Source: Apibacter sp. B3706
GTDB taxonomy: Bacteria; Bacteroidota; Bacteroidia; Flavobacteriales; Weeksellaceae
NCBI RefSeq assembly: GCF_011082725.1
Contig: NZ_CP049715.1
Location: 310,001-374,000 of the forward strand
Length of the DNA stretch: 64,000 bases
Direction: 5' to 3'
Shown here: positions 1 to 64,000 of the stretch, in pieces
Layout: the number at the start of each line of letters is the position of its first letter
Numbering within the stretch: the stretch's first letter is position 1
The notes under the pieces: generated by a model
What the model was told of the DNA's origin: nothing
What the model saw: only the letters and a program-made list of their open reading frames with translations
The model's database searches: none
Made by a program: the position numbers and the translations under genes

Positions 1-616
1 TTTTTAAAAATAACTCTTTTAACTTAATTTGATAATAACTGTGACCGAATACTCCCGTATCTTTAATTTCAATTAATTCATTTATAACGGTAAGCATATT
101 GAAATCTATCGGTAAAACTATTTCGTTGAAATCAGAATGAGTATTCCGTTGAATATCTTTACAAAAAAAACTATCCGAAAACCACTTTTCATCTTTTAAG
201 ATTGAAAAAATAAAAGGTTTAGATATAAAAATACTAATAGAATAAAATGTCTTTTCATAAGGATCTATCTTAATTTTTATATTATTTTTATTTTGATAAG
301 TCATTTGTAAAATACCGGGCTTAATATTATAAATGGTTTTATTTATAGAAGATTCAATAGTTGCTTTTCCTTGTAATAATAATGATACTTGAATGTAATC
401 CTTTTCAATATTTAATGTTTGAATACAATTATGCACTACAGTAAATTTTTGAATAAGAATACATAAACCACCGGTATATATACTTTTTTGAATACCACTG
501 GCAAAATGTGTTTTAAAATGGTTTGTCTTAGTAATTATAGGTGAATTAATATTTAATCTGTCTTCCAATTCAATAGTCAATAAAAGATCTTGATTTATTT
601 CCGAATAAATATTCAT
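1..616 (-). CDS. AraC-family transcriptional regulator, N-terminal part (cut by window edge)
   Basis: This open frame starts at an ATG at 614-616 on the minus strand and runs off the left edge, so about 205 residues are visible. I read it by translating the reverse complement. The visible part has no recognisable DNA-binding helices. It looks like the ligand-sensing N-terminal half of Flavobacterial AraC-type regulators that sit beside siderophore or haem receptors: a beta-rich sensor region, then a helical linker ending in YYQIKLKELFLK, which normally leads into the AraC double HTH. It lies divergent to the TonB receptor at 755 with 138 bp between the start codons. Regulation of that receptor is inference from position. 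The AraC assignment rests on the linker motif and context because the HTH lies outside the window. Confidence 0.7.
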   Translation of the reverse strand, partial: MNIYSEINQDLLLTIELEDRLNINSPIITKTNHFKTHFASGIQKSIYTGGLCILIQKFTVVHNCIQTLNIEKDYIQVSLLLQGKATIESSINKTIYNIKPGILQMTYQNKNNIKIKIDPYEKTFYSISIFISKPFIFSILKDEKWFSDSFFCKDIQRNTHSDFNEIVLPIDFNMLTVINELIEIKDTGVFGHSYYQIKLKELFLK

Positions 617-692
617 AATACTGTTTATATTATTTTTTATACCAAATATGATATTATTATATGATTATTTAATTATACTTTCGCAAATAATA

Positions 693-705
693 TTTATTTA
701 GTCTA
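693..705. promoter_or_regulatory. Shared 13-mer, candidate operator upstream of the TonB receptor
   Basis: The sequence TTTATTTAGTCTA lies 50 bp before the receptor start at 755. The same 13 bases recur at 5720-5732, 60 bp before the ankyrin gene that opens the redox operon. A -7-like TACTTTCG (one mismatch to TAnnTTTG) lies at 676-683. The likeliest role is a binding site that co-regulates both transcription units, possibly for the divergent AraC protein. This is inference. In such AT-rich DNA a 13-base match is suggestive, but the GTC core makes chance less likely. Confidence 0.35.
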
Positions 706-754
706 AACAAAAATAAGAAATAAAAAATTGTTGTGGTCTTAAACTTACTGCTCC

Positions 755-3142
755 ATGAAAGTAATTATCAATATTCTAATTATATGCTCATTTTCAACCT
801 GTTTATACTCTCAAATGGCAGTAGTAGAAGGAATAGTTACCTTTAATAACCAAAACCAAGTGTTGGAAAATTGTTCTGTTCAGGTAGATAATATAGATTA
901 TATAACTAAAACCGATCAAAAAGGATATTATAAGATAATTCTTCCGGAGGGAAACTATGGGTTAACGTTTTCAAATCCTAAATTTGACACCCAACGTATT
1001 CCTGTTTATTTAAAAAAAGGAGAAAAGAAGAATATATCGATTAAACTTAAACCTATAACCTATACCGATATTGATAACGTTGTAATTATCGGAAAATCGG
1101 CCTTACAAAAAACTAAAGAAACCCCGTATAATGTAACTGTTTTAGATGCTAAATCATTTTATAATAGCTCATTAGATTTAGCTCATATGCTTGAAAAAGC
1201 ACCCGGAGTTAAAATAAGAGAAGCCGGAGGGGTAGGTTCGGATCTGTCAATTTCATTAAATGGTTTTACGGGAAAACATGTTAAATTATTCATGGATGGT
1301 GTTCCTATGCAGGGTTTCGGTTCTGCTTTTCAATTAAACAATATTCCGGTAAATATAGCGGATCGAATTGAGATATATAAAGGAGTGGTACCTATTGAAT
1401 TTGGTACTGATGCAATTGGTGGAGTGATCAACATTGTGACGGCGCAAAGTACTAAAACCTATATGGATTTATCGTATTCTTCCGGTTCATTCAATACCTA
1501 CCGAACCGATTTAAATATGGGGCATACCTCAAAATCAGGATTTACGATTCTACTCAATGCTTTTCAAAATTATTCAGATAATAATTACAAAGTAAAGACT
1601 TCTATATTGGATTTGAAAACAAATGTCTTTTCATCCGAAAAATTTTGGGTCAAAAGATTTCATGGAAAATATCACAATGAAACAGGTATTTTAAAATTAG
1701 GCTTTATTAAGAAACGATGGGCAGATAAATTTCTAATAGGGATTACATTAGGACAAGAATTTTCCGATATACAAAATGCCAATTTAATGGAAATTGTTTA
1801 CGGAATGAAAAAACGAATGGGTACAACTGTTATGCCTTCTTTAGTTTACGGAAAAAATAATTTTTTGATCAATAAATTAAATGTTAAAATCACAGCAAAT
1901 TATAATAGAAATTATAATAAAAATACGGACACGGCAGCCAGACAATACAATTGGTTAGGAGATTATGTACCCAAAAAAACTAGAGGTGAAGGCATTTATT
2001 CTCTTTCAAAATTTTATAATGATAACTATTCCTCAACAGCAAATTTAACGTATCGATGGAATGATATGCATTCCTTTGCTGTAAATGATGTTCTATCCGG
2101 CTACAAAAGAAAGAAATCCGATCGGGTTTCTATAGTGGAAATCGGTTCCGTGCGCGATACTATGAGAAGAACCAATTTGAAAAATATTTTAGGAGGTTCT
2201 TATAGTTTTAATTATAAAAATATATGGAATGCGAATGTTTTTGGTAAATATTACTATCAAAAAGTGAAAGGTCCTAAAAATATTTCTACTCTGACCAATA
2301 GTACAAAATATATTGAAAACACGGAAAAATTTAACACCAACGGGTATGGCTTAGCCGTCACTTATTTTTTGAAAGATTTTCAGTTTAAGGGATCATTAGA
2401 AAAGGCATACCGTCTGCCCACAGATAATGAACTCTTTGGAGATGAAGTATTAGAATTGGGAAATTCAGTTTTAAAAGCTGAAAATTCCATGAATTACAAT
2501 CTAGGAATCCTTTTAAATAAACAATTTAAAAATAATAATGTTATCTACTTTGATGTCAGTGGTTATATAAGAGATACTAAAGATTATATCCGAAGAATTA
2601 TTGAACAACATTATGGTACAGCAACTTATGTCAACCACGGAAAAGTAAAAAATATTGGAATAGATGCTGAAATAAAATTCTATTACAGAAATAAATTTTC
2701 GTTAGGAGGAAATGTAACCTACCAAAATTTAAGGAATAAAGAGCGATATTCTTCCGTCAGTGGAAACAGGAAAGATATTACCTATAATGACAGAATACCC
2801 AATGTTCCTTATTTTTTCGGAGCAATTGATGCAGCATATTTTATTAACGATCGGGTAAAAAGAAGAAACAATTTAAGTATTGGTTACACATTCAACTTTA
2901 TTGAAAAATTTTATCTTAATTGGGAGAGTTTGGGAAATAAAAAATCGAAATACACTTTACCCCGACAACTATCACATGATCTAATTATAAATTACACTTT
3001 ATACAAAAGTTCATTGAGTGTTTCATTGGAACTTAAAAATATCACCAATGAATTTCTTTATGACAACTACAGTTTACAAAAGCCCGGTAGGGCTTACTAT
3101 ATCAAGCTAAGATATTCATTTTCAAAATCACATAAAAAGTAA
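755..3142 (+). CDS. TonB-dependent outer-membrane receptor (ferric ligand or haem type)
   Basis: At 795 residues this is a typical TonB-dependent receptor. A signal peptide covers about residues 1-19. A carboxypeptidase-regulatory-like beta domain follows (about 22-100, VEGIVTFNNQNQVLENC). The plug spans about 118-228, with the usual MLEKAPGVKIRE, LFMDGVPMQGFG and RIEIYKGVVPIEFGTDAIGGVINIVT-type blocks. A 22-strand-type barrel fills the rest and ends in an aromatic-rich strand. It imports a scarce ligand across the outer membrane using TonB energy. The neighbouring DUF4374 lipoproteins and flavin reductase system point to a ferric siderophore, haem or similar iron source. The substrate itself cannot be read from sequence. 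It is first in a run with 3156 and 4419 (13- and 30-bp gaps). Confidence 0.93.
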   Translation: MKVIINILIICSFSTCLYSQMAVVEGIVTFNNQNQVLENCSVQVDNIDYITKTDQKGYYKIILPEGNYGLTFSNPKFDTQRIPVYLKKGEKKNISIKLKPITYTDIDNVVIIGKSALQKTKETPYNVTVLDAKSFYNSSLDLAHMLEKAPGVKIREAGGVGSDLSISLNGFTGKHVKLFMDGVPMQGFGSAFQLNNIPVNIADRIEIYKGVVPIEFGTDAIGGVINIVTAQSTKTYMDLSYSSGSFNTYRTDLNMGHTSKSGFTILLNAFQNYSDNNYKVKTSILDLKTNVFSSEKFWVKRFHGKYHNETGILKLGFIKKRWADKFLIGITLGQEFSDIQNANLMEIVYGMKKRMGTTVMPSLVYGKNNFLINKLNVKITANYNRNYNKNTDTAARQYNWLGDYVPKKTRGEGIYSLSKFYNDNYSSTANLTYRWNDMHSFAVNDVLSGYKRKKSDRVSIVEIGSVRDTMRRTNLKNILGGSYSFNYKNIWNANVFGKYYYQKVKGPKNISTLTNSTKYIENTEKFNTNGYGLAVTYFLKDFQFKGSLEKAYRLPTDNELFGDEVLELGNSVLKAENSMNYNLGILLNKQFKNNNVIYFDVSGYIRDTKDYIRRIIEQHYGTATYVNHGKVKNIGIDAEIKFYYRNKFSLGGNVTYQNLRNKERYSSVSGNRKDITYNDRIPNVPYFFGAIDAAYFINDRVKRRNNLSIGYTFNFIEKFYLNWESLGNKKSKYTLPRQLSHDLIINYTLYKSSLSVSLELKNITNEFLYDNYSLQKPGRAYYIKLRYSFSKSHKK

Positions 3143-3155
3143 ATAAATCAATAAT

Positions 3156-4388
3156 ATGAGAAATAGATCATTTAAAAGAAAATTCCTTTTAATAGCAGCA
3201 CTATCAGTTTTCATAGTGGGATGCGGAAGCGATGACAATGATAACCTATCAGAAAATCCGGGAACAGATTCTGCTACACAAAAATTTGTTATAGCTGCAA
3301 CTATGGGCAGTTCCAGCTATATGTTAACTTCCGATAATCTGGATATAGGCAGAACCACGCTATCGGGAAATGGCGTGGAAATAGGAAGAGTATTTACACA
3401 TTTTATAAATAACCACTATAAATCATTAGTAGGGCTGGTATACGGACAAGGAGGGGCATACGTTGGATATTGTTTCATTTTGGCTCCAAACGGCAAAATT
3501 CAAAAATTAAAAGGAGATCAGGATATGGGATTTCAAGTAAACAGTTATAATACCGTTGGAAATTTCGGAAATTATATGATTTCTGCACGAGGGTCACAGG
3601 CTTTAGCAGACGGAACGACAGGAGCCATCTTCAGTTTTATAGAACAAGAAGGAACAAATATGTCTATAACCCAAAAAACATTACATACCGATAATATAGT
3701 TGGAAACGGTTATAATCCAACGATTAGCGGAATTGTTGATACCGAAAATGGAGAATTTCTTACCTCAGCCGTTAGTCCCAATGATCCCGATAAAGTGCAT
3801 GTGTTAGCTTTAGACGCAAATTTAAATGTTAAACGAATTTATTCGGATGATAGAATTAGTTACTCTGCGGGAAGATGGCGATCTGCCATGTATTCTCAAA
3901 TAGGAAAAGATGATAACGGAAATACCTATGTATTTTCAGGTTCATACGAAAGCGCTACCACAAAACCAGCGGGTGCGTTATGTATAAAAAAAGGAAGTAC
4001 TGCCTTCGATAAAGATTACTATTTTAATATTGAACAAGCATCAGGGGGCTATCGATTTCGTAAAGTATTTCATATAACAGAAGACTATTTTCTGTTAGAA
4101 TTTTATAACGAATTGGACTATAGCATTATAAGCCCTGCCTCTCAATATGCAATTCTAAAAATGAACACCAAAAATTTTAATTGGCTAAGAGATGGTTTCC
4201 CATCTAAAGAACAAATTACGGCAACGGGATGGCCATTAAGTTATGACGGTAAAATATATCTGCCGGTTACCACATCCAATGAGCAGCCTACCGTATACGT
4301 GATCGATCCTAAAACTACTTCAGCTAAAGCAGGATTAGTGGTTGAAGCAGATGGCATTACGGGATTATCCCTATTAAAAAAACAATAA
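3156..4388 (+). CDS. DUF4374 lipoprotein, copy 1
   Basis: This 410-residue protein has a lipoprotein signal ending FIVGCGSDDNDN, with the lipidated cysteine at residue 23. The acidic S-D-D stretch after the cysteine resembles the signal that sends Bacteroidota lipoproteins to the cell surface. The body is a repeated beta-sheet family (DUF4374) often found beside TonB receptors for iron ligands. It shares the blocks NYM/NYI..., GNTYVFSG, ASGGYRFRKVF and LLEFYNE with the next gene, so the two are tandem paralogues. The family has no proven biochemical role; a surface accessory that binds ligand for the receptor is the usual inference. It starts 13 bp after the receptor stop, so co-transcription is likely. 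Confidence 0.85.
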   Translation: MRNRSFKRKFLLIAALSVFIVGCGSDDNDNLSENPGTDSATQKFVIAATMGSSSYMLTSDNLDIGRTTLSGNGVEIGRVFTHFINNHYKSLVGLVYGQGGAYVGYCFILAPNGKIQKLKGDQDMGFQVNSYNTVGNFGNYMISARGSQALADGTTGAIFSFIEQEGTNMSITQKTLHTDNIVGNGYNPTISGIVDTENGEFLTSAVSPNDPDKVHVLALDANLNVKRIYSDDRISYSAGRWRSAMYSQIGKDDNGNTYVFSGSYESATTKPAGALCIKKGSTAFDKDYYFNIEQASGGYRFRKVFHITEDYFLLEFYNELDYSIISPASQYAILKMNTKNFNWLRDGFPSKEQITATGWPLSYDGKIYLPVTTSNEQPTVYVIDPKTTSAKAGLVVEADGITGLSLLKKQ

Positions 4389-4418
4389 ATTTCAATAAAC
4401 TCTTAAATAAAATATAGT

Positions 4419-5651
4419 ATGAAAAAAACAAATTTTATCCAAAAAGTATTAGTAAGCTTTTTGGCCGGATGCATGACTATATCATGTAGTAGCGATGATG
4501 ATAATACGGTAGCCACACAACCCATTCCTACTAAAGCAGATAAGTTTGTAATAGCTGCTGCTCCCGGGAGTGGAAAATTAGGTACAGGAACTTATTTTTT
4601 GACTGTCAATCATTTAGACAGCGGTAGAGATAGTATTTCAGGAAATTCTAATTCAGTGAAAACAACCAGTTCATTTACACAGATCGTAGTAAACAATGCA
4701 AGCACATTGGTTGGATTTATTTATCCCAACGGATCAGATTTAGGGCAAGGAAAATCAGGATGTAGAGCATTTAAATATGACACAGATGATAAAATGAAAG
4801 AATTGCAAGGAAGTCCGATAATTATTGGTAGATTTTCAGTTACAGGAAATTTTGGAAAATATATTTATGCCATATCCAATAAAGACAACAGCTTCCTGTA
4901 TGAAAGAAATGGAGATAATATTTCCATGATAGATAAACCTATCGATTTAAGTTCGCATTTGATTGATGACAAAAAACCAACCATTACAGGAATTGCAGAC
5001 AGAGGAAATAACGAAATAGCTGCTGCATTTAAATATACAAATTCAGATAATGTTTATGTAGCCTTGATGGATTATAACATGACTATTAAATCAGTCATTA
5101 ACGATTCGCGTCTAAGCTTTTCAGGAGGCCAATGGAAAGGTGCTGTATATTCTCAAATTTGGCCGGATGGATCAGGAAACGTATACGTATTTTCAGGTGC
5201 CGGATCCGGGAATACCACTGCTAAAAAAGCCGGTGCTTTAAAAATTAATAAAGGTTCTCAAACATTCGATTCAAATTATTATTTTGATATTGAAACTGCT
5301 TCAGGAGGATATAAATTCAGAAAAGTTTTTCCGATTACTAAAGATTACTATTTACTTGAATTTTACAATGAAACAACAAGTTCCGGAAACGGTTCCAAAG
5401 CAACACGTTTTGCAGTCGTTAAAATGGAATCTAAATCTTTTAAATGGGTAGAAGGAATTCCGGACTATACCCAAGTGTCAAGTAACGGATGGCCGTTAGC
5501 ATATAAAGGTAAAATATATTTACCATTAAATCCGGTTAGCGGAAATTCAGCCATATATGCCATAGATCCGGTAACGGCAACAGCCAATAAAGGATTTGAA
5601 CTTTCCAATGATAAGGAGCATATTAGAGCGGTCACTTTCTTGAAAAATTAA
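4419..5651 (+). CDS. DUF4374 lipoprotein, copy 2
   Basis: This is the second DUF4374 lipoprotein, also 410 residues, with lipid cysteine 23 in TISCSSDDDN followed by an acidic surface-export-like stretch. It matches copy 1 along its whole length: both have a FVIAA block near residue 43, a GNFGKY/GNFGNY turn, GNVYVFSG and ASGGYKFRKVF. Sequence outside these blocks differs widely, so the duplication is old. It is last in the receptor operon, and a strong hairpin terminator follows at 5680-5706. The ligand is unknown. Two copies may bind different faces or forms of the ligand carried by the receptor; that is inference. Confidence 0.85.
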   Translation: MKKTNFIQKVLVSFLAGCMTISCSSDDDNTVATQPIPTKADKFVIAAAPGSGKLGTGTYFLTVNHLDSGRDSISGNSNSVKTTSSFTQIVVNNASTLVGFIYPNGSDLGQGKSGCRAFKYDTDDKMKELQGSPIIIGRFSVTGNFGKYIYAISNKDNSFLYERNGDNISMIDKPIDLSSHLIDDKKPTITGIADRGNNEIAAAFKYTNSDNVYVALMDYNMTIKSVINDSRLSFSGGQWKGAVYSQIWPDGSGNVYVFSGAGSGNTTAKKAGALKINKGSQTFDSNYYFDIETASGGYKFRKVFPITKDYYLLEFYNETTSSGNGSKATRFAVVKMESKSFKWVEGIPDYTQVSSNGWPLAYKGKIYLPLNPVSGNSAIYAIDPVTATANKGFELSNDKEHIRAVTFLKN

Positions 5652-5679
5652 TTAATTTTACTCAGATAATTTTTTAATA

Positions 5680-5706
5680 AAAGCAGTTGATTTATTCAAC
5701 TGCTTT
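5680..5706 (+). terminator. Hairpin terminator after the receptor/DUF4374 operon
   Basis: An 11-bp perfect stem (AAAGCAGTTGA / TCAACTGCTTT) encloses a short TTTAT loop. T-rich sequence (ATTTTGTTTTTATTT) follows shortly after. It separates the receptor operon from the ankyrin/redox operon, which therefore probably has its own promoter. Confidence 0.75.
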
Positions 5707-5719
5707 AAACTATTTTGTT

Positions 5720-5732
5720 TTTATTTAGTCTA
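5720..5732. promoter_or_regulatory. Shared 13-mer, candidate operator upstream of the ankyrin/redox operon
   Basis: This is the second copy of TTTATTTAGTCTA (first copy at 693-705). It lies just after the terminator and 60 bp before the ankyrin start. The similar distances to the two start codons suggest a shared regulator for receptor and reductase. The role is inferred only from recurrence and position. Confidence 0.35.
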
Positions 5733-5791
5733 TATAAGTATTATTGAAAAAAAATTACTATTATAGTGCTCTCATTTAAAATATAAAAAAA

Positions 5792-7261
5792 ATGAAAAGA
5801 AGTTTCGTAACTCTCCTTTGCATGGCATCCATTTGGATGAATGCTCAAATAAATAATACCTTGTTAGATAATAACTTTTGGAAAAATAAACCCGATTTAC
5901 AAGCAGTTGAAACAGAAATTAAAAAAGGTAATAGTCCGAATGAGTTTAATGATAACAAATTTGACGCTGTTACAGTTGCCATACTAAATGAAGCCCCTTT
6001 AGAAACCATTAAATACCTGTTAAAACAGAAAGGAAATGACATAAATAAATTAACTCATGATAACAGAATTTATTTACATTGGGCAGCTTTAAAAGGAAAC
6101 ACAGAATTAATAAAATTTTTAATCGATAAAAAGAGCAATATCAATTTAGAAGATTCCCACGGACTCACTCCTTTAGTATTTGCAGCAAATGCAGGTCAAA
6201 CCAATGTTGAAATCTATCGCTTGTTTTTTGATGCCGGATTAAATCCTAAGCAAAAATATAAAAACGGGGCAACCATTTTGCTTTTAGCTATTCCCTATGA
6301 TTCTGATCTTCACCTTACCGATTATTTACAATCCAAAGGTCTTTCTTTATCGGATACAGACGATAAAGGAAGCACAGCATTTGATTATGCGGCCAGAAAA
6401 GGCGATATAGAATTATTAAAAAAATTGAAAACAAGAGGGATAAAAAGCACCAACAATGCTCTTTTACTGGCAGCAGAAGCTACACGGAGAACAGCCAATA
6501 CCTTAGATGTTTTTAAATATTTGGTAGAAGATATAAAATTAAATCCTTTAGTCGTTAATGACGATCAACAAACCGTACTTCATATAGTCGCAACAAAACC
6601 TGATCAGGTAGAAATTATCAACTATTTTATTTCTAAAAAGGTTGATCCACAAAAAAAAGATAAAGAAGGAAATACAGCATTTATAAAAAGTGCTTCAGGA
6701 AAAGATATTAAAAATACACAAGTATTTTTACCTTTAGTTAAAAATATCAATGAAGTTAACAATAAGGGAGAAAGTGCTCTAATGTTAGCAGTAAAATCAA
6801 GTACCCCGGAAATGATTGCTTTGTTACTTGCTAATGGAGCTAATATAAATCAGAAAGATAAAAAAGGAAACAGTTTGGTTTATTATCTTATCCAATCTTA
6901 TCATCCTAGAAATAAAAATTTTGATGCAAATTTAGAATTACTAAAAGATAAAGGAGTTGATTTTAATACAAAACAAGAAGAAGGCAATACCCTCTATCAT
7001 TTAGCAGTCGGTAAAAATGATATCAATTTGATTAAAAAAATTTCAGGATTGAAAGTAGACGTTAATACAGCTAATAACGAGGGTATAACTCCTTTACAAA
7101 GAGCCGCAATGATTGCTAAAGACGATACTATTTTGAAATATCTGCTATCTTTAGGTGCAAAAAAAGACCTAAAAACAGAGTTTGGAGAAACAGCCTATGA
7201 TTTAGCAAAAGAAAACAAAATCTTAACTCAAAATAAAGTATCCGTTGATTTCTTAAAATAA
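5792..7261 (+). CDS. Secreted ankyrin-repeat protein
   Basis: This 489-residue protein has a Sec signal peptide (MKRSFVTLLCMASIWMNAQ), so it should act in the periplasm or at the surface. The rest is ankyrin repeats, recognisable from about residue 90 to the end by blocks such as GNTELIKFLIDKKSNINLED, GESALMLAVKSS and GITPLQRAAMIAKDD, with roughly 10-12 repeats of about 33 residues, some degenerate. Ankyrin repeats bind proteins and have no catalytic residues. It is the first gene of a compact operon: DUF2271 starts 6 bp later, then the PepSY reductase and ApbE. A scaffold or docking role for the periplasmic redox proteins is a reasonable inference, not shown by the sequence. Confidence 0.88.
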   Translation: MKRSFVTLLCMASIWMNAQINNTLLDNNFWKNKPDLQAVETEIKKGNSPNEFNDNKFDAVTVAILNEAPLETIKYLLKQKGNDINKLTHDNRIYLHWAALKGNTELIKFLIDKKSNINLEDSHGLTPLVFAANAGQTNVEIYRLFFDAGLNPKQKYKNGATILLLAIPYDSDLHLTDYLQSKGLSLSDTDDKGSTAFDYAARKGDIELLKKLKTRGIKSTNNALLLAAEATRRTANTLDVFKYLVEDIKLNPLVVNDDQQTVLHIVATKPDQVEIINYFISKKVDPQKKDKEGNTAFIKSASGKDIKNTQVFLPLVKNINEVNNKGESALMLAVKSSTPEMIALLLANGANINQKDKKGNSLVYYLIQSYHPRNKNFDANLELLKDKGVDFNTKQEEGNTLYHLAVGKNDINLIKKISGLKVDVNTANNEGITPLQRAAMIAKDDTILKYLLSLGAKKDLKTEFGETAYDLAKENKILTQNKVSVDFLK

Positions 7262-7267
7262 TCTATT

Positions 7268-7750
7268 ATGAAGATGAATATTAAAATAGCAGCTTACAGT
7301 TTACTTCTAATGTTATTGCCTTTTATTGGCCATGCACAGACTCATAAATATAAATGTTTACTTCAAATGAATAATTATATAGGAGAAGGTGCCTACATAG
7401 TAGTATCATTAATTTCTCCGCAAGGTCAATATGAAAAGACATTATACATAATGGGAGAAGATAAAAGATGGTATAATACCTTAAAAGAATGGCATAAATA
7501 CAATTCAAAAAAGAAAACTATAGATGCTAAAACCGGAGCATCCGTAACCGGCGGAGACCGTAGCATAACCACGTTGGAAATTGAAGATTCTAAAATTTAT
7601 AAGGGATATAAACTCCGATTTGAAACTGCTGTTGAAGATCAAAATTATTATGTAAAAGATCTGGAAATCCCTTTAAATTCTCAAGCCTTTACGGGTAAAA
7701 TATCCGGAACGGGATATATAAATTATGTGAGACTAAGTAAGATTCAATAA
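7268..7750 (+). CDS. DUF2271 protein with an FMN-attachment motif
   Basis: This is a 160-residue exported protein (signal peptide to about residue 23, ending GHAQ) of the DUF2271 family. Residues 86-94 read DAKTGASVT. This fits the target motif D-x-x-[S/T]-G-A-[S/T]-x-T, which ApbE enzymes modify with FMN; Ser92 would be the attachment residue by analogy with NqrC and RnfG. An ApbE gene lies two genes downstream in the same operon. The likely role is a periplasmic one- or two-electron carrier that takes electrons from the PepSY reductase (starting 4 bp downstream) and passes them to a periplasmic acceptor. Family and motif are seen directly; flavinylation and the acceptor are inference. Confidence 0.85.
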   Translation: MKMNIKIAAYSLLLMLLPFIGHAQTHKYKCLLQMNNYIGEGAYIVVSLISPQGQYEKTLYIMGEDKRWYNTLKEWHKYNSKKKTIDAKTGASVTGGDRSITTLEIEDSKIYKGYKLRFETAVEDQNYYVKDLEIPLNSQAFTGKISGTGYINYVRLSKIQ

Positions 7751-7754
7751 TTCA

Positions 7755-9953
7755 ATGACGCTTTCCATTTGGAGATATGCTCACTTAACTTTAGCATTAG
7801 TTTCTTTCATATTTTTGAGTATGGCTTCCATAACGGGATCCATACTTGCTTTTTATACCATTGAAGAAAATATGTCACCATATTGCATTCATGATCTAAA
7901 TCGTATTAGTATTGCGCAGACTCTTTCAGCATTACAATCTACTGTTCAAGAAATTTCTGAATTGGAAATTAATGAAAAATCGTTTGTAAAATTACAAGGT
8001 ACCGATACGAATGGGGAGGAGGTAGTAGGATATATAAATCCTAAAACGGGAACTATCATAGGAAAACCTCAAAAAAACAATTCTTTTATCTTGTGGGTTA
8101 CCTCATTACATAGATCCCTGTTTATGCATGAAACAGGACGCATACTTGTGGGTATCAATTCATTTTTACTTTTTTTAATAGCAACTTCAGGAAGCATACT
8201 TATAATAAAAAGACAGAAAAAATTCAGCAACTTTTTTTCAAAAATAAAAAAAGCATCTTTTTCTCAATATTACCATACTTTGTTTGGACGTTTACTGCTT
8301 ATACCTATTGGTATAATTTCATTAACCGGAAGTTATCTATGTTTAGAAAGGTTTCATTTTTTTTCCAAAGAGGGTGAAAAAATTATCTATCATTCCGTTC
8401 AAGATCAAACTACAACAAAGAAACTATTATATATAGATATCCCTCTTTTTTCACGAATTAAACTTTCAGAAGTTCGTAAAATAGAATTTCCGTTTTCCGA
8501 TGATCCCGACGAATATTTTATTTTAAAATTAAAAGATAAAGAATTAACCGTCAGTCCTTTAACAGGTGAAGTTGTCTCTCAAGTTAATGATCCGATTTCA
8601 AAAAAGTTAGCAACTCTAAGTTTAGACCTTCATACCGGCAGAACTCATGTAGTTTGGGCTGTCATTCTTTTTATAGCCGGTGTATATATATTGTTTTTTA
8701 TAGTTTCAGGATTTACCATAACTTTGAAAAGAGGAAAACGTAATTTTAAAAATAAATACCTCCCTGAAGATAGCCAAATTATACTATTGGTAGGATCAGA
8801 AAATGGAAGTACGTTCAACCTGGCTCATTCAATTCATCAACAAATGGTTTCGCAAAATTATCGATCCTATTTAACAGAGCTTAATAAGTACCAAATATAT
8901 CCAAAAGCGGAATATATACTAATTTTAACTTCAACCTATGGACTGGGAGATGCTCCTTCAAATGCGCGTAAATTCGGAACACTTCTAAAAGAAAATCCAC
9001 AAAACCAAAACGTTAAGTTCAGTGTAGTAGGGTTTGGATCAAAGTCCTATGAAGATTACTGTTTGTTTGCTAAAACTGTAGACGAACAAATCAAAAAAGA
9101 GGCATGGAGCGAATCGATAGTAGATTTACACACAGTAAACGACCAATCAATAGATGAGTTTACAACATGGATAAAAGAATGGAATAATAAAACGGGTATC
9201 AAACTATATGCTGATGCCAAATTTTATACAAGTAAACCCAAAAATCGTATAAAAATGAAGATAGAGGAGGTTTACATACCTAATGATTCTAAAGAAACTT
9301 TTATAGTACAAATAAATCCCGGTAAACAAAAATTTACTTCAGGCGATATTCTGGCCGTTTATCCCTGTAAAGATCAAAAGGAAAGATATTATTCCATAGC
9401 TAAAGTCAATCATAACATACAGTTATCAATAAAATATTATCCGAGCGGCTTGGCGTCAGAATATTTAATAAATCGGAAAAAAGGAGATACCATATACGGG
9501 AAAATTTTAACTAACACTTCTTTTCATTTTCCCGAAAAAGCAAATAAAGTAGTTATGATTGCCAATGGAACAGGAATAGGTCCCTTTTTAGGAATGATCG
9601 ATCAAAACTTAACCAAAGTTAAAACTTATTTGTATTGCGGATTCAGACAGCGATGTGAAATAGTAGATCAATATATTTGTTTTTTGAAGGAACAAATGAA
9701 TAAAGGATATTTAGAACAATATAATTTTTCGTATTCATCAGATACAGAAAATAAATATGTGATGGATTTAATTCAAAATGACAGAGATTTTTTTGTTAAT
9801 TTATTGGAAGAGGGAGGAGTAATCATGATTTGTGGAGCTTTGCAAATGCAACTGGAGGTAGAAAAAGTCTTGGATGAGGTAGTTTTTGTAGATAGCCTAA
9901 AAAAATGTAATGATTACAAAAGAAAAGGACTAATTGTAACCGATTGTTATTAA
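7755..9953 (+). CDS. PepSY-domain membrane reductase with flavodoxin and FNR domains
   Basis: This 732-residue fusion begins with a PepSY-type membrane part. Membrane segments lie near residues 9-33, 132-152, 176-195 and 299-324. Histidines at 10, 119, 125, 174, 293 and 298 lie in or beside them and are candidate haem b ligands. A flavodoxin-like FMN domain follows from about 341 (LVGSENGSTFNLAHSI, LTSTYGLGDAPSNARKF). A ferredoxin-NADP reductase module runs from about 500 (RYYSIAKV, IANGTGIGPFLGMI, ICGALQMQLEVEKVL). The layout moves electrons from cytosolic NAD(P)H through FAD, FMN and haem to the periplasm. It lies between DUF2271 and apbE with a 4-bp gap and a 1-base overlap. Periplasmic reduction of an iron ligand is the likely purpose. 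Confidence 0.88.
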   Translation: MTLSIWRYAHLTLALVSFIFLSMASITGSILAFYTIEENMSPYCIHDLNRISIAQTLSALQSTVQEISELEINEKSFVKLQGTDTNGEEVVGYINPKTGTIIGKPQKNNSFILWVTSLHRSLFMHETGRILVGINSFLLFLIATSGSILIIKRQKKFSNFFSKIKKASFSQYYHTLFGRLLLIPIGIISLTGSYLCLERFHFFSKEGEKIIYHSVQDQTTTKKLLYIDIPLFSRIKLSEVRKIEFPFSDDPDEYFILKLKDKELTVSPLTGEVVSQVNDPISKKLATLSLDLHTGRTHVVWAVILFIAGVYILFFIVSGFTITLKRGKRNFKNKYLPEDSQIILLVGSENGSTFNLAHSIHQQMVSQNYRSYLTELNKYQIYPKAEYILILTSTYGLGDAPSNARKFGTLLKENPQNQNVKFSVVGFGSKSYEDYCLFAKTVDEQIKKEAWSESIVDLHTVNDQSIDEFTTWIKEWNNKTGIKLYADAKFYTSKPKNRIKMKIEEVYIPNDSKETFIVQINPGKQKFTSGDILAVYPCKDQKERYYSIAKVNHNIQLSIKYYPSGLASEYLINRKKGDTIYGKILTNTSFHFPEKANKVVMIANGTGIGPFLGMIDQNLTKVKTYLYCGFRQRCEIVDQYICFLKEQMNKGYLEQYNFSYSSDTENKYVMDLIQNDRDFFVNLLEEGGVIMICGALQMQLEVEKVLDEVVFVDSLKKCNDYKRKGLIVTDCY

Positions 9954-11005
9954 TGAATTTCAAGAAAAATAGTAAATATATGAGAGGGAAATATGTACTA
10001 TTGGCAGCATTATTTGTATTATCTTACATAAACATTAATTCGCAAGTACAACGAAACCGCACAGCAACATTAATGGGTTGTAAATTTGACTTTTCAATAC
10101 TAGCAGAAGATTCCCTACAAGCAGAAAAATATATAGATAAGGCTATCGATGAAATAGTACGGATTGAAAATTTAATATCGGATTGGAAGCCTGATTCACA
10201 AGTTTCAAAGGTTAACCAAAATGCAGGTATACAGCCCGTAAAAGTAGATAGAGAAGTATTGGAACTTACTCGAAGAGCTATTAAAATCTCAGAGATTACA
10301 GAAGGAGCATTTGATATAAGTTTTGCAGCTATGGATAAAATTTGGAAATTTGACGGTTCTATGAAAAAAGTGCCCTCAGAGGAGCAAATTAAAGAATCCA
10401 TAAAAAAAATAGGCTATAAAAATATCATTATAGATACTTTACACTCTACTCTCTTTTTAAAGCTTCCCGGAATGAAAATCGGATTTGGATCCATAGGAAA
10501 AGGATACGCAGCTGATAAAGCAAAAGAACTAATGGTAAAAAATAATGTAAAAGCGGGGATAATTAACGCATCAGGAGATATAAGTGTTTGGGGGCATAAA
10601 ATTAATGGAGAATATTGGAACATTGGAATAATTAATCCCTTTGAGCCTTCGGATATTACAGGTTTTTTTACACTTAAAGATGAATGCGTCACAACATCCG
10701 GTTCTTATGAAAAATATGTCGAATTAGAAGGTAAAAAATATTCTCATATTATCGATCCTCGCACGGGATATCCCGTAAAAGGAATTAAAAGTGTCAGTGT
10801 GATAGGTCCGAATGCCGAAACGGCCAATGGATTCAGTACCTCAATAATGGTACTCGGAGTAAAAGCCGGACGCAAACTCATTAACCACTATCCGGATTAT
10901 AGTTGCCTCATTATTACAGATACGGGTAAAATCCGTAAATCAAAGTATTTTAAAACAAAAGTAGAATTTTATAATAAAAAGATAAAGTCTGCACCCCGAC
11001 TTTAA
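9953..11005 (+). CDS. apbE: FAD:protein FMN transferase (ApbE)
   Basis: ApbE transfers FMN from FAD to a Ser/Thr in target proteins outside the cytoplasm. The blocks seen are TATLMGCKFDF near the N-terminus, GFGSIGKGYAADKAKELM, NASGDISVWG and SHIIDPRTGYPVKG, all typical of the family, at a normal length of 350 residues. I start it at the ATG at 9953, which overlaps the reductase stop as TAATG and suggests translational coupling. A TTG at 9944 is in frame but unlikely. An ATG at 9980 (MRGKYVLLAALFVLSY) would give a cleaner signal peptide and is a real alternative. Its obvious substrate is the DUF2271 protein encoded at 7268. Its stop overlaps the convergent glycosyltransferase by 4 bp. Confidence 0.93.
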   Translation: MNFKKNSKYMRGKYVLLAALFVLSYININSQVQRNRTATLMGCKFDFSILAEDSLQAEKYIDKAIDEIVRIENLISDWKPDSQVSKVNQNAGIQPVKVDREVLELTRRAIKISEITEGAFDISFAAMDKIWKFDGSMKKVPSEEQIKESIKKIGYKNIIIDTLHSTLFLKLPGMKIGFGSIGKGYAADKAKELMVKNNVKAGIINASGDISVWGHKINGEYWNIGIINPFEPSDITGFFTLKDECVTTSGSYEKYVELEGKKYSHIIDPRTGYPVKGIKSVSVIGPNAETANGFSTSIMVLGVKAGRKLINHYPDYSCLIITDTGKIRKSKYFKTKVEFYNKKIKSAPRL

Positions 11006-12138
11006 CTTTCTACTAAACGCTGAAACAAATTCATCCATTTTTGCATGATTATATCCTGTGAATAACGCAGAATATTTTCAGAAGCCGCTTTTCCCATTTG
11101 TTTTCTAATAGTTTCATTTTCTATTAAGTAGGAGAGCTTTTGAGCAAAAATTTCTTTATCATTAAAAGGAACTAATAATCCGTCTACTTCATCATGGATA
11201 ATTTCTTTAGGTCCGCATTTGCAGGTATAGGAAACAGGAGGGACTCCATGAACCATAGATTCAATTAATGTCAATGGAAATCCTTCATATTTTGAAGTCA
11301 TAGCATAAATGGAACTATTTAGCAAAACAGAGCTTATATCCGAAGTCGCCGGATGTAATTCAATGTTAGAATTTAAATTTAATCGATCAATCATTTCTTC
11401 AAGCTCTCTTTTTTTCTCACCATTACCATATAGTAACAATTTCCAATCCGGATGTTTTTGAACAATAGTGTTCCATATTTCAATAAGATGATCAAACTGT
11501 TTTTGCTGGTTTAATCGGCCTAAGCTAATTACTATTTTATTTTCAAGAGATGCATGATTTTTAGGTAATATAGTAAGTGGATTTTCAATTACCTCAAGGT
11601 TGGGAAGATTATTTCCCCAGGATTCTCTATCTTCATTCGTTAAAACTATAAATCGGTCAAAATTCTTACCAATATCATAATCTGTTTTACGGTATAAATA
11701 CGTTATGATTCTTCCTAGAAAATAATTATCCAATTTTGAATAATATTGCGCACGTTTGTATTTAGCGAAATGTCGTTCAATAATTTTTTTACTTCCATCA
11801 TTTAACTCAAAAATATATTTCGAGTACTTACAAAAAGTGGATATAGCTATATCGGGCTTAACCTCCTGAAAAAGATTTCCGATAGTTTGAAGAAAAATTT
11901 TTTTATTTTTTTTAAAATTAATATGTTTTTTCAATCCCCTATCTTTTTCAAAATCCAAATTCAAATAATGAAATTTAATACGGGAATCAAAGTTGAAAAA
12001 AGGCTTTTGAGAAGATGGGTAAATAACGACAATATGAACTTCATAGCCTTTGTCAACCAAATAATTGGCTTTAATTGAAATCACACGTTCTATTCCTCCG
12101 GAATTATGAATGTTACCTATACAGTATGCAATTTTCAT
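11002..12138 (-). CDS. Family 4 glycosyltransferase (GT-B fold)
   Basis: At 378 residues this matches GT4 retaining glycosyltransferases. The N-terminal Rossmann half begins MKIAYCIGNIHNSGGIERV, with the usual GG(I/V)ERV loop. The C-terminal half has VISLGRLNQQKQFDHLIEIW for nucleotide-sugar binding and the E-x7-E signature EGFPLTLIES followed by GVPPVSYTCKCGPKEII. It should add a sugar from a nucleotide donor to a surface glycan or lipid carrier in the cytoplasm. No other polysaccharide genes flank it, so the acceptor is unknown and it is an orphan transferase. It converges on apbE with a 4-bp overlap. Confidence 0.88.
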   Translation of the reverse strand: MKIAYCIGNIHNSGGIERVISIKANYLVDKGYEVHIVVIYPSSQKPFFNFDSRIKFHYLNLDFEKDRGLKKHINFKKNKKIFLQTIGNLFQEVKPDIAISTFCKYSKYIFELNDGSKKIIERHFAKYKRAQYYSKLDNYFLGRIITYLYRKTDYDIGKNFDRFIVLTNEDRESWGNNLPNLEVIENPLTILPKNHASLENKIVISLGRLNQQKQFDHLIEIWNTIVQKHPDWKLLLYGNGEKKRELEEMIDRLNLNSNIELHPATSDISSVLLNSSIYAMTSKYEGFPLTLIESMVHGVPPVSYTCKCGPKEIIHDEVDGLLVPFNDKEIFAQKLSYLIENETIRKQMGKAASENILRYSQDIIMQKWMNLFQRLVES

Positions 12139-12419
12139 TTAGGAATTGGTTTTTAATTACGATAACGTCTAAAAAATTTTTACAATATTATGTAAATATT
12201 TTTTAGCTGTAATTAGTTGAAATTTAACTTAGGAAAGTTTACTCTTACATTAAGTATATACTTTTTGTCTATAAAGCAAATTCAAGGTTATAAGAAATAG
12301 TATTTATAAAAAAGAATTAATAAATATTTCAATATTTTTAATTAAATTCCAAAAAAAATGATATATTTTTTTGAGTTTAAATGAATCGTTTTTTAAAAAA
12401 AGAGTTATTGATAGATGGA

Positions 12420-13277
12420 TTATTTGATTCCCTTTTTAGCAAAATATTCTAAAAAATGATCGGGATGAGCGCCGGTTCGATCATTGGAATCTAAAGAATC
12501 TATTTTTTTTACATCTTCATCGCTTAAATGAAAATCGAAAACATCAGCATTGGAAATAATTCTTTCTTTTTTTGTACTTTTTGGAATAGTTACTACCCCT
12601 TTTTGCAAATCCCATCGAATAATAATTTGTGCTACATTTTTATTATACTTATGAGCTAATTCTAAAAGTAAAGGATCGTTAAACAAAGCCCCTCTTTTTA
12701 AAGGAGACCAAGCTTCGTATTGAATTTGATTTTTTTTGCAAAAATCCAATAAATCCTGTTGCACTAAATTGGGGTGGAATTCCATTTGATTAACCATAGG
12801 AACGGTTTGTCCCAAATCTATGATTTTTTGGATATGATGCTGCAAAGAATTACATAAACCTATTGCACGTATTCTACCCGCCTTATATAATTCTTCCATT
12901 GCTTTCCATGCTTCCAAATAGAAATCCGGATGAGGCCAATGGATTAAATATAGATCAAGATAATCAAGACCAAGTTTTTCCATAGATTCATCAAATGCTT
13001 TAAAAGTGTCCTCATATCTTTGTCTGCTGAACCATATTTTGGTAGTTACAAAAATTTCTTCACGAGGAATTGAAGCAGATTGTATGGCTTTTCCAACTCC
13101 TTCTTCATTATAATAATAAGCAGCCGTATCAATATGACGATATCCTGCATCTAAGGCATCATGTATAGCAGTGATTACTTCTTGTCCTCCGTCAGCTTTA
13201 TACACGCCTAAACCCAAATAAGGCATTTTTACACCGTTGGAAAGAGTAGTTGTTCCTGAAATATCTGTTATATTCAT
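12420..13277 (-). CDS. Aldo/keto reductase (2,5-diketogluconate reductase-like)
   Basis: This 285-residue NADPH-dependent carbonyl reductase has a full AKR tetrad: Asp and Tyr in DTAAYYYNEEGVG, Lys in VTTKIWFS and His in LIHWPHP. The end of the barrel carries VVTIPKSTKKERI, the phosphate-binding segment for NADPH. The family reduces small aldehydes and ketones such as methylglyoxal or diketo-sugars; the true substrate cannot be told. It is monocistronic, divergent from the araJ-like exporter at 13390. A -7 box TATATTTG lies at 13300-13307, 23 bp before the start. Confidence 0.92.
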   Translation of the reverse strand: MNITDISGTTTLSNGVKMPYLGLGVYKADGGQEVITAIHDALDAGYRHIDTAAYYYNEEGVGKAIQSASIPREEIFVTTKIWFSRQRYEDTFKAFDESMEKLGLDYLDLYLIHWPHPDFYLEAWKAMEELYKAGRIRAIGLCNSLQHHIQKIIDLGQTVPMVNQMEFHPNLVQQDLLDFCKKNQIQYEAWSPLKRGALFNDPLLLELAHKYNKNVAQIIIRWDLQKGVVTIPKSTKKERIISNADVFDFHLSDEDVKKIDSLDSNDRTGAHPDHFLEYFAKKGIK

Positions 13278-13299
13278 GATTCCTGTATTATAATTTAAT

Positions 13300-13307
13300 C
13301 AAATATA
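13300..13307 (-). promoter_or_regulatory. -7 box for the aldo/keto reductase
   Basis: Read on the minus strand the sequence is TATATTTG, an exact match to the Bacteroidota -7 consensus TAnnTTTG, placed 23 bp before the ATG. No clear TTG -33 box is seen at the usual 17-19 bp spacing. Confidence 0.45.
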
Positions 13308-13356
13308 CGATAAATATTTTTTTGCCGGAAACTGCGGAATAAGGAATAATTTCCTA

Positions 13357-13364
13357 TAATTTTG
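13357..13364 (+). promoter_or_regulatory. -7 box for the araJ-like exporter
   Basis: TAATTTTG matches TAnnTTTG exactly and lies 26 bp before the ATG at 13390. No good -33 TTG is present at the expected distance. Confidence 0.45.
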
Positions 13365-13389
13365 TTTAGTAAACAGGCGGTTAAAAATT

Positions 13390-14544
13390 ATGAAAAAATC
13401 TACCATAGCGTTAGCTTTAGGTACTTTAGGATTAGGAATGTCTGAATTTGGCATGATGGGCATACTTCCGGATATTGCAAGAGATATGTCTATAAGCATA
13501 CCAAAAGCAGGGCATTTTATATCGGCATATGCTCTCGGGGTAGCTATTGGAGCCCCCTTACTGGTTTTAATATCCGGTAAACTTCCCTTAAAAAGAATAT
13601 TGTTGATTCTTATTTTAATCTTCATATTAGGTAATTTATTTTTTTCTTTGACTTCGTATTATGAATTTAATGTATTGTTCAGATTTATTTCAGGTCTTCC
13701 ACACGGCGCTTATTTTGGTGTCGGTTCCATTGTTGCCAGTAAACTGGCATCTAAGGGAAAAGGAACTTCTGCTGTTTCGGGAATGATTTCAGGAATGACG
13801 ATTGCTAACCTCTTAGGGGTTCCCTTGGGTACATTCATAAGCCATCATTTTTCGTGGAAAATTACATACTTTCTTATAGCTTTATTAGGAATCATAATTT
13901 TCATATCCATTAAAAAATTTGTTCCTGAATTGAAACCGCTTACCTATACTAGATTTAAAGATCAATTTCATTTTTTGAAGAACTTGAATCCGTGGCTGAT
14001 TGTCGTAACAACCATTGTAGGAAATGGAGGTATATTTTGTTGGTATAGTTATATAAATCCAATTATGACCCATTCGGTTGGCTTTTCAGAAGAATCTATG
14101 ACAGGAGTAATGATGTTTGCAGGTTTGGGAATGGTAGTTGGAAATCTGTTGAGTGGAAAATTATCGGATAAATATTCTCCGCAAAAGGTAGCTACAGTTA
14201 CCCAAGGGTTGGCAATGCTATCCTTATTATTTTTCTTTTTTTTCAGCAAATCTCAAATCCTTTCGTTACTACTTATGTTCCTTTGCACGGGGTGTCTTTT
14301 TGCCGTATCAGCTCCTCAACAAATTTTATTGTTGCATAACTCAAGAGGAGGAGAAATGTTAGGTTCAGCAATGGCACAGGTAGCTTTTAACATAGGAAAT
14401 GCTTTAGGCGCTTATTTAGGAGGTATTCCTATCAGTAAAAATTATCCCTATGAATATAGTGCTTTGCCGGGTGTTGTATTAACATTCATTGGGTTTCTAG
14501 TGTTTCTATATTACACCCATTTAAGAGCCAAGCTGAGTAACTGA
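13390..14544 (+). CDS. araJ: MFS exporter, AraJ-like
   Basis: This 384-residue major facilitator has about 12 membrane helices. It resembles Escherichia coli AraJ very closely along its length: LALGTLGLGMSEFGMMGILPD, FISAYALGVAIGAPL, SGLPHGAYFGVG, GMISGMTIANLLGVPLGTF and APQQILLLHNSRGGEMLGSA all have direct counterparts. AraJ-type proteins are drug/H+ antiporter-like exporters; the natural substrate is unknown, and the arabinose link of the E. coli gene reflects its regulation there. No sugar genes are nearby. It converges on the MocR regulator, leaving a 179-bp spacer with only a weak 6-bp inverted repeat (GTAACG/CGTTAC near 14641). Confidence 0.9.
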   Translation: MKKSTIALALGTLGLGMSEFGMMGILPDIARDMSISIPKAGHFISAYALGVAIGAPLLVLISGKLPLKRILLILILIFILGNLFFSLTSYYEFNVLFRFISGLPHGAYFGVGSIVASKLASKGKGTSAVSGMISGMTIANLLGVPLGTFISHHFSWKITYFLIALLGIIIFISIKKFVPELKPLTYTRFKDQFHFLKNLNPWLIVVTTIVGNGGIFCWYSYINPIMTHSVGFSEESMTGVMMFAGLGMVVGNLLSGKLSDKYSPQKVATVTQGLAMLSLLFFFFFSKSQILSLLLMFLCTGCLFAVSAPQQILLLHNSRGGEMLGSAMAQVAFNIGNALGAYLGGIPISKNYPYEYSALPGVVLTFIGFLVFLYYTHLRAKLSN

Positions 14545-14723
14545 GTAATTGTACTATTATCTAATTGATTCAAAAATCAACTTAAAAACTTCAAATTTTA
14601 CTTATAGACTGTCGGTTTTAAAATTTCAAAACGAAAAGTAGTAACGTTGAAAAATGTCGTTACGATCTAATATAATTTTTATAAATATTTTAATAAATGA
14701 TTGATTAATTGTGGATAATGGAT

Positions 14724-16217
14724 CTATTTTTTTTCTAAACGTGATAAAGCTGATTTGATTTTATAGATGATTTCCTCCATTTCTTCTGGGGTAAAACTTC
14801 CAAATCCCAATCTCATAGCAGATAAATTGTGCGTTTGATAAAGCAAGGACTTAGGAATGAGCAAATCTTCCTTTAGACAATACTCTCGTAATTTCATCAA
14901 ATTTACCGATGAATTCCATTGTGTCCAAAAAGCCAATCCACCGGTTGGCAAAGAAAAATTTAAATAATCCTTCAAATGAGTGTTTAATAAAGATGCCAGA
15001 AAATTTCTTCTTTCTTTATAAATAGCAGAGGTTCGTCTCAGGTGTCTGTTAAATTCGCCTTCTTCAATAAGTTCGCCCAAAGCATATTCCATAAAAATAT
15101 CTCCTTGCCTGTCAAGCATGTTTGATAATTTTTGCATTTCTAAAATTAAATTCTCAGGAGCGATCACAAAGCCTTTACGGAATCCCGGGGCTAAAGATCT
15201 TCCAAACGAACCGATATAAACGACCATTCCCGAGGTATCTGCACTGGCAAGAGGCAGAATCCGATTGTTTTCGTAATGAAAATCATAATCATAATCATCC
15301 TCTAAAATAATGAATCCATACTGTTGAGATAATTCCAATAATTCCATACGACGTTTTACACTTAAAGAAACCGTTGTTGGATAATGATGGTGTGGAGTTA
15401 TATATAACATACGAATCTTTCTTTTTTGACAAATTTTTTTAACAGCATCCGGAGAAATGCCTTCTTCATCAACCGGGATGGTTATTATATCTGCACCAAC
15501 TTTTTGCAGAATCATATTGATCAGAAAATAACTAGGTTCTCCGACCAATACAATATCCTTTGGGGTAATAAGTAATTCTGCTGCTATATAACCTCCCATT
15601 TCGATGCTTCGCGTGATAAGAAGATTTTTTGGTGAAATATGTAATCCCCGAGATAGATTTAAAAAATTAGATAAGTTTTTTTTTAGATATTCACTTTTTT
15701 CAGGAACTTCATTATTTCCTTTAGTAAAATGTCTTTTTCTTTTAAGGTTCGATGAATAGAGGCTCGACAAGGTATTCATTTGTAAAAGTCGAGTATCGGG
15801 TCCACCATCGTTTAACATCCATGAGCAAGTTGAAGATTCAAAAGGGTTATCCAATAAATTGGAAGTTCTATATGAAAATCCCGTTTTAGAAGGATAATGA
15901 GTCAGAGAATCTTTAGATATGGATTTAATTTTTTTATTAGTCACATTGTCTTTTTGAATGATAAAACTGCCCTTATTGGGATGTACTTCAATCCATCCTT
16001 GTGCATGCAATTCATCATATACTTTAACGATTGTGTTGCGATTTACTTGAATAAGATTACTTAAAATACGCGTTCCGGGAAGTTTCGTACCGATACTTAA
16101 ATAACCTCTTTGAATAGCATTGATGATCTGAGTGGTAATTTGAAGATATACAGAAACTTTAGCGTTTCGGTCGATATGTATCAAGCTATAATAAGGTAGT
16201 AAATCCGGACTAGTCAT
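14724..16217 (-). CDS. MocR-family (GntR HTH + aminotransferase-like) regulator lacking the PLP lysine
   Basis: At 497 residues this has a GntR winged helix (about 15-87: YLQITTQIINAIQRGYL, NTIVKVYDEL, GWIEVHPNKGSFI) joined to a fold-type I aminotransferase domain (about 130-497). MocR proteins normally bind PLP through a lysine in a block such as GTFSK-x-L. Here the block reads YIGSFGRSLAPGF, and the codon for residue 340 is AGA, so the lysine is arginine. Other pocket parts remain (EDDYDYDFHY, TPHHHYPT). It may sense PLP or another ligand non-covalently, or have lost PLP binding. It is divergent from a TonB receptor (116 bp), its most likely target. Family assignment is firm; target and ligand are inference. 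Confidence 0.9.
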   Translation of the reverse strand: MTSPDLLPYYSLIHIDRNAKVSVYLQITTQIINAIQRGYLSIGTKLPGTRILSNLIQVNRNTIVKVYDELHAQGWIEVHPNKGSFIIQKDNVTNKKIKSISKDSLTHYPSKTGFSYRTSNLLDNPFESSTCSWMLNDGGPDTRLLQMNTLSSLYSSNLKRKRHFTKGNNEVPEKSEYLKKNLSNFLNLSRGLHISPKNLLITRSIEMGGYIAAELLITPKDIVLVGEPSYFLINMILQKVGADIITIPVDEEGISPDAVKKICQKRKIRMLYITPHHHYPTTVSLSVKRRMELLELSQQYGFIILEDDYDYDFHYENNRILPLASADTSGMVVYIGSFGRSLAPGFRKGFVIAPENLILEMQKLSNMLDRQGDIFMEYALGELIEEGEFNRHLRRTSAIYKERRNFLASLLNTHLKDYLNFSLPTGGLAFWTQWNSSVNLMKLREYCLKEDLLIPKSLLYQTHNLSAMRLGFGSFTPEEMEEIIYKIKSALSRLEKK

Positions 16218-16226
16218 AATAATAAA

Positions 16227-16283
16227 ACTGGTATAGTTTAATCATCCGGAAAGTTACTACTTTTGTATAAACTAACTAGTATA
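16227..16283. promoter_or_regulatory. Candidate MocR operator: repeated ACTrGTATA
   Basis: ACTGGTATA at 16227-16235 and ACTAGTATA at 16275-16283 form a direct repeat with one mismatch, 48 bp apart, in the spacer between the MocR gene and the TonB receptor. They flank a -7 box. MocR regulators often bind paired direct repeats. The assignment rests on position and repetition only. Confidence 0.35.
16258..16265 (+). promoter_or_regulatory. -7 box for the TonB receptor at 16334
   Basis: TACTTTTG matches TAnnTTTG exactly, 68 bp before the ATG. It lies between the two ACTrGTATA repeats, so a protein bound there would control it. No TTG is found at the usual -33 spacing, which would suit an activated promoter. 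Confidence 0.45.
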
Positions 16284-16333
16284 AAAATAAATTTTAACTA
16301 ATTACTGCGAAAATTTGCTGTGAACTATAGATT

Positions 16334-18139
16334 ATGAAACTATTTTATTCAATTATTGCCTTGTTTGTATGTTTAGTACTGGTTGCGCAGGAGAGTAAAG
16401 AACTTGAAGGAGTTGTAATTCAAGGGAAAACACTTTCCTTACCTTTTAACAAAACTTCACAAAATGTTCAGATAATTACGAAAGAACAAATCAAAGCTAT
16501 GCCTGCCTCCAGTATTGAAGAAGTTCTTTCTTATTATTCAGGAATAGATATAAGACAAAGGGGAGCGCATGGAGTACAAGCCGATGTTAGTATAAGAGGA
16601 AGTTCTTTTGAACAAGTATTAATTCTTATCAATGGAATACGCATGAATGATAGCCAAACCGGACATAATACCATGAATCTTCCGGTAGATTTAGCTTCCA
16701 TTGAACGAATTGAAATAGTTAAAGGTCCTGCAGCTCGTCGTTTTGGACAAAATGCATATGCCGGTGCTATTAATATTGTTACTCGTCCGTCTACCAAGAA
16801 TGATTTAACAATTTCAGGATCTTTAGGTGATTTTAATACGACATCTTTAGGTGCTTCATTAAATGTTTCAGGAAAAAAGTTTTCTCACTTTATTCAAGCA
16901 GAAACTTCACAATCTGATGGATATCGTTACAATACAGACTATCAAGTTAAAAATGTATGGTATCAGAATCAGTATAAATTAAACGGGGGAGAACTTCGTT
17001 TACAAGGAGGATTTATTGATAAAAAATTTGGAGCTAACGGATTTTATTCCTCCCCTTTAGCAAAAGATCAGTATGAAGCAATTCAAACTTCTTTGGTTAG
17101 CATTGGTTGGAATCAAAAATCAGGTAAATTCAAATGGGAATCCAATGCATATTGGAGAAGGTCTCAAGACGAATATATTTTCGAAAGACATAATCCCTCA
17201 AAATATAGAAACCTTCATATAGGTAATAATGCAGGAATCGAAGCCAATACAAACTATTCATCTTCTTTAGGAATCACCGGTGTTGGATTGGACTTTAGAA
17301 AGGAATATTTATCTTCCAATAATTTAGGAAAAAATCATCGGACAGTTTATTTTGCATTTTTGGAACATCGATTTATGTTTTTTAAAAACAGATTGGATAT
17401 TACTCCGGGAATTAGCTTTTCCGACTATTCGGATTTTGGGAATTTTTGGTATCCGGGAATTGATATTGGATACAGTATAAACCAACAAAATAAATTATTT
17501 GCTAATTTAGGAAAAACCTATAGAGTTCCTACGTATACAGATCTTAATTATACAGATCCGGTCACAGAAGGAAATACTAATTTAAAACCGGAGAATGCTT
17601 TGTCTTATGAATTGGGATATCGATTTAATCATAAAAACATAAAAACTACCATCAGCTTTTTTAGAAGGGAATCAAGAAAAAGTATAGATTGGACAAAAGA
17701 TAGTGAAGAAGGTAAATGGAAACCCGAAAATATTTCAAGAATAAATACGGATGGTGTAGAAGTTGATTTTAATTATTCTTTTACGGCACTCTTCATAAAA
17801 TCAATCAATTTAGGTTATACCTATTTGGATAAAAATTTAAAATATTCTGACCGAGCGTACTCTAGATATTCATTAGATAATTTAAGACATCAGTTGGTTG
17901 TTAAAGTAGAGCATAAACTCCTCAAGAATATATCCAATCAAATAATTTATAGATACAATGACAGAGTAAACTTAGATGATTACCATTTATTGGATGATCG
18001 TCTTATGTATCAAACCAATCATTTACAGTTATACATCCAAATGACCAATATACTCAATACTAAATATACCGAATCAAATTTGGTACCTATGCCGGGTAGA
18101 TGGATACAAGGAGGAGTAATTTTTAAGAATTTTTTATAA
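16334..18139 (+). CDS. TonB-dependent receptor (BtuB-like size)
   Basis: This 601-residue receptor has a short signal peptide (ending near LVLVAQ), a TonB-box-like start ELEGVVIQGK, and a plug with SIEEVLSYYSGIDIRQRGAHG, DVSIRGSSFEQVLILING and RIEIVKGPAARRFGQNAYAGAINIVT. The barrel ends in a short strand closing FKNFL. It lacks the N-terminal carboxypeptidase-like domain of the receptor at 755. Its size and plug resemble cobalamin or small-cofactor receptors, but no cobalamin riboswitch fits in the 116-bp upstream spacer. The divergent MocR regulator suggests induction by an amine, amino acid or B6-like compound; that is inference. It stands alone, with a strong hairpin after it. Confidence 0.9.
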   Translation: MKLFYSIIALFVCLVLVAQESKELEGVVIQGKTLSLPFNKTSQNVQIITKEQIKAMPASSIEEVLSYYSGIDIRQRGAHGVQADVSIRGSSFEQVLILINGIRMNDSQTGHNTMNLPVDLASIERIEIVKGPAARRFGQNAYAGAINIVTRPSTKNDLTISGSLGDFNTTSLGASLNVSGKKFSHFIQAETSQSDGYRYNTDYQVKNVWYQNQYKLNGGELRLQGGFIDKKFGANGFYSSPLAKDQYEAIQTSLVSIGWNQKSGKFKWESNAYWRRSQDEYIFERHNPSKYRNLHIGNNAGIEANTNYSSSLGITGVGLDFRKEYLSSNNLGKNHRTVYFAFLEHRFMFFKNRLDITPGISFSDYSDFGNFWYPGIDIGYSINQQNKLFANLGKTYRVPTYTDLNYTDPVTEGNTNLKPENALSYELGYRFNHKNIKTTISFFRRESRKSIDWTKDSEEGKWKPENISRINTDGVEVDFNYSFTALFIKSINLGYTYLDKNLKYSDRAYSRYSLDNLRHQLVVKVEHKLLKNISNQIIYRYNDRVNLDDYHLLDDRLMYQTNHLQLYIQMTNILNTKYTESNLVPMPGRWIQGGVIFKNFL

Positions 18140-18156
18140 AGTTTGTACATATATGT

Positions 18157-18191
18157 TAATAGCCATACATTTTAAAAATGTATGGCTATTA
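18157..18191. terminator. Bidirectional hairpin between the TonB receptor and cbpM
   Basis: A 17-bp perfect inverted repeat (TAATAGCCATACATTTT and its complement) with a one-base centre lies between convergent genes. Its A/T flanks on both sides suit termination in both directions. Confidence 0.75.
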
Positions 18192-18237
18192 TATTAATAA
18201 AGCTAAATTAAATTTTTAAATAACAGAATATTTTTAT

Positions 18238-18525
18238 TTATTCATAAAATTTAAGCCTGTTTTTAAGTTCGGTCATCTCAAGTTGTAGTTTACGTATTTT
18301 AAAAAGTAAATTTTTTACAGCATCAATTCCTGCAAGGTTTATATCCATGTCATAAAACATTCTGGAATAAGATTCCAAATCGGAAAGAATATCAAAAGGA
18401 ATGTATTTTATTTCCTCCTTTTGAACGGTATGGATAATACCCAAATTTTCTAAATCCTCAATAAATGATACATCTACATTATAATGTATGGAATATTCTT
18501 CTATAGTTATCAAATCATTTTTCAT
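18238..18525 (-). CDS. cbpM: Chaperone modulator CbpM
   Basis: This 95-residue protein has a MerR-like start (ITIEEYSIHYNVDVSFIEDLENLGII) followed by a long helix (VKNLLFKIRKLQLEMTELKNRLKFYE). This is the CbpM pattern. CbpM binds the J domain of CbpA and inhibits it. The gene starts 12 bp after the stop of the J-protein gene and is transcribed with it, which supports the assignment. Although the fold is MerR-like, it is a protein-binding adaptor rather than a typical DNA-binding regulator. Confidence 0.85.
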   Translation of the reverse strand: MKNDLITIEEYSIHYNVDVSFIEDLENLGIIHTVQKEEIKYIPFDILSDLESYSRMFYDMDINLAGIDAVKNLLFKIRKLQLEMTELKNRLKFYE

Positions 18526-18538
18526 GTATCAGATAATT

Positions 18539-19450
18539 TTATGATTCTGCTAATTGTTTAAATAAATTTTTTTGCTTTTCAGAAAGATGAGTAGGTATTT
18601 TTACTTGGTAAATCACGAATAAATCTCCATGTTCTCCCTCTTTTTTATACACAGGAAATCCTTTACCTTTCAATCGCACTTTAGTTCCATTTTGTGTACC
18701 CGGACTCACTTTGAGTTTAACTTTACCATCCAGAGTATCAACGGTTATTTCTCCCCCTAAAACAGCTGTATAAAGATCTACTTCTGCAGTAGTGGTTAAA
18801 TCATTATGTAACCTTTTAAATTTAGGATCTTCCAAAAGATTAAAAGTAATATATAAATCTCCGTTAGGCCCTCCGTTTGCACCCGGGCCCCCTTGACCTT
18901 TCAATTTTATTTGCTGACCATTAGAAATACCTGCAGGAATGGTAATACGTATTTGTTTACCGTTGACGTTAAGAGTCTGTTTATGTGTGGTTGCTGCGTC
19001 TCGCAAGGAAAGACGTAATTCTGTGGTATAATCTTGCCCTTTAAATTGAGAACTTCTTCGATGAGTTCTACCGGTTCTTCCACCAAAAAGATCACTAAAA
19101 AAATCAGAAAAACCTTCCGTACCAAAACCTTGGGAAAAACCTTCAAAAGGGTTACCGGAATTGTCATAATAGTATTGACCGCCACCGCCTCCTTGTTGTT
19201 GACGTGCTTGTTCAAATTGTTCTGCATGTTTCCAATTTTCGCCGTATTGATCATACTTCTTACGTTTTTCGGGATCGCCCAAAACTTCATTAGCTTCATT
19301 AATCTGCTGAAATTTTACATTAGCTTCTTTATCATTAGGATTTAAATCCGGATGGTACTTTCGGGCTAATTTTCGGTATGCCTTTTTGATATCATCCTGA
19401 GAAGCATTTTTACTTAATCCTAAAACTTTATAATAATCAATATATGCCAT
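18539..19450 (-). CDS. cbpA: J-domain co-chaperone CbpA (class II DnaJ)
   Basis: I place the start at the ATG 19448-19450, where [18 protein letters not shown] begins; a longer frame reaches 19528 but adds 26 residues with no family counterpart. The 303-residue product has a J domain (about 4-70, HPD motif in [11 protein letters not shown]), a G/F-rich linker ([15 protein letters not shown]), and two C-terminal beta domains ([37 protein letters not shown]). There is no zinc-finger block, so it is a CbpA-type rather than DnaJ-type partner of DnaK. It stimulates DnaK ATPase and delivers unfolded clients in the cytoplasm. cbpM follows 12 bp later. No CIRCE element is visible upstream. Confidence 0.93.
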
Positions 19451-19821
19451 ATAGTGTAAGTCAAATTTTTTATATTCGTGGAAATTTCGTGTATAATGTA
19501 TCGGTACAAATTCTAAACCAAAGTACACTTTGTCATATATTTATCTGATGTATGCAGTTTAACTTCACTATTGAAAACTTTTACTAAACTTATTATAAAT
19601 CTAACAGAATAAAAAATATTGTTAACTAAAACGGAGTCCCGCATTTGAAAAGATAAATAAGAGGTAAGAGGAAATGATCGATTAATGATATAAATTTTTG
19701 AATGTATGAATTTTCCTTTTTAATAAAGCTTAGCATATTTAAAAAAAATAAAACCATCTATACGAAGATAGATGGTTCCATTTTATAAAATAATTGATAT
19801 TATAAGATAAAAAACCTCAAA
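19451..19821. other. Intergenic region with one terminator
   Basis: These 371 bp separate the cbpA start from the aldehyde dehydrogenase stop. The only structure I see is the hairpin at 19752-19777. The remainder is AT-rich, has no convincing ORF or RNA gene, and has no exact TAnnTTTG box for cbpA. Confidence 0.6.
19752..19777 (-). terminator. Intrinsic terminator of the aldehyde dehydrogenase gene
   Basis: A 10-bp perfect stem (AACCATCTAT / ATAGATGGTT) with a 6-base loop is followed, reading the minus strand, by a U-rich run (TTATTTTTTTT). It lies 45 bp beyond the stop codon. Confidence 0.8.
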
Positions 19822-21441
19822 TTAGCTTAATCTTGAAGATTTACCACTCTTTATAACAGAGTCAATCAAATTGTCATTTGATTTAGTATCCTTGGTAGCT
19901 ACAACAGAGTCGATAGATAGGGCATATAATGCGTCAATGGTTGAGAGAGTACCTAAAGCTGAATTTTTTCTACCGTTAAAAGGAAGCGTATCAGGTCCAC
20001 GTTGACATTGAGCATTAATATTGATTCTACCTACTTGACAACATAGAGCATCAACAAGATAAGATACAGTATCTTCATCATTACTGAAGATGGCTGCTTG
20101 TTGTCCTTTAGTTGAATTGGTAATATAGCTAATCGGAGATTCAAGATCGTCAAAAGGAACTATCGGAATGATAGGAGCAAATTGCTCATTATTATATAAT
20201 AGATTCATTTTCTCATTAGCCGGATAAATTACGGTTGGGCTAACTAATGAATTTAAAATTTGTCCTCCTCCATTTTCTTTATTAATAATTTCACCGTTGT
20301 TTTCTAAAGCTTCATCAATACATTTTTGAACATATTGAGGTTTGTCCGGTTCTGCTAGCGGAGTAATGGTTACATTATCTTCCCATGGCATTCCCACTTT
20401 CAATTTAGATATTTCCTCAGTGAATTTTTTATTGAATTTATCAGCAATTGAAGAATGTACAAATAGTATTTTTAAAGCCGTACATCTTTGTCCGTTGAAA
20501 GAAAAAGTACCCAAAATAGCTTCTTTAACCGCTAAATCGATATCAGCAGTTTTGTCGATAATAGCCGCATTTTTGGCGTCTAATCCTAATACGGAATGAA
20601 GACTGTTTGCATTAGGATGTTCTTTAATCATTCCATTTACTACTTTACTGGATCCGATAAATGCTAATACATTAATTTTACCTGATTGCATTAAAGTAGG
20701 AATAACATCTTTACCTCTACCGTATAAAGTATTGATAACCCCTGCAGGAAAACATTCTTTAAATGCATTTAATAAAGGTTCAAACAATAATGTACCACGA
20801 CGCGGTGGTTTGAACAATACGGTGTTACCCATTAATAAAGCAGGTATCAAAGTCGCAAAAGTCTCATTTAACGGATAATTGTAAGGGCCCATACAAAGGA
20901 CAACTCCATAAGGAGATTTTTTAACCTGAGCAACCACCCCTTCATCTGTTTTTGTACGAGATGAATTTATATCTAATTCTTTCAGAGCCTCAATAGAACA
21001 TTTTATTGCATCAACCGTTCTATCGAATTCTTTTTCGGAGTCTTTATAGCTTTTACAAATTTCCCAAACTAGTAATTTTACTACTTTTTCTCTTTGCTCA
21101 ACCATTTTAACGATGAAATTTTCCATCGCAGAGATTCTTTGAGAAACAGACATAGACGGCCATTCTCCTCTTCCTCCGTTAAAAGCTTTTAAAGCAGCCT
21201 GTAAGGCTTTTTCAGCTTCTTTAGAAGTACAGATTGGATAGCTCCCTAATTTAGTTTGTACTAACTCATCTGTAGAGTTTGAACGGGTATAAATAGGAGA
21301 ATAAACTTCTTGAAATGGACCTTCCCATTCAATAAATTCTCCATCGATCAATACTCTTTTCTGAGAGATTTCGTTTTGAAGTCGAAAATGTTCAGGAATT
21401 TCATTTTCTTTTGGAAAAAAATTTATTAAGTTCTGATTCAT
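19822..21441 (-). CDS. Aldehyde dehydrogenase, GapN-like, with altered catalytic-Glu loop
   Basis: This 539-residue ALDH-superfamily protein resembles non-phosphorylating NADP-dependent glyceraldehyde-3-phosphate dehydrogenases: MGPYNYPLNETFATLIPALL, VLFKPP, FNGQRCTALK with the nucleophile Cys320, and ININAQCQRGPDTLPF near the end. GapN makes 3-phosphoglycerate and NADPH directly. The loop that is normally ELGGK reads GLDAK here (from residue 286). Residue 286 lies exactly 34 positions before the Cys, as in family members, so the general-base Glu is Gly. Either another residue replaces it or activity differs. It is monocistronic, with a -7 box at 21501 and a terminator downstream. Confidence 0.82.
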   Translation of the reverse strand: MNQNLINFFPKENEIPEHFRLQNEISQKRVLIDGEFIEWEGPFQEVYSPIYTRSNSTDELVQTKLGSYPICTSKEAEKALQAALKAFNGGRGEWPSMSVSQRISAMENFIVKMVEQREKVVKLLVWEICKSYKDSEKEFDRTVDAIKCSIEALKELDINSSRTKTDEGVVAQVKKSPYGVVLCMGPYNYPLNETFATLIPALLMGNTVLFKPPRRGTLLFEPLLNAFKECFPAGVINTLYGRGKDVIPTLMQSGKINVLAFIGSSKVVNGMIKEHPNANSLHSVLGLDAKNAAIIDKTADIDLAVKEAILGTFSFNGQRCTALKILFVHSSIADKFNKKFTEEISKLKVGMPWEDNVTITPLAEPDKPQYVQKCIDEALENNGEIINKENGGGQILNSLVSPTVIYPANEKMNLLYNNEQFAPIIPIVPFDDLESPISYITNSTKGQQAAIFSNDEDTVSYLVDALCCQVGRININAQCQRGPDTLPFNGRKNSALGTLSTIDALYALSIDSVVATKDTKSNDNLIDSVIKSGKSSRLS

Positions 21442-21793
21442 AATACTTAATTATATTTATTGAGCAAGAAAAAATTTACTTTCAAGCTAATTAGCGTTTG
21501 CAAAGATAATAAGTTTATTTTTTTTCGTCATGATTATTTTTAGATTCATATGAAAGAAATAAAATAAATATTGAAATTAAAAGAAACTTTATTTTCTAAA
21601 GTATTGATGGATAATTATATATAGTTAATTGAAACAAAAATATCTTTTAGCATATTTTAATTGTTTGTATCCAAAATTTATATTGGAAAGACGCAAAATT
21701 TTATGAAAATGAAAATATTTAAGATTTATGTAATTTATTTAATACAAAATTATTTGAAGATAAAATTACAATAGTATAAATAATTTAAAATAA
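21442..21793. other. Intergenic region, no gene seen
   Basis: These 352 AT-rich bp lie between the aldehyde dehydrogenase start and the APC permease stop. A -7 box is present at 21501-21508. No ORF, RNA gene or strong hairpin is evident, and no clear terminator for the permease was found. Confidence 0.55.
21501..21508 (-). promoter_or_regulatory. -7 box for the aldehyde dehydrogenase
   Basis: On the minus strand the sequence is TATCTTTG, an exact TAnnTTTG match about 60 bp before the ATG. No TTG is seen at 17-19 bp upstream. Confidence 0.45.
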
Positions 21794-23461
21794 TTAATGA
21801 TTATGAGAAGTTTGAATTAATTTTTCGAGTTTACTGTTTTTCCTTCCATATAAGAAGTAAATTGATAATCCGATCAATAGCCATAATATAAACATTCCCC
21901 AATTAGACCATCCTAATTCCGTCATTAAATATAAATTAAACAAAATACCGAGAATAGGTATTAGCGAAAATTTATATTTGAATGCACCTAAAGATAAACC
22001 GAACCAGATAATCCAAAAAATAGCTAATAAAGGTTTATCGGCAAGGATTTCCTTATAATTGGTTTGGGTTAAGAACAAAATGATAGCCAAACAAAAAGAC
22101 AAAGGAATTAAATATTGACCGTTGATATAAATTAATTTAAATTTAGCTTGATGAGAAAGACCTTTGTTATCTAAATATAAAACTCCGGAACAAACTAAAA
22201 TAAAAGCGAAAAAAGTTCCCACACTTGTCAAATCCACAACCAACTGCATATCCAGGAACATAGCAGGTATTCCCACAAAGAAACCCGCAATAATAGTTGC
22301 AAATCCGGGGGTATGATATTTTTTATGAATAGTACCAAAAGGCTTCCACAATAAACCGTCTCGACTCATGGTCATCCATATTCTCGGTTGTCCGATCTGG
22401 TAAACAAGAATAGCTCCTGTCATGGCAATTACTGCACTCACGGAAATGATTCCGGCTATAAAATTTATTCCTATTTTATTGAAAACATACGCCAACGGGT
22501 CATCAACACGTAATTCTTTATAATTAACCATACCGGTCAATATTAATGCTATTGAAGCATATAAAACGGTACAAATTATAATACAGTATAGCATGGCGCG
22601 TGGCAAATCCCTTTGTGGATTTTTAGCTTCTTCAGCTGTAGTTGATATAGAATCAAACCCGATAAAAGAAAAAAATACGGCAGCCACTCCTCCCATAACT
22701 CCTCCTAAACCATTAGGAAAGAAAGGCGACCAATTATCCGGTTTTATATAAAATACACCAATTAAAATAATACCTATGATTACAGATAATTTAATCCAAA
22801 CTAAAGCATTACTTACACGGGTAGATTCTTTAATTCCTACGTACGCCAGGGTGGTAACTAATAAAGTAATTAATCCCGCCGGTAAATTAAATATTATTTT
22901 TATGTTGGCAATTTCCGGAGCAGATTGATATATTTCCGATAATCTAAGATCATTTTGAGATAGACTTTGAGGATGTGCAAGATATTCAAGATAAGCTCTG
23001 TGAGCATTCCAATAATCAATGGAAAGCCAATCAGGCCAATGAAAGCCAAAACCTTGCAACATAGACACAAAATATCCCGACCAAGAGATTGCGATCACCA
23101 TGTTTGATACAGCATATTCAAGTATTAAAGCCCACCCGATAGTCCAAGCAAATATTTCACCTAAAGAAACATAAGCATAAGTATAAGCGCTACCGCTCAC
23201 CGGAATCATAGAAGCAAATTGCGCATAACATAATGCGGTAAAAATACAAGCAACAGCCACTAAGATAAAGAGTAATGAAATGGCGGGTCCTCCTTCATAA
23301 GAAGCTCTACCGATGGTACTGAAAATGCCGGCGCCTATAATCGCAGCAATTCCAAAAAAAGTTAAATCCTTTACAGTTAATACTCTGCTTAATTCAGATT
23401 TTTGGGTTGTATCCTGTAAATCAGAAATATTTTTTTTACGAAAAAATGTGTTAAAATTCAT
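21794..23461 (-). CDS. APC-family amino acid permease (cationic amino acid transporter-like)
   Basis: This 555-residue integral membrane protein has 12-14 predicted helices. The family landmarks are FFGIAAIIGAGIFSTIGRA in helix 1, GSAYTYAYVSLGEIFAWTIGW in helices 3-4, and FFSFIGFDSISTTAEEAKNPQRDLPRA in helix 6 and the following loop. These match CAT/YfnA-type permeases. It should import an amino acid by proton symport at the inner membrane; substrate choice cannot be read. An inserted loop of roughly 50 residues (around 145-195, DWLSIDYWNAHRAYLEYL) separates early helices. It is monocistronic with a -7 box at 23506. Confidence 0.9.
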   Translation of the reverse strand: MNFNTFFRKKNISDLQDTTQKSELSRVLTVKDLTFFGIAAIIGAGIFSTIGRASYEGGPAISLLFILVAVACIFTALCYAQFASMIPVSGSAYTYAYVSLGEIFAWTIGWALILEYAVSNMVIAISWSGYFVSMLQGFGFHWPDWLSIDYWNAHRAYLEYLAHPQSLSQNDLRLSEIYQSAPEIANIKIIFNLPAGLITLLVTTLAYVGIKESTRVSNALVWIKLSVIIGIILIGVFYIKPDNWSPFFPNGLGGVMGGVAAVFFSFIGFDSISTTAEEAKNPQRDLPRAMLYCIIICTVLYASIALILTGMVNYKELRVDDPLAYVFNKIGINFIAGIISVSAVIAMTGAILVYQIGQPRIWMTMSRDGLLWKPFGTIHKKYHTPGFATIIAGFFVGIPAMFLDMQLVVDLTSVGTFFAFILVCSGVLYLDNKGLSHQAKFKLIYINGQYLIPLSFCLAIILFLTQTNYKEILADKPLLAIFWIIWFGLSLGAFKYKFSLIPILGILFNLYLMTELGWSNWGMFILWLLIGLSIYFLYGRKNSKLEKLIQTSHNH

Positions 23462-23505
23462 TCCGGCTTTTTTGAATTTTTAAATAAGGGAAATGATATC
23501 AAGTG

Positions 23506-23513
23506 CAAAAGTA
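23506..23513 (-). promoter_or_regulatory. -7 box for the APC permease
   Basis: The minus strand reads TACTTTTG, an exact TAnnTTTG match, about 45 bp before the ATG. No TTG lies at the standard -33 spacing. Confidence 0.45.
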
Positions 23514-24100
23514 TAAATATCTTTTAATTCTTGTTTAAATATTGAAAAGTTTTTACAAATGTTCATAAAAAAATAATGATTTAGCTTGTTTAAAATTATC
23601 TCATTTATTATTAAAATAAATAGTAAATGAAACACATAGTAAATCCTCAGAAGTATATTTTTTTTAAAGAAATTATGAACAAATAATGAGTCGATATTTT
23701 GAAAGAAGTCTTACAATTGTTACCATAATAGTATCAATATTGTACTAAATTTTGTGGCAAAAAGAGTAGCGTTCTTACTTATAGTGAGAGGTTTTCATAT
23801 CCCTATTGACTTAGATAAACCCTTTTTTTATTCATTATGTCACTTTGGCAGATAGGTTAAATATTTAAAAATTTAAAAAAGTAAAGATTTTTTGGGAAAT
23901 TTATTTGGATACTTAATTTCATACAAAAGTTATATGGATTAAATTACTGAAAAGTCTCATTAATAAATTTAGAGTAAAAATTTTTTTGCAACAAATTAAG
24001 AGGATGATCTCGTTTAGCAATGGACGTTAATATCTAGATAATAGATATCAAAAAACATAAATTATTAGTAAAAAAAAAGTTTAGATTAGATAAATTAAAA

Positions 24101-24122
24101 CCTCAAAATTTAAATTTTGAGG
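24101..24122 (-). terminator. Palindromic terminator of the DUF4136 gene
   Basis: A perfect 11+11-bp palindrome of CCTCAAAATTT and its complement lies 22 bp beyond the stop codon. It is followed on the minus strand by TTTTAATTTATC. The stem is AT-rich but the position fits termination. Confidence 0.55.
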
Positions 24123-24143
24123 CTTTAGATGTATTTATTTTTT

Positions 24144-24677
24144 TTAATAATATGAGTTATTTTTCTTTTTAGGCGGATAATAATTAAATATTTTTTGAAT
24201 GGCTTTATTTATTTGTTCATCTTTATTTTTGATATTACCAACATCAAAACCGTCAACCATACCCTCCCAAACTAGAATATTTTTTTTAGAATCCACTAAA
24301 TGAAACGTTAGTTTTCCTTCACGAGTTTCATAAACTGTGCTGGAAGGAGCCCAATAATATCCCCATCCCCACGGGCCGTTCCAATATGGATCATTATCAA
24401 CGTTAATAACTTTTTTTGATGAAGCAAGAACATTTACGATCAAATCTCCGTTGGCACTTTCGGTTAATCCCTTGCTTTTTAATTGATTCTCTAAAGCACA
24501 GATGATACGACTTTTGTCAATATCATTCAATTTTAATTTATCGATACCCTGCTGATAAATGGTAAAAGATTTATAATTTGAAAAATCAACCGTTTTGTCA
24601 AAATCATAGGAAGTAGTTAATGCACAGCTGGAAAGTAAGATGCAAAAAGCAGTCATAACTAAAAGTTTTAATTTCAT
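24144..24677 (-). CDS. DUF4136 lipoprotein
   Basis: This 177-residue protein has a lipoprotein signal ending LLSSCALTTSYDFDKT (lipid Cys18). It then shows the DUF4136 pattern: YDFDKTVDFSNYKSF, GDLIVNVLAS, a Gly/Trp/Tyr-rich centre (NGPWGWGYYW) and REGKLTFHLVDSKKNILVWEG. DUF4136 proteins are envelope lipoproteins of unknown role, usually of the outer membrane. It stands alone with a terminator downstream. The Lys/Asn-rich tail (PPKKKNNSYY) is a local feature. Confidence 0.85.
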   Translation of the reverse strand: MKLKLLVMTAFCILLSSCALTTSYDFDKTVDFSNYKSFTIYQQGIDKLKLNDIDKSRIICALENQLKSKGLTESANGDLIVNVLASSKKVINVDNDPYWNGPWGWGYYWAPSSTVYETREGKLTFHLVDSKKNILVWEGMVDGFDVGNIKNKDEQINKAIQKIFNYYPPKKKNNSYY

Positions 24678-24929
24678 AGACCTTTATTTTTTTAATTAAT
24701 ATTTCAGAACTAAAAATTTTCTCATCTAATATTATACCAAAAATTATAAAAATTATAACCGAATTTGATATAAATGATTTCTTAAATTATTTCAGGCTAA
24801 TATCCAAGAGGATAACATAAAATTTATTGATTAAAAACTTGTAAATTTGGAAAATTAATGACAATTTAGAACATTAATTTGAACACTAAACTTAAAAGAA
24901 TAAACAGAACTAACTTGTAGTATAATTAT

Positions 24930-25373
24930 ATGAATAATAAGATAATAGCTATTGATTTTGATGGGACAATTGTAGAAGATAAATATCCGGAAATTGGTAA
25001 ACCGATGATTTTTGCTTTTGAAACAATGAAAAGACTTCAGAGCAGAGGTTTTCGTTTAATCCTTTGGACTTATAGACATGGTAAGAGATTAGAAGAAGCC
25101 GTAGAATTTTGTTATAAAAACGGAATTGAATTTTATGCAGTGAATTCAAGTTTTGAAGGGGAAATATTTGATAGAGAGACCCAAAGTAGAAAAATAAATG
25201 CCGATTATTTCATTGATGACAGGAATTTAGGTGGATTTCCCGGATGGGGAGAAGTTTATGAAATTATAAAAGAAAAGATAGAATTTGGCGTAGAGGGAAG
25301 ACAAGTATTGGCTTATTCAAAAAGAAAACATAAAAATAAGAGAGGTTTTTTTTCAAGAATTTTTAAATTATGA
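24930..25373 (+). CDS. Small HAD-superfamily hydrolase
   Basis: This 147-residue protein carries the HAD nucleophile motif DFDGT (residues 9-13) and a downstream acidic pair in ADYFIDDRNLGG. It has almost no cap domain. It resembles the short BT0820-like HAD group of Bacteroidota, whose physiological substrate is not known. A basic tail (RKHKNKRGFFSRIFK) ends the protein. Its stop overlaps the map start by 4 bp (ATGA), so both are co-transcribed and coupled. A phosphatase role is inferred from the motif. Confidence 0.82.
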   Translation: MNNKIIAIDFDGTIVEDKYPEIGKPMIFAFETMKRLQSRGFRLILWTYRHGKRLEEAVEFCYKNGIEFYAVNSSFEGEIFDRETQSRKINADYFIDDRNLGGFPGWGEVYEIIKEKIEFGVEGRQVLAYSKRKHKNKRGFFSRIFKL

Positions 25374-26188
25374 TACAATTAAAAACAAAAGAAGAAATTG
25401 AATTGATGTACGAAAGCGCTCAATTGGTTTCTAAAACTTTGGGAGCACTGGCTAAAGAAGTTAAACCCGGAGTGACTACCTTACATTTAGATAAAATTGC
25501 TGAAGAATATATACGAGATCACGGTGCTATTCCCGGTTTTTTAGGATTGTATGACTTTCCTAATACTTTATGTATGTCTCCTAATGAACAAGTGGTTCAC
25601 GGTATACCTAATAATAAACCGCTCGAAGATGGAGATATAATTTCCATTGATTGTGGAGCATTAAAAAATGGATTTTACGGAGATCAAGCGTATACATTTT
25701 CTGTAGGAAGCATTGATCCTGAAGTTGATAAAATGATGCGAATTACCAAACAAAGTTTATATGCAGGAATAAAAAAATGCAAAGCAGGAAATAGAATAGG
25801 GGACATAAGTTTTGCGATACAGTTAATTTGTGAAAATGCAGGATATGGAGTAGTACGCGAATTAGTAGGTCATGGTTTAGGTAAAGAAATGCATGAAGAT
25901 CCGCAAGTTCCCAATTATGGAAGAAAAGGCAATGGTCCAAAAATAGAAGAAGGGTTAGTAATAGCAATTGAACCGATGGTCAATTTAGGTACATATAAAG
26001 TTAAATTCCATAACGACGGATGGACAGTCACCACGCGGGATAACAAACCCTCTTGTCATTTTGAACACGATGTTGCAGTAGTAAATGGAGAGCCAAAACT
26101 GCTTTCAACCTATAAATACATATATGATGCTTTAGGCATTACTTCCAATGAAGAAGATGAATTTTTATACCAACCCGCGCAGAATTAA
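25370..26188 (+). CDS. map: Methionine aminopeptidase, type I
   Basis: MetAP removes the initiator methionine from new proteins in the cytoplasm. The 272-residue protein shows all metal ligands: both Asp residues in SIDCGALKNGFYGDQAYTF, His in VGHGLGKEMHEDP, Glu in AIEPMV and Glu in CHFEHDVAV. It is a short type Ia form without an N-terminal zinc finger and with a modest C-terminal tail. It overlaps the HAD gene by 4 bp, and the methyltransferase starts 8 bp downstream. Confidence 0.96.
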   Translation: MIQLKTKEEIELMYESAQLVSKTLGALAKEVKPGVTTLHLDKIAEEYIRDHGAIPGFLGLYDFPNTLCMSPNEQVVHGIPNNKPLEDGDIISIDCGALKNGFYGDQAYTFSVGSIDPEVDKMMRITKQSLYAGIKKCKAGNRIGDISFAIQLICENAGYGVVRELVGHGLGKEMHEDPQVPNYGRKGNGPKIEEGLVIAIEPMVNLGTYKVKFHNDGWTVTTRDNKPSCHFEHDVAVVNGEPKLLSTYKYIYDALGITSNEEDEFLYQPAQN

Positions 26189-26196
26189 TTTAGTTA

Positions 26197-26964
26197 ATGA
26201 AGCAAGTATTTAAGTTTTTTTTGAATTTAATACCCAGACCGATTCTTATTAAATTCAGCTATTTCTTTGCTCCTTTTTTTGCGTGGTTTTACAAAGGAGA
26301 TCAATTTGTAGACCCAATAGACGGTAAAAAATACCGAAAATTTTTGCCGTATGGTTACGGTAAACCTAGAAATAATGCTTTAGCACCGGGGACATTATCT
26401 CTTGAAAGACATAGGTTAATGTGGTTGTATTTGCTAAAAGATACTGATTTTTTTTCAGCTAATTTAAAAGTTTTAAGTATTGCTCCGGAGCAATGCTTTC
26501 TAAAAAGGTTTAAAAAATTAAAAAATTTAAAGTATATAACCGCTGATCTTTATTCTCCTATTGTAGATGTTAAAGCGGATATTTTGAACCTGCCTTTTAA
26601 AGATAATGAATTTGATGTGATTTTTTGCAATCATGTTTTGGAACATATAGAAGATGATCGTAAAGCAATGTCAGAATTATACAGGGTGATGAAACCTGGA
26701 GGATGGGGAATTTTTCAAGTGCCTATGAGATATGGATCTAACAAAACATACGAAGATTTCTCCATCACAGACAAAGAAGAAAGAAAAAAACATTTCGGAC
26801 AATATGATCATGTGAGATGGTATGGGTTGGATTATTTTGAACGTTTAGAAAACGCAGGGTTTCAAGTAGAGCAAGTAAAGTATTATGAAACTTTACCCGA
26901 AAGTGAAATGAAAAAATACGCATTATCGAAAAATGAAATTTTACCGGTAGTAAAGAAAAGGTAA
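26197..26964 (+). CDS. Class I SAM-dependent methyltransferase
   Basis: This 255-residue protein has a methyltransferase type 11 core: a glycine-poor motif I (LKVLSIAPEQCFLKRF), YITADLYSPIVDVKADILNLPF as motif II, FDVIFCNHVLEHIEDDRKAM and MKPGGWGIFQVPM. The acceptor is not identifiable. The first 30 residues are hydrophobic and aromatic (FKFFLNLIPRPILIKFSYFF) and may contact the membrane or a lipid substrate. It follows map by 8 bp in the same operon. Confidence 0.85.
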   Translation: MKQVFKFFLNLIPRPILIKFSYFFAPFFAWFYKGDQFVDPIDGKKYRKFLPYGYGKPRNNALAPGTLSLERHRLMWLYLLKDTDFFSANLKVLSIAPEQCFLKRFKKLKNLKYITADLYSPIVDVKADILNLPFKDNEFDVIFCNHVLEHIEDDRKAMSELYRVMKPGGWGIFQVPMRYGSNKTYEDFSITDKEERKKHFGQYDHVRWYGLDYFERLENAGFQVEQVKYYETLPESEMKKYALSKNEILPVVKKR

Positions 26965-27008
26965 AAAATATATGAAACTTCTAAAAATCAATCAACATTA
27001 CTGAAAAT

Positions 27009-27557
27009 ATGCAGCAACAGGAAAGAGTAGAGAAATTAAAATTAGAATCGTTAAACAGAAAATCCCTTGAAGATTATAAAGAAAGTGAGAAAATTCCCGT
27101 GATAGTATTGCTGGATCAAGTTCGTTCCATGCATAATGTAGGATCGGTTTTCAGAACCTCAGATGCTTTTGCTATAGAGAAAATTTATTTATGCGGAATT
27201 ACGCCGTGCCCTCCTCATCGTGAAATCCAAAAAACAGCCTTGGGAGCTACGGAAAGCGTTGAATGGGAGCATCAGGAAAATATAAGTGAATTAATAATTA
27301 ACTTAAAAAACGAAGGGTATATTATTGTAGGAGTTGAACAAGTGAAAGGAAGCATTTTATTACAAGATTATCCAATAAACAAGGAGCAAAAGTATGTCTT
27401 AATTTTCGGAAATGAAGTTGAAGGGATCAGTGATTCAATTCTCCATTTAATTGATATTTTTATTGAGATCCCTCAATCTGGAACAAAACACTCTTTAAAT
27501 GTAAGCGTTTGTGCCGGAATAGTTCTTTGGGAGTGGTATCGTAATCTTTTAAGATAG
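27009..27557 (+). CDS. TrmH/SpoU-family RNA methyltransferase
   Basis: This 182-residue SPOUT methyltransferase has the three family motifs: NVGSVFRTSDAF, YVLIFGNEVEGIS and IPQSGTKHSLNVSVCAGIVLWEW, which form the knotted SAM site. It lacks the N-terminal RNA-binding extension of larger TrmH and RlmB proteins. It probably 2'-O-methylates a tRNA or rRNA ribose; which site is unknown. It follows the methyltransferase gene by 44 bp and ends before a strong terminator. Confidence 0.9.
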   Translation: MQQQERVEKLKLESLNRKSLEDYKESEKIPVIVLLDQVRSMHNVGSVFRTSDAFAIEKIYLCGITPCPPHREIQKTALGATESVEWEHQENISELIINLKNEGYIIVGVEQVKGSILLQDYPINKEQKYVLIFGNEVEGISDSILHLIDIFIEIPQSGTKHSLNVSVCAGIVLWEWYRNLLR

Positions 27558-27563
27558 TATAAA

Positions 27564-27597
27564 AAAAAAGTTCGGATCTAAAATTCCGAACTTTTTT
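27564..27597. terminator. Bidirectional terminator
   Basis: The stem AAAAAAGTTCGGA / TCCGAACTTTTTT encloses an 8-base loop between the convergent spoU and deoxyhypusine-synthase-like genes. A- and T-runs on both sides give U tails in either direction. Confidence 0.85.
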
Positions 27598-27624
27598 ATA
27601 GTATAAATTAATAATTTTATCTTA

Positions 27625-28596
27625 CTACATTTCTAGAATATAAGCAAAGACTAACGGAGCTACAATAGTTGCATCACTCTCAATAATAAATTTAGGAGTA
27701 TCAATATCTAACTTTCCCCAGGTTATTTTTTCATTGGGAACAGCCCCCGAATATGAGCCATAGCTGGTGGTTGAGTCCGATATCTGACAGAAATAGCTCC
27801 AAAACGGAACATCTTCCCACTCTAAATCTTGATACATCATAGGAACTACACAAATAGGAAAATCTCCGGATATTCCTCCGGCTATTTGGAAAAATCCTAC
27901 ACCTTTACCTTCCGAATTGTTTCGGTACCATTCGGTTAAATATATCATATATTCAATACCGCTTTTCATGGTTGAAGCTTTCAAATTTCCTTTAATCACA
28001 TTAGCAGCAAAAATATTACCCATAGTACTGTCTTCCCAACCCGGAACTACAATAGGTAAATTTTTTTCAGCAGCGGCCAACATCCAACTGTCTTTAGGGT
28101 CTATTTCGTAATATTGTTCCAATACTCCCGAACGAAGCATTTGATACATATATTCATGAGGAAAATATCTTTCTCCTTTATCGTCTGCATCTTTCCATAT
28201 TTTTTCAATATGTTGTTGGATACGTCGAAAAGCTTCTTCTTCCGGAATACACGTATCTGTAACACGATTTAAATGATTTTCAAGTAATTCCCATTCTTGT
28301 TGAGGAGTCAGGTCGCGATATTCAGGAATTCTCTTGTAGTGGGAATGAGCCACCAAATTCATGATGTCTTCCTCTAAATTAGCTCCCGTACAAGAAATAA
28401 TGGATACCTTATCTTGGCGAATCATCTCAGCCAAAATTTTTCCTAATTCAGCGGTACTCATGGCACCTCCCATAGTAATCATCATCTTACCCCCATCTTT
28501 AAGATGAGCTACATAACCTTTAGCAGCATCTACTAAGGTTGCAGAATTGAAATGTAAAAAATATTTTTCAATAAATTCCGAAATAGGTTTATTCAT
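27625..28596 (-). CDS. Deoxyhypusine synthase-like protein
   Basis: This 323-residue protein belongs to the deoxyhypusine synthase family: MITMGGAMSTAELGKILAEM, ISCTGANLEEDIMNLV and a C-terminal block ITWGKLDIDT. In the human enzyme the lysine in the corresponding WGK motif (Lys329) forms the covalent imine with the aminobutyl group; here it is Lys295 and is kept. Bacteria have no eIF5A, so the substrate must differ. Bacterial relatives are thought to act in polyamine metabolism, for example making homospermidine-like products. No polyamine genes are adjacent. It is flanked by terC upstream on the same strand (28-bp gap). Confidence 0.88.
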   Translation of the reverse strand: MNKPISEFIEKYFLHFNSATLVDAAKGYVAHLKDGGKMMITMGGAMSTAELGKILAEMIRQDKVSIISCTGANLEEDIMNLVAHSHYKRIPEYRDLTPQQEWELLENHLNRVTDTCIPEEEAFRRIQQHIEKIWKDADDKGERYFPHEYMYQMLRSGVLEQYYEIDPKDSWMLAAAEKNLPIVVPGWEDSTMGNIFAANVIKGNLKASTMKSGIEYMIYLTEWYRNNSEGKGVGFFQIAGGISGDFPICVVPMMYQDLEWEDVPFWSYFCQISDSTTSYGSYSGAVPNEKITWGKLDIDTPKFIIESDATIVAPLVFAYILEM

Positions 28597-28624
28597 TGTA
28601 AATTCTAATTTTTATTTTAAATTA

Positions 28625-29698
28625 TTAAACATTTTTTTCTTTTTTTTCAGGAAAAGTTAATGAAAGCAATACTGAAATTATAAGTACTCCTGCCACAACT
28701 CCTAAAGAAACTATGGATGAAATATGTATAAAAGGAGCTACCAACATTTTAACTCCTATAAAACTTAAGATCACAGCCAATCCATATTTTAATTTACTGA
28801 ACATATACATAAAATTAGCCAGTAAAAAGTAAAGAGATCGCAAACCTAAAATGGCAAATATATTAGAGGTATATAATATAAACGGATCATTAGGTGCAAT
28901 AGCGAAGATAGCAGGTATGGAGTCCACGGCAAAAATTAAATCAGTAAATTCAATGATAACTAGAGCAGTAAATAAAGGGGTTGCCATTTTAATCCCATTT
29001 TTAACTGTAAAAAATTTACTTCCGTCTAATTCATCAGATACTTTAAAAAATCGTTTTACAAAACGAGCACCGAAACTCTCATTTAGATTTTTTTTGTCGG
29101 AGTTGTCATCATCTTTAGATGTCCAAGAATGGATACCGGCATATATAAGGAAGAATCCAAAAATAGTTAAAATTATATTAGGCCTGAAAAACAGCATTTG
29201 ACTATAATCGGCATGTTCCGCACTTTGTTGGTCTAAAATAAAATGAAAATTTCCGATGGAAAAAGGAGGAAGATAGGTTTTATTAATCATTTCTACACCT
29301 AAGAAAATAAATACGGCGCGGAAAGCCAAGGCACCAATAATACCCCAAAATAAAATTTTATGTTGATATTCTTTTGGAATTTTAAAAAATCCAAAAACCA
29401 TTATAAATACAAAAAGATTGTCAACGGATAGTGCTTTTTCTATCCAATAAGCAGATTGAAATTGAGAGAATTTTTCAAGGGCGAATTTTGATCCATCAGC
29501 CCCTTTAAAAACAAAATAAATAATCCCACTGAAAATCATGGCTAATGATATCCAAACCACCGACCATATCGCAGCTTCCTTATTAGAAACAGCATGAGAT
29601 TTTTTATTGAGAATTCCTAAGTCAAGAAGTAGCATAATAATAATCGAAACCGCGAATATGGTAATTAATCCGGGATGATTAAGCATATTGTCCTGCAT
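28625..29698 (-). CDS. TerC/Alx-family membrane protein
   Basis: This 357-residue protein has about nine membrane helices. It matches TerC/Alx: LLDLGILNKKSHAVSNKEAA, WIEKALSVDNLFVFIMVFGFF with the conserved SVDN aspartate, and VIIEFTDLIFAVDSIPAIFAI with the second acidic motif. Family members export manganese or support metal loading of exported proteins. I keep the first ATG, although MLNHPG at 29686 is an alternative. It lies 28 bp upstream of the deoxyhypusine-synthase-like gene and may be co-transcribed. Confidence 0.9.
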   Translation of the reverse strand: MQDNMLNHPGLITIFAVSIIIMLLLDLGILNKKSHAVSNKEAAIWSVVWISLAMIFSGIIYFVFKGADGSKFALEKFSQFQSAYWIEKALSVDNLFVFIMVFGFFKIPKEYQHKILFWGIIGALAFRAVFIFLGVEMINKTYLPPFSIGNFHFILDQQSAEHADYSQMLFFRPNIILTIFGFFLIYAGIHSWTSKDDDNSDKKNLNESFGARFVKRFFKVSDELDGSKFFTVKNGIKMATPLFTALVIIEFTDLIFAVDSIPAIFAIAPNDPFILYTSNIFAILGLRSLYFLLANFMYMFSKLKYGLAVILSFIGVKMLVAPFIHISSIVSLGVVAGVLIISVLLSLTFPEKKEKNV

Positions 29699-29856
29699 GT
29701 ACAGCTATTTAAAATTATTAATCCCAAAGGTACTTATTTTTAAATACAAGGGCAAAAAGTAAAAATAATTTAAATCTTGTAGAAATTGTTAAAAATATAA
29801 AAGATAAAATATAAAATTGTATAATATTAATTTAGTATTTGTAATTTTACCGAAAA

Positions 29857-30330
29857 ATGAGAATATCAGATATACATACAGTAGAATTAGACGGTATCGA
29901 TAAAATCATTTTAAAAGCATTAATGGAGAATTCGAAAATACCGGTTTCAACAATAGCAAAACAGGTAGGAGTTTCATCCACAGCAATTCATCAACGAATT
30001 AAAAAACTGGAAGCAGCAAAAATCATAGAAGATCCGGTTACCCCTTTGAATTATAAATTATTAGGATATAAAACTACCGCTTATGTGGGTATTTTTCTTG
30101 AAAAATCGGCCCAGTACAAAGAAGCCATTAAAAGCATGATGCAAATTCCTGAAATTATCGAAGCACATTTTACAACAGGAAATTATGCTATTTTCATCAA
30201 AATATTATGTAAAGATAATGATCATCTCATGTCGGTTTTAAGAAATGAGATACAAAATATCAAGGGAATAGAAAGGACTGAAACCATTATTTCTTTAGAA
30301 CAAAGTATTTCACGACAAATTATACCCTAA
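29857..30330 (+). CDS. Lrp/AsnC-family transcriptional regulator
   Basis: This 157-residue regulator has an N-terminal HTH (about 10-60: DKIILKALMENSKIPVSTIA, GVSSTAIHQRIKKLEAAKII) and a C-terminal RAM domain (about 75-150: TTAYVGIFLE, IIEAHFTTGNYAIFIKILC, GIERTETIISL) that binds amino acids and builds oligomers. It is divergent from terC and lies 26 bp upstream of deoC. Its target is not clear from the sequence; autoregulation is common in the family. Confidence 0.93.
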   Translation: MRISDIHTVELDGIDKIILKALMENSKIPVSTIAKQVGVSSTAIHQRIKKLEAAKIIEDPVTPLNYKLLGYKTTAYVGIFLEKSAQYKEAIKSMMQIPEIIEAHFTTGNYAIFIKILCKDNDHLMSVLRNEIQNIKGIERTETIISLEQSISRQIIP

Positions 30331-30356
30331 AAACACAATTAAAAATTATAAGATAA

Positions 30357-31100
30357 ATGGATATAACAAAGTATTTAGATTCAACTTACCTTAAGCTACC
30401 TTCTCAAAGTGGATTAACCGAAGAACAAACTTGGGAAGAAGTTAAAAAACTTACTGAAGAAGCAATTGAAAATCATTTTTATTTAGTAATGATTCGTCCC
30501 GAATACATTAAAAAAGTGAAAGAAATGATTCAAAAAGTTAATTCTGAGGTAAAAGTAGGAACCGTCATTGGGTTTCATGAAGGTACCTATTCATTAACTG
30601 AAAAAATTGCAGAGGCACAGAAAGCTATTGAAGATGGAGTGGATGAGTTGGATTATGTAATCAACTATGAGGCTTTTAAAAAGGGATATATCGATTTAAT
30701 TAAACAAGAATTTATTACCGGAACGTCATTAGGTTTAAAAGCATCTAAAGTGGTTAAATGGATTATTGAGATTGCGGCATTAACTGACGAACAAATCCAA
30801 TCCATTTGCTCTTATTTTTCCACCTGGGCTCAAGAAAACTTTGAAAAGAATGATTTTGGTAACATTTTTGTGAAATCTTCCACCGGTTTTTACCAAGCAG
30901 AAGAGGGAAAACCCAATGGAGCGACGTTCCATGCAATGGAAATTATGCTTAAATATTCTCAACCCTTGCCGGTAAAAGCAGCTGGTGGAGTTAGAACTTA
31001 TGATGAAGCAGTGAAAATGATTGAAATGGGAGTAAAAAGAATTGGAACTTCTTCGGCAAAAGCCTTATCTCAAAAAGGTAATACAAATGATTCATACTAA
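30357..31100 (+). CDS. deoC: Deoxyribose-phosphate aldolase
   Basis: DeoC splits 2-deoxyribose-5-phosphate into glyceraldehyde-3-phosphate and acetaldehyde during nucleoside salvage. The 247-residue TIM barrel shows DELDYVINYEAFKKGY, the Schiff-base lysine in FVKSSTGFY and the helper lysine in PVKAAGGVRTYDEA. The stop TAA shares its last base with the cysQ start (TAATG), so the two are translationally coupled. It follows the Lrp gene by 26 bp. Confidence 0.95.
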   Translation: MDITKYLDSTYLKLPSQSGLTEEQTWEEVKKLTEEAIENHFYLVMIRPEYIKKVKEMIQKVNSEVKVGTVIGFHEGTYSLTEKIAEAQKAIEDGVDELDYVINYEAFKKGYIDLIKQEFITGTSLGLKASKVVKWIIEIAALTDEQIQSICSYFSTWAQENFEKNDFGNIFVKSSTGFYQAEEGKPNGATFHAMEIMLKYSQPLPVKAAGGVRTYDEAVKMIEMGVKRIGTSSAKALSQKGNTNDSY

Positions 31101-31918
31101 TGAAAAAACTAATTAATATAGCGCTAAAAGCTGCTATAGAAGCTTCTCAAGAAGTCCATAAGATATATGAGGATGGCTTTTCAGTTTCCTTAAAAAAAGA
31201 CCAATCACCCGTAACAACGGGTGATCTTAAGTCAAATGAAATTATTACCACTTATTTAAAACAAACATCAATTCCTATTTTAAGTGAAGAAACCGAGCAC
31301 GAATCGGAAAAGGTAATGGGAAGTTGGGAAAAATATTGGTGTGTAGATCCAATTGACGGAACTAAAGAATATGTGAATAAAACCGGAGAATATTGTATTT
31401 CAATTGGCTTATTGACTCCCGAAACTTCTTTGCTCGGAGTTTTAGCTGCTCCCTCTATGGGATTGTTTTATTTTGCAGCGGAAGGATTAGGTAGCTATAA
31501 ATGGAATGGAAAGTATGAAGATTTATATGCGTTACTGAATGAAGATGATCTTACGGACAAACTACTGAAACAATCCGTTACATTACCTTTAAAACCCGAT
31601 TTAAAAAAATATACCGTTTTAACAAGTCGTTCCCACTATAGTCATGTGGATGAAGAATATATAAAAAACTTAAAATTACAACATTCAGAAATTGTTGTTT
31701 TACAGATGGGCAGCGCCATTAAAATTGGCCTGGTAGCTGAAGGAAAAGCAAACGAATATGCACGATTAAGTCCCATTAATTTTTGGGATATTGCCGGTGG
31801 ACACGCCATTGCCAAATATGCCGGATTGAATATCATAGATTATGAAACCAAAGCACTAATTACTTATAAAAATCTTTCATCATTAAAAATATCGGGGTAT
31901 ATCGTTAAAAATAATTAA
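31100..31918 (+). CDS. cysQ: 3'(2'),5'-bisphosphate nucleotidase CysQ
   Basis: CysQ hydrolyses 3'-phosphoadenosine-5'-phosphate to AMP, clearing a sulphate-assimilation by-product. The 272-residue inositol-monophosphatase-fold protein keeps the metal site: ILSEETEHES, CVDPIDGTKEYVNKTGEYCISIGL and the C-terminal NFWDIAGGHAIAKYAG. It is coupled to deoC by a 1-base overlap. Making AMP and salvaging adenine (apt downstream) are compatible roles, but the grouping may be incidental. Confidence 0.93.
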   Translation: MKKLINIALKAAIEASQEVHKIYEDGFSVSLKKDQSPVTTGDLKSNEIITTYLKQTSIPILSEETEHESEKVMGSWEKYWCVDPIDGTKEYVNKTGEYCISIGLLTPETSLLGVLAAPSMGLFYFAAEGLGSYKWNGKYEDLYALLNEDDLTDKLLKQSVTLPLKPDLKKYTVLTSRSHYSHVDEEYIKNLKLQHSEIVVLQMGSAIKIGLVAEGKANEYARLSPINFWDIAGGHAIAKYAGLNIIDYETKALITYKNLSSLKISGYIVKNN

Positions 31919-31948
31919 TGTATTTTTACCTGTGACAAACATACTTTT

Positions 31949-33091
31949 ATGAGAAAAATATTTTTGATAGGGTTAACCTTTATTTTCTTATGTTCTTCTT
32001 GTGAAAAAGAATATAAGGTAATTGACGGGACATCAAAGGAAACCTTTACTAAAAGTGTAAAATCTATATCGTCCAAATTGACTATCCTACAACAGGATAA
32101 AATTCAAGAAGCGGTTAAACTGATTTATAAGTTTAAAACAGAAGGATCTGATGAAAATAAGAGATGGGAACAACTCTATACTTTACTTAATGGTAAAAAT
32201 GCCGAACAAATTTTTGATATAGCAGAGGATATAGCAAAGAAAAACAAGATTCCTTGGTCCAGCACATCCATGAACTCAGTAGATCCTTCTGTATTCGATA
32301 ATGATTTAAAGCCATTAACAGAAGCTGAGCAAAAACTTAAACAAATAGAAAAAGCAACACGGATCAATATTCGTTATTCTCCTATTAGCAAAGATGAAAC
32401 CATCAATGATGGATTTTATTTATACCCCGAATTAATTGATGATTCAGGATCAGAAATTTTTTATGCTGATTTACCATTGACTTTATCCATATCATTTATA
32501 AACAATGGTACCATAGTATATGTAATCCAAAGAGAAATTAATTCTTCGGCAGTGGGAGATCCCTCATTAAATAAAGGTATTAAAATTCCTTTTTTTATGT
32601 TTGATAACAAAAAATTGGCGACATCCTCCTTAGATGTTGAAATAAAGATTAATGCCGAAGATAAATATCTATACGGTAAACTGTCGGGTATTCCTATAGA
32701 TTTATCCAAAACAAGAGATGCATCCACTCCTATAGAGGATGAAATAAATAAACAAGTTGCGTTGGACAATGTTAAAAAATTTATACAATTAATTGGTGAT
32801 AAACAATATTCCGAGGCTTATAATTTAGCACAGAATCCTAAATGGACTTCTTTAGATCAATTTTCGTCTACTACCAATGGATTTGGAACTATTGCTGCTA
32901 CTAACTTAATAAACGCACAATTAGAAGAAAAGAATGATGATAAACAAACTGTTAATGTACAATATCAGATCAAAGACATTAATGGAAAAATAAAAACTTT
33001 AACTCAAAATTTTATACTAAAAAAAGTTAAAGATAATTGGTTAATAATAAATACAGAAACTAAAGAAATAAAAGAAGATACTTGGAAATAA
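31949..33091 (+). CDS. Lipoprotein of unknown function with an NTF2-like C-terminal region
   Basis: This 380-residue protein has a lipoprotein signal ending FLCSSCEKEYKVIDG (lipid Cys18). A helical, Lys/Glu-rich stretch (about 30-115) is followed by a beta-rich middle (130-250, with YADLPLTLSISFINNGTIVYVIQREIN split by short loops). The final 110 residues (VKKFIQLIGDKQYSEAYNLA, LKKVKDNWLIINTETKE) resemble DUF4878/NTF2-like domains. I do not recognise the whole protein. It lies 30 bp after cysQ and 31 bp before apt, so it is probably in their operon, an odd place for an envelope lipoprotein. Confidence 0.75.
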   Translation: MRKIFLIGLTFIFLCSSCEKEYKVIDGTSKETFTKSVKSISSKLTILQQDKIQEAVKLIYKFKTEGSDENKRWEQLYTLLNGKNAEQIFDIAEDIAKKNKIPWSSTSMNSVDPSVFDNDLKPLTEAEQKLKQIEKATRINIRYSPISKDETINDGFYLYPELIDDSGSEIFYADLPLTLSISFINNGTIVYVIQREINSSAVGDPSLNKGIKIPFFMFDNKKLATSSLDVEIKINAEDKYLYGKLSGIPIDLSKTRDASTPIEDEINKQVALDNVKKFIQLIGDKQYSEAYNLAQNPKWTSLDQFSSTTNGFGTIAATNLINAQLEEKNDDKQTVNVQYQIKDINGKIKTLTQNFILKKVKDNWLIINTETKEIKEDTWK

Positions 33092-33122
33092 GATATTTTA
33101 AGTAAAATTAAAAATGAATTGA

Positions 33123-33659
33123 ATGAAAGAATTAAGTTTAAGCCAAGAAATAGATTTACATATTGATAGAGTTCAAGATTTTCCAAAAGAAGGCATTCAA
33201 TATAAAGATATTTCTCCCATATTTTTAAATGCAGATTTGTGTTCCAAAATTGTAAAAGCTTTTGCTGATTTAAGTAGAGGTAAAATTGATGCAGTTTGTG
33301 GTATTGAGAGTAGGGGGTATTTATTCGGAGTTCAAATTGCCAGGGAGCTTGGTTTGCCGTTTATATTGGTACGTAAAGCAGGGAAATTGCCTCCTCCGAT
33401 AATCTCCCAAGAATATGATTTAGAATATGGTTCAGCAATTATTGAAGTTAAAAAAGGACACATTAAGCCGGGACAAAGAATTCTAATTCATGATGACGTT
33501 CTAGCAACAGGAGGAACAGCTTCTGCATGTGCTAAATTGGTACAAAATTGTGATGCAGTAGTCTCTCAATTCAGCTTTATATTGGGACTTTCCTTTTTAG
33601 GAGGTCTAGATGAGTTAAAAAAGTATACACAGGATATTCAATTACTGGTAGAATATTAA
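33123..33659 (+). CDS. apt: Adenine phosphoribosyltransferase
   Basis: Apt makes AMP from adenine and PRPP. The 178-residue type I PRTase has FPKEGIQYKDISPIF, GIESRGYLFG for base and phosphate contacts, LVRKAGKLPPP as the flexible loop and the PRPP signature ILIHDDVLATGGTASA. It ends the deoC-cysQ-lipoprotein-apt run and is followed by a strong terminator. Confidence 0.95.
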   Translation: MKELSLSQEIDLHIDRVQDFPKEGIQYKDISPIFLNADLCSKIVKAFADLSRGKIDAVCGIESRGYLFGVQIARELGLPFILVRKAGKLPPPIISQEYDLEYGSAIIEVKKGHIKPGQRILIHDDVLATGGTASACAKLVQNCDAVVSQFSFILGLSFLGGLDELKKYTQDIQLLVEY

Positions 33660-33686
33660 ATTTAAAAAATCGCTTTATAAATAAAC

Positions 33687-33716
33687 AACGCTCTGTTTAT
33701 AATTAAACAGAGCGTT
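33687..33716. terminator. Bidirectional terminator between apt and the SusD gene
   Basis: A 13-bp perfect stem (AACGCTCTGTTTA / TAAACAGAGCGTT) with a 4-base loop lies between convergent genes. T-rich flanks are present on the plus side (ATTTATATAT) and weaker ones on the minus side. Confidence 0.8.
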
Positions 33717-33743
33717 ATTTATATATGAAATTTTAACTAAGTA

Positions 33744-35324
33744 TCAATTTACATCCCAAACTAATTTTGTTTTCATATCATCAGGTCCTCCCAATCCTTT
33801 AACAGCTTCATAATAATTTTTTGAATTCTGTGTAGAAAGATGAGAAGGATAAGGAATACGAGTCGGTAGATCAGTCATATTATTGACTAAAGGCATAAAA
33901 GTATACGTAGTTCCTTCGGGAGTTTTATTATACGCCGGAAGAGTATGCGATTGATTAGGTAATAATAAAGTTTTAGGAAACCCTGTTCTTCTATATTCTG
34001 CCCATGCCTCATGAGGTTGCATATAAAGTGCAATATATTTCTGTGTTAGTACATTTTCTTCATTTGCCGGCGGCAAAGTGCTTAAAAAGGCTGTTTGTTC
34101 TGCAGCAGATACATTCCACTTATCAAACGAAGCTTTTACACCTCTTTCATAATGTGCTTGATCCCAATTATTTAATTCGGATAATATAAATTCAACTTCA
34201 GCGTATTCCATAAGTACTTCACCTCTGTTAATATGTAAAACGTCATAACTAGGGAAAGAAATAGTGCTGGAGGTGAACACTTCAGATGCCATTTCGCTTT
34301 TAACACCATAAGGCATCCCCTCATAATCATCTAAATTAGTGGATGATATATACGTATTATTTTTTACATCGTCGATACTTGCTTTTTTAGGAGAGGAGAA
34401 TTTATAAAGTCTTGGATCAGCAGAAAAATTACCTGTTTTTCCTTTTAATAATTCAATAAAAGTATTGGTTACTGCAAAATCAGTTCTATTTTTAACAAAA
34501 TAAGCCATCCACATTGGATTAGCATCTGATGTAGTATTTCCATACGCAAATACTGCGTTATCATCATTAGATGTAAATACACCCATTGAAATCGCATCAT
34601 TAGCTTCGGCTAAGGCTTCAGGTAAAACGCTTTTTAAACGATTAGCTAATCTTAGACGTAATGAATTGGCAAATTTTTTCCATTTTACCGCATTACCTTC
34701 ATACATGTGATCTCCTGTAGTGACTTTTTCAGAAGGATCAAGTTGGCTGGAAGCTTCTTTTAATTCTTTTAAAATGTCTTTATATATGGTTATTTGTGAA
34801 GCAAATTTTGGAGTTTTATATTTTTCAACCTGTAAAGCCTGAAAATCCGGATTAGATTGTCCCCCGTAAGACCAATAAGGAACATTTCCGTAAGTATCTG
34901 TAAGTTGCATAAATAAATAACTTAACATTATTCTTGCGACAGCTATTTGATTGTTTATAGCACCAAATTGCACATTGCTTATCGGATCGGCTTCTACTAA
35001 TTCAATGGAGGTTTTAAGATTTTCTGCAGCGCGATAATAATCTTTCCATAAGTTTTGATTAGCTCCGTCTCTATACTGATATCGATCTTCTTCCGTATAA
35101 TTTACCTGACACCAATACTGTATCCAAGGAAGAACCATTCTTCCGGACCCCCATTCATCTCGAGTGTTATCAATAAAATATCGGCTACCGTATCTAAAAG
35201 TAGTATAACCGGGAACTTTCTCCGGATTATTGGGATTGGTATTGATGTTTTCAAAATCATTGTCGCAAGATACAATGGTAGATAGAAAAATTAGAGAAGC
35301 TATATAAATGGTTATTTTTTTCAT
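33744..35324 (-). CDS. SusD/RagB-family surface lipoprotein
   Basis: This 526-residue lipoprotein has signal MKKITIYIASLIFLSTIVSC (lipid Cys20) and then the SusD opening FENINTNPNNPEKVP. TPR-like helices carry DNLKTSIE-type blocks and YLFMQLTDTYGNVPYWSYGG; EVLMEYAEVEFILSEL is another family landmark. It resembles the SusD-like_2 branch. SusD proteins cap the SusC channel and bind nutrient at the cell surface. The partner SusC gene is 15 bp upstream. No glycoside hydrolases, peptidases or regulators flank the pair, so the nutrient is unknown. Confidence 0.93.
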   Translation of the reverse strand: MKKITIYIASLIFLSTIVSCDNDFENINTNPNNPEKVPGYTTFRYGSRYFIDNTRDEWGSGRMVLPWIQYWCQVNYTEEDRYQYRDGANQNLWKDYYRAAENLKTSIELVEADPISNVQFGAINNQIAVARIMLSYLFMQLTDTYGNVPYWSYGGQSNPDFQALQVEKYKTPKFASQITIYKDILKELKEASSQLDPSEKVTTGDHMYEGNAVKWKKFANSLRLRLANRLKSVLPEALAEANDAISMGVFTSNDDNAVFAYGNTTSDANPMWMAYFVKNRTDFAVTNTFIELLKGKTGNFSADPRLYKFSSPKKASIDDVKNNTYISSTNLDDYEGMPYGVKSEMASEVFTSSTISFPSYDVLHINRGEVLMEYAEVEFILSELNNWDQAHYERGVKASFDKWNVSAAEQTAFLSTLPPANEENVLTQKYIALYMQPHEAWAEYRRTGFPKTLLLPNQSHTLPAYNKTPEGTTYTFMPLVNNMTDLPTRIPYPSHLSTQNSKNYYEAVKGLGGPDDMKTKLVWDVN

Positions 35325-35339
35325 ATTGAATATTTTAAT

Positions 35340-38300
35340 TTAGAACTTAACTTGCACATTAACTCCAAATGATCTGGTAGTAGGCATAGATCCTCCTTCA
35401 ATTCCTGAAGCATTTCCACTACCATAATTAGCGACCTCAGGATCCATAGATTTCCAATCTAATCCCCATACAAATAAATTTCTTGCAAAGGCAGAAAATG
35501 TTATGGAATTAATAAAATCTCCTAAATATTGAGAGGGAAGAGAATAAGCTATTGACAATTCGCGCAGTTTGATGTAATCCGCGTCGAATACATTTTGTGC
35601 ACTAGGTCCACTAAAAAAATGCTTAGAATATTCTGTTGCCGAAACTCTAATATCATTAGGTTTTCCATTTTCTTTAACGCCGTCTACGATAATACCGTTT
35701 TCTCTAATTCCATTTGCAGCAGTTTCAGGTAATATTCCGGAGCTCATACCCCACATATGAGTAGTTGAAAAATATTTACCGCCTTTTTGCCAATCAATTT
35801 GAAATCCTAAATTCCAATTTTTGTAAGTGAAGGAATTTCTAAAGCTCATGTTAAAATCGGGAAGTATTGATCCTAAGGGTACGTTTTTATCGGTTTTCAG
35901 ATATAACCCATTACTACCCACTACTTTTTTTCCATCTTTATAAACAAAGTCTGTCCCGTAAATTTGTCCGTATCTATACCCGGGTAGTGCAACGACAAAA
36001 GCATTAAATGGAGCTTTAGCTATGGTTAGTGAACTTAAATCCTCACTCAAAGATTTGATTTCATTATCAGATTTTGAAAAATTATAATTAAAATCCCATC
36101 TAAAATTCTCTTGTCTAATTGGAACTATATTCAATGAAACTTCTATTCCTTTATTAACTAATTTTCCGGCATTCATCATTGCATATTTGAAACCGGCAGA
36201 ACCGTCTAAAGGTACTTTAGTTATTAAGTCTTTGGTGGTAGTTTGATATAATGAAATATCCCCATTTAATCTTCTTTGGAACATTTGAAACTCAACCCCT
36301 AATTCAAAAGATTCCAATTTTTCGGGTTTTAATTTATCTGTTTTAGCAACAGTTGTTAACCAAAACCAAGGATCTTTTAAATACAAGCTGCCATAATTCG
36401 GATCCTCATCCTCATCTATATTGTAAAATGTATTGATGAGTTGATAAGGATCAGTATCATTTCTAACTTCAGAATATCCCCCTCTAATTTTTAAAAATTC
36501 CAACCAATTGCTGGTAAGATATCTAGTAACTACAAAACTGGTTGCTACTGATGGATAGAAAAAAGAATTGTTTTTAGAAGGTAATGAAGAAGACCAGTCA
36601 TTTCTACCGGTAGTTTCTAAGAATACAAAATTGTCATATCCTAAACTAAATGAATAAAACAAACTGTTTACTCTTTTCTTCTCTTTTTCATTCATAACTA
36701 AAGACGGCTCTAATGAATTATTTAGATTATACCAGTCTCTTATAATTAGCCCTCCTTTAGTTTTTCCATTCATTCTTCTATATGTATATTCCCTTCGGTT
36801 AGTTCCGGCAAAAGAGTTAAGTGAAAAGTTCCCTATATTTTTGTCATAATGTAAAGTTGCTTCATAATTTAGATCAGTATATTTTCTCTCTGAAATTTTA
36901 AATTGAGAAAGAGCATGTGATCCAACAGCAGTCCTGTTTTCTGTATGAAGAGTATAGGTATCAAGCATTACCTTTCCATTTACATACATATCTTTTGTTA
37001 AATTATAAATTAAACCGGCGGTACCATATAAACGATCTCTATTGTCTTTATTGGTATTTTTGTTTATAGTCCAATAAGGATTATCTGAATAAGCAGGTTT
37101 TGGATTATCCCAAGATTCTCTGTTCCAAGTTCTTTGTGTACCGTCTGCTAACTCATATTTTTGTAGATCATTATAGTCTAATGAGGTTTGACCAAAATGA
37201 AACATTTTTTGAATAATGTTGTTATTGTCATATCCCACTTCAGGTCTGTTGAAACCTCTTGTAGAAGTATAAGCTGCAGAAGCATTTATTTTTAAATCAT
37301 CAGATAATTTTGAATTCAGATTCATGGATAATGAATTTTTAGTTAAGTCTGAATTTGGAGTTATTCCGGATGATTTAGTATTATTATATCCCAATCTGAT
37401 ATTAGTATTTTCAACACTTCTGCTAAAAGAAATACCATTATTATATGTTACACCGGTTTTGAAAAATTTCTTATAATCATTTTTAGGATATATCCACGGT
37501 TTTGCAACTAAATAATCATTTGAAAATTCAGGATCGAATGCATTCCAATGTAAGACTTTAACATTCGGATCGTATTTTGGACCCCAAGATTCATCGGTTC
37601 TATAGTCAACCACCAGATAATCCACACCATTAATATTTTTTGTTGCAAATGTTTTGCTTCCGCCACCACCATATAATTTTTGCTGATGAGGCATTTTGTA
37701 AACTTTGTCAAATACAACACCTGAATTAAATACAATCTCAGTTTTACCTCTTTTTGCTTTTTTTGTAGTAATCATTATAGCTCCATTCATGGCTCTGGAT
37801 CCGTATAATGCCGCGGCAGTAGCTCCTTTAAGCACGGAAATATTTGCTATATCGTCGGGATTAATATCACCGAATGAATCTCCATAATCAATACCACCGG
37901 CTCCTCGTTCAGTGTTTTTATCATTGATATTTTGATCTATTAAAGGAATACCGTCTACAACAATAAGAGGTTTATTGGATTGAGATAGAGACCTCATTCC
38001 TCTTAATCTGATTTGTGTTGAACCTCCCATGGTTCCACTATTATTAACGATTTGCAATCCCGAAACTTTTCCCGAAAGTGAATTAATTGGATTACTTTCC
38101 CTGGTAACGGAAAGATCGTCGCCATTTACTGATTGAGTCGCATAACCCAACGACTTTTTTTCTCTTGTGATACCTAAAGCAGTTACCACGACTCCTTCAA
38201 TTACTGTTTCCTTTTTTTCAGCAGGTTCTTTGTTTTCTGTAACTAGAGGCTGTAGAACCACATCATAGAAACTTTGATCATTAACAATAAAACTTGCAGT

Positions 38301-38537
38301 TTCGTCATCAAATGATAAAATTTCGATGGTTTGTCCGGGTTCAGCATCAATTGAAAAATTTCCTGAGTCGTCAGTATACGTTTTTTTGGTAGATCCTTGT
38401 ATCGTAACAGAAACATCAGCTTGTGGCTGACCGTCACTCCCAAGAACTTTCCCGCTAATCGTTTTCATCTGAGCCCAGGCAAAAGCCGAACCCAAGAAGA
38501 TAAACGAAAATCCTAAGAAAATTCGGTTTACTCTCAT
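35340..38537 (-). CDS. SusC/RagA-family TonB-linked outer-membrane transporter
   Basis: At 1065 residues this is a full-length SusC. A signal peptide is followed by a carboxypeptidase-regulatory-like domain (about 25-95, KTISGKVLGSDGQPQADVSVTI), a TonB-box-type EGVVVTALGITREKKSLGYA, and a plug with NPINSLSGKVSGLQI, GSTQIRLRGMRSL and ISVLKGATAAALYGSRAMNGAI. The long barrel ends MPTTRSFGVNVQVKF with a terminal Phe. It pumps nutrient captured by the SusD lid. It is first in the two-gene operon, with a -7 box upstream at 38562. Confidence 0.95.
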   Translation of the reverse strand: MRVNRIFLGFSFIFLGSAFAWAQMKTISGKVLGSDGQPQADVSVTIQGSTKKTYTDDSGNFSIDAEPGQTIEILSFDDETASFIVNDQSFYDVVLQPLVTENKEPAEKKETVIEGVVVTALGITREKKSLGYATQSVNGDDLSVTRESNPINSLSGKVSGLQIVNNSGTMGGSTQIRLRGMRSLSQSNKPLIVVDGIPLIDQNINDKNTERGAGGIDYGDSFGDINPDDIANISVLKGATAAALYGSRAMNGAIMITTKKAKRGKTEIVFNSGVVFDKVYKMPHQQKLYGGGGSKTFATKNINGVDYLVVDYRTDESWGPKYDPNVKVLHWNAFDPEFSNDYLVAKPWIYPKNDYKKFFKTGVTYNNGISFSRSVENTNIRLGYNNTKSSGITPNSDLTKNSLSMNLNSKLSDDLKINASAAYTSTRGFNRPEVGYDNNNIIQKMFHFGQTSLDYNDLQKYELADGTQRTWNRESWDNPKPAYSDNPYWTINKNTNKDNRDRLYGTAGLIYNLTKDMYVNGKVMLDTYTLHTENRTAVGSHALSQFKISERKYTDLNYEATLHYDKNIGNFSLNSFAGTNRREYTYRRMNGKTKGGLIIRDWYNLNNSLEPSLVMNEKEKKRVNSLFYSFSLGYDNFVFLETTGRNDWSSSLPSKNNSFFYPSVATSFVVTRYLTSNWLEFLKIRGGYSEVRNDTDPYQLINTFYNIDEDEDPNYGSLYLKDPWFWLTTVAKTDKLKPEKLESFELGVEFQMFQRRLNGDISLYQTTTKDLITKVPLDGSAGFKYAMMNAGKLVNKGIEVSLNIVPIRQENFRWDFNYNFSKSDNEIKSLSEDLSSLTIAKAPFNAFVVALPGYRYGQIYGTDFVYKDGKKVVGSNGLYLKTDKNVPLGSILPDFNMSFRNSFTYKNWNLGFQIDWQKGGKYFSTTHMWGMSSGILPETAANGIRENGIIVDGVKENGKPNDIRVSATEYSKHFFSGPSAQNVFDADYIKLRELSIAYSLPSQYLGDFINSITFSAFARNLFVWGLDWKSMDPEVANYGSGNASGIEGGSMPTTRSFGVNVQVKF

Positions 38538-38561
38538 ATCTAATACATTAATTTATCGTTT

Positions 38562-38569
38562 CAAATATA
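38562..38569 (-). promoter_or_regulatory. -7 box for the SusCD operon
   Basis: The minus strand reads TATATTTG, an exact TAnnTTTG match 24 bp before the SusC ATG. No TTG -33 box lies at 17-19 bp, as is common for regulated operons. Confidence 0.5.
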
Positions 38570-38703
38570 TAATATATTTTTTAATTATCGTAAAATAATT
38601 GTTAAATAATTACATAATTCACAAATTAATTCCTTTATTTAGTTGTCTATATTATAAAAATATCGGCCTTTTATGATGTAAACTATTAAACCATTAACAA
38701 AAA

Positions 38704-38726
38704 AAGCCGAGGTAAACCCTCGGCTT
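38704..38726 (-). terminator. Terminator of the rpoBC-DUF3467 operon
   Basis: A GC-rich 9-bp stem (AAGCCGAGG / CCTCGGCTT) with a 5-base loop is followed on the minus strand by a run of T (TTTTTTGTTAATGG). It is the most stable hairpin near the end of the long ribosomal/RNA polymerase operon. Confidence 0.85.
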
Positions 38727-38764
38727 CATTATTATTATAAATAATTTGTTGACTTTTAGATTAT

Positions 38765-39067
38765 TTAAGCTTGACCTTTAGGACCAAAATTTAAATGGTA
38801 GGTATCATCTTTAACTGCACCAAATTGTTGTTCGAATTTTTGAATATTATCAGTTAAAGCTGTTAATAATCGTTTCGCATGTTCAGGAGTTAAAATAATT
38901 CTTGATTTAACTTTAGCCTTAGGGACCCCCGGCATTATTTGTATAAAATCTACTACGAACTCAGTCGGAGAATGATTTATTAATGCCAAATTTGAAAATA
39001 CCCCGGAAGCTACCTCATCCGTCAATTCAATATTTAAGTCTTGTTGATTCTGATTTTGATTTTCCAT
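38765..39067 (-). CDS. DUF3467 protein
   Basis: This 100-residue protein has the DUF3467 core: SGVFSNLALINHSPTEFVVDF, IMPGVPKAKVKSRIILTPEHA and KRLLTALTDNI. In Bacteroidota it regularly sits directly after rpoC, here 17 bp downstream. The family has no proven function; its place suggests a link to transcription, which is inference. The N-terminus is Gln/Asn-rich and probably flexible. It is the last gene before the operon terminator. Confidence 0.9.
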   Translation of the reverse strand: MENQNQNQQDLNIELTDEVASGVFSNLALINHSPTEFVVDFIQIMPGVPKAKVKSRIILTPEHAKRLLTALTDNIQKFEQQFGAVKDDTYHLNFGPKGQA

Positions 39068-39084
39068 TTCGAATTAGTTTTTGG

Positions 39085-42000
39085 TTAAATTTTTTCGGTT
39101 ATCATTTCCTCAAATTCCTTATTCGAACCTACAACTACGTGTTGATATTCAGTTAAACCGGTACCGGCAGGGATTCTGTGTCCTACAATTACATTTTCTT
39201 TCAATCCGTTTAGATAATCAACTTTACCGGCAACAGCAGCTTCATTTAAAACTTTAGTTGTTTCTTGGAAAGATGCTGCAGAGATAAATGATTTAGTTTG
39301 TAAAGAGGCTCTTGTAATACCTTGTAATACAGGACTGGCAGTAGCCGGAAGCGCTTCTCTGGCTTCAACCAATTTCTTATCTTCACGTTTCAATTTAGAA
39401 TTTTCATCACGAAGTTCTCTTGAAGTAATGATTTGTCCGGCTTTTAATTCCAAACTGTCTCCAGGATCAGTAATAACTTTCATTCCGAAAATACGATCAT
39501 TTTCCTCAATAAAGTCAATCTTATGTTCAAGATTACCTTCTAAGAATTTAGTATCACCGCAATCAACAATTTCTACTTTAGTCATCATTTGACGAACAAT
39601 AATTTCGAAATGTTTATCATCGATTTTTACCCCTTGTAATCGGTATACTTCTTGAATTTCATTTACCAAATATTCCTGAACGGCAGTAGGCCCTTTGATG
39701 TTAAGAATATCGTTAGGAGTTATAGCACCGTCAGATAAGGCATCTCCAGCATGTACGAAGTCATTTTCCTGTACAAGAATCTGATTAGATAATTTAACCA
39801 AATATCTTTTAATTTCACCGGTTTTAGACTCAATAACTATTTCTCGATTACCTCTCTTAATTTTACCGTAACTAACTACACCGTCAATTTCTGAAACAAC
39901 AGCCGGATTGGAAGGATTTCGTGCTTCAAACAGCTCGGTAACACGTGGTAAACCACCTGTAATATCCCCTGCTTTAGCTGATCTTCTTGGTATCTTTACT
40001 AAGATTCTTCCTGCCTTAATTTTTTCACCATCATTTACGATAAGGTGTGCACCAACCGGTAAGTTAATTGATTTTAACTCATTCCCTTTAGTATCTAATA
40101 TTTTTAAGGTAGGAATTAATTTTTTATTTCTAGATTCTGAAATTACTTTTTCTTCAAATCCGGTTTGTTCGTCTATTTCTAGTTGATAAGTGGAACCTTG
40201 CTCAATTTGTTCGTATTCGATCTTACCGGCAGTTTCAGAAAGTATAATTGCATTATACGGATCCCATTTACAAATGATATCTCCTTTCTTAACTTCATCA
40301 CCTGATTCAACTAATAAAGTAGAACCATACGGGATGTTGGTAAGCATTTGAATGTTTCCTTCCGCATTTAATAATTTAAATTCTGTGGAACGAGAAACAA
40401 CGATTGAAACTTTATTTCCGTTTTCGTCTTCACTTTCAACAGTTCTAATATCATCAAACTCAACTTTTCCGTCTCTTTTAGCAACAATGCTGCTAACTTC
40501 TGCAACGTTTCCTGCAGTACCTCCCACGTGGAAGGTTCTTAAGGTAAGCTGTGTACCCGGTTCACCGATAGATTGAGCTGCAATAACTCCAACCGCTTCT
40601 CCTTTGTTGATTAATTTATTGGTTGAAAGGTTTACACCATAACATTTAGCACAAATACCTTTTTTAGATTCACAAGTTAAAGGCGAACGAACTTCTACTG
40701 ATTCAATTCCGGATTGTTGAATTAATTTAGCTATTTCGGAAGTTATCATTTGATCTGCTTCAATTAATAGCTCATCTGTATCAGGATGGTATACATCATG
40801 AAGAGATACACGTCCTAAAATTCTTTCAGATAATGGTTCAACAATTTCGTCATTTTTCTTCAACGGAGAAATTTCGATACCTCTTAAAGTTCCACAATCT
40901 TGTTCATTAATAATAACATCTTGTGCCACATCCACTAAACGACGAGTCAAATAACCTGCGTCAGCGGTTTTTAATGCAGTATCTGCAAGACCCTTACGAG
41001 CCCCGTGAGTAGAAATAAAGTACTCAAGGATGGAAAGTCCTTCACGGAAATTAGAGATAATAGGGTTTTCAATAATTTCACCTCCGGAAGATCCCGCTTT
41101 TTGAGGTTTTGCCATCAATCCACGCATACCTGCTAACTGACGAATCTGTTCTTTAGATCCCCGTGCACCGGAGTCAAGCATCATATATACAGAGTTGAAT
41201 CCACCTTTGTCGGTTTTCATTCGTTGCATGATTAAATCTGTTAATCGTGCATTAGTATTAGTCCAAACATCAATTACCTGATTATATCTTTCATTATTGG
41301 TAATTAATCCCATATTATAGTTAGCTCTGATCCCATCCACTTGTTCATTCGCTTCCTGAATCATGATTTTCTTTTCTTCAGGAGTTTTAATATCACCTAA
41401 GCTAAATGATAATCCACCTTTAAATGCAGTAGCATATCCTAAAGTTTTCATATCATCCAAAAACTTAGCTGTGGTAGGGAAATCGGTTCTTTGTAATATG
41501 GTACCGATAATGTTACGTAATGATTTTTTAGTCAATACTTCATTGATGAAACCTACTTTTTTAGGTACGATTTTGTTAAATAACACGCGCCCTACAGTAG
41601 TTTCAATCATTTTTTCAACTAATTCTTCACCTTCTACAACTGTTGCTTTTACTTTAATGATAGCATTTAAATCTACTGCTTTCTCATTATAAGCAATGTC
41701 TACCTCTTCTGAAGAATAGAAAATAGATCCGTGTCCTTTAACTTTAATTTCGTCCGTAGGTGTTAATGGTTTAGTCATATAATATAATCCTAAAACCATA
41801 TCTTGTGAAGGTACTTGAATAGGAGATCCGTTAGCCGGATTTAAAATGTTTTGAGAAGCTAACATCAATAATTGAGCTTCCAAAATAGCTTCAGGTCCTA
41901 AAGGTAAATGCACTGCCATTTGGTCACCGTCAAAGTCTGCATTAAACGCAGTACAAACTAACGGGTGAAGACGAATAGCTTTTCCTTCAATCATTCTAGG

Positions 42001-43359
42001 TTGAAATGCTTGAATACCTAAACGGTGAAGAGTAGGGGCACGGTTCAACAATACCGGATGTCCTTTCATTACATTTTCCAGGATATCGTAAACTACCGGC
42101 TCTTTTCTTTCAATAATTCTCTTGGCAGATTTTACAGTTTTTACAATTCCTCTTTCAATTAATTTACGAATGATAAAAGGTTTATAAAGCTCTGCAGCCA
42201 TATCTTTAGGAAGTCCGCACTCATGAAGTTGAAGGGAAGGACCTACAACAATTACCGAACGAGCAGAATAATCCACACGTTTACCTAATAAGTTTTGACG
42301 GAAACGTCCTTGTTTTCCTTTTAAGGAATCAGACAGAGATTTTAAAGGTCTGTTAGATTCAGATTTAACCGCAGATGATTTTCTGGTATTATCAAATAAA
42401 GAATCAACAGCTTCCTGAAGCATACGCTTCTCATTACGTAAAATAACTTCAGGGGCTTTAATTTCAATTAATCGTTTTAAACGATTGTTTCTGATAATAA
42501 CCCTACGATATAAATCATTTAAGTCAGAAGTAGCAAAACGCCCTCCATCTAAGGGAACTAACGGACGTAAGTCCGGTGGAATTACAGGTATCACTCTCAT
42601 GATCATCCATTCCGGTCTGTTAATGCGACCATTGGAATTAGCATCTCTGAAAGATTCAACTACTTGTAATCGTTTTAACGCTTCTGTTCTTCTTTGTTTG
42701 GAAGATTCATTATTGGCTTTATGTCTTAATTCATAAGATAAAGCATCTAAATCTGTTCTCTTTAAAAGTTCTTCCAAACATTCTGCTCCCATTTTGGCAA
42801 CAAATTTATTCGGATCAGAATCATCTAAATATTGATTTTCAATAGGAAGAGTTTCTAATATATCTAAATATTCTTCTTCCGTTAAAAATTCAAGATGTTC
42901 TAATTCTTCACCATTTAATTTTTTAGCTATTCCGGCTTGAATTACTACAAAACGTTCGTTGTAGATAATCATATCCAGTTTTTTGGATGGAATACCTAAT
43001 AAATATCCAATTTTATTGGGTAAAGAACGGAAATACCAGATATGTGCCACAGGCACTACCAAGTTGATATGTCCGATTCTTTCACGTCTAACTTTTTTTT
43101 CCGTTACTTCAACTCCACATCGATCACAAACAATTCCTTTGTAACGTATTCTTTTATATTTCCCACAAGCACATTCGTAGTCCTTTACCGGACCGAATAT
43201 TCTTTCACAAAACAAACCGTCTCGTTCAGGTTTATGAGTCCGATAATTGATTGTTTCAGGTTTTAAAACCTCTCCTCTAGATTGTTGTAATATACTTTCC
43301 GGAGAAGCTAATCCGATTATAATTTTACTAAATTTGCTAGTTCTTTGTTTAACTGCCAT
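39085..43359 (-). CDS. rpoC: DNA-directed RNA polymerase beta' subunit
   Basis: RpoC forms the catalytic cleft of RNA polymerase. The 1424-residue protein shows the N-terminal zinc-binding block [20 protein letters not shown], the Mg-binding [12 protein letters not shown] at about residue 470, the bridge-helix region [21 protein letters not shown], and the second zinc site [13 protein letters not shown]. Length is normal for Bacteroidota. It follows rpoB by 61 bp and precedes the DUF3467 gene. Confidence 0.98.
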
Positions 43360-43420
43360 TATTTTGTAATCAATTAAATTGAAAAAAATTTAAATTTATT
43401 AAGAGTTAAGAAAGAAATAT

Positions 43421-46400
43421 TTATTCTTCCAATCTTACATCCAACCCTAAACCTTGTAATTCATGTAAGAATACATTAAATGATTCAGGTATACCCGGTT
43501 CAGGCATTGGTTCACCTTTAACAATTGATTCATAGGCTTTAGCTCTACCTATTACATCATCAGATTTAATTGTTATAATTTCTCTTAGAATGTTTGATGC
43601 TCCGAAAGCTTCTAAAGCCCAAACCTCCATTTCTCCGAATCTCTGACCTCCAAATTGAGCTTTACCTCCTAATGGTTGTTGAGTAATTAATGAGTATGGT
43701 CCGATTGAACGTGCGTGCATTTTGTCATCAACCATATGTCCTAATTTCAACATATAGATAACTCCCACAGTTGCTTTTTGCTCAAAACGTTCTCCGGTTC
43801 CTCCATCATATAAATAAGTAGTTCCCCATTGTGGTACTCCTGCTTCTTTTGTAAGTTCATCGATTTGCTCGGAAGTAGCTCCATCGAAGATAGGAGTTGC
43901 GAATTTTTTACCTAATTTTTTACCGCACCATCCTAAGATTGTTTCGTAAATCTGTCCAATGTTCATACGGGAAGGTACCCCTAATGGGTTAAGGACAATA
44001 TCTACCGGTGTTCCGTCTTCTAGGAATGGCATATCTTCATCACGTACTATTCTAGCAACAATACCTTTGTTACCGTGACGACCTGCCATTTTATCTCCAA
44101 CATTTAGTTTACGTTTTTTAGCAATATAAACTTTTGCCAATTTAACGATACCGGCCGGTAATTCATCTCCAACAGAAATAGTATGTCTTTCTCTATTTAG
44201 AGAACCTAGTAAATCGTTATGTTTTATTTTATAGTTGTGAAGCAATTCTTTAATAGAATTGTTTTTGTTATCATCTAAGGTCCAATTTTCTCCAGCTAAA
44301 TTAAAATAGTCATCAATACTAGATAAAAGCTTTTGAGTGAATTTAACTCCTTTTGGTATTACTTCTTCATTTAAATCATTATAGATTCCTTGAGAAGTTT
44401 TACCATTTAGAAGGACATATAATTTCTCTAATAGTTGATTTTTTAAATCATTAAGCTTTACTTTAAATTCAGCTTCTAATTGTTCAATTTTTAATTTTTC
44501 GTCTCCTCTTTTACGTTTGTCTTTAATGTTACGTGTAAATAATTTTTTATTAATTACCACACCTTTTAAAGAAGGTTCTGCTTTTAGAGAAGCATCTTTT
44601 ACATCTCCGGCTTTATCCCCGAATATGGCTCGAAGTAATTTTTCTTCTGAAGTTGGGTCAGATTCTCCTTTAGGAGTAATTTTTCCTACTAAAATATCTC
44701 CGGGTTTAACTTCTGCTCCAATACGGATCATCCCGTTTTCATCAAGGTCTTTAGTAGCTTCTTCACTTACGTTTGGAATATCCGGAGTAAGTTCTTCCAT
44801 ACCTAATTTGGTATCACGAACTTCTAAAGAATATTCGTCTACGTGAATAGAAGTAAACCAGTCTTCGCTAACTGCTCTTTGATTAATAACAATCGCATCC
44901 TCAAAGTTATATCCTTTCCAAGGCATGAAAGCTACTAGAAGGTTTCTACCTAAAGCAAGTTCTCCATCTTCGGTAGCATAACCTTCAGTTAAAACTTGAC
45001 CTTTAGAAACTCTATCACCTGCTTTAACGATTGGTTTAAGCGTTATAGAAGTACTTTGATTGGTTTTTCTGAATTTCGTTAATTTATATGTTTTACTTGC
45101 AGAATCAAAGCTAACTAATTCTTCTTCTTCGGTTCTGTCGTATTTAATAGTAATAATGTTAGCATCCACATATTCTACTACTCCTTCACCTTCTGCATTA
45201 ATTAAGATACGCGAATCTTTAGCAACTTGAAATTCTAAACCGGTTCCTACAATTGGAGCTTGAGGTTTCAATAAGGGTACTGCTTGACGCATCATGTTTG
45301 AACCCATCAAAGCACGGTTCGCATCATCGTGCTCAAGGAAAGGAATTAATGAAGCGGAAATACCTGTAATTTGATTAGGTGCAACATCCATCAGATCCAC
45401 CTTATCAGGCTCAACAACCGGATAATCAGCTTCCTCTCTGGCAACGATTCTCTCATCAAGAATTTTACCGTCGCTGTCCATATTGATGTTTGCTTGAGCA
45501 ATAATTTTTCCTTCTTCCTCTTCCGCAGTTAAATATTGAGGCTCGGATTCTAAATCTACTTTACCATCAACAACCTTTCTGTATGGGGTTTCCATAAATC
45601 CTAAGTCATTGATTCTAGCGTAACAGCCTAAAGAAGATATCAAACCGATGTTAGGTCCTTCCGGAGTTTCGATAGGACAAATTCTACCGTAGTGAGTGTA
45701 GTGAACGTCTCGCACTTCAAATCCGGCTCTTTCTCTTGATAAACCACCAGGACCTAATGCAGACATACGTCTTTTATGGGTAACCTCAGATAGTGGATTG
45801 GTTTGATCCATGAATTGAGATAACTGATTAGTTCCAAAGAAAGAGTTGATAACTGAAGTTAAGGTTTTAGCATTGATCAAGTCAATAGGAGTGAACACTT
45901 CGTTATCACGAACGTTCATTCTTTCTTTAATGGTTCGAGCCATACGAGCTAAACCTACACCAAATTGACCGGCTAATTGTTCACCAACAGTTTTAACACG
46001 ACGGTTAGATAAGTGATCGATATCATCAACTTCAGCTTTTGAGTTGATTAATTCAATTAAATATTTAACAATTGCGATAATATCGTCTTTTGTTAAAACT
46101 TGAATATCTTCTGATATATTTAATCCTAACTTTTTATTAATACGATAACGACCTACTTCACCTAAAGAATATCGAGCATCAGAGAAGAATAATTTATCGA
46201 TAATTCCTCTAGCCGTTTCTTCATCAGGTGGTTCAGCATTACGTAATTGACGATAGATATATTCTACAGCTTCTTTTTCGGAATTGGTAGAGTCTTTTTG
46301 TAATGTGTTGTGAATTATTGAGAATTCATTACTGTTTTCTTTATGAACTAAAATAGTTTTAATTCCGGAATCTATGATTAAATCAAGATGTTCCTTTTCT

Positions 46401-47245
46401 AAAACAGTTTCACGGTCAAGGATAATTTCATTTCTTTCAATAGAAACCACCTCACCGGTGTCTTCATCAACAAAGTCCTCGAACCAAGTATTTAAAACCC
46501 TTGCAGCTAGAGTCCTTCCTAACATCTTTTTTAGGTTGGATTTATTAACTTTTACTTCTTCTGCAAGATCAAATATTTCTAATATATCTTTATCACTTTG
46601 ATAACCGATTGCACGAAGCAAGGTTGTCATCGGAAGTTTTTTCTTTCTGTCAATGTAAGCATACATCACGCCATTGATATCGGTAGCAAATTCCATCCAA
46701 GATCCTTTAAATGGAATAATTCTGGAAGAATATAATTTAGCACCGTTGGCATGATAAGATTGTCCAAAAAATACACCAGGTGAACGATGTAATTGGGATA
46801 CCATAACTCTTTCAGCACCGTTTATAATAAACGAACCGCTTGGTGTCATATAAGGAATAGGCCCTAAATATACATCTTGAACTACTGTTTCAAAATCTTC
46901 ATGTTCGGGGTCGGTACAATATAATTTCAGACGTGCTTTAAGTGGTACACTATAAGTTAATCCTCTTTCAATGCATTCTTCAATAGAGTATTTTGGAGGA
47001 TCAACAAAATAATCTAAAAATTCTAAAACGAACTGATTCCTAGTATCGGAAATAGGAAAATTTTCAGTAAACGTTTTAAAAAGTCCTTCGTTTTTTCTTT
47101 GATCAGGACGGGTTTCTAATTGAAAAAAATCCTGAAATGATTTAACCTGTATATCCAGGAAATCAGGAAATTCAATTTGTCCTTTAGAGTGAGAGAAACT
47201 AAATCTCTTAGGGTTTTGAGTTTTTGACGCCAATGATTTACTCAT
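43421..47245 (-). CDS. rpoB: DNA-directed RNA polymerase beta subunit
   Basis: I start it at the ATG 47243-47245 ([17 protein letters not shown]), as in related species; an upstream ATG at 47293 would add 16 residues lacking family support. The 1274-residue protein has the rifampicin region [19 protein letters not shown] and [19 protein letters not shown] with wild-type-looking residues, then [35 protein letters not shown] and the C-terminal [18 protein letters not shown]. It follows rplL by a 91-bp spacer containing a hairpin. Confidence 0.98.
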
Positions 47246-47274
47246 ATGATATATTAAAATCTTTAAAACACAAA

Positions 47275-47311
47275 TAGGCTTAGACCTTACCAATGTTAAA
47301 TTGGAGGCCTA
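47275..47311 (-). promoter_or_regulatory. Stem-loop in the rplL-rpoB spacer
   Basis: Outer TAGGC/GCCTA (47275-47279, 47307-47311) and inner CCAAT/ATTGG (47290-47294, 47300-47304) pairs can form an interrupted hairpin between rplL and rpoB. This is where many bacteria have an attenuator or RNA-processing site that tunes rpoBC relative to ribosomal proteins. There is no U-run after it, so processing fits better than termination. Confidence 0.35.
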
Positions 47312-47336
47312 AACCTTTATTTTTAGGTAGAATGAA

Positions 47337-47714
47337 TTATTTCAATTCAACTTCAGCTCCAGCTTCTTCAAGCTGTTTTTTAAGACTTTCTGCTTCGTCT
47401 TTAGCTACTCCTTCTTTAATTGGAGTAGGAGCTCCATCTACAGCATCTTTAGCTTCTTTTAGACCTTTACCTGTAAGATCTTTAACTAATTTAACAACAG
47501 CTAATTTGTTAGCTCCTGCAGCTTTAAGAATAACATCGAATTCTGTTTTTTCTTCAGCAGCACCAGCATCAGCACCAGCAACAGGTGCAGCCATAGCTAC
47601 AGCAGCAGCAGCAGGTTCAATACCGTATTCTTCTTTTAATATTTCAGCTAATTCATTAACTTCTTTTACTGTTAAATTTACTAGAGTTTCAGCTAATTGT
47701 TTTAAATCTGCCAT
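47337..47714 (-). CDS. rplL: Ribosomal protein bL12
   Basis: At 125 residues this is the L7/L12 stalk protein. The N-terminal dimerisation helices ([23 protein letters not shown]) are followed by an Ala-rich hinge and the globular domain ([40 protein letters not shown]). It recruits translation GTPases. It lies 52 bp after rplJ and before rpoB. Confidence 0.98.
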
Positions 47715-47766
47715 TTTTAATTTTGTTTTAATTTTTGTTTAACAACTATTTATTATGAGTGTGAAA

Positions 47767-48291
47767 TTATTCTTCTTTTTCAGATAAGGTTTTAACCAAA
47801 CCGGCAATGGTATTTCCACCGGATTTAAGGGCAGAAACAACATTTTTAATTGGAGATTGAAGTAATCCAATAATTTCTCCAATAAGCTCTTCTCTGGATT
47901 TAAGATTTGCCAATGTTTCTAATTGAGCATCTCCTACAAATACTGCAGAATCAATCCAAGCAGCTTTTAGTAATGGTTTTTCAGTTTTCTTTCTGAAATT
48001 TTGTATTAATTTAGCCGGAGCATTTCCTTTTTCTGAAATGAAAATAGTAGAGTTTCCTTTTAGACTTTCAAAAACACCTGAAAAATCTTTATCTTCTACA
48101 TTTTCCATTGCTTTTCTAAGAAGGGTGTTTTTAACAACTTTCATTGAAATTTCACCTTTGAAACAAGCTCTTCTTAGTTCTGAAGTCTGTTGTGCATTTA
48201 ATCCATCAGTATCAGCTATATATAATACATTTGTACTTTCAAGTACTTCCTGTAATTCTTTAATTACCTCTGTTTTTTCTTGTTTTGTCAT
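47767..48291 (-). CDS. rplJ: Ribosomal protein uL10
   Basis: This 174-residue stalk-base protein (MTKQEKTEVIKELQEVLEST, DGLNAQQTSELRRACFKGEI, VVKNTLLRKAMENVEDKDF) binds 23S rRNA and anchors bL12 dimers through its C-terminal helix. In many bacteria it represses its own mRNA; no leader structure could be confirmed here. It follows rplA by 18 bp. Confidence 0.97.
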   Translation of the reverse strand: MTKQEKTEVIKELQEVLESTNVLYIADTDGLNAQQTSELRRACFKGEISMKVVKNTLLRKAMENVEDKDFSGVFESLKGNSTIFISEKGNAPAKLIQNFRKKTEKPLLKAAWIDSAVFVGDAQLETLANLKSREELIGEIIGLLQSPIKNVVSALKSGGNTIAGLVKTLSEKEE

Positions 48292-48309
48292 GTTTTGGTA
48301 AAATTAAAA

Positions 48310-49002
48310 TTAGTTAATACCTTTAGGATCAATAGCAATACCCGGACTCATAGTAGAGGAAAGGTATATACTTTTCACATAAACTCCTTTTGCTGCCTGA
48401 GGTTTTAATTTTATTAAAGTAGAAATAATTTCTTGTGCATTCTCTTGAATATTTTTTGCATCGAAAGATACTTTACCTATTGCAGCATGTACAATTCCGT
48501 ATTTATCTACTTTAAAATCTATTTTACCTGCTTTCACTTCTGAAATTGCTTTTCCTATTTCAGTGGTAACTGTTCCGGTTTTAGGATTGGGCATTAATCC
48601 ACGTGGACCTAAAACTCTTCCTAAAGGACCTAATTTACCCATTACTTGAGGTTGAGTAACAATTACATCAACATCTGTCCATCCATCTTTTATTTTTTGT
48701 AGATAATCATCCAAACCTACATAATCAGCACCTGCGTTTTTAGCTTCTTCTTCCTTATCGGGAGTAACTAAAGCTAAAACGCGAGTTTCTTTACCTGTAC
48801 CATGAGGTAAAGATACAACTCCACGCACCATTTGATTAGCCTTACGTGGATCTACTCCTAAACGTACAGCTATATCAACGGATGCATCAAATTTAGTATA
48901 ATTAACTTCTTTAACTAAATTGGAAGCTTCCTCTAATGTATAAAGTTTTGATTTATCTACTTTAGCAACTACTGCTTTTTGTTTTTTCGTTAAAACTGCC
49001 AT
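48310..49002 (-). CDS. rplA: Ribosomal protein uL1
   Basis: This 230-residue protein has the L1 core: [40 protein letters not shown] and [20 protein letters not shown]. It forms the L1 stalk and helps release deacylated tRNA from the E site. It starts 11 bp after rplK. Confidence 0.98.
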
Positions 49003-49013
49003 GATTCCTACAA

Positions 49014-49457
49014 TTAATTATTAAAGGGATTTTGCCCAGTTACTCTAATACCCATAGATCTTGCTGTACCTGCAACCATGCTAACTGCTGATTCTATAGT
49101 AAAGCAATTTAAATCTACCATTTTATCTTCAGCAATTTGTTGTACTTGGCTCCAAGTAACGGATGCTACCTTATCTCTGTTTGGTTCGCCGGAACCTTTT
49201 TTAGCTTTAGAAGCTGCTAAAAGTTGAACGGTTACAGGAGGAGTTTTAACTACAAAGTCAAAAGATTTATCCTCATATACAGTAATGATAACCGGTAATA
49301 CTTGTCCTTGCTTTTCTTGTGTTCGGGCATTAAATTGTTTACAAAACTCCATAATGTTAACCCCGGCAGCACCTAATGCAGGTCCTACTGGTGGTGAAGG
49401 ATTTGCTTGACCTCCTTTCACCTGGAGTTTTACCATTTTAAAAATTTTTTTTGCCAT
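49014..49457 (-). CDS. rplK: Ribosomal protein uL11
   Basis: This 147-residue protein has the N-terminal [20 protein letters not shown] and C-terminal RNA-binding [12 protein letters not shown] blocks. It forms the GTPase-associated centre with 23S rRNA and is needed for the stringent response. It follows nusG by 46 bp. Confidence 0.98.
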
Positions 49458-49503
49458 TTTAATTTTTACTTAAAAATGTTTTATTTATATCTGTGGAAGC
49501 AGC

Positions 49504-50049
49504 CTATATTTTTTCTACTTGAGAGAAACTTAATTCAATGGGGGTTTTTCTTCCGAAAATCAACACCATCACATCTAATTTTCTTTTCTCTTCATTTATT
49601 TTTTCGATGGTTCCATTAAAACCATTAAATGGTCCATCAATAACTTTCACGGTTTCACCAAATACAAAAGGAATGTTTACGGTATCTTCAGATTCTGATA
49701 ATTCATCCATTTTACCGAACATTCTACTCACTTCGCTTCGTCTCATTGGAAGTGGATCTCCTCCTTTAGTAGCACTTAAAAAACTAATTACGCCGGGTAT
49801 ATTCTTTATAGTGTGTGGTAATTCGCCAATTAAATTAGCTTCAACCATAACATATCCGGGATAATAGACTTTTTCTTTGCGAATTTTTTTTCCGTTTCTA
49901 ATTTGTACTACTTTTTCCATAGGTACCACTACTTGGCCAAGATTTTTTTTAAGATGTTCGTATCTTAAAACTTCATTTTCAATATACATTTTCACCTTAG
50001 ATTCTTGCCCACTGATCGTTTTCAGTACATACCATTTCATTTCATCCAT
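49504..50049 (-). CDS. nusG: Transcription elongation factor NusG
   Basis: NusG (181 residues) has an NGN domain beginning MKWYVLKTISGQESKVKMY, PGYVMVEANL and a C-terminal KOW domain (GETVKVIDGPFNGFNGTIEKI). It binds RNA polymerase and links it to ribosomes or Rho. The start used gives MDEMKWYV; an ATG three codons later is also possible. It follows secE by 12 bp. Confidence 0.97.
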   Translation of the reverse strand: MDEMKWYVLKTISGQESKVKMYIENEVLRYEHLKKNLGQVVVPMEKVVQIRNGKKIRKEKVYYPGYVMVEANLIGELPHTIKNIPGVISFLSATKGGDPLPMRRSEVSRMFGKMDELSESEDTVNIPFVFGETVKVIDGPFNGFNGTIEKINEEKRKLDVMVLIFGRKTPIELSFSQVEKI

Positions 50050-50061
50050 CGCTTCCTAATA

Positions 50062-50268
50062 TTAAGATTTTAATCCTATTAATATAGAATAAATATTCTG
50101 AAGCGCTTTAGCAAAAATCCAATCTACACCAAAGCAGAACATAGCCAAAATGATCGATGTAATCGCTACAACAGTTGTTGAGGATTGCAGATCGGACCAT
50201 TTAGGCCACTCGACGTGATCTTTAAATTCTTCTATTGCGCCCTTTAAATACTTAATGAGTCCGTTCAT
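50062..50268 (-). CDS. secE: Preprotein translocase subunit SecE
   Basis: This 68-residue single-span form of SecE has the amphipathic helix KYLKGAIEEFKDHVEWPKWS and one membrane segment (TTVVAITSIILAMFCFGVDW). SecE stabilises SecY in the inner-membrane channel. It lies between tRNA-Trp and nusG, its standard position. Confidence 0.95.
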   Translation of the reverse strand: MNGLIKYLKGAIEEFKDHVEWPKWSDLQSSTTVVAITSIILAMFCFGVDWIFAKALQNIYSILIGLKS

Positions 50269-50282
50269 TTATTATTATTTTG

Positions 50283-50355
50283 CGCGGGCGGAAAGATTCG
50301 AACTCACGACCTTTGGTTTTGGAGACCACTGCTCTACCAGCTGAGCTACACCCGC
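50283..50355 (-). tRNA. tRNA-Trp (CCA)
   Basis: The 73-base minus-strand sequence folds as a cloverleaf. The acceptor stem is GCGGGTG/CGCCCGC, the discriminator is G, the anticodon loop is CTCCAAA with anticodon CCA, and the T-arm is GAGTTCGAATC. The CCA tail is not encoded. It sits between tuf and secE. Confidence 0.97.
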
Positions 50356-50406
50356 TTAAAAAAGAAAGAACTTTAAGTTCTTTCTTTTGTTATGATTTTA
50401 TTTAAA

Positions 50407-51594
50407 TTAATCTAAAATCTCAGTTACCTGACCTGCACCAACAGTTCTACCACCTTCACGGATAGCGAATCTTAAACCGTTGTTAAGTGCGATTGGTTGG
50501 TGTAATTCAACTGTAATAGTTAAGTTATCACCAGGCATTACCATTTCAGTTCCTTCCGGTAAAGTAATTGTACCGGTTACGTCAGTAGTTCTAACGTAGA
50601 ATTGAGGACGGTAGTTATTGTGGAATGGAGTGTGACGTCCACCTTCTTCTTTAGTTAAGATATAAACCTCTGCTTTGAATTTTTTGTGAGGAGTGATTGA
50701 ACCCGGTTTAGCGATAACCATACCACGACGGATATCAGTTTTTTCAATACCTCTTAATAATAATCCAACATTATCTCCGGCTTCACCTCTATCTAATATT
50801 TTTCTAAACATTTCAACTCCGGTTACAGTAGATGTTAATTTTTCATCTCCCATACCAACGATATCTACAGCTTCACCTGAGTTAATAACTCCGGCTTCAA
50901 TACGTCCTGTAGCTACAGTTCCACGACCTGTAATAGAGAAAACGTCTTCGATTGGCATTAAGAATGGTTTATCTTGATCACGAACCGGTAAATCAATCCA
51001 GTTATCAACTGCTGCCATTAATTCATCAACAGTAGCAACCCATTTTGGATCTCCGTTAAGTGCACCTAAAGCAGAACCTTGGATAACAGGAGTGTTATCT
51101 CCGTCATAATCGTAAGAAGATAATAATTCTCTTACTTCCATTTCAACTAAGTCTAATAATTCAGGATCGTCAACCATATCCACTTTGTTCATGAATACAA
51201 CGATTTTAGGTACGTTAACCTGACGACATAACAAGATGTGCTCTCTTGTTTGAGGCATAGGTCCATCAGTTGCAGCAACTACTAAAATAGCTCCGTCCAT
51301 TTGAGCAGCACCGGTAACCATGTTTTTTACATAGTCAGCATGCCCCGGACAGTCAACGTGTGCATAGTGACGGTTTTCTGTTTGATATTCTACGTGTGCA
51401 GTATTGATTGTGATCCCTCTTTCTTTTTCTTCAGGAGCTGCATCAATTTGAGAGAAATCTCTTTTTTCTGCTAACCCTTTTTCTGCTAATACTTTTGTAA
51501 TAGCAGCTGTTAAAGTCGTTTTTCCGTGGTCTACGTGACCGATTGTACCTATATTAAGATGTGGTTTGGTACGCTGAAAAGTTTCTTTTGCCAT
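50407..51594 (-). CDS. tuf: Elongation factor Tu
   Basis: EF-Tu (395 residues) brings aminoacyl-tRNA to the ribosome. The G motifs are present: [15 protein letters not shown] and NKVDMVDD, followed by [10 protein letters not shown]. Domains 2 and 3 are complete ([35 protein letters not shown]). Codon choice is strongly biased, as expected for a very highly expressed gene. A two-box promoter lies directly upstream at 51631-51660, inside the tRNA-tuf-secE unit. Confidence 0.99.
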
Positions 51595-51630
51595 GATAAA
51601 TATGTTTGTTTATATTTCCAAAAATGAGTG

Positions 51631-51660
51631 CAAATATACTCAATTTTTTTTAAATAACAA
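51631..51660 (-). promoter_or_regulatory. Two-box promoter of tuf
   Basis: On the minus strand a TTG -33 box (51658-51660), a 19-bp spacer and TATATTTG (51631-51638) form an exact Bacteroidota promoter. The -7 box ends 37 bp before the tuf ATG. Confidence 0.75.
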
Positions 51661-51770
51661 TAGCTTATAAAAAATAAATACTTTTTTATAAACAACTGTT
51701 TTGTAAATATGTCTTTAAGAAAGTTTAGGCTTATTAATAAAATTTGTGATTGTATGTTTGGATAATTGAG

Positions 51771-51842
51771 AGCCAATGACGGGAATTGAACCCGTGACCT
51801 CGTCCTTACCAAGGAAGCGCTCTACCCCTGAGCTACATCGGC
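51771..51842 (-). tRNA. tRNA-Thr (GGT)
   Basis: This 72-base cloverleaf has acceptor GCCGATG/CATTGGC and anticodon loop TTGGTAA with anticodon GGT. The anticodon stem is CTTCC/GGACG, in which the second pair is T opposite C, a mismatch. A fully paired stem would need GGAAG. The rest is normal, so it is probably functional. Confidence 0.93.
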
Positions 51843-51855
51843 TGTTAAAAAATTG

Positions 51856-51928
51856 AGCGGAAGACGAGGGTCGAACTCGCGACATTCAGCTTGGAAGGCT
51901 GACGCTCTACCAACTGAGCTACTTCCGC
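51856..51928 (-). tRNA. tRNA-Gly (TCC)
   Basis: This 73-base cloverleaf has a fully paired acceptor (GCGGAAG/CTTCCGC), anticodon stem TCAGC/GCTGA and loop CTTCCAA with anticodon TCC. It lies 13 bp upstream of tRNA-Thr(GGT) in transcription order. Confidence 0.97.
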
Positions 51929-51940
51929 TTATTTTTTGAT

Positions 51941-51967
51941 TACCTTTGTAATTCGGTTGCAAAGGTA
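51941..51967. promoter_or_regulatory. Inverted pair of -7 boxes between tRNA-Gly and tRNA-Tyr
   Basis: TACCTTTG at 51941-51948 and its exact complement CAAAGGTA at 51960-51967 form an 8-bp inverted repeat with an 11-base spacer. Each arm is a perfect -7 box, in opposite directions. The right arm belongs to the minus-strand promoter described below. Confidence 0.5.
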
Positions 51968-51988
51968 GAAATTTTTTTTGAATTACAA
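51960..51988 (-). promoter_or_regulatory. Two-box promoter of tRNA-Gly and tRNA-Thr(GGT)
   Basis: The minus strand has TTG (51986-51988), 18 bp, then TACCTTTG (51960-51967). The sequence around the -7 box (TTGCAAAGGTAGA on the plus strand) is repeated in the promoter at 52247. It gives the two downstream tRNAs their own start. Confidence 0.7.
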
Positions 51989-52009
51989 AATTTTTTTTTA
52001 ATTTTTTTG

Positions 52010-52092
52010 TGGGGAGAGGAGGATTCGAACCTCCGAAGGTAAAAACCAACAGATTTACAGTCTGTCCTCGTTGGCCGCTTGAGTATCTCCCC
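52010..52092 (-). tRNA. tRNA-Tyr (GTA)
   Basis: This 83-base type II tRNA has acceptor GGGGAGA/TCTCCCC, discriminator A, anticodon loop CTGTAAA with anticodon GTA, and a long variable arm, as bacterial tRNA-Tyr should. Confidence 0.97.
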
Positions 52093-52102
52093 TTCAAAAA
52101 CG

Positions 52103-52176
52103 AGCCGGTAGAGGGATTCGAACCCACGACCCCGAGATTACAAATCACGTGCTCTGGCCAACTGAGCTATACCGGC
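52103..52176 (-). tRNA. tRNA-Thr (TGT)
   Basis: This 74-base cloverleaf has acceptor GCCGGTA/TACCGGC and anticodon loop TTTGTAA with anticodon TGT. The anticodon stem CGTGA/TCTCG has one T-T mismatch in the middle. It is first in the tRNA cluster. Confidence 0.95.
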
Positions 52177-52246
52177 ATTAAATTTTTTATTTCAAAGAAA
52201 ATATTTCGTTATTTTTCTAAGATCATTATCTTCGTCTAACGGATTG

Positions 52247-52276
52247 CAAAGGTAGATAAATTTTTAATATTTCCAA
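52247..52276 (-). promoter_or_regulatory. Two-box promoter of the tRNA-Thr-Tyr cluster
   Basis: The minus strand has TTG (52274-52276), 19 bp, then TACCTTTG (52247-52254), about 70 bp before tRNA-Thr(TGT). Its -7 region is nearly identical to the promoter at 51960. Confidence 0.75.
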
Positions 52277-52307
52277 ATTTTTATGAAAAAAAAATATGAT
52301 TTTTTAC

Positions 52308-52598
52308 CTACATTTTTTCTTTCCTTTTGAGTATCATCTTTTTAGCGGCTTCACAGGCTAAGTCAATACTTTCTTCAAATGTAGGGGACGTTTTTTTAGC
52401 TACTAATTCATCACCGGGAACTTCTAAAACGATTTCCGTAGTCTTATTTTCTTTATTTCCAACGTTTTCCAATTTTAGGAATATATTAGCATTGATTATT
52501 TTGTCGTAATATTGATCTAATTTTAAAACTTTTTTATTTAAAAATGCCAATAGGGTGTCTTGTGCATTAAAATTTACTGCTTGTACGTTAATTTTCAT
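52308..52598 (-). CDS. hpf: Ribosome hibernation promoting factor, short form
   Basis: I start it at the ATG 52596-52598 (MKINVQAVNFNAQDTLLAF); the frame extends to 52619 but the extra residues are unlikely. The 96-residue HPF/YfiA domain shows FLNKKVLKLDQYYDKIINAN and a helix SIDLACEAAKKMILKRKEKM. It binds the ribosomal decoding region and holds ribosomes inactive in stationary phase. Its start overlaps the xerC stop by 11 bp, so the two may be translationally coupled. Confidence 0.9.
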   Translation of the reverse strand: MKINVQAVNFNAQDTLLAFLNKKVLKLDQYYDKIINANIFLKLENVGNKENKTTEIVLEVPGDELVAKKTSPTFEESIDLACEAAKKMILKRKEKM

Positions 52599-53508
52599 CT
52601 TTTTTATTTTTAAGCCCAAAAGGATGGGACCGGTTGAATACTTTTTTTAAATCTTCTATAGTATTATGAGTATAAACCTGTGTAGCTGCTAAACTACTGT
52701 GACCCAGTAATTCTTTTATGGAATTGATTTCGGCTCCGTTGTGTAAGAGATGACTTGCAAAGGTATGACGAAGCATATGCGGACTTTTTTTATCCTTAGT
52801 AGTTACCATGCTAACATATCTATGAATTAGGTTATATACATACTTTTCACTTAAAATTTTACCGTTTTTATTGGTAAATAAATATTCATAAGGTATACCA
52901 AAATTGATTTTATAGGCTAGAAATGCATTTATTTGCTCTGATAATTTTTGAGTTATAGGAATTAATCTTTCTTTATTTCTTTTTCCTGTAACTCTAATCG
53001 TCTGATTTTTTAAATCGATTGTTGAAGTTTTAAGTTGTAGAAGTTCCATTCTTCTGATACCTGTTTGATAAAATATCTCAAATATGAGATGGTTTCTAAG
53101 AGTTTCAAAGGAATCCGAATTATCTTTTCCTGCCTCACAAGAATTTATATAAGTTTCGATGGAATAAATTTCATCTTCAGTATAAGGAAGTAAAACTTTC
53201 TTCTTTTGTTTAAGATTTTTTAAGTGTAGGGTTGGACTTGTATCCAAATAACCAATTTTAAGCAAAAATTTAAAAAAGCTTCTTATAGAAGAAATTTTTC
53301 TATTGATGGAATTTTCCGATAGATTTTTATTGGATAGATGAATAATGAAATTCCTTAGTTGTTTGGCAGTAGCATGTTCTGCATCAGCAATGCTTTCAGA
53401 TTCTAAAAGAAAGCTTTGAAGATCCAGCAAATCTCTTTCATAACTTTGTATGGTAAGAGAAGAGTAATGTTTCTCTAAGGTAAGGTATTCAAGAAATTTT
53501 TGTAACAT
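52588..53508 (-). CDS. xerC: Tyrosine recombinase XerC/XerD-type
   Basis: This 306-residue recombinase has a SAM-like N-terminal domain (MLQKFLEYLTLEKHYSSLTI) and the catalytic residues Arg in QTGIRRMELLQL, Lys in VTGKRNKERLIP, His-x-x-Arg in PHMLRHTFASHLL, then His in LLGHSSLAATQ and Tyr in VYTH. It resolves chromosome dimers with a partner. Whether it is the C or D paralogue cannot be settled here. It lies between rpsU and hpf, its usual position in this group, with no flanking integration scars. Confidence 0.88.
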   Translation of the reverse strand: MLQKFLEYLTLEKHYSSLTIQSYERDLLDLQSFLLESESIADAEHATAKQLRNFIIHLSNKNLSENSINRKISSIRSFFKFLLKIGYLDTSPTLHLKNLKQKKKVLLPYTEDEIYSIETYINSCEAGKDNSDSFETLRNHLIFEIFYQTGIRRMELLQLKTSTIDLKNQTIRVTGKRNKERLIPITQKLSEQINAFLAYKINFGIPYEYLFTNKNGKILSEKYVYNLIHRYVSMVTTKDKKSPHMLRHTFASHLLHNGAEINSIKELLGHSSLAATQVYTHNTIEDLKKVFNRSHPFGLKNKKDEN

Positions 53509-53514
53509 ATAAAA

Positions 53515-53556
53515 AGCCTACTTTTCAAAATTAAAAATAATTTCGAAAAATAGGCT
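53515..53556 (-). terminator. Terminator after rpsU
   Basis: AGCCTA-c-TTTTC pairs with GAAAA-a-TAGGCT around an 18-base loop, and the minus strand continues with CTTTTTATATG. It lies between rpsU and xerC and would give partial or full termination. The one mismatch and long loop make it moderate. Confidence 0.5.
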
Positions 53557-53578
53557 AATATTTTATAGAAAAAGTTTC

Positions 53579-53773
53579 TTATGCTTCTTCTTGACTTTGC
53601 AATCTTTGTTTGTAAGCTGCTCTAATTACCTGTTGTCTTTTAGTAACAGAAGGCTTAATAAACTGTTGTCTTTTTCTTAATTCTTTAACAACACCGGTTT
53701 TATCGTATTTTCTTTTATATTTTTTTAGAGCTTTATCAATAGACTCTCCATCTTTTACTGGAATAATTAACAT
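53579..53773 (-). CDS. rpsU: Ribosomal protein bS21
   Basis: This 64-residue, very basic protein (MLIIPVKDGESIDKALKKYK, TGVVKELRKRQQFIKPSVTK) is bS21 of the small subunit. In Bacteroidota bS21 is linked to sequestering the anti-Shine-Dalgarno, which helps explain the weak Shine-Dalgarno sequences seen in this window. A two-box promoter lies at 53814-53843. Confidence 0.96.
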   Translation of the reverse strand: MLIIPVKDGESIDKALKKYKRKYDKTGVVKELRKRQQFIKPSVTKRQQVIRAAYKQRLQSQEEA

Positions 53774-53813
53774 AATAACATCTCTTTTTTGTTCTTCATT
53801 TATTTTCGAAGTG

Positions 53814-53843
53814 CAAATATATGAAGATAATTTGCAAACGCAA
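53814..53843 (-). promoter_or_regulatory. Two-box promoter of rpsU
   Basis: The minus strand has TTG (53841-53843), a 19-bp spacer and TATATTTG (53814-53821), 40 bp before the rpsU ATG. Both boxes match consensus. Confidence 0.75.
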
Positions 53844-53950
53844 ATTTATTTTTAATATCAACGAAAGATTCGGTTGAATTATTAGAAAGATTTTGTTTTC
53901 CTTGATAGAGGTATATAATAGTTATAGGGTAATATCTCATTTTTTATAGT

Positions 53951-53958
53951 AAATTTGA
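53951..53958 (+). promoter_or_regulatory. -7 box for glyS
   Basis: TAAATTTG is an exact TAnnTTTG match 33 bp before the glyS ATG at 53992. No TTG is found at the usual -33 distance. Confidence 0.45.
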
Positions 53959-53991
53959 ACGTTGAATATAAATATCTAACCAAGTATATAT

Positions 53992-55530
53992 ATGAAATCT
54001 CAAGAAGATGTTTTAAAAAAGGTAGTTGCCCATGCCAAGGAATATGGGTTTGTTTTTCCTTCCAGTGAAGTTTATGACGGATTATCAGCCATTTACGATT
54101 ACGGTCAAAATGGTGTTGAATTAAAAAATAATATTAAACAATATTGGTGGAAAGCAATGGTGCAGTTGAATGAAAATATTTTGGGATTGGATTCTGCTAT
54201 ATTTATGCATCCTACAATTTGGAAGGCTTCAGGGCATGTAGATGCGTTTAATGATCCGTTAATTGACAATAAAGACAGTAAAAAGAGATTTCGTGCGGAT
54301 GTTTTAGTGGAAGATTTTGCGGAGAAGTTTGAAGATAAAGCAAAAAAAGAAATTGAAAAGGCAAGAAAACGATTTGGAGAAGCTTTTGATTTGGAACAGT
54401 TTGAGACTACTAATCCTAAAGTTTTAGAATATAGAAAGCAAAAAGCAGATATCTTACAAAGATTAGCTAAATCTTTGGAAACTAATTTAGCAGATACTAA
54501 AGCTTTAATCGAAGAACTGGAAATTGGTGATCCCGAAACAGGTTCTAAAAATTGGACAGAAGTTCGTCAGTTTAATTTAATGTTTGGGACAAAATTAGGC
54601 TCTACTGCTGATTCTGCTACCGATTTATATTTAAGACCTGAAACGGCACAAGGAATTTTTGTAAATTACCTAAATGTTCAAAAGACAGGAAGAAAAAAAT
54701 TACCTTTTGGAATTGCACAAATTGGTAAAGCGTTTAGAAATGAAATTGTGGCAAGACAATTCATTTTTAGGATGAGAGAGTTTGAACAGATGGAAATGCA
54801 ATTTTTTGTTCCTCCGGGCACAGAACTGTCTCATTTTAAAGAATGGAAAGAAAAACGTTTAAATTGGCATTTAGCTTTAGGATTGGGTAAAGATAACTAT
54901 AGATTTCATGATCATGAAAAGTTAGCCCATTATGCAAACGCTGCCACTGATATTGAATTTAATTTTCCATTCGGATTTAAAGAATTGGAAGGTATCCATT
55001 CCAGAACTGATTTTGATTTATCGGCACATGAAAAATATTCCGGTAAAAAACTTCAATATTTCGATCCGGAACAAAATAAAAGTTATGTTCCTTATGTAGT
55101 GGAAACATCTATTGGATTAGACCGAATGTTTTTAGCTCTTTTATCTAAATGTTTAAAAGACGAAACATTGGAAGATGGCTCATCAAGAGTTGTTTTAAGT
55201 TTGCCTCCTGCTTTAGCGCCTAATAAAGTTGCTATATTTCCATTACTTAAAAAAGATGGATTGCCGGAATATGCAGAAAAGATTTTCAATGATTTGAAAT
55301 TTGATTATAATGTAATGTATGAAGATAAAGATGCCATTGGTAAACGATATAGAAGACAAGATGCTATCGGTACTCCTTACTGTATTACCGTAGATCATGA
55401 CACACTTTCCGATCATACTGTTACTATAAGAAACAGAGATACTATGAAACAGGAAAGAGTTTCAGTAGATTCCTTACGAACTATTTTAGGAGAGAATGTT
55501 GAATTAAAATCTCTTTTGAAGAAAATATAA
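53992..55530 (+). CDS. glyS: Glycyl-tRNA synthetase (alpha2 type)
   Basis: At 512 residues this is the single-chain, eukaryote/archaea-like class II GlyRS. Landmarks are YDYGQNGVELKNNIKQYWW, HPTIWKASGHVDAFNDPL, LYLRPETAQGIFVNYLNV (motif 2 region), RMREFEQMEMQFFVPP and ETSIGLDRMFLALL (motif 3), with a C-terminal anticodon-binding domain. It charges tRNA-Gly, one copy of which lies at 51856. It is monocistronic. Confidence 0.97.
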   Translation: MKSQEDVLKKVVAHAKEYGFVFPSSEVYDGLSAIYDYGQNGVELKNNIKQYWWKAMVQLNENILGLDSAIFMHPTIWKASGHVDAFNDPLIDNKDSKKRFRADVLVEDFAEKFEDKAKKEIEKARKRFGEAFDLEQFETTNPKVLEYRKQKADILQRLAKSLETNLADTKALIEELEIGDPETGSKNWTEVRQFNLMFGTKLGSTADSATDLYLRPETAQGIFVNYLNVQKTGRKKLPFGIAQIGKAFRNEIVARQFIFRMREFEQMEMQFFVPPGTELSHFKEWKEKRLNWHLALGLGKDNYRFHDHEKLAHYANAATDIEFNFPFGFKELEGIHSRTDFDLSAHEKYSGKKLQYFDPEQNKSYVPYVVETSIGLDRMFLALLSKCLKDETLEDGSSRVVLSLPPALAPNKVAIFPLLKKDGLPEYAEKIFNDLKFDYNVMYEDKDAIGKRYRRQDAIGTPYCITVDHDTLSDHTVTIRNRDTMKQERVSVDSLRTILGENVELKSLLKKI

Positions 55531-55536
55531 CAAAAA

Positions 55537-55562
55537 TATGCTTCCGTTACTAACGGAGCATA
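55537..55562 (+). terminator. Possible terminator after glyS
   Basis: TATGCTtCCGTTA and TAACGGAGCATA form a stem with one bulged base, 7 bp beyond the glyS stop. There is no clear U-run after it, so termination is uncertain. Confidence 0.4.
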
Positions 55563-55703
55563 TACACTTATTCCTATCTTTACTAGTTACAATTATAAAT
55601 TAATTTTATAATATAGGGAGATAGGAATATTTATTTATACGTATCTTATTCTTACTTATTAAATCACTAACATAAATTCGACGGATTTCATACATTTACA
55701 ATT

Positions 55704-56258
55704 ATGAAAGATTATACATATACTTATAAAATTTCAGCAGATGATTATCTTACTCATCAGCTTTTTAGTGCTTCGATGAATGAAATAGTAAAACAACAAA
55801 GGAAAAAAGGGCTACTTTTATGGACTTCCGCCTTTTTTGTACTTGCTGTAATTTTTGTTTTTTTAAAAAACTATGCATTAGCCGCTTATTTTGGAGTATT
55901 TGGAATTGGTTTTATATTTATTTATCCGATTTATTCTCGTTGGATATATAAAAGATTTTATAAACGTTTTGTTTATCGAAATTTTAATAAAACGCAATTA
56001 GAAACCATTGGACTTACTTTTTCAACGGATGATATAATCCTTTCCAACGGTGAAAATGAAGGAAAAATTCCTATTTCCAATATAGAACTAATCTATGAAA
56101 TTCCCTCGCATTTTTTTATAAAATTAGACAGAGGAAGAAATATTATTATTCCTAAATCTCAAATTGAAGCTATAGACTCACTTACTAAAACTCTTACTGA
56201 TTTAGCAGAATTAAAATCGATCCCGTATAAAAGAATGTTAGATTGGAAATGGAAATAA
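55704..56258 (+). CDS. YcxB-like membrane protein
   Basis: This 184-residue protein has two adjacent membrane segments (about 35-53, LLLWTSAFFVLAVIFVFL, and 57-75, ALAAYFGVFGIGFIFIYPIY), then a basic stretch (RWIYKRFYKRFVYRNF) and a beta-rich PH-like domain (ETIGLTFSTDDIILS, SNIELIYEIPSHFFIKL). This layout fits the YcxB-like family of unknown function. It appears monocistronic. Confidence 0.75.
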   Translation: MKDYTYTYKISADDYLTHQLFSASMNEIVKQQRKKGLLLWTSAFFVLAVIFVFLKNYALAAYFGVFGIGFIFIYPIYSRWIYKRFYKRFVYRNFNKTQLETIGLTFSTDDIILSNGENEGKIPISNIELIYEIPSHFFIKLDRGRNIIIPKSQIEAIDSLTKTLTDLAELKSIPYKRMLDWKWK

Positions 56259-56378
56259 TTTCGATTAAGACCTTTTACTGTTTAACTATATTTAATACAT
56301 TATGTAAAGATATAGGCTAAGTAATTTTAAATTTATAAAATTGTTTAGGTGAGATGTATAAATTGAACGTATATTTTT

Positions 56379-56386
56379 TATCTTTG
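56379..56386 (+). promoter_or_regulatory. -7 box for lpd
   Basis: TATCTTTG matches TAnnTTTG exactly, 27 bp before the ATG at 56414. The nearest upstream TTG is only 13 bp away, shorter than usual. Confidence 0.45.
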
Positions 56387-56413
56387 AATTCCAACCTAGT
56401 AGAAAAATAAATC

Positions 56414-57817
56414 ATGAGTAATTTCGATATAGTAATCATTGGATCGGGGCCCGGGGGGTATGTCTCAGCCATTCGTTGTGCACAATTAGGATTTAAAACC
56501 GCATTGGTGGAAAAATATTTCCATTTAGGAGGCACCTGTTTACATGTGGGATGTATTCCTTCCAAATCCTTGTTAGATGCTTCCGAGCTTTATGATAAAG
56601 CTTTACACCAATTTAAAGACTTCGGAATTGAAATTACTAAGCCAACGATTGATTTTAGCAGAATGATTCAACGGAAAAATGAAGTCGTTGAACAAACAAG
56701 TAAGGGAATCGATTATTTAATGGATAAAAATAAGATTACGGTTTTTCATGGTATGGGTACTTTTAAGTCTTCCAATCAATTGGAAGTTAAAGATGAGAAA
56801 GGAAATATAAAAAACCTGGAAGCTCGATATTTCATTATAGCCACCGGTTCTAAACCTGCAAACCTTCCGTTTGCTCCCGCAGATAAAGAACGTTTGATCA
56901 CTTCAACAGAGGCATTAAATCTAAAAGAAATTCCTAAGCATTTATTGGTTATCGGGGGAGGAGTTATCGGATTAGAACTAGGATCTGTATACAAAAGGTT
57001 GGGAGCAGAAGTGACCGTCATAGAATTTTTAGACCGATTAATTCCTACTATGGATGGCGGTTTATCTAAGGAATTACTTAAAGTGTTAAAAAAACAAGGA
57101 ATGAAATTTTCTTTATCCACTCAAGTTACCAAGATAGAACGTAAGGGAGATAAAATATTTGTTCAAGCAGTGGAAAAGAACGGTAAGGAAATCAGGTTTG
57201 AGGGTGATTATTGTTTAGTCGCTGTCGGAAGAAAACCCTATACTGAAAATCTTGGATTGGAAAAGGCAGGTATTGAATTGGATGATCAAGGAAGAATAAA
57301 AGTAAATGAACATTTGCAAACGAATATTCCAAATATATATGCTATAGGAGATGTGGTTCGTGGACCTATGTTGGCACATAAGGCGGAAGAAGAAGGAGTT
57401 TTAGTTGCCGAACAGTTAGCAGGACAAAAACCTCATATAGATTATAATCTTATACCCGCTGTGGTATATACCTGGCCGGAAGTTGCAGGAGTAGGAAAAA
57501 CTGAAGATCAATTATTAGAGGAGGGGCGTAGTTACAAAATAGGACAATTTCCCATTCGTGCTTTAGGAAGGGCTCGAGCCAGTGGCGATACGGACGGATT
57601 TGTAAAAATATTGGCTGATGAGGCAACCGATGAAGTATTGGGAATTCATATGATAGCCGCTCGTGCTGCCGATTTAATTGCGGATGCCGTGACTTTATTA
57701 GAATATCGAGCATCTGCTGAAGATATAGCTAGAATGAGCCATGCACATCCTACGTATGCTGAAGCCATAAAAGAGGCTGCCTTAGAAGCTACCGAAAAAA
57801 GAGCAATTCACAGTTAA
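56414..57817 (+). CDS. lpd: Dihydrolipoyl dehydrogenase
   Basis: Lpd (E3) reoxidises dihydrolipoamide in the 2-oxoacid dehydrogenase and glycine cleavage complexes. The 467-residue flavoprotein has the FAD fold VIIGSGPGGYVSAIRCAQLG, the redox cysteines Cys42 and Cys47 in GGTCLHVGCIPSKS, the NAD fold VIGGGVIGLELGSVYKRLG, IYAIGDVVRGPMLAHKAEEE and the C-terminal His-Glu pair in HAHPTYAEAIKEA. No E1 or E2 genes are adjacent. A terminator follows. Confidence 0.96.
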   Translation: MSNFDIVIIGSGPGGYVSAIRCAQLGFKTALVEKYFHLGGTCLHVGCIPSKSLLDASELYDKALHQFKDFGIEITKPTIDFSRMIQRKNEVVEQTSKGIDYLMDKNKITVFHGMGTFKSSNQLEVKDEKGNIKNLEARYFIIATGSKPANLPFAPADKERLITSTEALNLKEIPKHLLVIGGGVIGLELGSVYKRLGAEVTVIEFLDRLIPTMDGGLSKELLKVLKKQGMKFSLSTQVTKIERKGDKIFVQAVEKNGKEIRFEGDYCLVAVGRKPYTENLGLEKAGIELDDQGRIKVNEHLQTNIPNIYAIGDVVRGPMLAHKAEEEGVLVAEQLAGQKPHIDYNLIPAVVYTWPEVAGVGKTEDQLLEEGRSYKIGQFPIRALGRARASGDTDGFVKILADEATDEVLGIHMIAARAADLIADAVTLLEYRASAEDIARMSHAHPTYAEAIKEAALEATEKRAIHS

Positions 57818-57840
57818 AATAGTTATAACATTAGATAAAA

Positions 57841-57873
57841 AAACACTTTCAATATTTGAGAGTGTTTTTTTTT
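57841..57873 (+). terminator. Intrinsic terminator after lpd
   Basis: AAACACTTTCAA and TTGAGAGTGTTT pair over 12 bp with one G-U wobble, followed by a run of nine T. The loop is short. Confidence 0.8.
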
Positions 57874-57952
57874 GTGATTTTTATTTTATACAATTATTTT
57901 ATTTTTAATCATCTATTTAAATTTTAAATAAATAAAATAAATAAAATAAATC

Positions 57953-57982
57953 TTGTATATCTTATAATATAATGTAATTTTG
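57953..57982 (+). promoter_or_regulatory. Two-box promoter of the RloA/RloB module
   Basis: TTG (57953-57955), a 19-bp spacer and TAATTTTG (57975-57982) match both boxes exactly, 20 bp before the ATG at 58003. The upstream flank (57922-57951) is an AT-only run of AAATAAAT-type repeats that could act as an UP-like element. Confidence 0.7.
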
Positions 57983-58002
57983 TGAAAAAATTATAAAATA
58001 AG

Positions 58003-59382
58003 ATGTTAGTACGGGTAATTATAAAAAATCTATTATCTTTTAAAGAAGAGACAGAATTTAATTTACTCACTTCTTCAAAAATTACCGAATTAAAACATCA
58101 TAAAGTAAAAAAAAATAATCTTAATTTACTTACATTTTCAGCGATATATGGTGCAAATGCCAGTGGTAAATCCAATTTAATTAAAATTTTTTCACTTATA
58201 AAAGAAGTTGTAATAAATGGTAAAATTCCCAAATTTTACTATGATCAACACTTTAGATATAATGAGAGTTTAGAATCAGAATCCTCAGAAGTAGCAATTG
58301 AGTTTATATATAAACGTAATATTTATTTTTATACGTTTAGTTTCTTAAGAGAAATTTTCACTAATGAATCTTTATATGTTAAGAAAAAAGATTCATATAT
58401 TAATATATTTAGTCGAGATAAATCAGGGGTTAGGATATTAAATTATAATGATGATGTTGTAGACTTTATTAATGATATGGTTAGTGATGATGAAAATTTT
58501 GTTTATTATATAGGAAACTATTATAAAGGTAAAAATAAAGATTTTAATATTATATTAAACATTCAAAATTGGTTTAAAGAAAACTTAGTTATCTTATTTC
58601 CGAATAGTTTTCCGGAGGATAAAGTTAATATGTTTTATAAATTTATATTTGGAAAAAATACTTATGTTCATTTAATTCAGTCTACAATAAAGCTATTGAA
58701 TTTAGATATTGAAAATTTAAATTTAAAAAAAACAGAAATAGATCCTGCTTTTTTAGAACAAGTTTTAACTAAGTACCAATATAAATCATTTGTAATAGAT
58801 AAAAATGGTCCTTTTAAAACAATATTTAACAGTAGTAATCTTAATGTATTTTATTATAAAGATATTCAGAATAGTAAATTCTATAAATATGAAATAAGTG
58901 CAATTCAAAAAAACGGGCAAGGAGTTAAAAAAATATTTAAATTGGATGAATTATCTGATGGTACCAATCGTCTTATTGATATGTTACCTATATTTCTGAC
59001 TAAAATAAATACAGATAGTATAATAATTATTGATGAGATTGAAAGAAGTTTGCATCCATTAATGATAAAAAAAATTTTAAACTTATTCACTGAAGAGAAA
59101 AAAATTAAAGGACAGCTTATTTTTACTACTCATGAATCTAATTTATTAGATTTAAGCTTATTTAGAAAAGATGAAATATGGTTTGCAGAAAAAAATTATG
59201 AAGGAGCTACCGAATTTTATCCATTAAGTTATTTTTCAAAACATCAAACTAAAGATATTCAATCTGGATATTTACAAGGAAGATATGGTGCTATACCATT
59301 TTTAGGAGATCTTAAACAACTACTTAATAAAACTGCTTATGTTGAACCCCCAAAAAATAGGTTACAAACCAAAAGAAGTTGA
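58003..59382 (+). CDS. AAA-family ATPase, RloA/AbiLi-like
   Basis: This 459-residue protein is an ABC/SMC-like single-chain ATPase. It begins MLVRVIIKNLLSFKEETEF, then Walker A GANASGKS (residues 50-57), a long divergent middle, LDELSDGTNRLIDMLPIF as signature-like block (about 314-331), Walker B IIIIDEIERSLHP (about 340) and FTTHESNLLD as switch His (about 375). This is the RloA/AbiLi layout. It overlaps the RloB-like gene by 44 bp. Such pairs are antiphage or abortive-infection modules; function here is inferred. The gene is visibly more AT-rich than its neighbours, suggesting transfer. Confidence 0.85.
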   Translation: MLVRVIIKNLLSFKEETEFNLLTSSKITELKHHKVKKNNLNLLTFSAIYGANASGKSNLIKIFSLIKEVVINGKIPKFYYDQHFRYNESLESESSEVAIEFIYKRNIYFYTFSFLREIFTNESLYVKKKDSYINIFSRDKSGVRILNYNDDVVDFINDMVSDDENFVYYIGNYYKGKNKDFNIILNIQNWFKENLVILFPNSFPEDKVNMFYKFIFGKNTYVHLIQSTIKLLNLDIENLNLKKTEIDPAFLEQVLTKYQYKSFVIDKNGPFKTIFNSSNLNVFYYKDIQNSKFYKYEISAIQKNGQGVKKIFKLDELSDGTNRLIDMLPIFLTKINTDSIIIIDEIERSLHPLMIKKILNLFTEEKKIKGQLIFTTHESNLLDLSLFRKDEIWFAEKNYEGATEFYPLSYFSKHQTKDIQSGYLQGRYGAIPFLGDLKQLLNKTAYVEPPKNRLQTKRS

Positions 59383-59989
59383 ACCCTACAAGGATGCTAC
59401 CGTTATAAATATATTTTGTGAAGGCGATAAGAGAGAGAGCGATTATTTTACATATTTTAATGAATTATCTCGTAAATTAATAATACAAATAATTAAACCT
59501 GACTGTGATTCTTCGCCTGAAAAACTCAAATATAAATGTGAAGAAATTATTAAAAATGATAAAAATAGTAAATTCGATGAAATTTGGTTTGTAATTGATA
59601 AAGATTCTTGGGAAATAAAGAGTATAAAATCTTTAAAGAATTATTGTAATCAAAACAAAAATTTTAATATGGTTGTTAGTAATCCTTGTTTTGAAGTTTG
59701 GCTTTATTATCACTTTTATAAGACCAAACCAATTGAAAGTATTGATAAATGGAAAAATTTTTTGCATAAAAAAATTAAAGGGGGATTTGATTCAAATATC
59801 CATCCTATGTTTATTAAGAATGCAATATTTTTTGCAAAAGAAAATTTTTCAGGGACACAAGAATTTCCAGAAGAAGCATCTACTTCTCTCTATATATTAG
59901 GTGAAAAAATTTATAATCTCTTGCGTGTTTATTTAGATAGAGAAATGGAATTAAACAAGAATCATTTAAAAATTAAAGAATTTATTTAA
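59339..59989 (+). CDS. RloB/AbiLii-like protein (Toprim-type nuclease candidate)
   Basis: This 216-residue protein matches the RloB family: GYKPKEVEPYKDATVINIFCEGDKRE-type opening with Glu28, DEIWFVIDKDSW with Asp87 and Asp89, and SNPCFEVWLYYHF (114-126). The Glu and D-x-D positions fit a Toprim metal site. In RloAB and AbiL modules this protein is the effector and the ATPase partner the sensor or regulator. The ATG at 59339 lies inside the ATPase gene; the 44-bp overlap implies coupled translation and fixed stoichiometry. Nuclease activity is predicted from the fold only. Confidence 0.83.
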   Translation: MLNPQKIGYKPKEVEPYKDATVINIFCEGDKRESDYFTYFNELSRKLIIQIIKPDCDSSPEKLKYKCEEIIKNDKNSKFDEIWFVIDKDSWEIKSIKSLKNYCNQNKNFNMVVSNPCFEVWLYYHFYKTKPIESIDKWKNFLHKKIKGGFDSNIHPMFIKNAIFFAKENFSGTQEFPEEASTSLYILGEKIYNLLRVYLDREMELNKNHLKIKEFI

Positions 59990-60069
59990 ATTATTTAAAA
60001 TAGTAACTCATTATTTAAATAAATTAACAATCATATTATTTTAATATCAAAAATTAAAAATTAAATAAA

Positions 60070-60099
60070 AAAAGAGATTTTAACATTAAAACCTCTTTT
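60070..60099. terminator. Terminator between the RloB-like and XRE genes
   Basis: AAAAGAGATTTTAA pairs with TTAAAACCTCTTTT apart from one A-C mismatch, with a 2-base centre. It lies 25 bp beyond the XRE stop on the minus strand, which continues into TTTTTTTATTTAA. Confidence 0.6.
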
Positions 60100-60123
60100 A
60101 ACTATTATCTAAATTGAAATCCT

Positions 60124-60531
60124 TTATTTATTCAATAACTTTTCCAATAATTCATCTTTTTCTTTCAGCATGCGCTCATATAAAGCCTCCTTTTCGTTAT
60201 AGAGCTCTACAATTTTATCAATAGGATTGAAAGTACAATTTATTGGATTATTTAAAAATGAACTTTCTACTTTATCATTAAAAGTGTTGATATAATTAAA
60301 AGTTGCTTCATCATTCATGTTTTTAATAGCATCAATCGGAACATTAAGAGTTTTGGCTACTTTTTTTAGTGTAGAATCATCGATAAATTCTTTTTGCTCA
60401 AGTTCAGAAACGGCTTGTTGGGTAATATCCAATTCAATAGCGATCGCCTCTTGTTTTATTCCTAACATTTCGCGCAATCGTTTGATATTTCTACCATGAT
60501 GTGTTTTTTGAGGAGCAATATCTAATTTCAT
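60124..60531 (-). CDS. XRE-family HTH regulator
   Basis: This 135-residue protein has a Cro/C1-type HTH (about 13-68: IKRLREMLGIKQEAIAIELD, ITQQAVSELEQKEFIDD, LKKVAKTLNVPIDAIKNM) and a C-terminal coiled coil (about 108-135, VELYNEKEALYERMLKEKDELLEKL). Similar proteins are common in Bacteroidota without a fixed role. It is divergent from a 94-residue helical protein across a palindrome at 60622-60639 and has a -7 box at 60558. It may control the nearby small gene, itself, or the RloAB module; none is shown. Confidence 0.85.
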   Translation of the reverse strand: MKLDIAPQKTHHGRNIKRLREMLGIKQEAIAIELDITQQAVSELEQKEFIDDSTLKKVAKTLNVPIDAIKNMNDEATFNYINTFNDKVESSFLNNPINCTFNPIDKIVELYNEKEALYERMLKEKDELLEKLLNK

Positions 60532-60557
60532 TCTGTGTTACTATTTATTTATGTATA

Positions 60558-60565
60558 CAAAAATA
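60558..60565 (-). promoter_or_regulatory. -7 box for the XRE gene
   Basis: The minus strand reads TATTTTTG, an exact TAnnTTTG match 27 bp before the XRE ATG. No -33 TTG is seen at standard spacing. Confidence 0.4.
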
Positions 60566-60597
60566 CTAAAAATACGGCTAAAAATAATGTATTTGTG

Positions 60598-60657
60598 AAA
60601 TACATCTCAATAATTGTATTATACAAGTAAGTACTTGTAAAATACCATATCAATAAT
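60598..60657. promoter_or_regulatory. Palindrome framed by direct repeats, candidate XRE operator
   Basis: TACAAGTA-AG-TACTTGTA (60622-60639) is a perfect 8-bp inverted repeat. It is framed by near-direct repeats AAATACATCTCAATAAT (60598-60614) and AAATACCATATCAATAAT (60640-60657). The array sits in the divergent promoter region and ends just before the plus-strand -7 box at 60662, as a repressor or activator site would. Confidence 0.55.
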
Positions 60658-60661
60658 GAGC

Positions 60662-60669
60662 TAATTTTG
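60662..60669 (+). promoter_or_regulatory. -7 box for the 94-residue protein gene
   Basis: TAATTTTG matches TAnnTTTG exactly, 22 bp before the ATG at 60691, directly after the operator-like repeats. Confidence 0.5.
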
Positions 60670-60690
60670 ACAGTATAATAACAAATAAGA

Positions 60691-60975
60691 ATGACAAATA
60701 CTAAAGATTTTTGGCTTGATAAAGCGCGTCATTATTTACAATCTTCTCGGGCAACAGAGGATCTTGGATCGGAAGTTGCGTTTGAAAATTATGTGCAGTT
60801 GGGAGCTTTGCTTTACTCCATTATTCATATTTCACAAAAATCGTTGTTTTTTAAAGAAGAAAAATTAGAAGAAGAGGTGCGTACAGATATATATAATCTA
60901 TTGGATATAGCTAAAAAATTAATTCCACGTTCCGAATTGGAATTTTTGGATGAAATTAGAAAGGAAATAGCGTAA
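60691..60975 (+). CDS. Small helical protein of unknown function
   Basis: I do not recognise this 94-residue protein. It is predicted almost entirely alpha-helical and acidic (KDFWLDKARHYLQSSRATED, EEKLEEEVRTDIYNLLDIAK), with no signal peptide, membrane segment or cysteine. The two- or three-helix look, with a YVQLGALLYSIIHI core, could suit a HEPN-like or adaptor fold, but no catalytic motif is visible. It has its own -7 box and faces the XRE gene across a palindrome, suggesting joint regulation. Confidence 0.65.
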   Translation: MTNTKDFWLDKARHYLQSSRATEDLGSEVAFENYVQLGALLYSIIHISQKSLFFKEEKLEEEVRTDIYNLLDIAKKLIPRSELEFLDEIRKEIA

Positions 60976-60999
60976 TATCTAGTTATTGTTAGTTTTAAA

Positions 61000-61032
61000 A
61001 AACCGGAATGATTTTTAAAATCATTCCGGTTT
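61000..61032. terminator. Bidirectional terminator between the small gene and the beta-lactamase
   Basis: AAACCGGAATGATTTT and its complement form a 16-bp perfect stem with a 1-base centre, 25 bp after the plus-strand stop and 29 bp after the minus-strand stop. A/T runs flank both ends. Confidence 0.8.
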
Positions 61033-61060
61033 GATATATGTAACATTTCAAAATGAAAAA

Positions 61061-62128
61061 TTATTTATTTTTATAAAAGTTATATACTACCTGAGAAATA
61101 TCGGCAATTATTCGAGCATTGGTTTTGTCGTCTTCTTTGGAATCTTTAATAAATACTGCAATAGAATATTGTTTCCCATTGGGTAAATAAACAAAACCGA
61201 TGTCATTATCGGCGGCTTTTAAGCCTTCCAAATTTCGGGAAGAACTGCCGGATTTATGTCCAATTAAAACTTTTTTAGGTAAAAGAGCTTTTAACTTATC
61301 CGAACCTGTTTCAGATTCTGTCATTGCTTGGAATAAGAAATCTTTATAGTTTTTACAAAAGATATCTTTATTTATAAAAATATCCAATAAACGGGCAGCT
61401 TCTAACGGAGTCGTCCAATTTATATATTGGTTATTAAAATCTTTGTTCATTTCCTCTTCAGTTGCTTGAATGGAAAAATTTTTACTTCCTAGTGTACGTA
61501 AATATAGATCTGTCATTTTAGTACCACTCATATAATAATATAAAGCATCAGAAGCATTGTTGTCACTTTTGGAAACCGTATAATTTAACAAATCGCCAAT
61601 TGGAATAGTAAAATTACCTTCCGGGTACTCTTTTGCTAAAGGGCTGTAAGTATCTTTTTTTATGTCTGATTTTTTCAGATATAAATTAGATTCCAAAGAA
61701 AGTAAATTATTGTTCATGTAGTCCAACAAAGCAAGTGCTTGATGAAATTTAAAAACGCTCATCGCCGGATACTCCATATCGTTATTAACTGTTAAGGTAT
61801 CTTTTCCGTCGAAAATTACGGCCACTCCCACAGTGGCTTTCTTATTCTTAGTAATGGAATGAATTTTTTTTTCTAAACTTTTGTCGGCAAGCTCTGAATG
61901 GCGATCGTATACATGATCATGAGAGTTAGAGTAATTTAAATTATCTTGTTTTTGTTGAAGTGAAAGTTCACGTTTTTTTTGTGCTTTTTCGTATCCGGAT
62001 AAATTTTGATTTTTGCCTATCTCTTTATATTGTCTGCCGTATTCTTTATTCATTTCTTTTCTTCCGGATTGAGCAAAGGCAGAAGTAGACAGCATTACTA
62101 GAAATGCTAAGGTTAAAAACTTGTTCAT
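61061..62128 (-). CDS. Class A beta-lactamase with an N-terminal extension
   Basis: This 355-residue serine hydrolase has a signal peptide ending STSAFAQ (residue 20) and class A motifs: S-x-x-K as SVFK (Ser124-Lys127), SDN (188-190), the omega-loop Glu region ATEEEMNKD (222-230), and KSG (292-294). It resembles the Bacteroidota subclass A2 group. The catalytic domain starts near residue 84, so about 63 residues (GRKEMNKEYGRQYKEIGK, YEKAQKKRELSLQQKQ) of basic, helical sequence precede it; most class A enzymes lack this. Beta-lactam hydrolysis is likely; spectrum cannot be predicted. An 11-bp inverted repeat lies 7 bp before its ATG. Confidence 0.88.
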   Translation of the reverse strand: MNKFLTLAFLVMLSTSAFAQSGRKEMNKEYGRQYKEIGKNQNLSGYEKAQKKRELSLQQKQDNLNYSNSHDHVYDRHSELADKSLEKKIHSITKNKKATVGVAVIFDGKDTLTVNNDMEYPAMSVFKFHQALALLDYMNNNLLSLESNLYLKKSDIKKDTYSPLAKEYPEGNFTIPIGDLLNYTVSKSDNNASDALYYYMSGTKMTDLYLRTLGSKNFSIQATEEEMNKDFNNQYINWTTPLEAARLLDIFINKDIFCKNYKDFLFQAMTESETGSDKLKALLPKKVLIGHKSGSSSRNLEGLKAADNDIGFVYLPNGKQYSIAVFIKDSKEDDKTNARIIADISQVVYNFYKNK

Positions 62129-62135
62129 TATTATT

Positions 62136-62170
62136 TTGGTTTTATTAAATTAATTAACAAATAAAACCAA
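62136..62170 (-). promoter_or_regulatory. Inverted repeat directly upstream of the beta-lactamase start
   Basis: TTGGTTTTATT (62136-62146) and AATAAAACCAA (62160-62170) are perfect 11-bp complements with a 13-base spacer. The structure ends 7 bp before the ATG. It could be an operator or an mRNA hairpin at the ribosome entry site. It does not match the BlaI TACA-TGTA pattern. Confidence 0.5.
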
Positions 62171-62265
62171 TCAAAAAATATGCCAGTTTTAAAAGCTTTT
62201 ATGTGTTTAATTACTAGCTACATAACTGTAATTTCGTAAATCATTTGAGGTAAAATTAATTAAAA

Positions 62266-63630
62266 TTAAGATAAAAATTCTTCAATTTCATCAATAGATA
62301 AATTTTTCTGATCGCCCGTTTTTATATTTTTAAGTGTTACTGTATTCGTATTAATTTCATCTTCTCCATAAAAGGCTACAAAAGATATTTCCTTTTTTTC
62401 TGCGTAGCTGAATTGTTTTTGAAGTTTAGATTTTTCAGGATATAAATCACAAGCAATGTTTTTACTTCTAAGTTCTTTAATTAGTTTCAATGCTTGAAGA
62501 CATTCATTTTCACCGAAATTGAAAAAGAGAATTTGTTTTTGATGTAATGTAGCCTCAGGGAAAAGATTAAGTTCTTCCATAACCAAATATATTCGGTCTA
62601 ATCCGAAAGAAATACCTACTCCCGGCATGTTTTTAACGCCGAATATTTCGGTGAGGTTGTCATATCGTCCACCTCCGCCAATTGATCCCATGGAGATATT
62701 TTTAGCTTTCACTTCATAAATAGTTCCGGTATAATAATCCAAACCTCGCGCTAGGGTCAAGTTGAAAACCAATTCCGCAGAGGTAAGACCAATTTCTTTT
62801 ACCCGATTGTAAATAAATTCCATCTCTTGAATACCTTCTTGCCCTATTTCAATATCTGTGAGTATATCTTTTAGTTGCGAAATTTTTTCTTCAAAAGTTC
62901 CTGAAAGTTCAATAATCGGAATAAGTTTTTGTAAAGAATCTTGTCCAATACCTTTAGTTGACATTTCTTCTAAAACTTTATCTAAACCAATTTTGTCCAA
63001 TTTATCCAAAGCAACGGTAAAATCGATTAATTGATTTTCGATAGATGCATATTGAGCAATAGCTGCCAATAACTTTCGGTTGTTTACATGAATTTCAATA
63101 GGGATATGTAAATCCGAAAAAGCCGAATCGTATAATAAAGTAAGATTTACTTCATGCCATAAACTGGCTGAACCAACGATATCGGCATCGCATTGATAAA
63201 ATTCACGATATCGTCCTTTTTGAGGTCGATCTGCTCTCCACACCGGTTGAATTTGATATCGTTTGAAAGGTAGGGGAAGTTGCCCGTGATTCATAGCGAC
63301 GTAACGCGCAAAAGGTACGGTAAGATCATACCGCAAAGCTTTTTCCGAAATGGAACCGATTATATTTTTGGAACTCCATTGAGACATATCCGGATTCTTT
63401 TTTTTCGCTTCAGCTAGAAAATCACCGCTGTTTAATATTTTAAAAATTAAACGATCTCCTTCTTCTCCATATTTACCGGTTAATGTATCTAAATTTTCAA
63501 AAGAAGGAGTTTCCAACGGTTGAAAGCAAAATTTTTCAAAATTGGATTGTAACTTAGTAATTATGTATCTTCTCTTTTGTAATTCTTTAGCGGTAAAATC
63601 TCTGGTGCCTTTAGGAATTCCGGGTTTCAT
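62266..63630 (-). CDS. hisS: Histidyl-tRNA synthetase
   Basis: I start it at the ATG 63628-63630 ([20 protein letters not shown]); an open frame continues to 63837 but crosses a terminator and a -7 box. The 454-residue class II enzyme has [13 protein letters not shown] (motif 1 area), [35 protein letters not shown] (motif 2), [17 protein letters not shown] for histidine binding, and [11 protein letters not shown] (motif 3), with a C-terminal anticodon-binding domain. The -7 box TACCTTTG lies at 63654-63661. Confidence 0.97.
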
Positions 63631-63653
63631 TTCTTTATGTCTTATTTTTAAAA

Positions 63654-63661
63654 CAAAGGTA
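63654..63661 (-). promoter_or_regulatory. -7 box for hisS
   Basis: The minus strand reads TACCTTTG, an exact TAnnTTTG match 23 bp before the hisS ATG. It also supports the chosen start, because the longer frame would place the promoter inside the gene. Confidence 0.5.
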
Positions 63662-63700
63662 TAGAAATGTTTTGATTTTTTTTTAGGTAAATAAGGCAAA

Positions 63701-63729
63701 AAAAAGAGCATAAAAATATGCTCCTTTTT
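63701..63729 (-). terminator. Terminator of the YagU-like gene
   Basis: GAGCATA / TATGCTC (63706-63712, 63717-63723) with A- and T-runs on either side form an intrinsic terminator 26 bp beyond the stop at 63755. Confidence 0.7.
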
Positions 63730-63754
63730 ACATGTATATTGAAATATAAAATTT

Positions 63755-64000
63755 TTACCTGAAAGGAGAGGTAAGAGGGATTTCAGAATCCGGTTGTTTC
63801 GTAATTCGGTTTCGTAAATCTCTACGCGTAATTTCAATTATCCAGGTCCAGAACGCATGTCCGAAAAATTCAGAGAAATGTTCTGCAAAAGGCTGATTCC
63901 ACGGGGCAGGTACTGTTCCCAGTATTGGCATTATAATAATATGGAACATTATGAAAATAAGTATTCCATAGGCAGTTCCCTGCCATAATTTAATTTTAGG
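63755..64000 (-). CDS. YagU/DUF1440-family inner-membrane protein, C-terminal part
   Basis: The frame is open to the right edge of the window, giving 81 C-terminal residues; an internal ATG at 63949 is not the likely start. The sequence [18 protein letters not shown], then [18 protein letters not shown] and [18 protein letters not shown] closely matches the end of E. coli YagU. YagU is a multi-span inner-membrane protein connected with acid tolerance; its mechanism is unknown. A terminator follows at 63701-63729. Confidence 0.88.

Follow-up and report, generated by a model that had tools for sequence, protein, structure and literature searches.

What is a set of genes for flavin-based electron transfer doing directly behind the genes of a TonB-dependent uptake system? 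The locus lies in the genome of Apibacter sp. B3706, in a window of 64,000 nucleotides, by which we mean the whole stretch of DNA analyzed (bases 310001–374000 of a one-contig genome of 2.30 Mb; coordinates below are those of the window unless stated otherwise). The original prediction read the genes as a periplasmic electron route that depends on flavinylation, is tied to TonB uptake, and releases iron from an imported ferric ligand.

Gene content and flavinylation motif

The four tightly packed genes of that prediction are confirmed as open reading frames with Pfam matches. They lie on the forward strand and encode a secreted ankyrin-repeat protein (Ank, 489 aa, 5792–7261), a DUF2271 protein predicted to carry FMN (160 aa, 7268–7750), a reductase in which PepSY_TM, flavodoxin, and NAD-binding (FNR) domains are fused in one protein (732 aa, 7755–9953), and the FAD:protein FMN transferase ApbE (9944–11005). 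The intergenic gaps are 6, 4, and −10 bases; the overlap with the PepSY gene arises from the TTG start listed for ApbE, for which a later ATG is an equally likely start. Ank, DUF2271, PepSY_TM, Flavodoxin_1, NAD_binding_1, ApbE, and two DUF4374 proteins all score above curated Pfam cut-offs, while signal peptides and lipoboxes were assigned by eye.

Upstream on the same strand are an XusA-type TonB-dependent receptor with a Plug domain (795 aa, 755–3142) and the two DUF4374 lipoproteins, XusB1 (3156–4388) and XusB2 (4419–5651), each of 410 aa. An AraC-family regulator with HTH_18 and HTH_AraC domains is encoded divergently on the reverse strand; its 5′ part occupies 1–616, and the whole gene (329 aa, genome 309627–310616, equivalent to L032:6627–7616) extends left beyond the window. 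The module was said to stand directly behind the receptor and the two DUF4374 proteins. The adjacency holds, but a terminator-like hairpin of 11 pairs intervenes on the forward strand (5680–5706; −15.8 kcal/mol, z −5.57, with 0 of 200 shuffles as good). With this hairpin between them, the Xus genes and the four-gene module are probably distinct transcription units. The terminator scan found 9 candidates against 5.2 expected, and the promoter scan was uninformative (60 found, 51.7 expected).

The receptor matches XusA of Bacteroides thetaiotaomicron (9gbc chain A) over residues 22–789 with 592 bits (E 1.6e-176); its score of 410 against the NCBI myxochelin-receptor model is under the cut-off of 925. 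Compared with the solved XusB structures as a profile of 8 sequences, the DUF4374 proteins score 164 bits with BtXusB, 113 with BvXusB, and 68 with BfXusB. An XusA-type receptor is therefore found here with an adjacent DUF4374 lipoprotein, for which the N-terminal C-x-S-D-D of XusB1, resembling a surface export signal, suggests a surface position. A PepSY reductase is also nearby, but with flavodoxin and FNR domains as fusion partners and on the far side of the hairpin.

Both lipoproteins belong to the short class of XusB, for which the main text of the PNAS paper ties the missing hook to hydroxamate ligands (PMC13142918). Between two local alignments, 16 profile positions stand opposite 87 residues of B. 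viscericola XusB, and there is therefore no room for a hook. Pointing the other way, as read from the alignment, XusB1 retains equivalents of Bt R167, S168, Y411, and Q413, which contact ferric enterobactin, although it has none for R255 or the hook residues. XusB2 has diverged ligand loops and retains fewer of the contacts than XusB1. As a separate observation, XusB1 aligns with BtXusB (9gcy/8gex) in the manner of a circular permutation: in 9gcy, query residues 217–409 correspond to chain residues 110–317 and residues 44–146 to 323–425. The alignment with BvXusB (9gar) is collinear. The main text of the PNAS paper has no word starting “permut” (PMC13142918), and the permutation-like alignment could be relevant to the “hook in another blade” that it describes.

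The flavinylation motif D-x-x-[S/T]-G-A-[S/T]-x-T is complete in this DUF2271, as predicted, but across the family its flanking D and last T are mostly replaced. Here it reads DAKTGASVT and begins at residue 86, which places TGAS at residues 89–92 and makes Ser92 the predicted acceptor. Searched as a DNA pattern for the full nine residues (shorter [ST]GA[ST] matches fall outside this count), the motif has one copy in the genome, in this gene, with none on the opposite strand and 0 and 0 in the reversed control. The genome encodes one ApbE and one DUF2271, and FMN_bind has no match in it; of the ApbE substrate families, this inventory covers these two, with NqrB, DUF3570, and flavodoxin-type substrates outside it. 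Among 45 aligned family members of DUF2271, 44 keep [ST]GA[ST], the only part of the motif that is retained. One family member (L074:9660–10160) has a degenerate motif, with SGET for TGAS; the adjacent ApbE is absent there, and that genome encodes its ApbE elsewhere.

ApbE and DUF2271 occur together in 6 of 9 genomes of the genus and are both missing from the other three, one of which is only 83% complete. In the family sample, all 46 genomes with DUF2271 have ApbE, against 39 of 102 others (Fisher p 5e-15, with relatedness ignored). A homologous DUF2271, from Amantichitinum, is described in the main text of Meheust et al. as being flavinylated by its own ApbE in E. coli (PMC8238504).

Four histidines of the reductase (His10, His119, His174, and His293) are each at least 98% conserved among 44 aligned proteins and are candidate heme ligands in the membrane part. 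Cytochrome P450 reductase, sulfite reductase, and nitric oxide synthase are among the best 60 of 67 PDB matches to the cytosolic part. PepSY_TM has one match in the genome, with no second one to act as XusC (the related family PF16357 was outside the search), and FeoB has one strong match of 679 aa. The clustering of a PepSY_TM protein with ApbE and an ApbE substrate is that of a PepSY-like flavinylation system.

Two further observations by eye concern other parts of the window. A pair resembling SusD and SusC on the reverse strand (33744–38537) could form a second TonB-linked uptake system, and an open reading frame on the same strand (61061–62128) resembles a class A beta-lactamase and has an extended, charged N-terminal segment.

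Conservation of the module and its link to Xus genes

The four-gene core has a conserved gene order, as the original prediction expected, in family, phylum, and named-genome neighborhoods. The family sample comprised 148 genomes, 46 of them with DUF2271, and 46 loci were compared, the window included. Ank precedes DUF2271 in 45 of the 46, the exception being a weak partial match (L077), and PepSY follows DUF2271 in 44, with one locus (L050) stopping at a contig end. ApbE comes next in 42; two loci stop at contig ends (L045 and L050), L074 is without it, and in L066 it lies 944 bases further. In the phylum sample (395 genomes), 34 places exceeded the cut-off. Of the 30 that we inspected, 26 have Ank (the window is one of these), three are ApbE-DUF2271 fusions without Ank, and one begins at a contig edge. 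Ank is thus present in 25 of 25 testable cases of stand-alone DUF2271.

The reverse search, from the ankyrin protein, gave the same picture. For the best 80 of 393 ankyrin relatives in named genomes, which are nearly all from Flavobacterium and hence not independent, the next module gene is DUF2271 in 80 of 80, and PepSY is present in 78. The closest ankyrin proteins in named genomes are those of A. mensalis (85%), an Apibacter MAG (80%), and A. adventoris (75%). Among open-licence papers, the literature search found none with ankyrin and DUF2271 together, and for any two of ankyrin, PepSY, and ApbE none of the best 20 of 24 was by its title about this system; one of the papers (PMC4403809) deals with hypothetical proteins of Treponema, including one ankyrin and one apbE.

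The predicted tie to TonB uptake holds locally and is not general. XusA, XusB1, and XusB2 lie directly before the module in 4 of the 46 family loci, all from the genus (one, L054, with 1,978 bases between), and are absent from that place in 42. In 12 of the 46, the module has a TonB receptor similar to that of the window beside it. One genome of the genus contains the module and yields no DUF4374 match at all. In another (G090), the module lies at one contig end and XusA with a truncated XusB at a different one. Among 80 named loci with flanks of up to 5 kb, Xus genes stand beside the module in two Apibacter and one Flavobacterium (sp. Sd200, locus L168). The Flavobacterium locus has the order AraC, XusA, XusB, Ank, DUF2271, PepSY, with a single XusB and an opposite-strand gene at the place of ApbE.

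Two family genomes (G029 and G061) have XusA-XusB without DUF2271, and close to them G061 encodes a plain PepSY protein, an arrangement shared with Bacteroides. Because the module occurs without DUF4374 and XusA-XusB without DUF2271, the two are separable and have been combined. Since most relatives carry the module without DUF4374, it is probably a general periplasmic reductase. In a locus with the Riemerella gene order (L034), the lipoprotein between the TonB receptor and Ank is not recognizable as an XusB (no Pfam match; probability 1.6). The best 8 of 11 open-licence papers retrieved for Xus with flavinylation terms include none that covers both.

The operator-like repeat and probable iron control

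The two units share an operator-like inverted repeat. The sequence ATTTAGTCTA[A/T]A sits between AraC and XusA and recurs upstream of Ank past the strong hairpin; the first copy (696–708) reads ATTTAG-T-CTAAAC, and the second (5723–5735), 56 bases upstream of the ankyrin gene, reads ATTTAG-T-CTATAT. A 12-mer is common to the regions upstream of both units, and a slightly wider pattern has five exact copies in the genome. Of the other three copies, two are within open reading frames and one overlaps the end of an open reading frame just before the next. The 12-mer (2 and 3) is outnumbered in this genome by its reversed form (9 and 13). A genome-wide operator search with two mismatches was useless, with 479 matches against 724 for the reversed control, and the exact 12-mer was used instead.

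Within 150 bases upstream of Ank at 45 family loci, the window among them, ATTTAG-N-CTAAAT occurs in 19 when one mismatch is allowed and in 31 when two are allowed. In 100 dinucleotide shuffles the corresponding means were 0.26 (maximum 2) and 2.82 (maximum 7), and the reversed pattern gave 0 and 3. In the remaining 14 loci the repeat is either missing or has three or more mismatches. It also precedes, with one mismatch at most, 7 of 279 other open reading frames of the family loci, four of them XusA and three divergent from XusA. In the named set, it lies within 250 bases of Ank at the same stringency in 56 of 80 loci, against 0 of 80 after single-base shuffling; in the Flavobacterium sp. Sd200 locus it is absent (three mismatches).

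A TTAG-N-CTAA core is that of a DtxR/IdeR-type box. We considered such a box because of this core, and a single DtxR-family match is present in the genome. The hexamers, however, also occur in the Riemerella Fur box printed as ATTTAGAATTATTCTAAAT (PMC5609570), although nothing beyond them is shared and the spacing differs. Another Fur box is given in the CH-1 paper (PMC7976709).

Iron control is well supported by published work in Riemerella if its apparent orthology with this operon, assigned by gene order and product names rather than by sequence comparison, holds. In strain CH-1, iron depletion raises B739_0173 to B739_0177 by log2 values of 3.31, 3.64, 2.41, 3.06, and 1.05; their products are named as a TonB receptor, a hypothetical protein, an ankyrin, a predicted periplasmic protein, and a “nitric oxide synthase” (PMC5429918). 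In strain YM, iron starvation raises RAYM_04491, 04496, 04501, and 04506 by 5.24, 3.42, 2.80, and 1.84; RAYM_04506 is called ApbE, and two of the four are named only as hypothetical (PMC5609570). The YM genes stay iron-responsive without Fur (PMC5609570), whereas for CH-1 both binding and repression of B739_0173 by Fur are described (PMC7976709).

The name nitric oxide synthase is given to both B739_0177 and RAYM_04501. Because of their position, and because the reductase part in the window itself matches nitric oxide synthase chains, these proteins are more likely to be the PepSY-flavodoxin-FNR reductase. The reductase has thus probably been called nitric oxide synthase in two Riemerella papers, and the system may hide under that name elsewhere.

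A proposed route for ferric siderophores and its relatives

We consider the locus to be an iron-starvation-induced route for ferric siderophores that combines Xus import with flavin-based periplasmic reduction, with a probability of about 0.6. XusA, XusB1, and XusB2 would capture and import a siderophore that, judging from homology, is probably the product of another microbe. ApbE would attach FMN to Ser92 of DUF2271, as is in print for the homologue, and the flavinylated protein would reduce the ferric complex in the periplasm. The domains and four conserved histidines suggest NAD(P)H in the cytosol as the electron source, with transfer by way of the FNR and flavodoxin domains to hemes of the PepSY membrane part. 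Fe(II) could then enter via FeoB, which is present in the genome. The step held with least certainty concerns Ank, which would be a constant partner in the periplasm and would most likely serve as a scaffold keeping DUF2271 close to the membrane reductase or its substrate. As a whole, the module probably acts as a general reductase of the periplasm, with Xus as one of its clients.

Several lines of evidence point to this siderophore route: the domains, motif, and histidines; the single ApbE and full motif with no FMN_bind; the co-occurrence of ApbE and DUF2271; the XusA/XusB homology; the shared 12-mer; the Riemerella induction; FeoB; and the flavinylated homologue. Against it stand the 42 of 46 loci without Xus directly upstream, the genus genome with the module and no DUF4374, the degenerate motif in L074, the role of Fur in Riemerella, which is split by strain, the Riemerella orthology assigned from gene order and names, the match of the repeat to the Fur box in its hexamers only, the 14 of 45 loci lacking a close copy of the repeat, and the commoner reversed 12-mer. 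The iron role originally proposed is supported by the XusA/XusB neighbors, the shared repeat, and the induction of the apparent Riemerella ortholog.

Some of the same evidence would fit a module that reduces ferric iron in the periplasm whatever its source (free Fe(III), citrate, or heme), with Xus adjacency reflecting co-regulation without a shared substrate. The 42 loci and the DUF4374-free genus genome argue for this reading, as do the module's own operator-like repeat, the hairpin between the units, and the lower fitness in EDTA that one of the two main texts on Caulobacter describes for PepSY and DUF2271 insertions (PMC12424826, a preprint; PMC12004947). We nevertheless regard it as unlikely, given that the arrangement of AraC, XusA, XusB, Ank, DUF2271, and PepSY recurs in Flavobacterium sp. 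Sd200 and that no second PepSY_TM protein was found to serve as XusC. It is highly improbable that iron sets only the timing and that the module serves another periplasmic redox task, such as protein repair or small-molecule reduction. The main text of Meheust et al. links flavinylated proteins to many acceptors (PMC8238504), but iron induction in Riemerella (PMC5429918, PMC5609570), the iron-linked Caulobacter homologues (PMC12424826, PMC12004947), and the adjoining XusA and XusB all favor a role in iron use.

A bolder extension of the siderophore route is doubtful. The flavinylated PepSY reductase of Bacteroidota may have an unrecognized, obligate, secreted ankyrin partner that provides a docking site for the FMN carrier and delivers it to the ferric substrate, in the place of the DUF4198 protein of other clusters; in Apibacter and one Flavobacterium the module might replace XusC, giving siderophore piracy driven by NAD(P)H. 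The locus also points to the ankyrin protein as a component for study. It offers a compact setting, with one ApbE, one full motif, one PepSY_TM protein, and one strong FeoB match, for studying periplasmic electron delivery to ferric siderophores.

The idea of iron reduction by TonB-linked PepSY/DUF2271/ApbE systems is not new, and Xus has likewise been published. In their main text, Meheust et al. (2021) describe PepSY/DUF2271/ApbE clusters, propose iron reduction, and report a TonB receptor in 231 PepSY clusters (PMC8238504). The Apibacter module resembles their PepSY-like systems in its PepSY membrane protein, DUF2271, and ApbE, and an NAD-binding domain is reported there on 1,077 PepSY-like genes. 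Those clusters often hold DUF4198, whereas Apibacter has a steady ankyrin protein and adjacent Xus genes. The word ankyrin does not occur in that main text, nor in the main texts of the two Caulobacter papers (PMC12424826, PMC12004947). The latter describe, for HiuABC and CCNA_03155–03159, PepSY proteins in siderophore use and among Fur-controlled iron genes; CCNA_03155–03159 includes DUF2271 and a flavin-dependent reductase, as in the Apibacter module. The locus also resembles XusABC of B. thetaiotaomicron, as set out in the main text of the PNAS paper (PMC13142918), in having an XusA receptor, a DUF4374 lipoprotein XusB, and a PepSY reductase nearby. It differs from the Bacteroides system in its pair of short-class XusB proteins and in its reductase, which includes flavodoxin and FNR domains and is encoded together with an ankyrin protein, DUF2271, and ApbE. 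What the locus adds to these published kinds is the steady ankyrin partner and the joining of Xus to flavin-based reduction.
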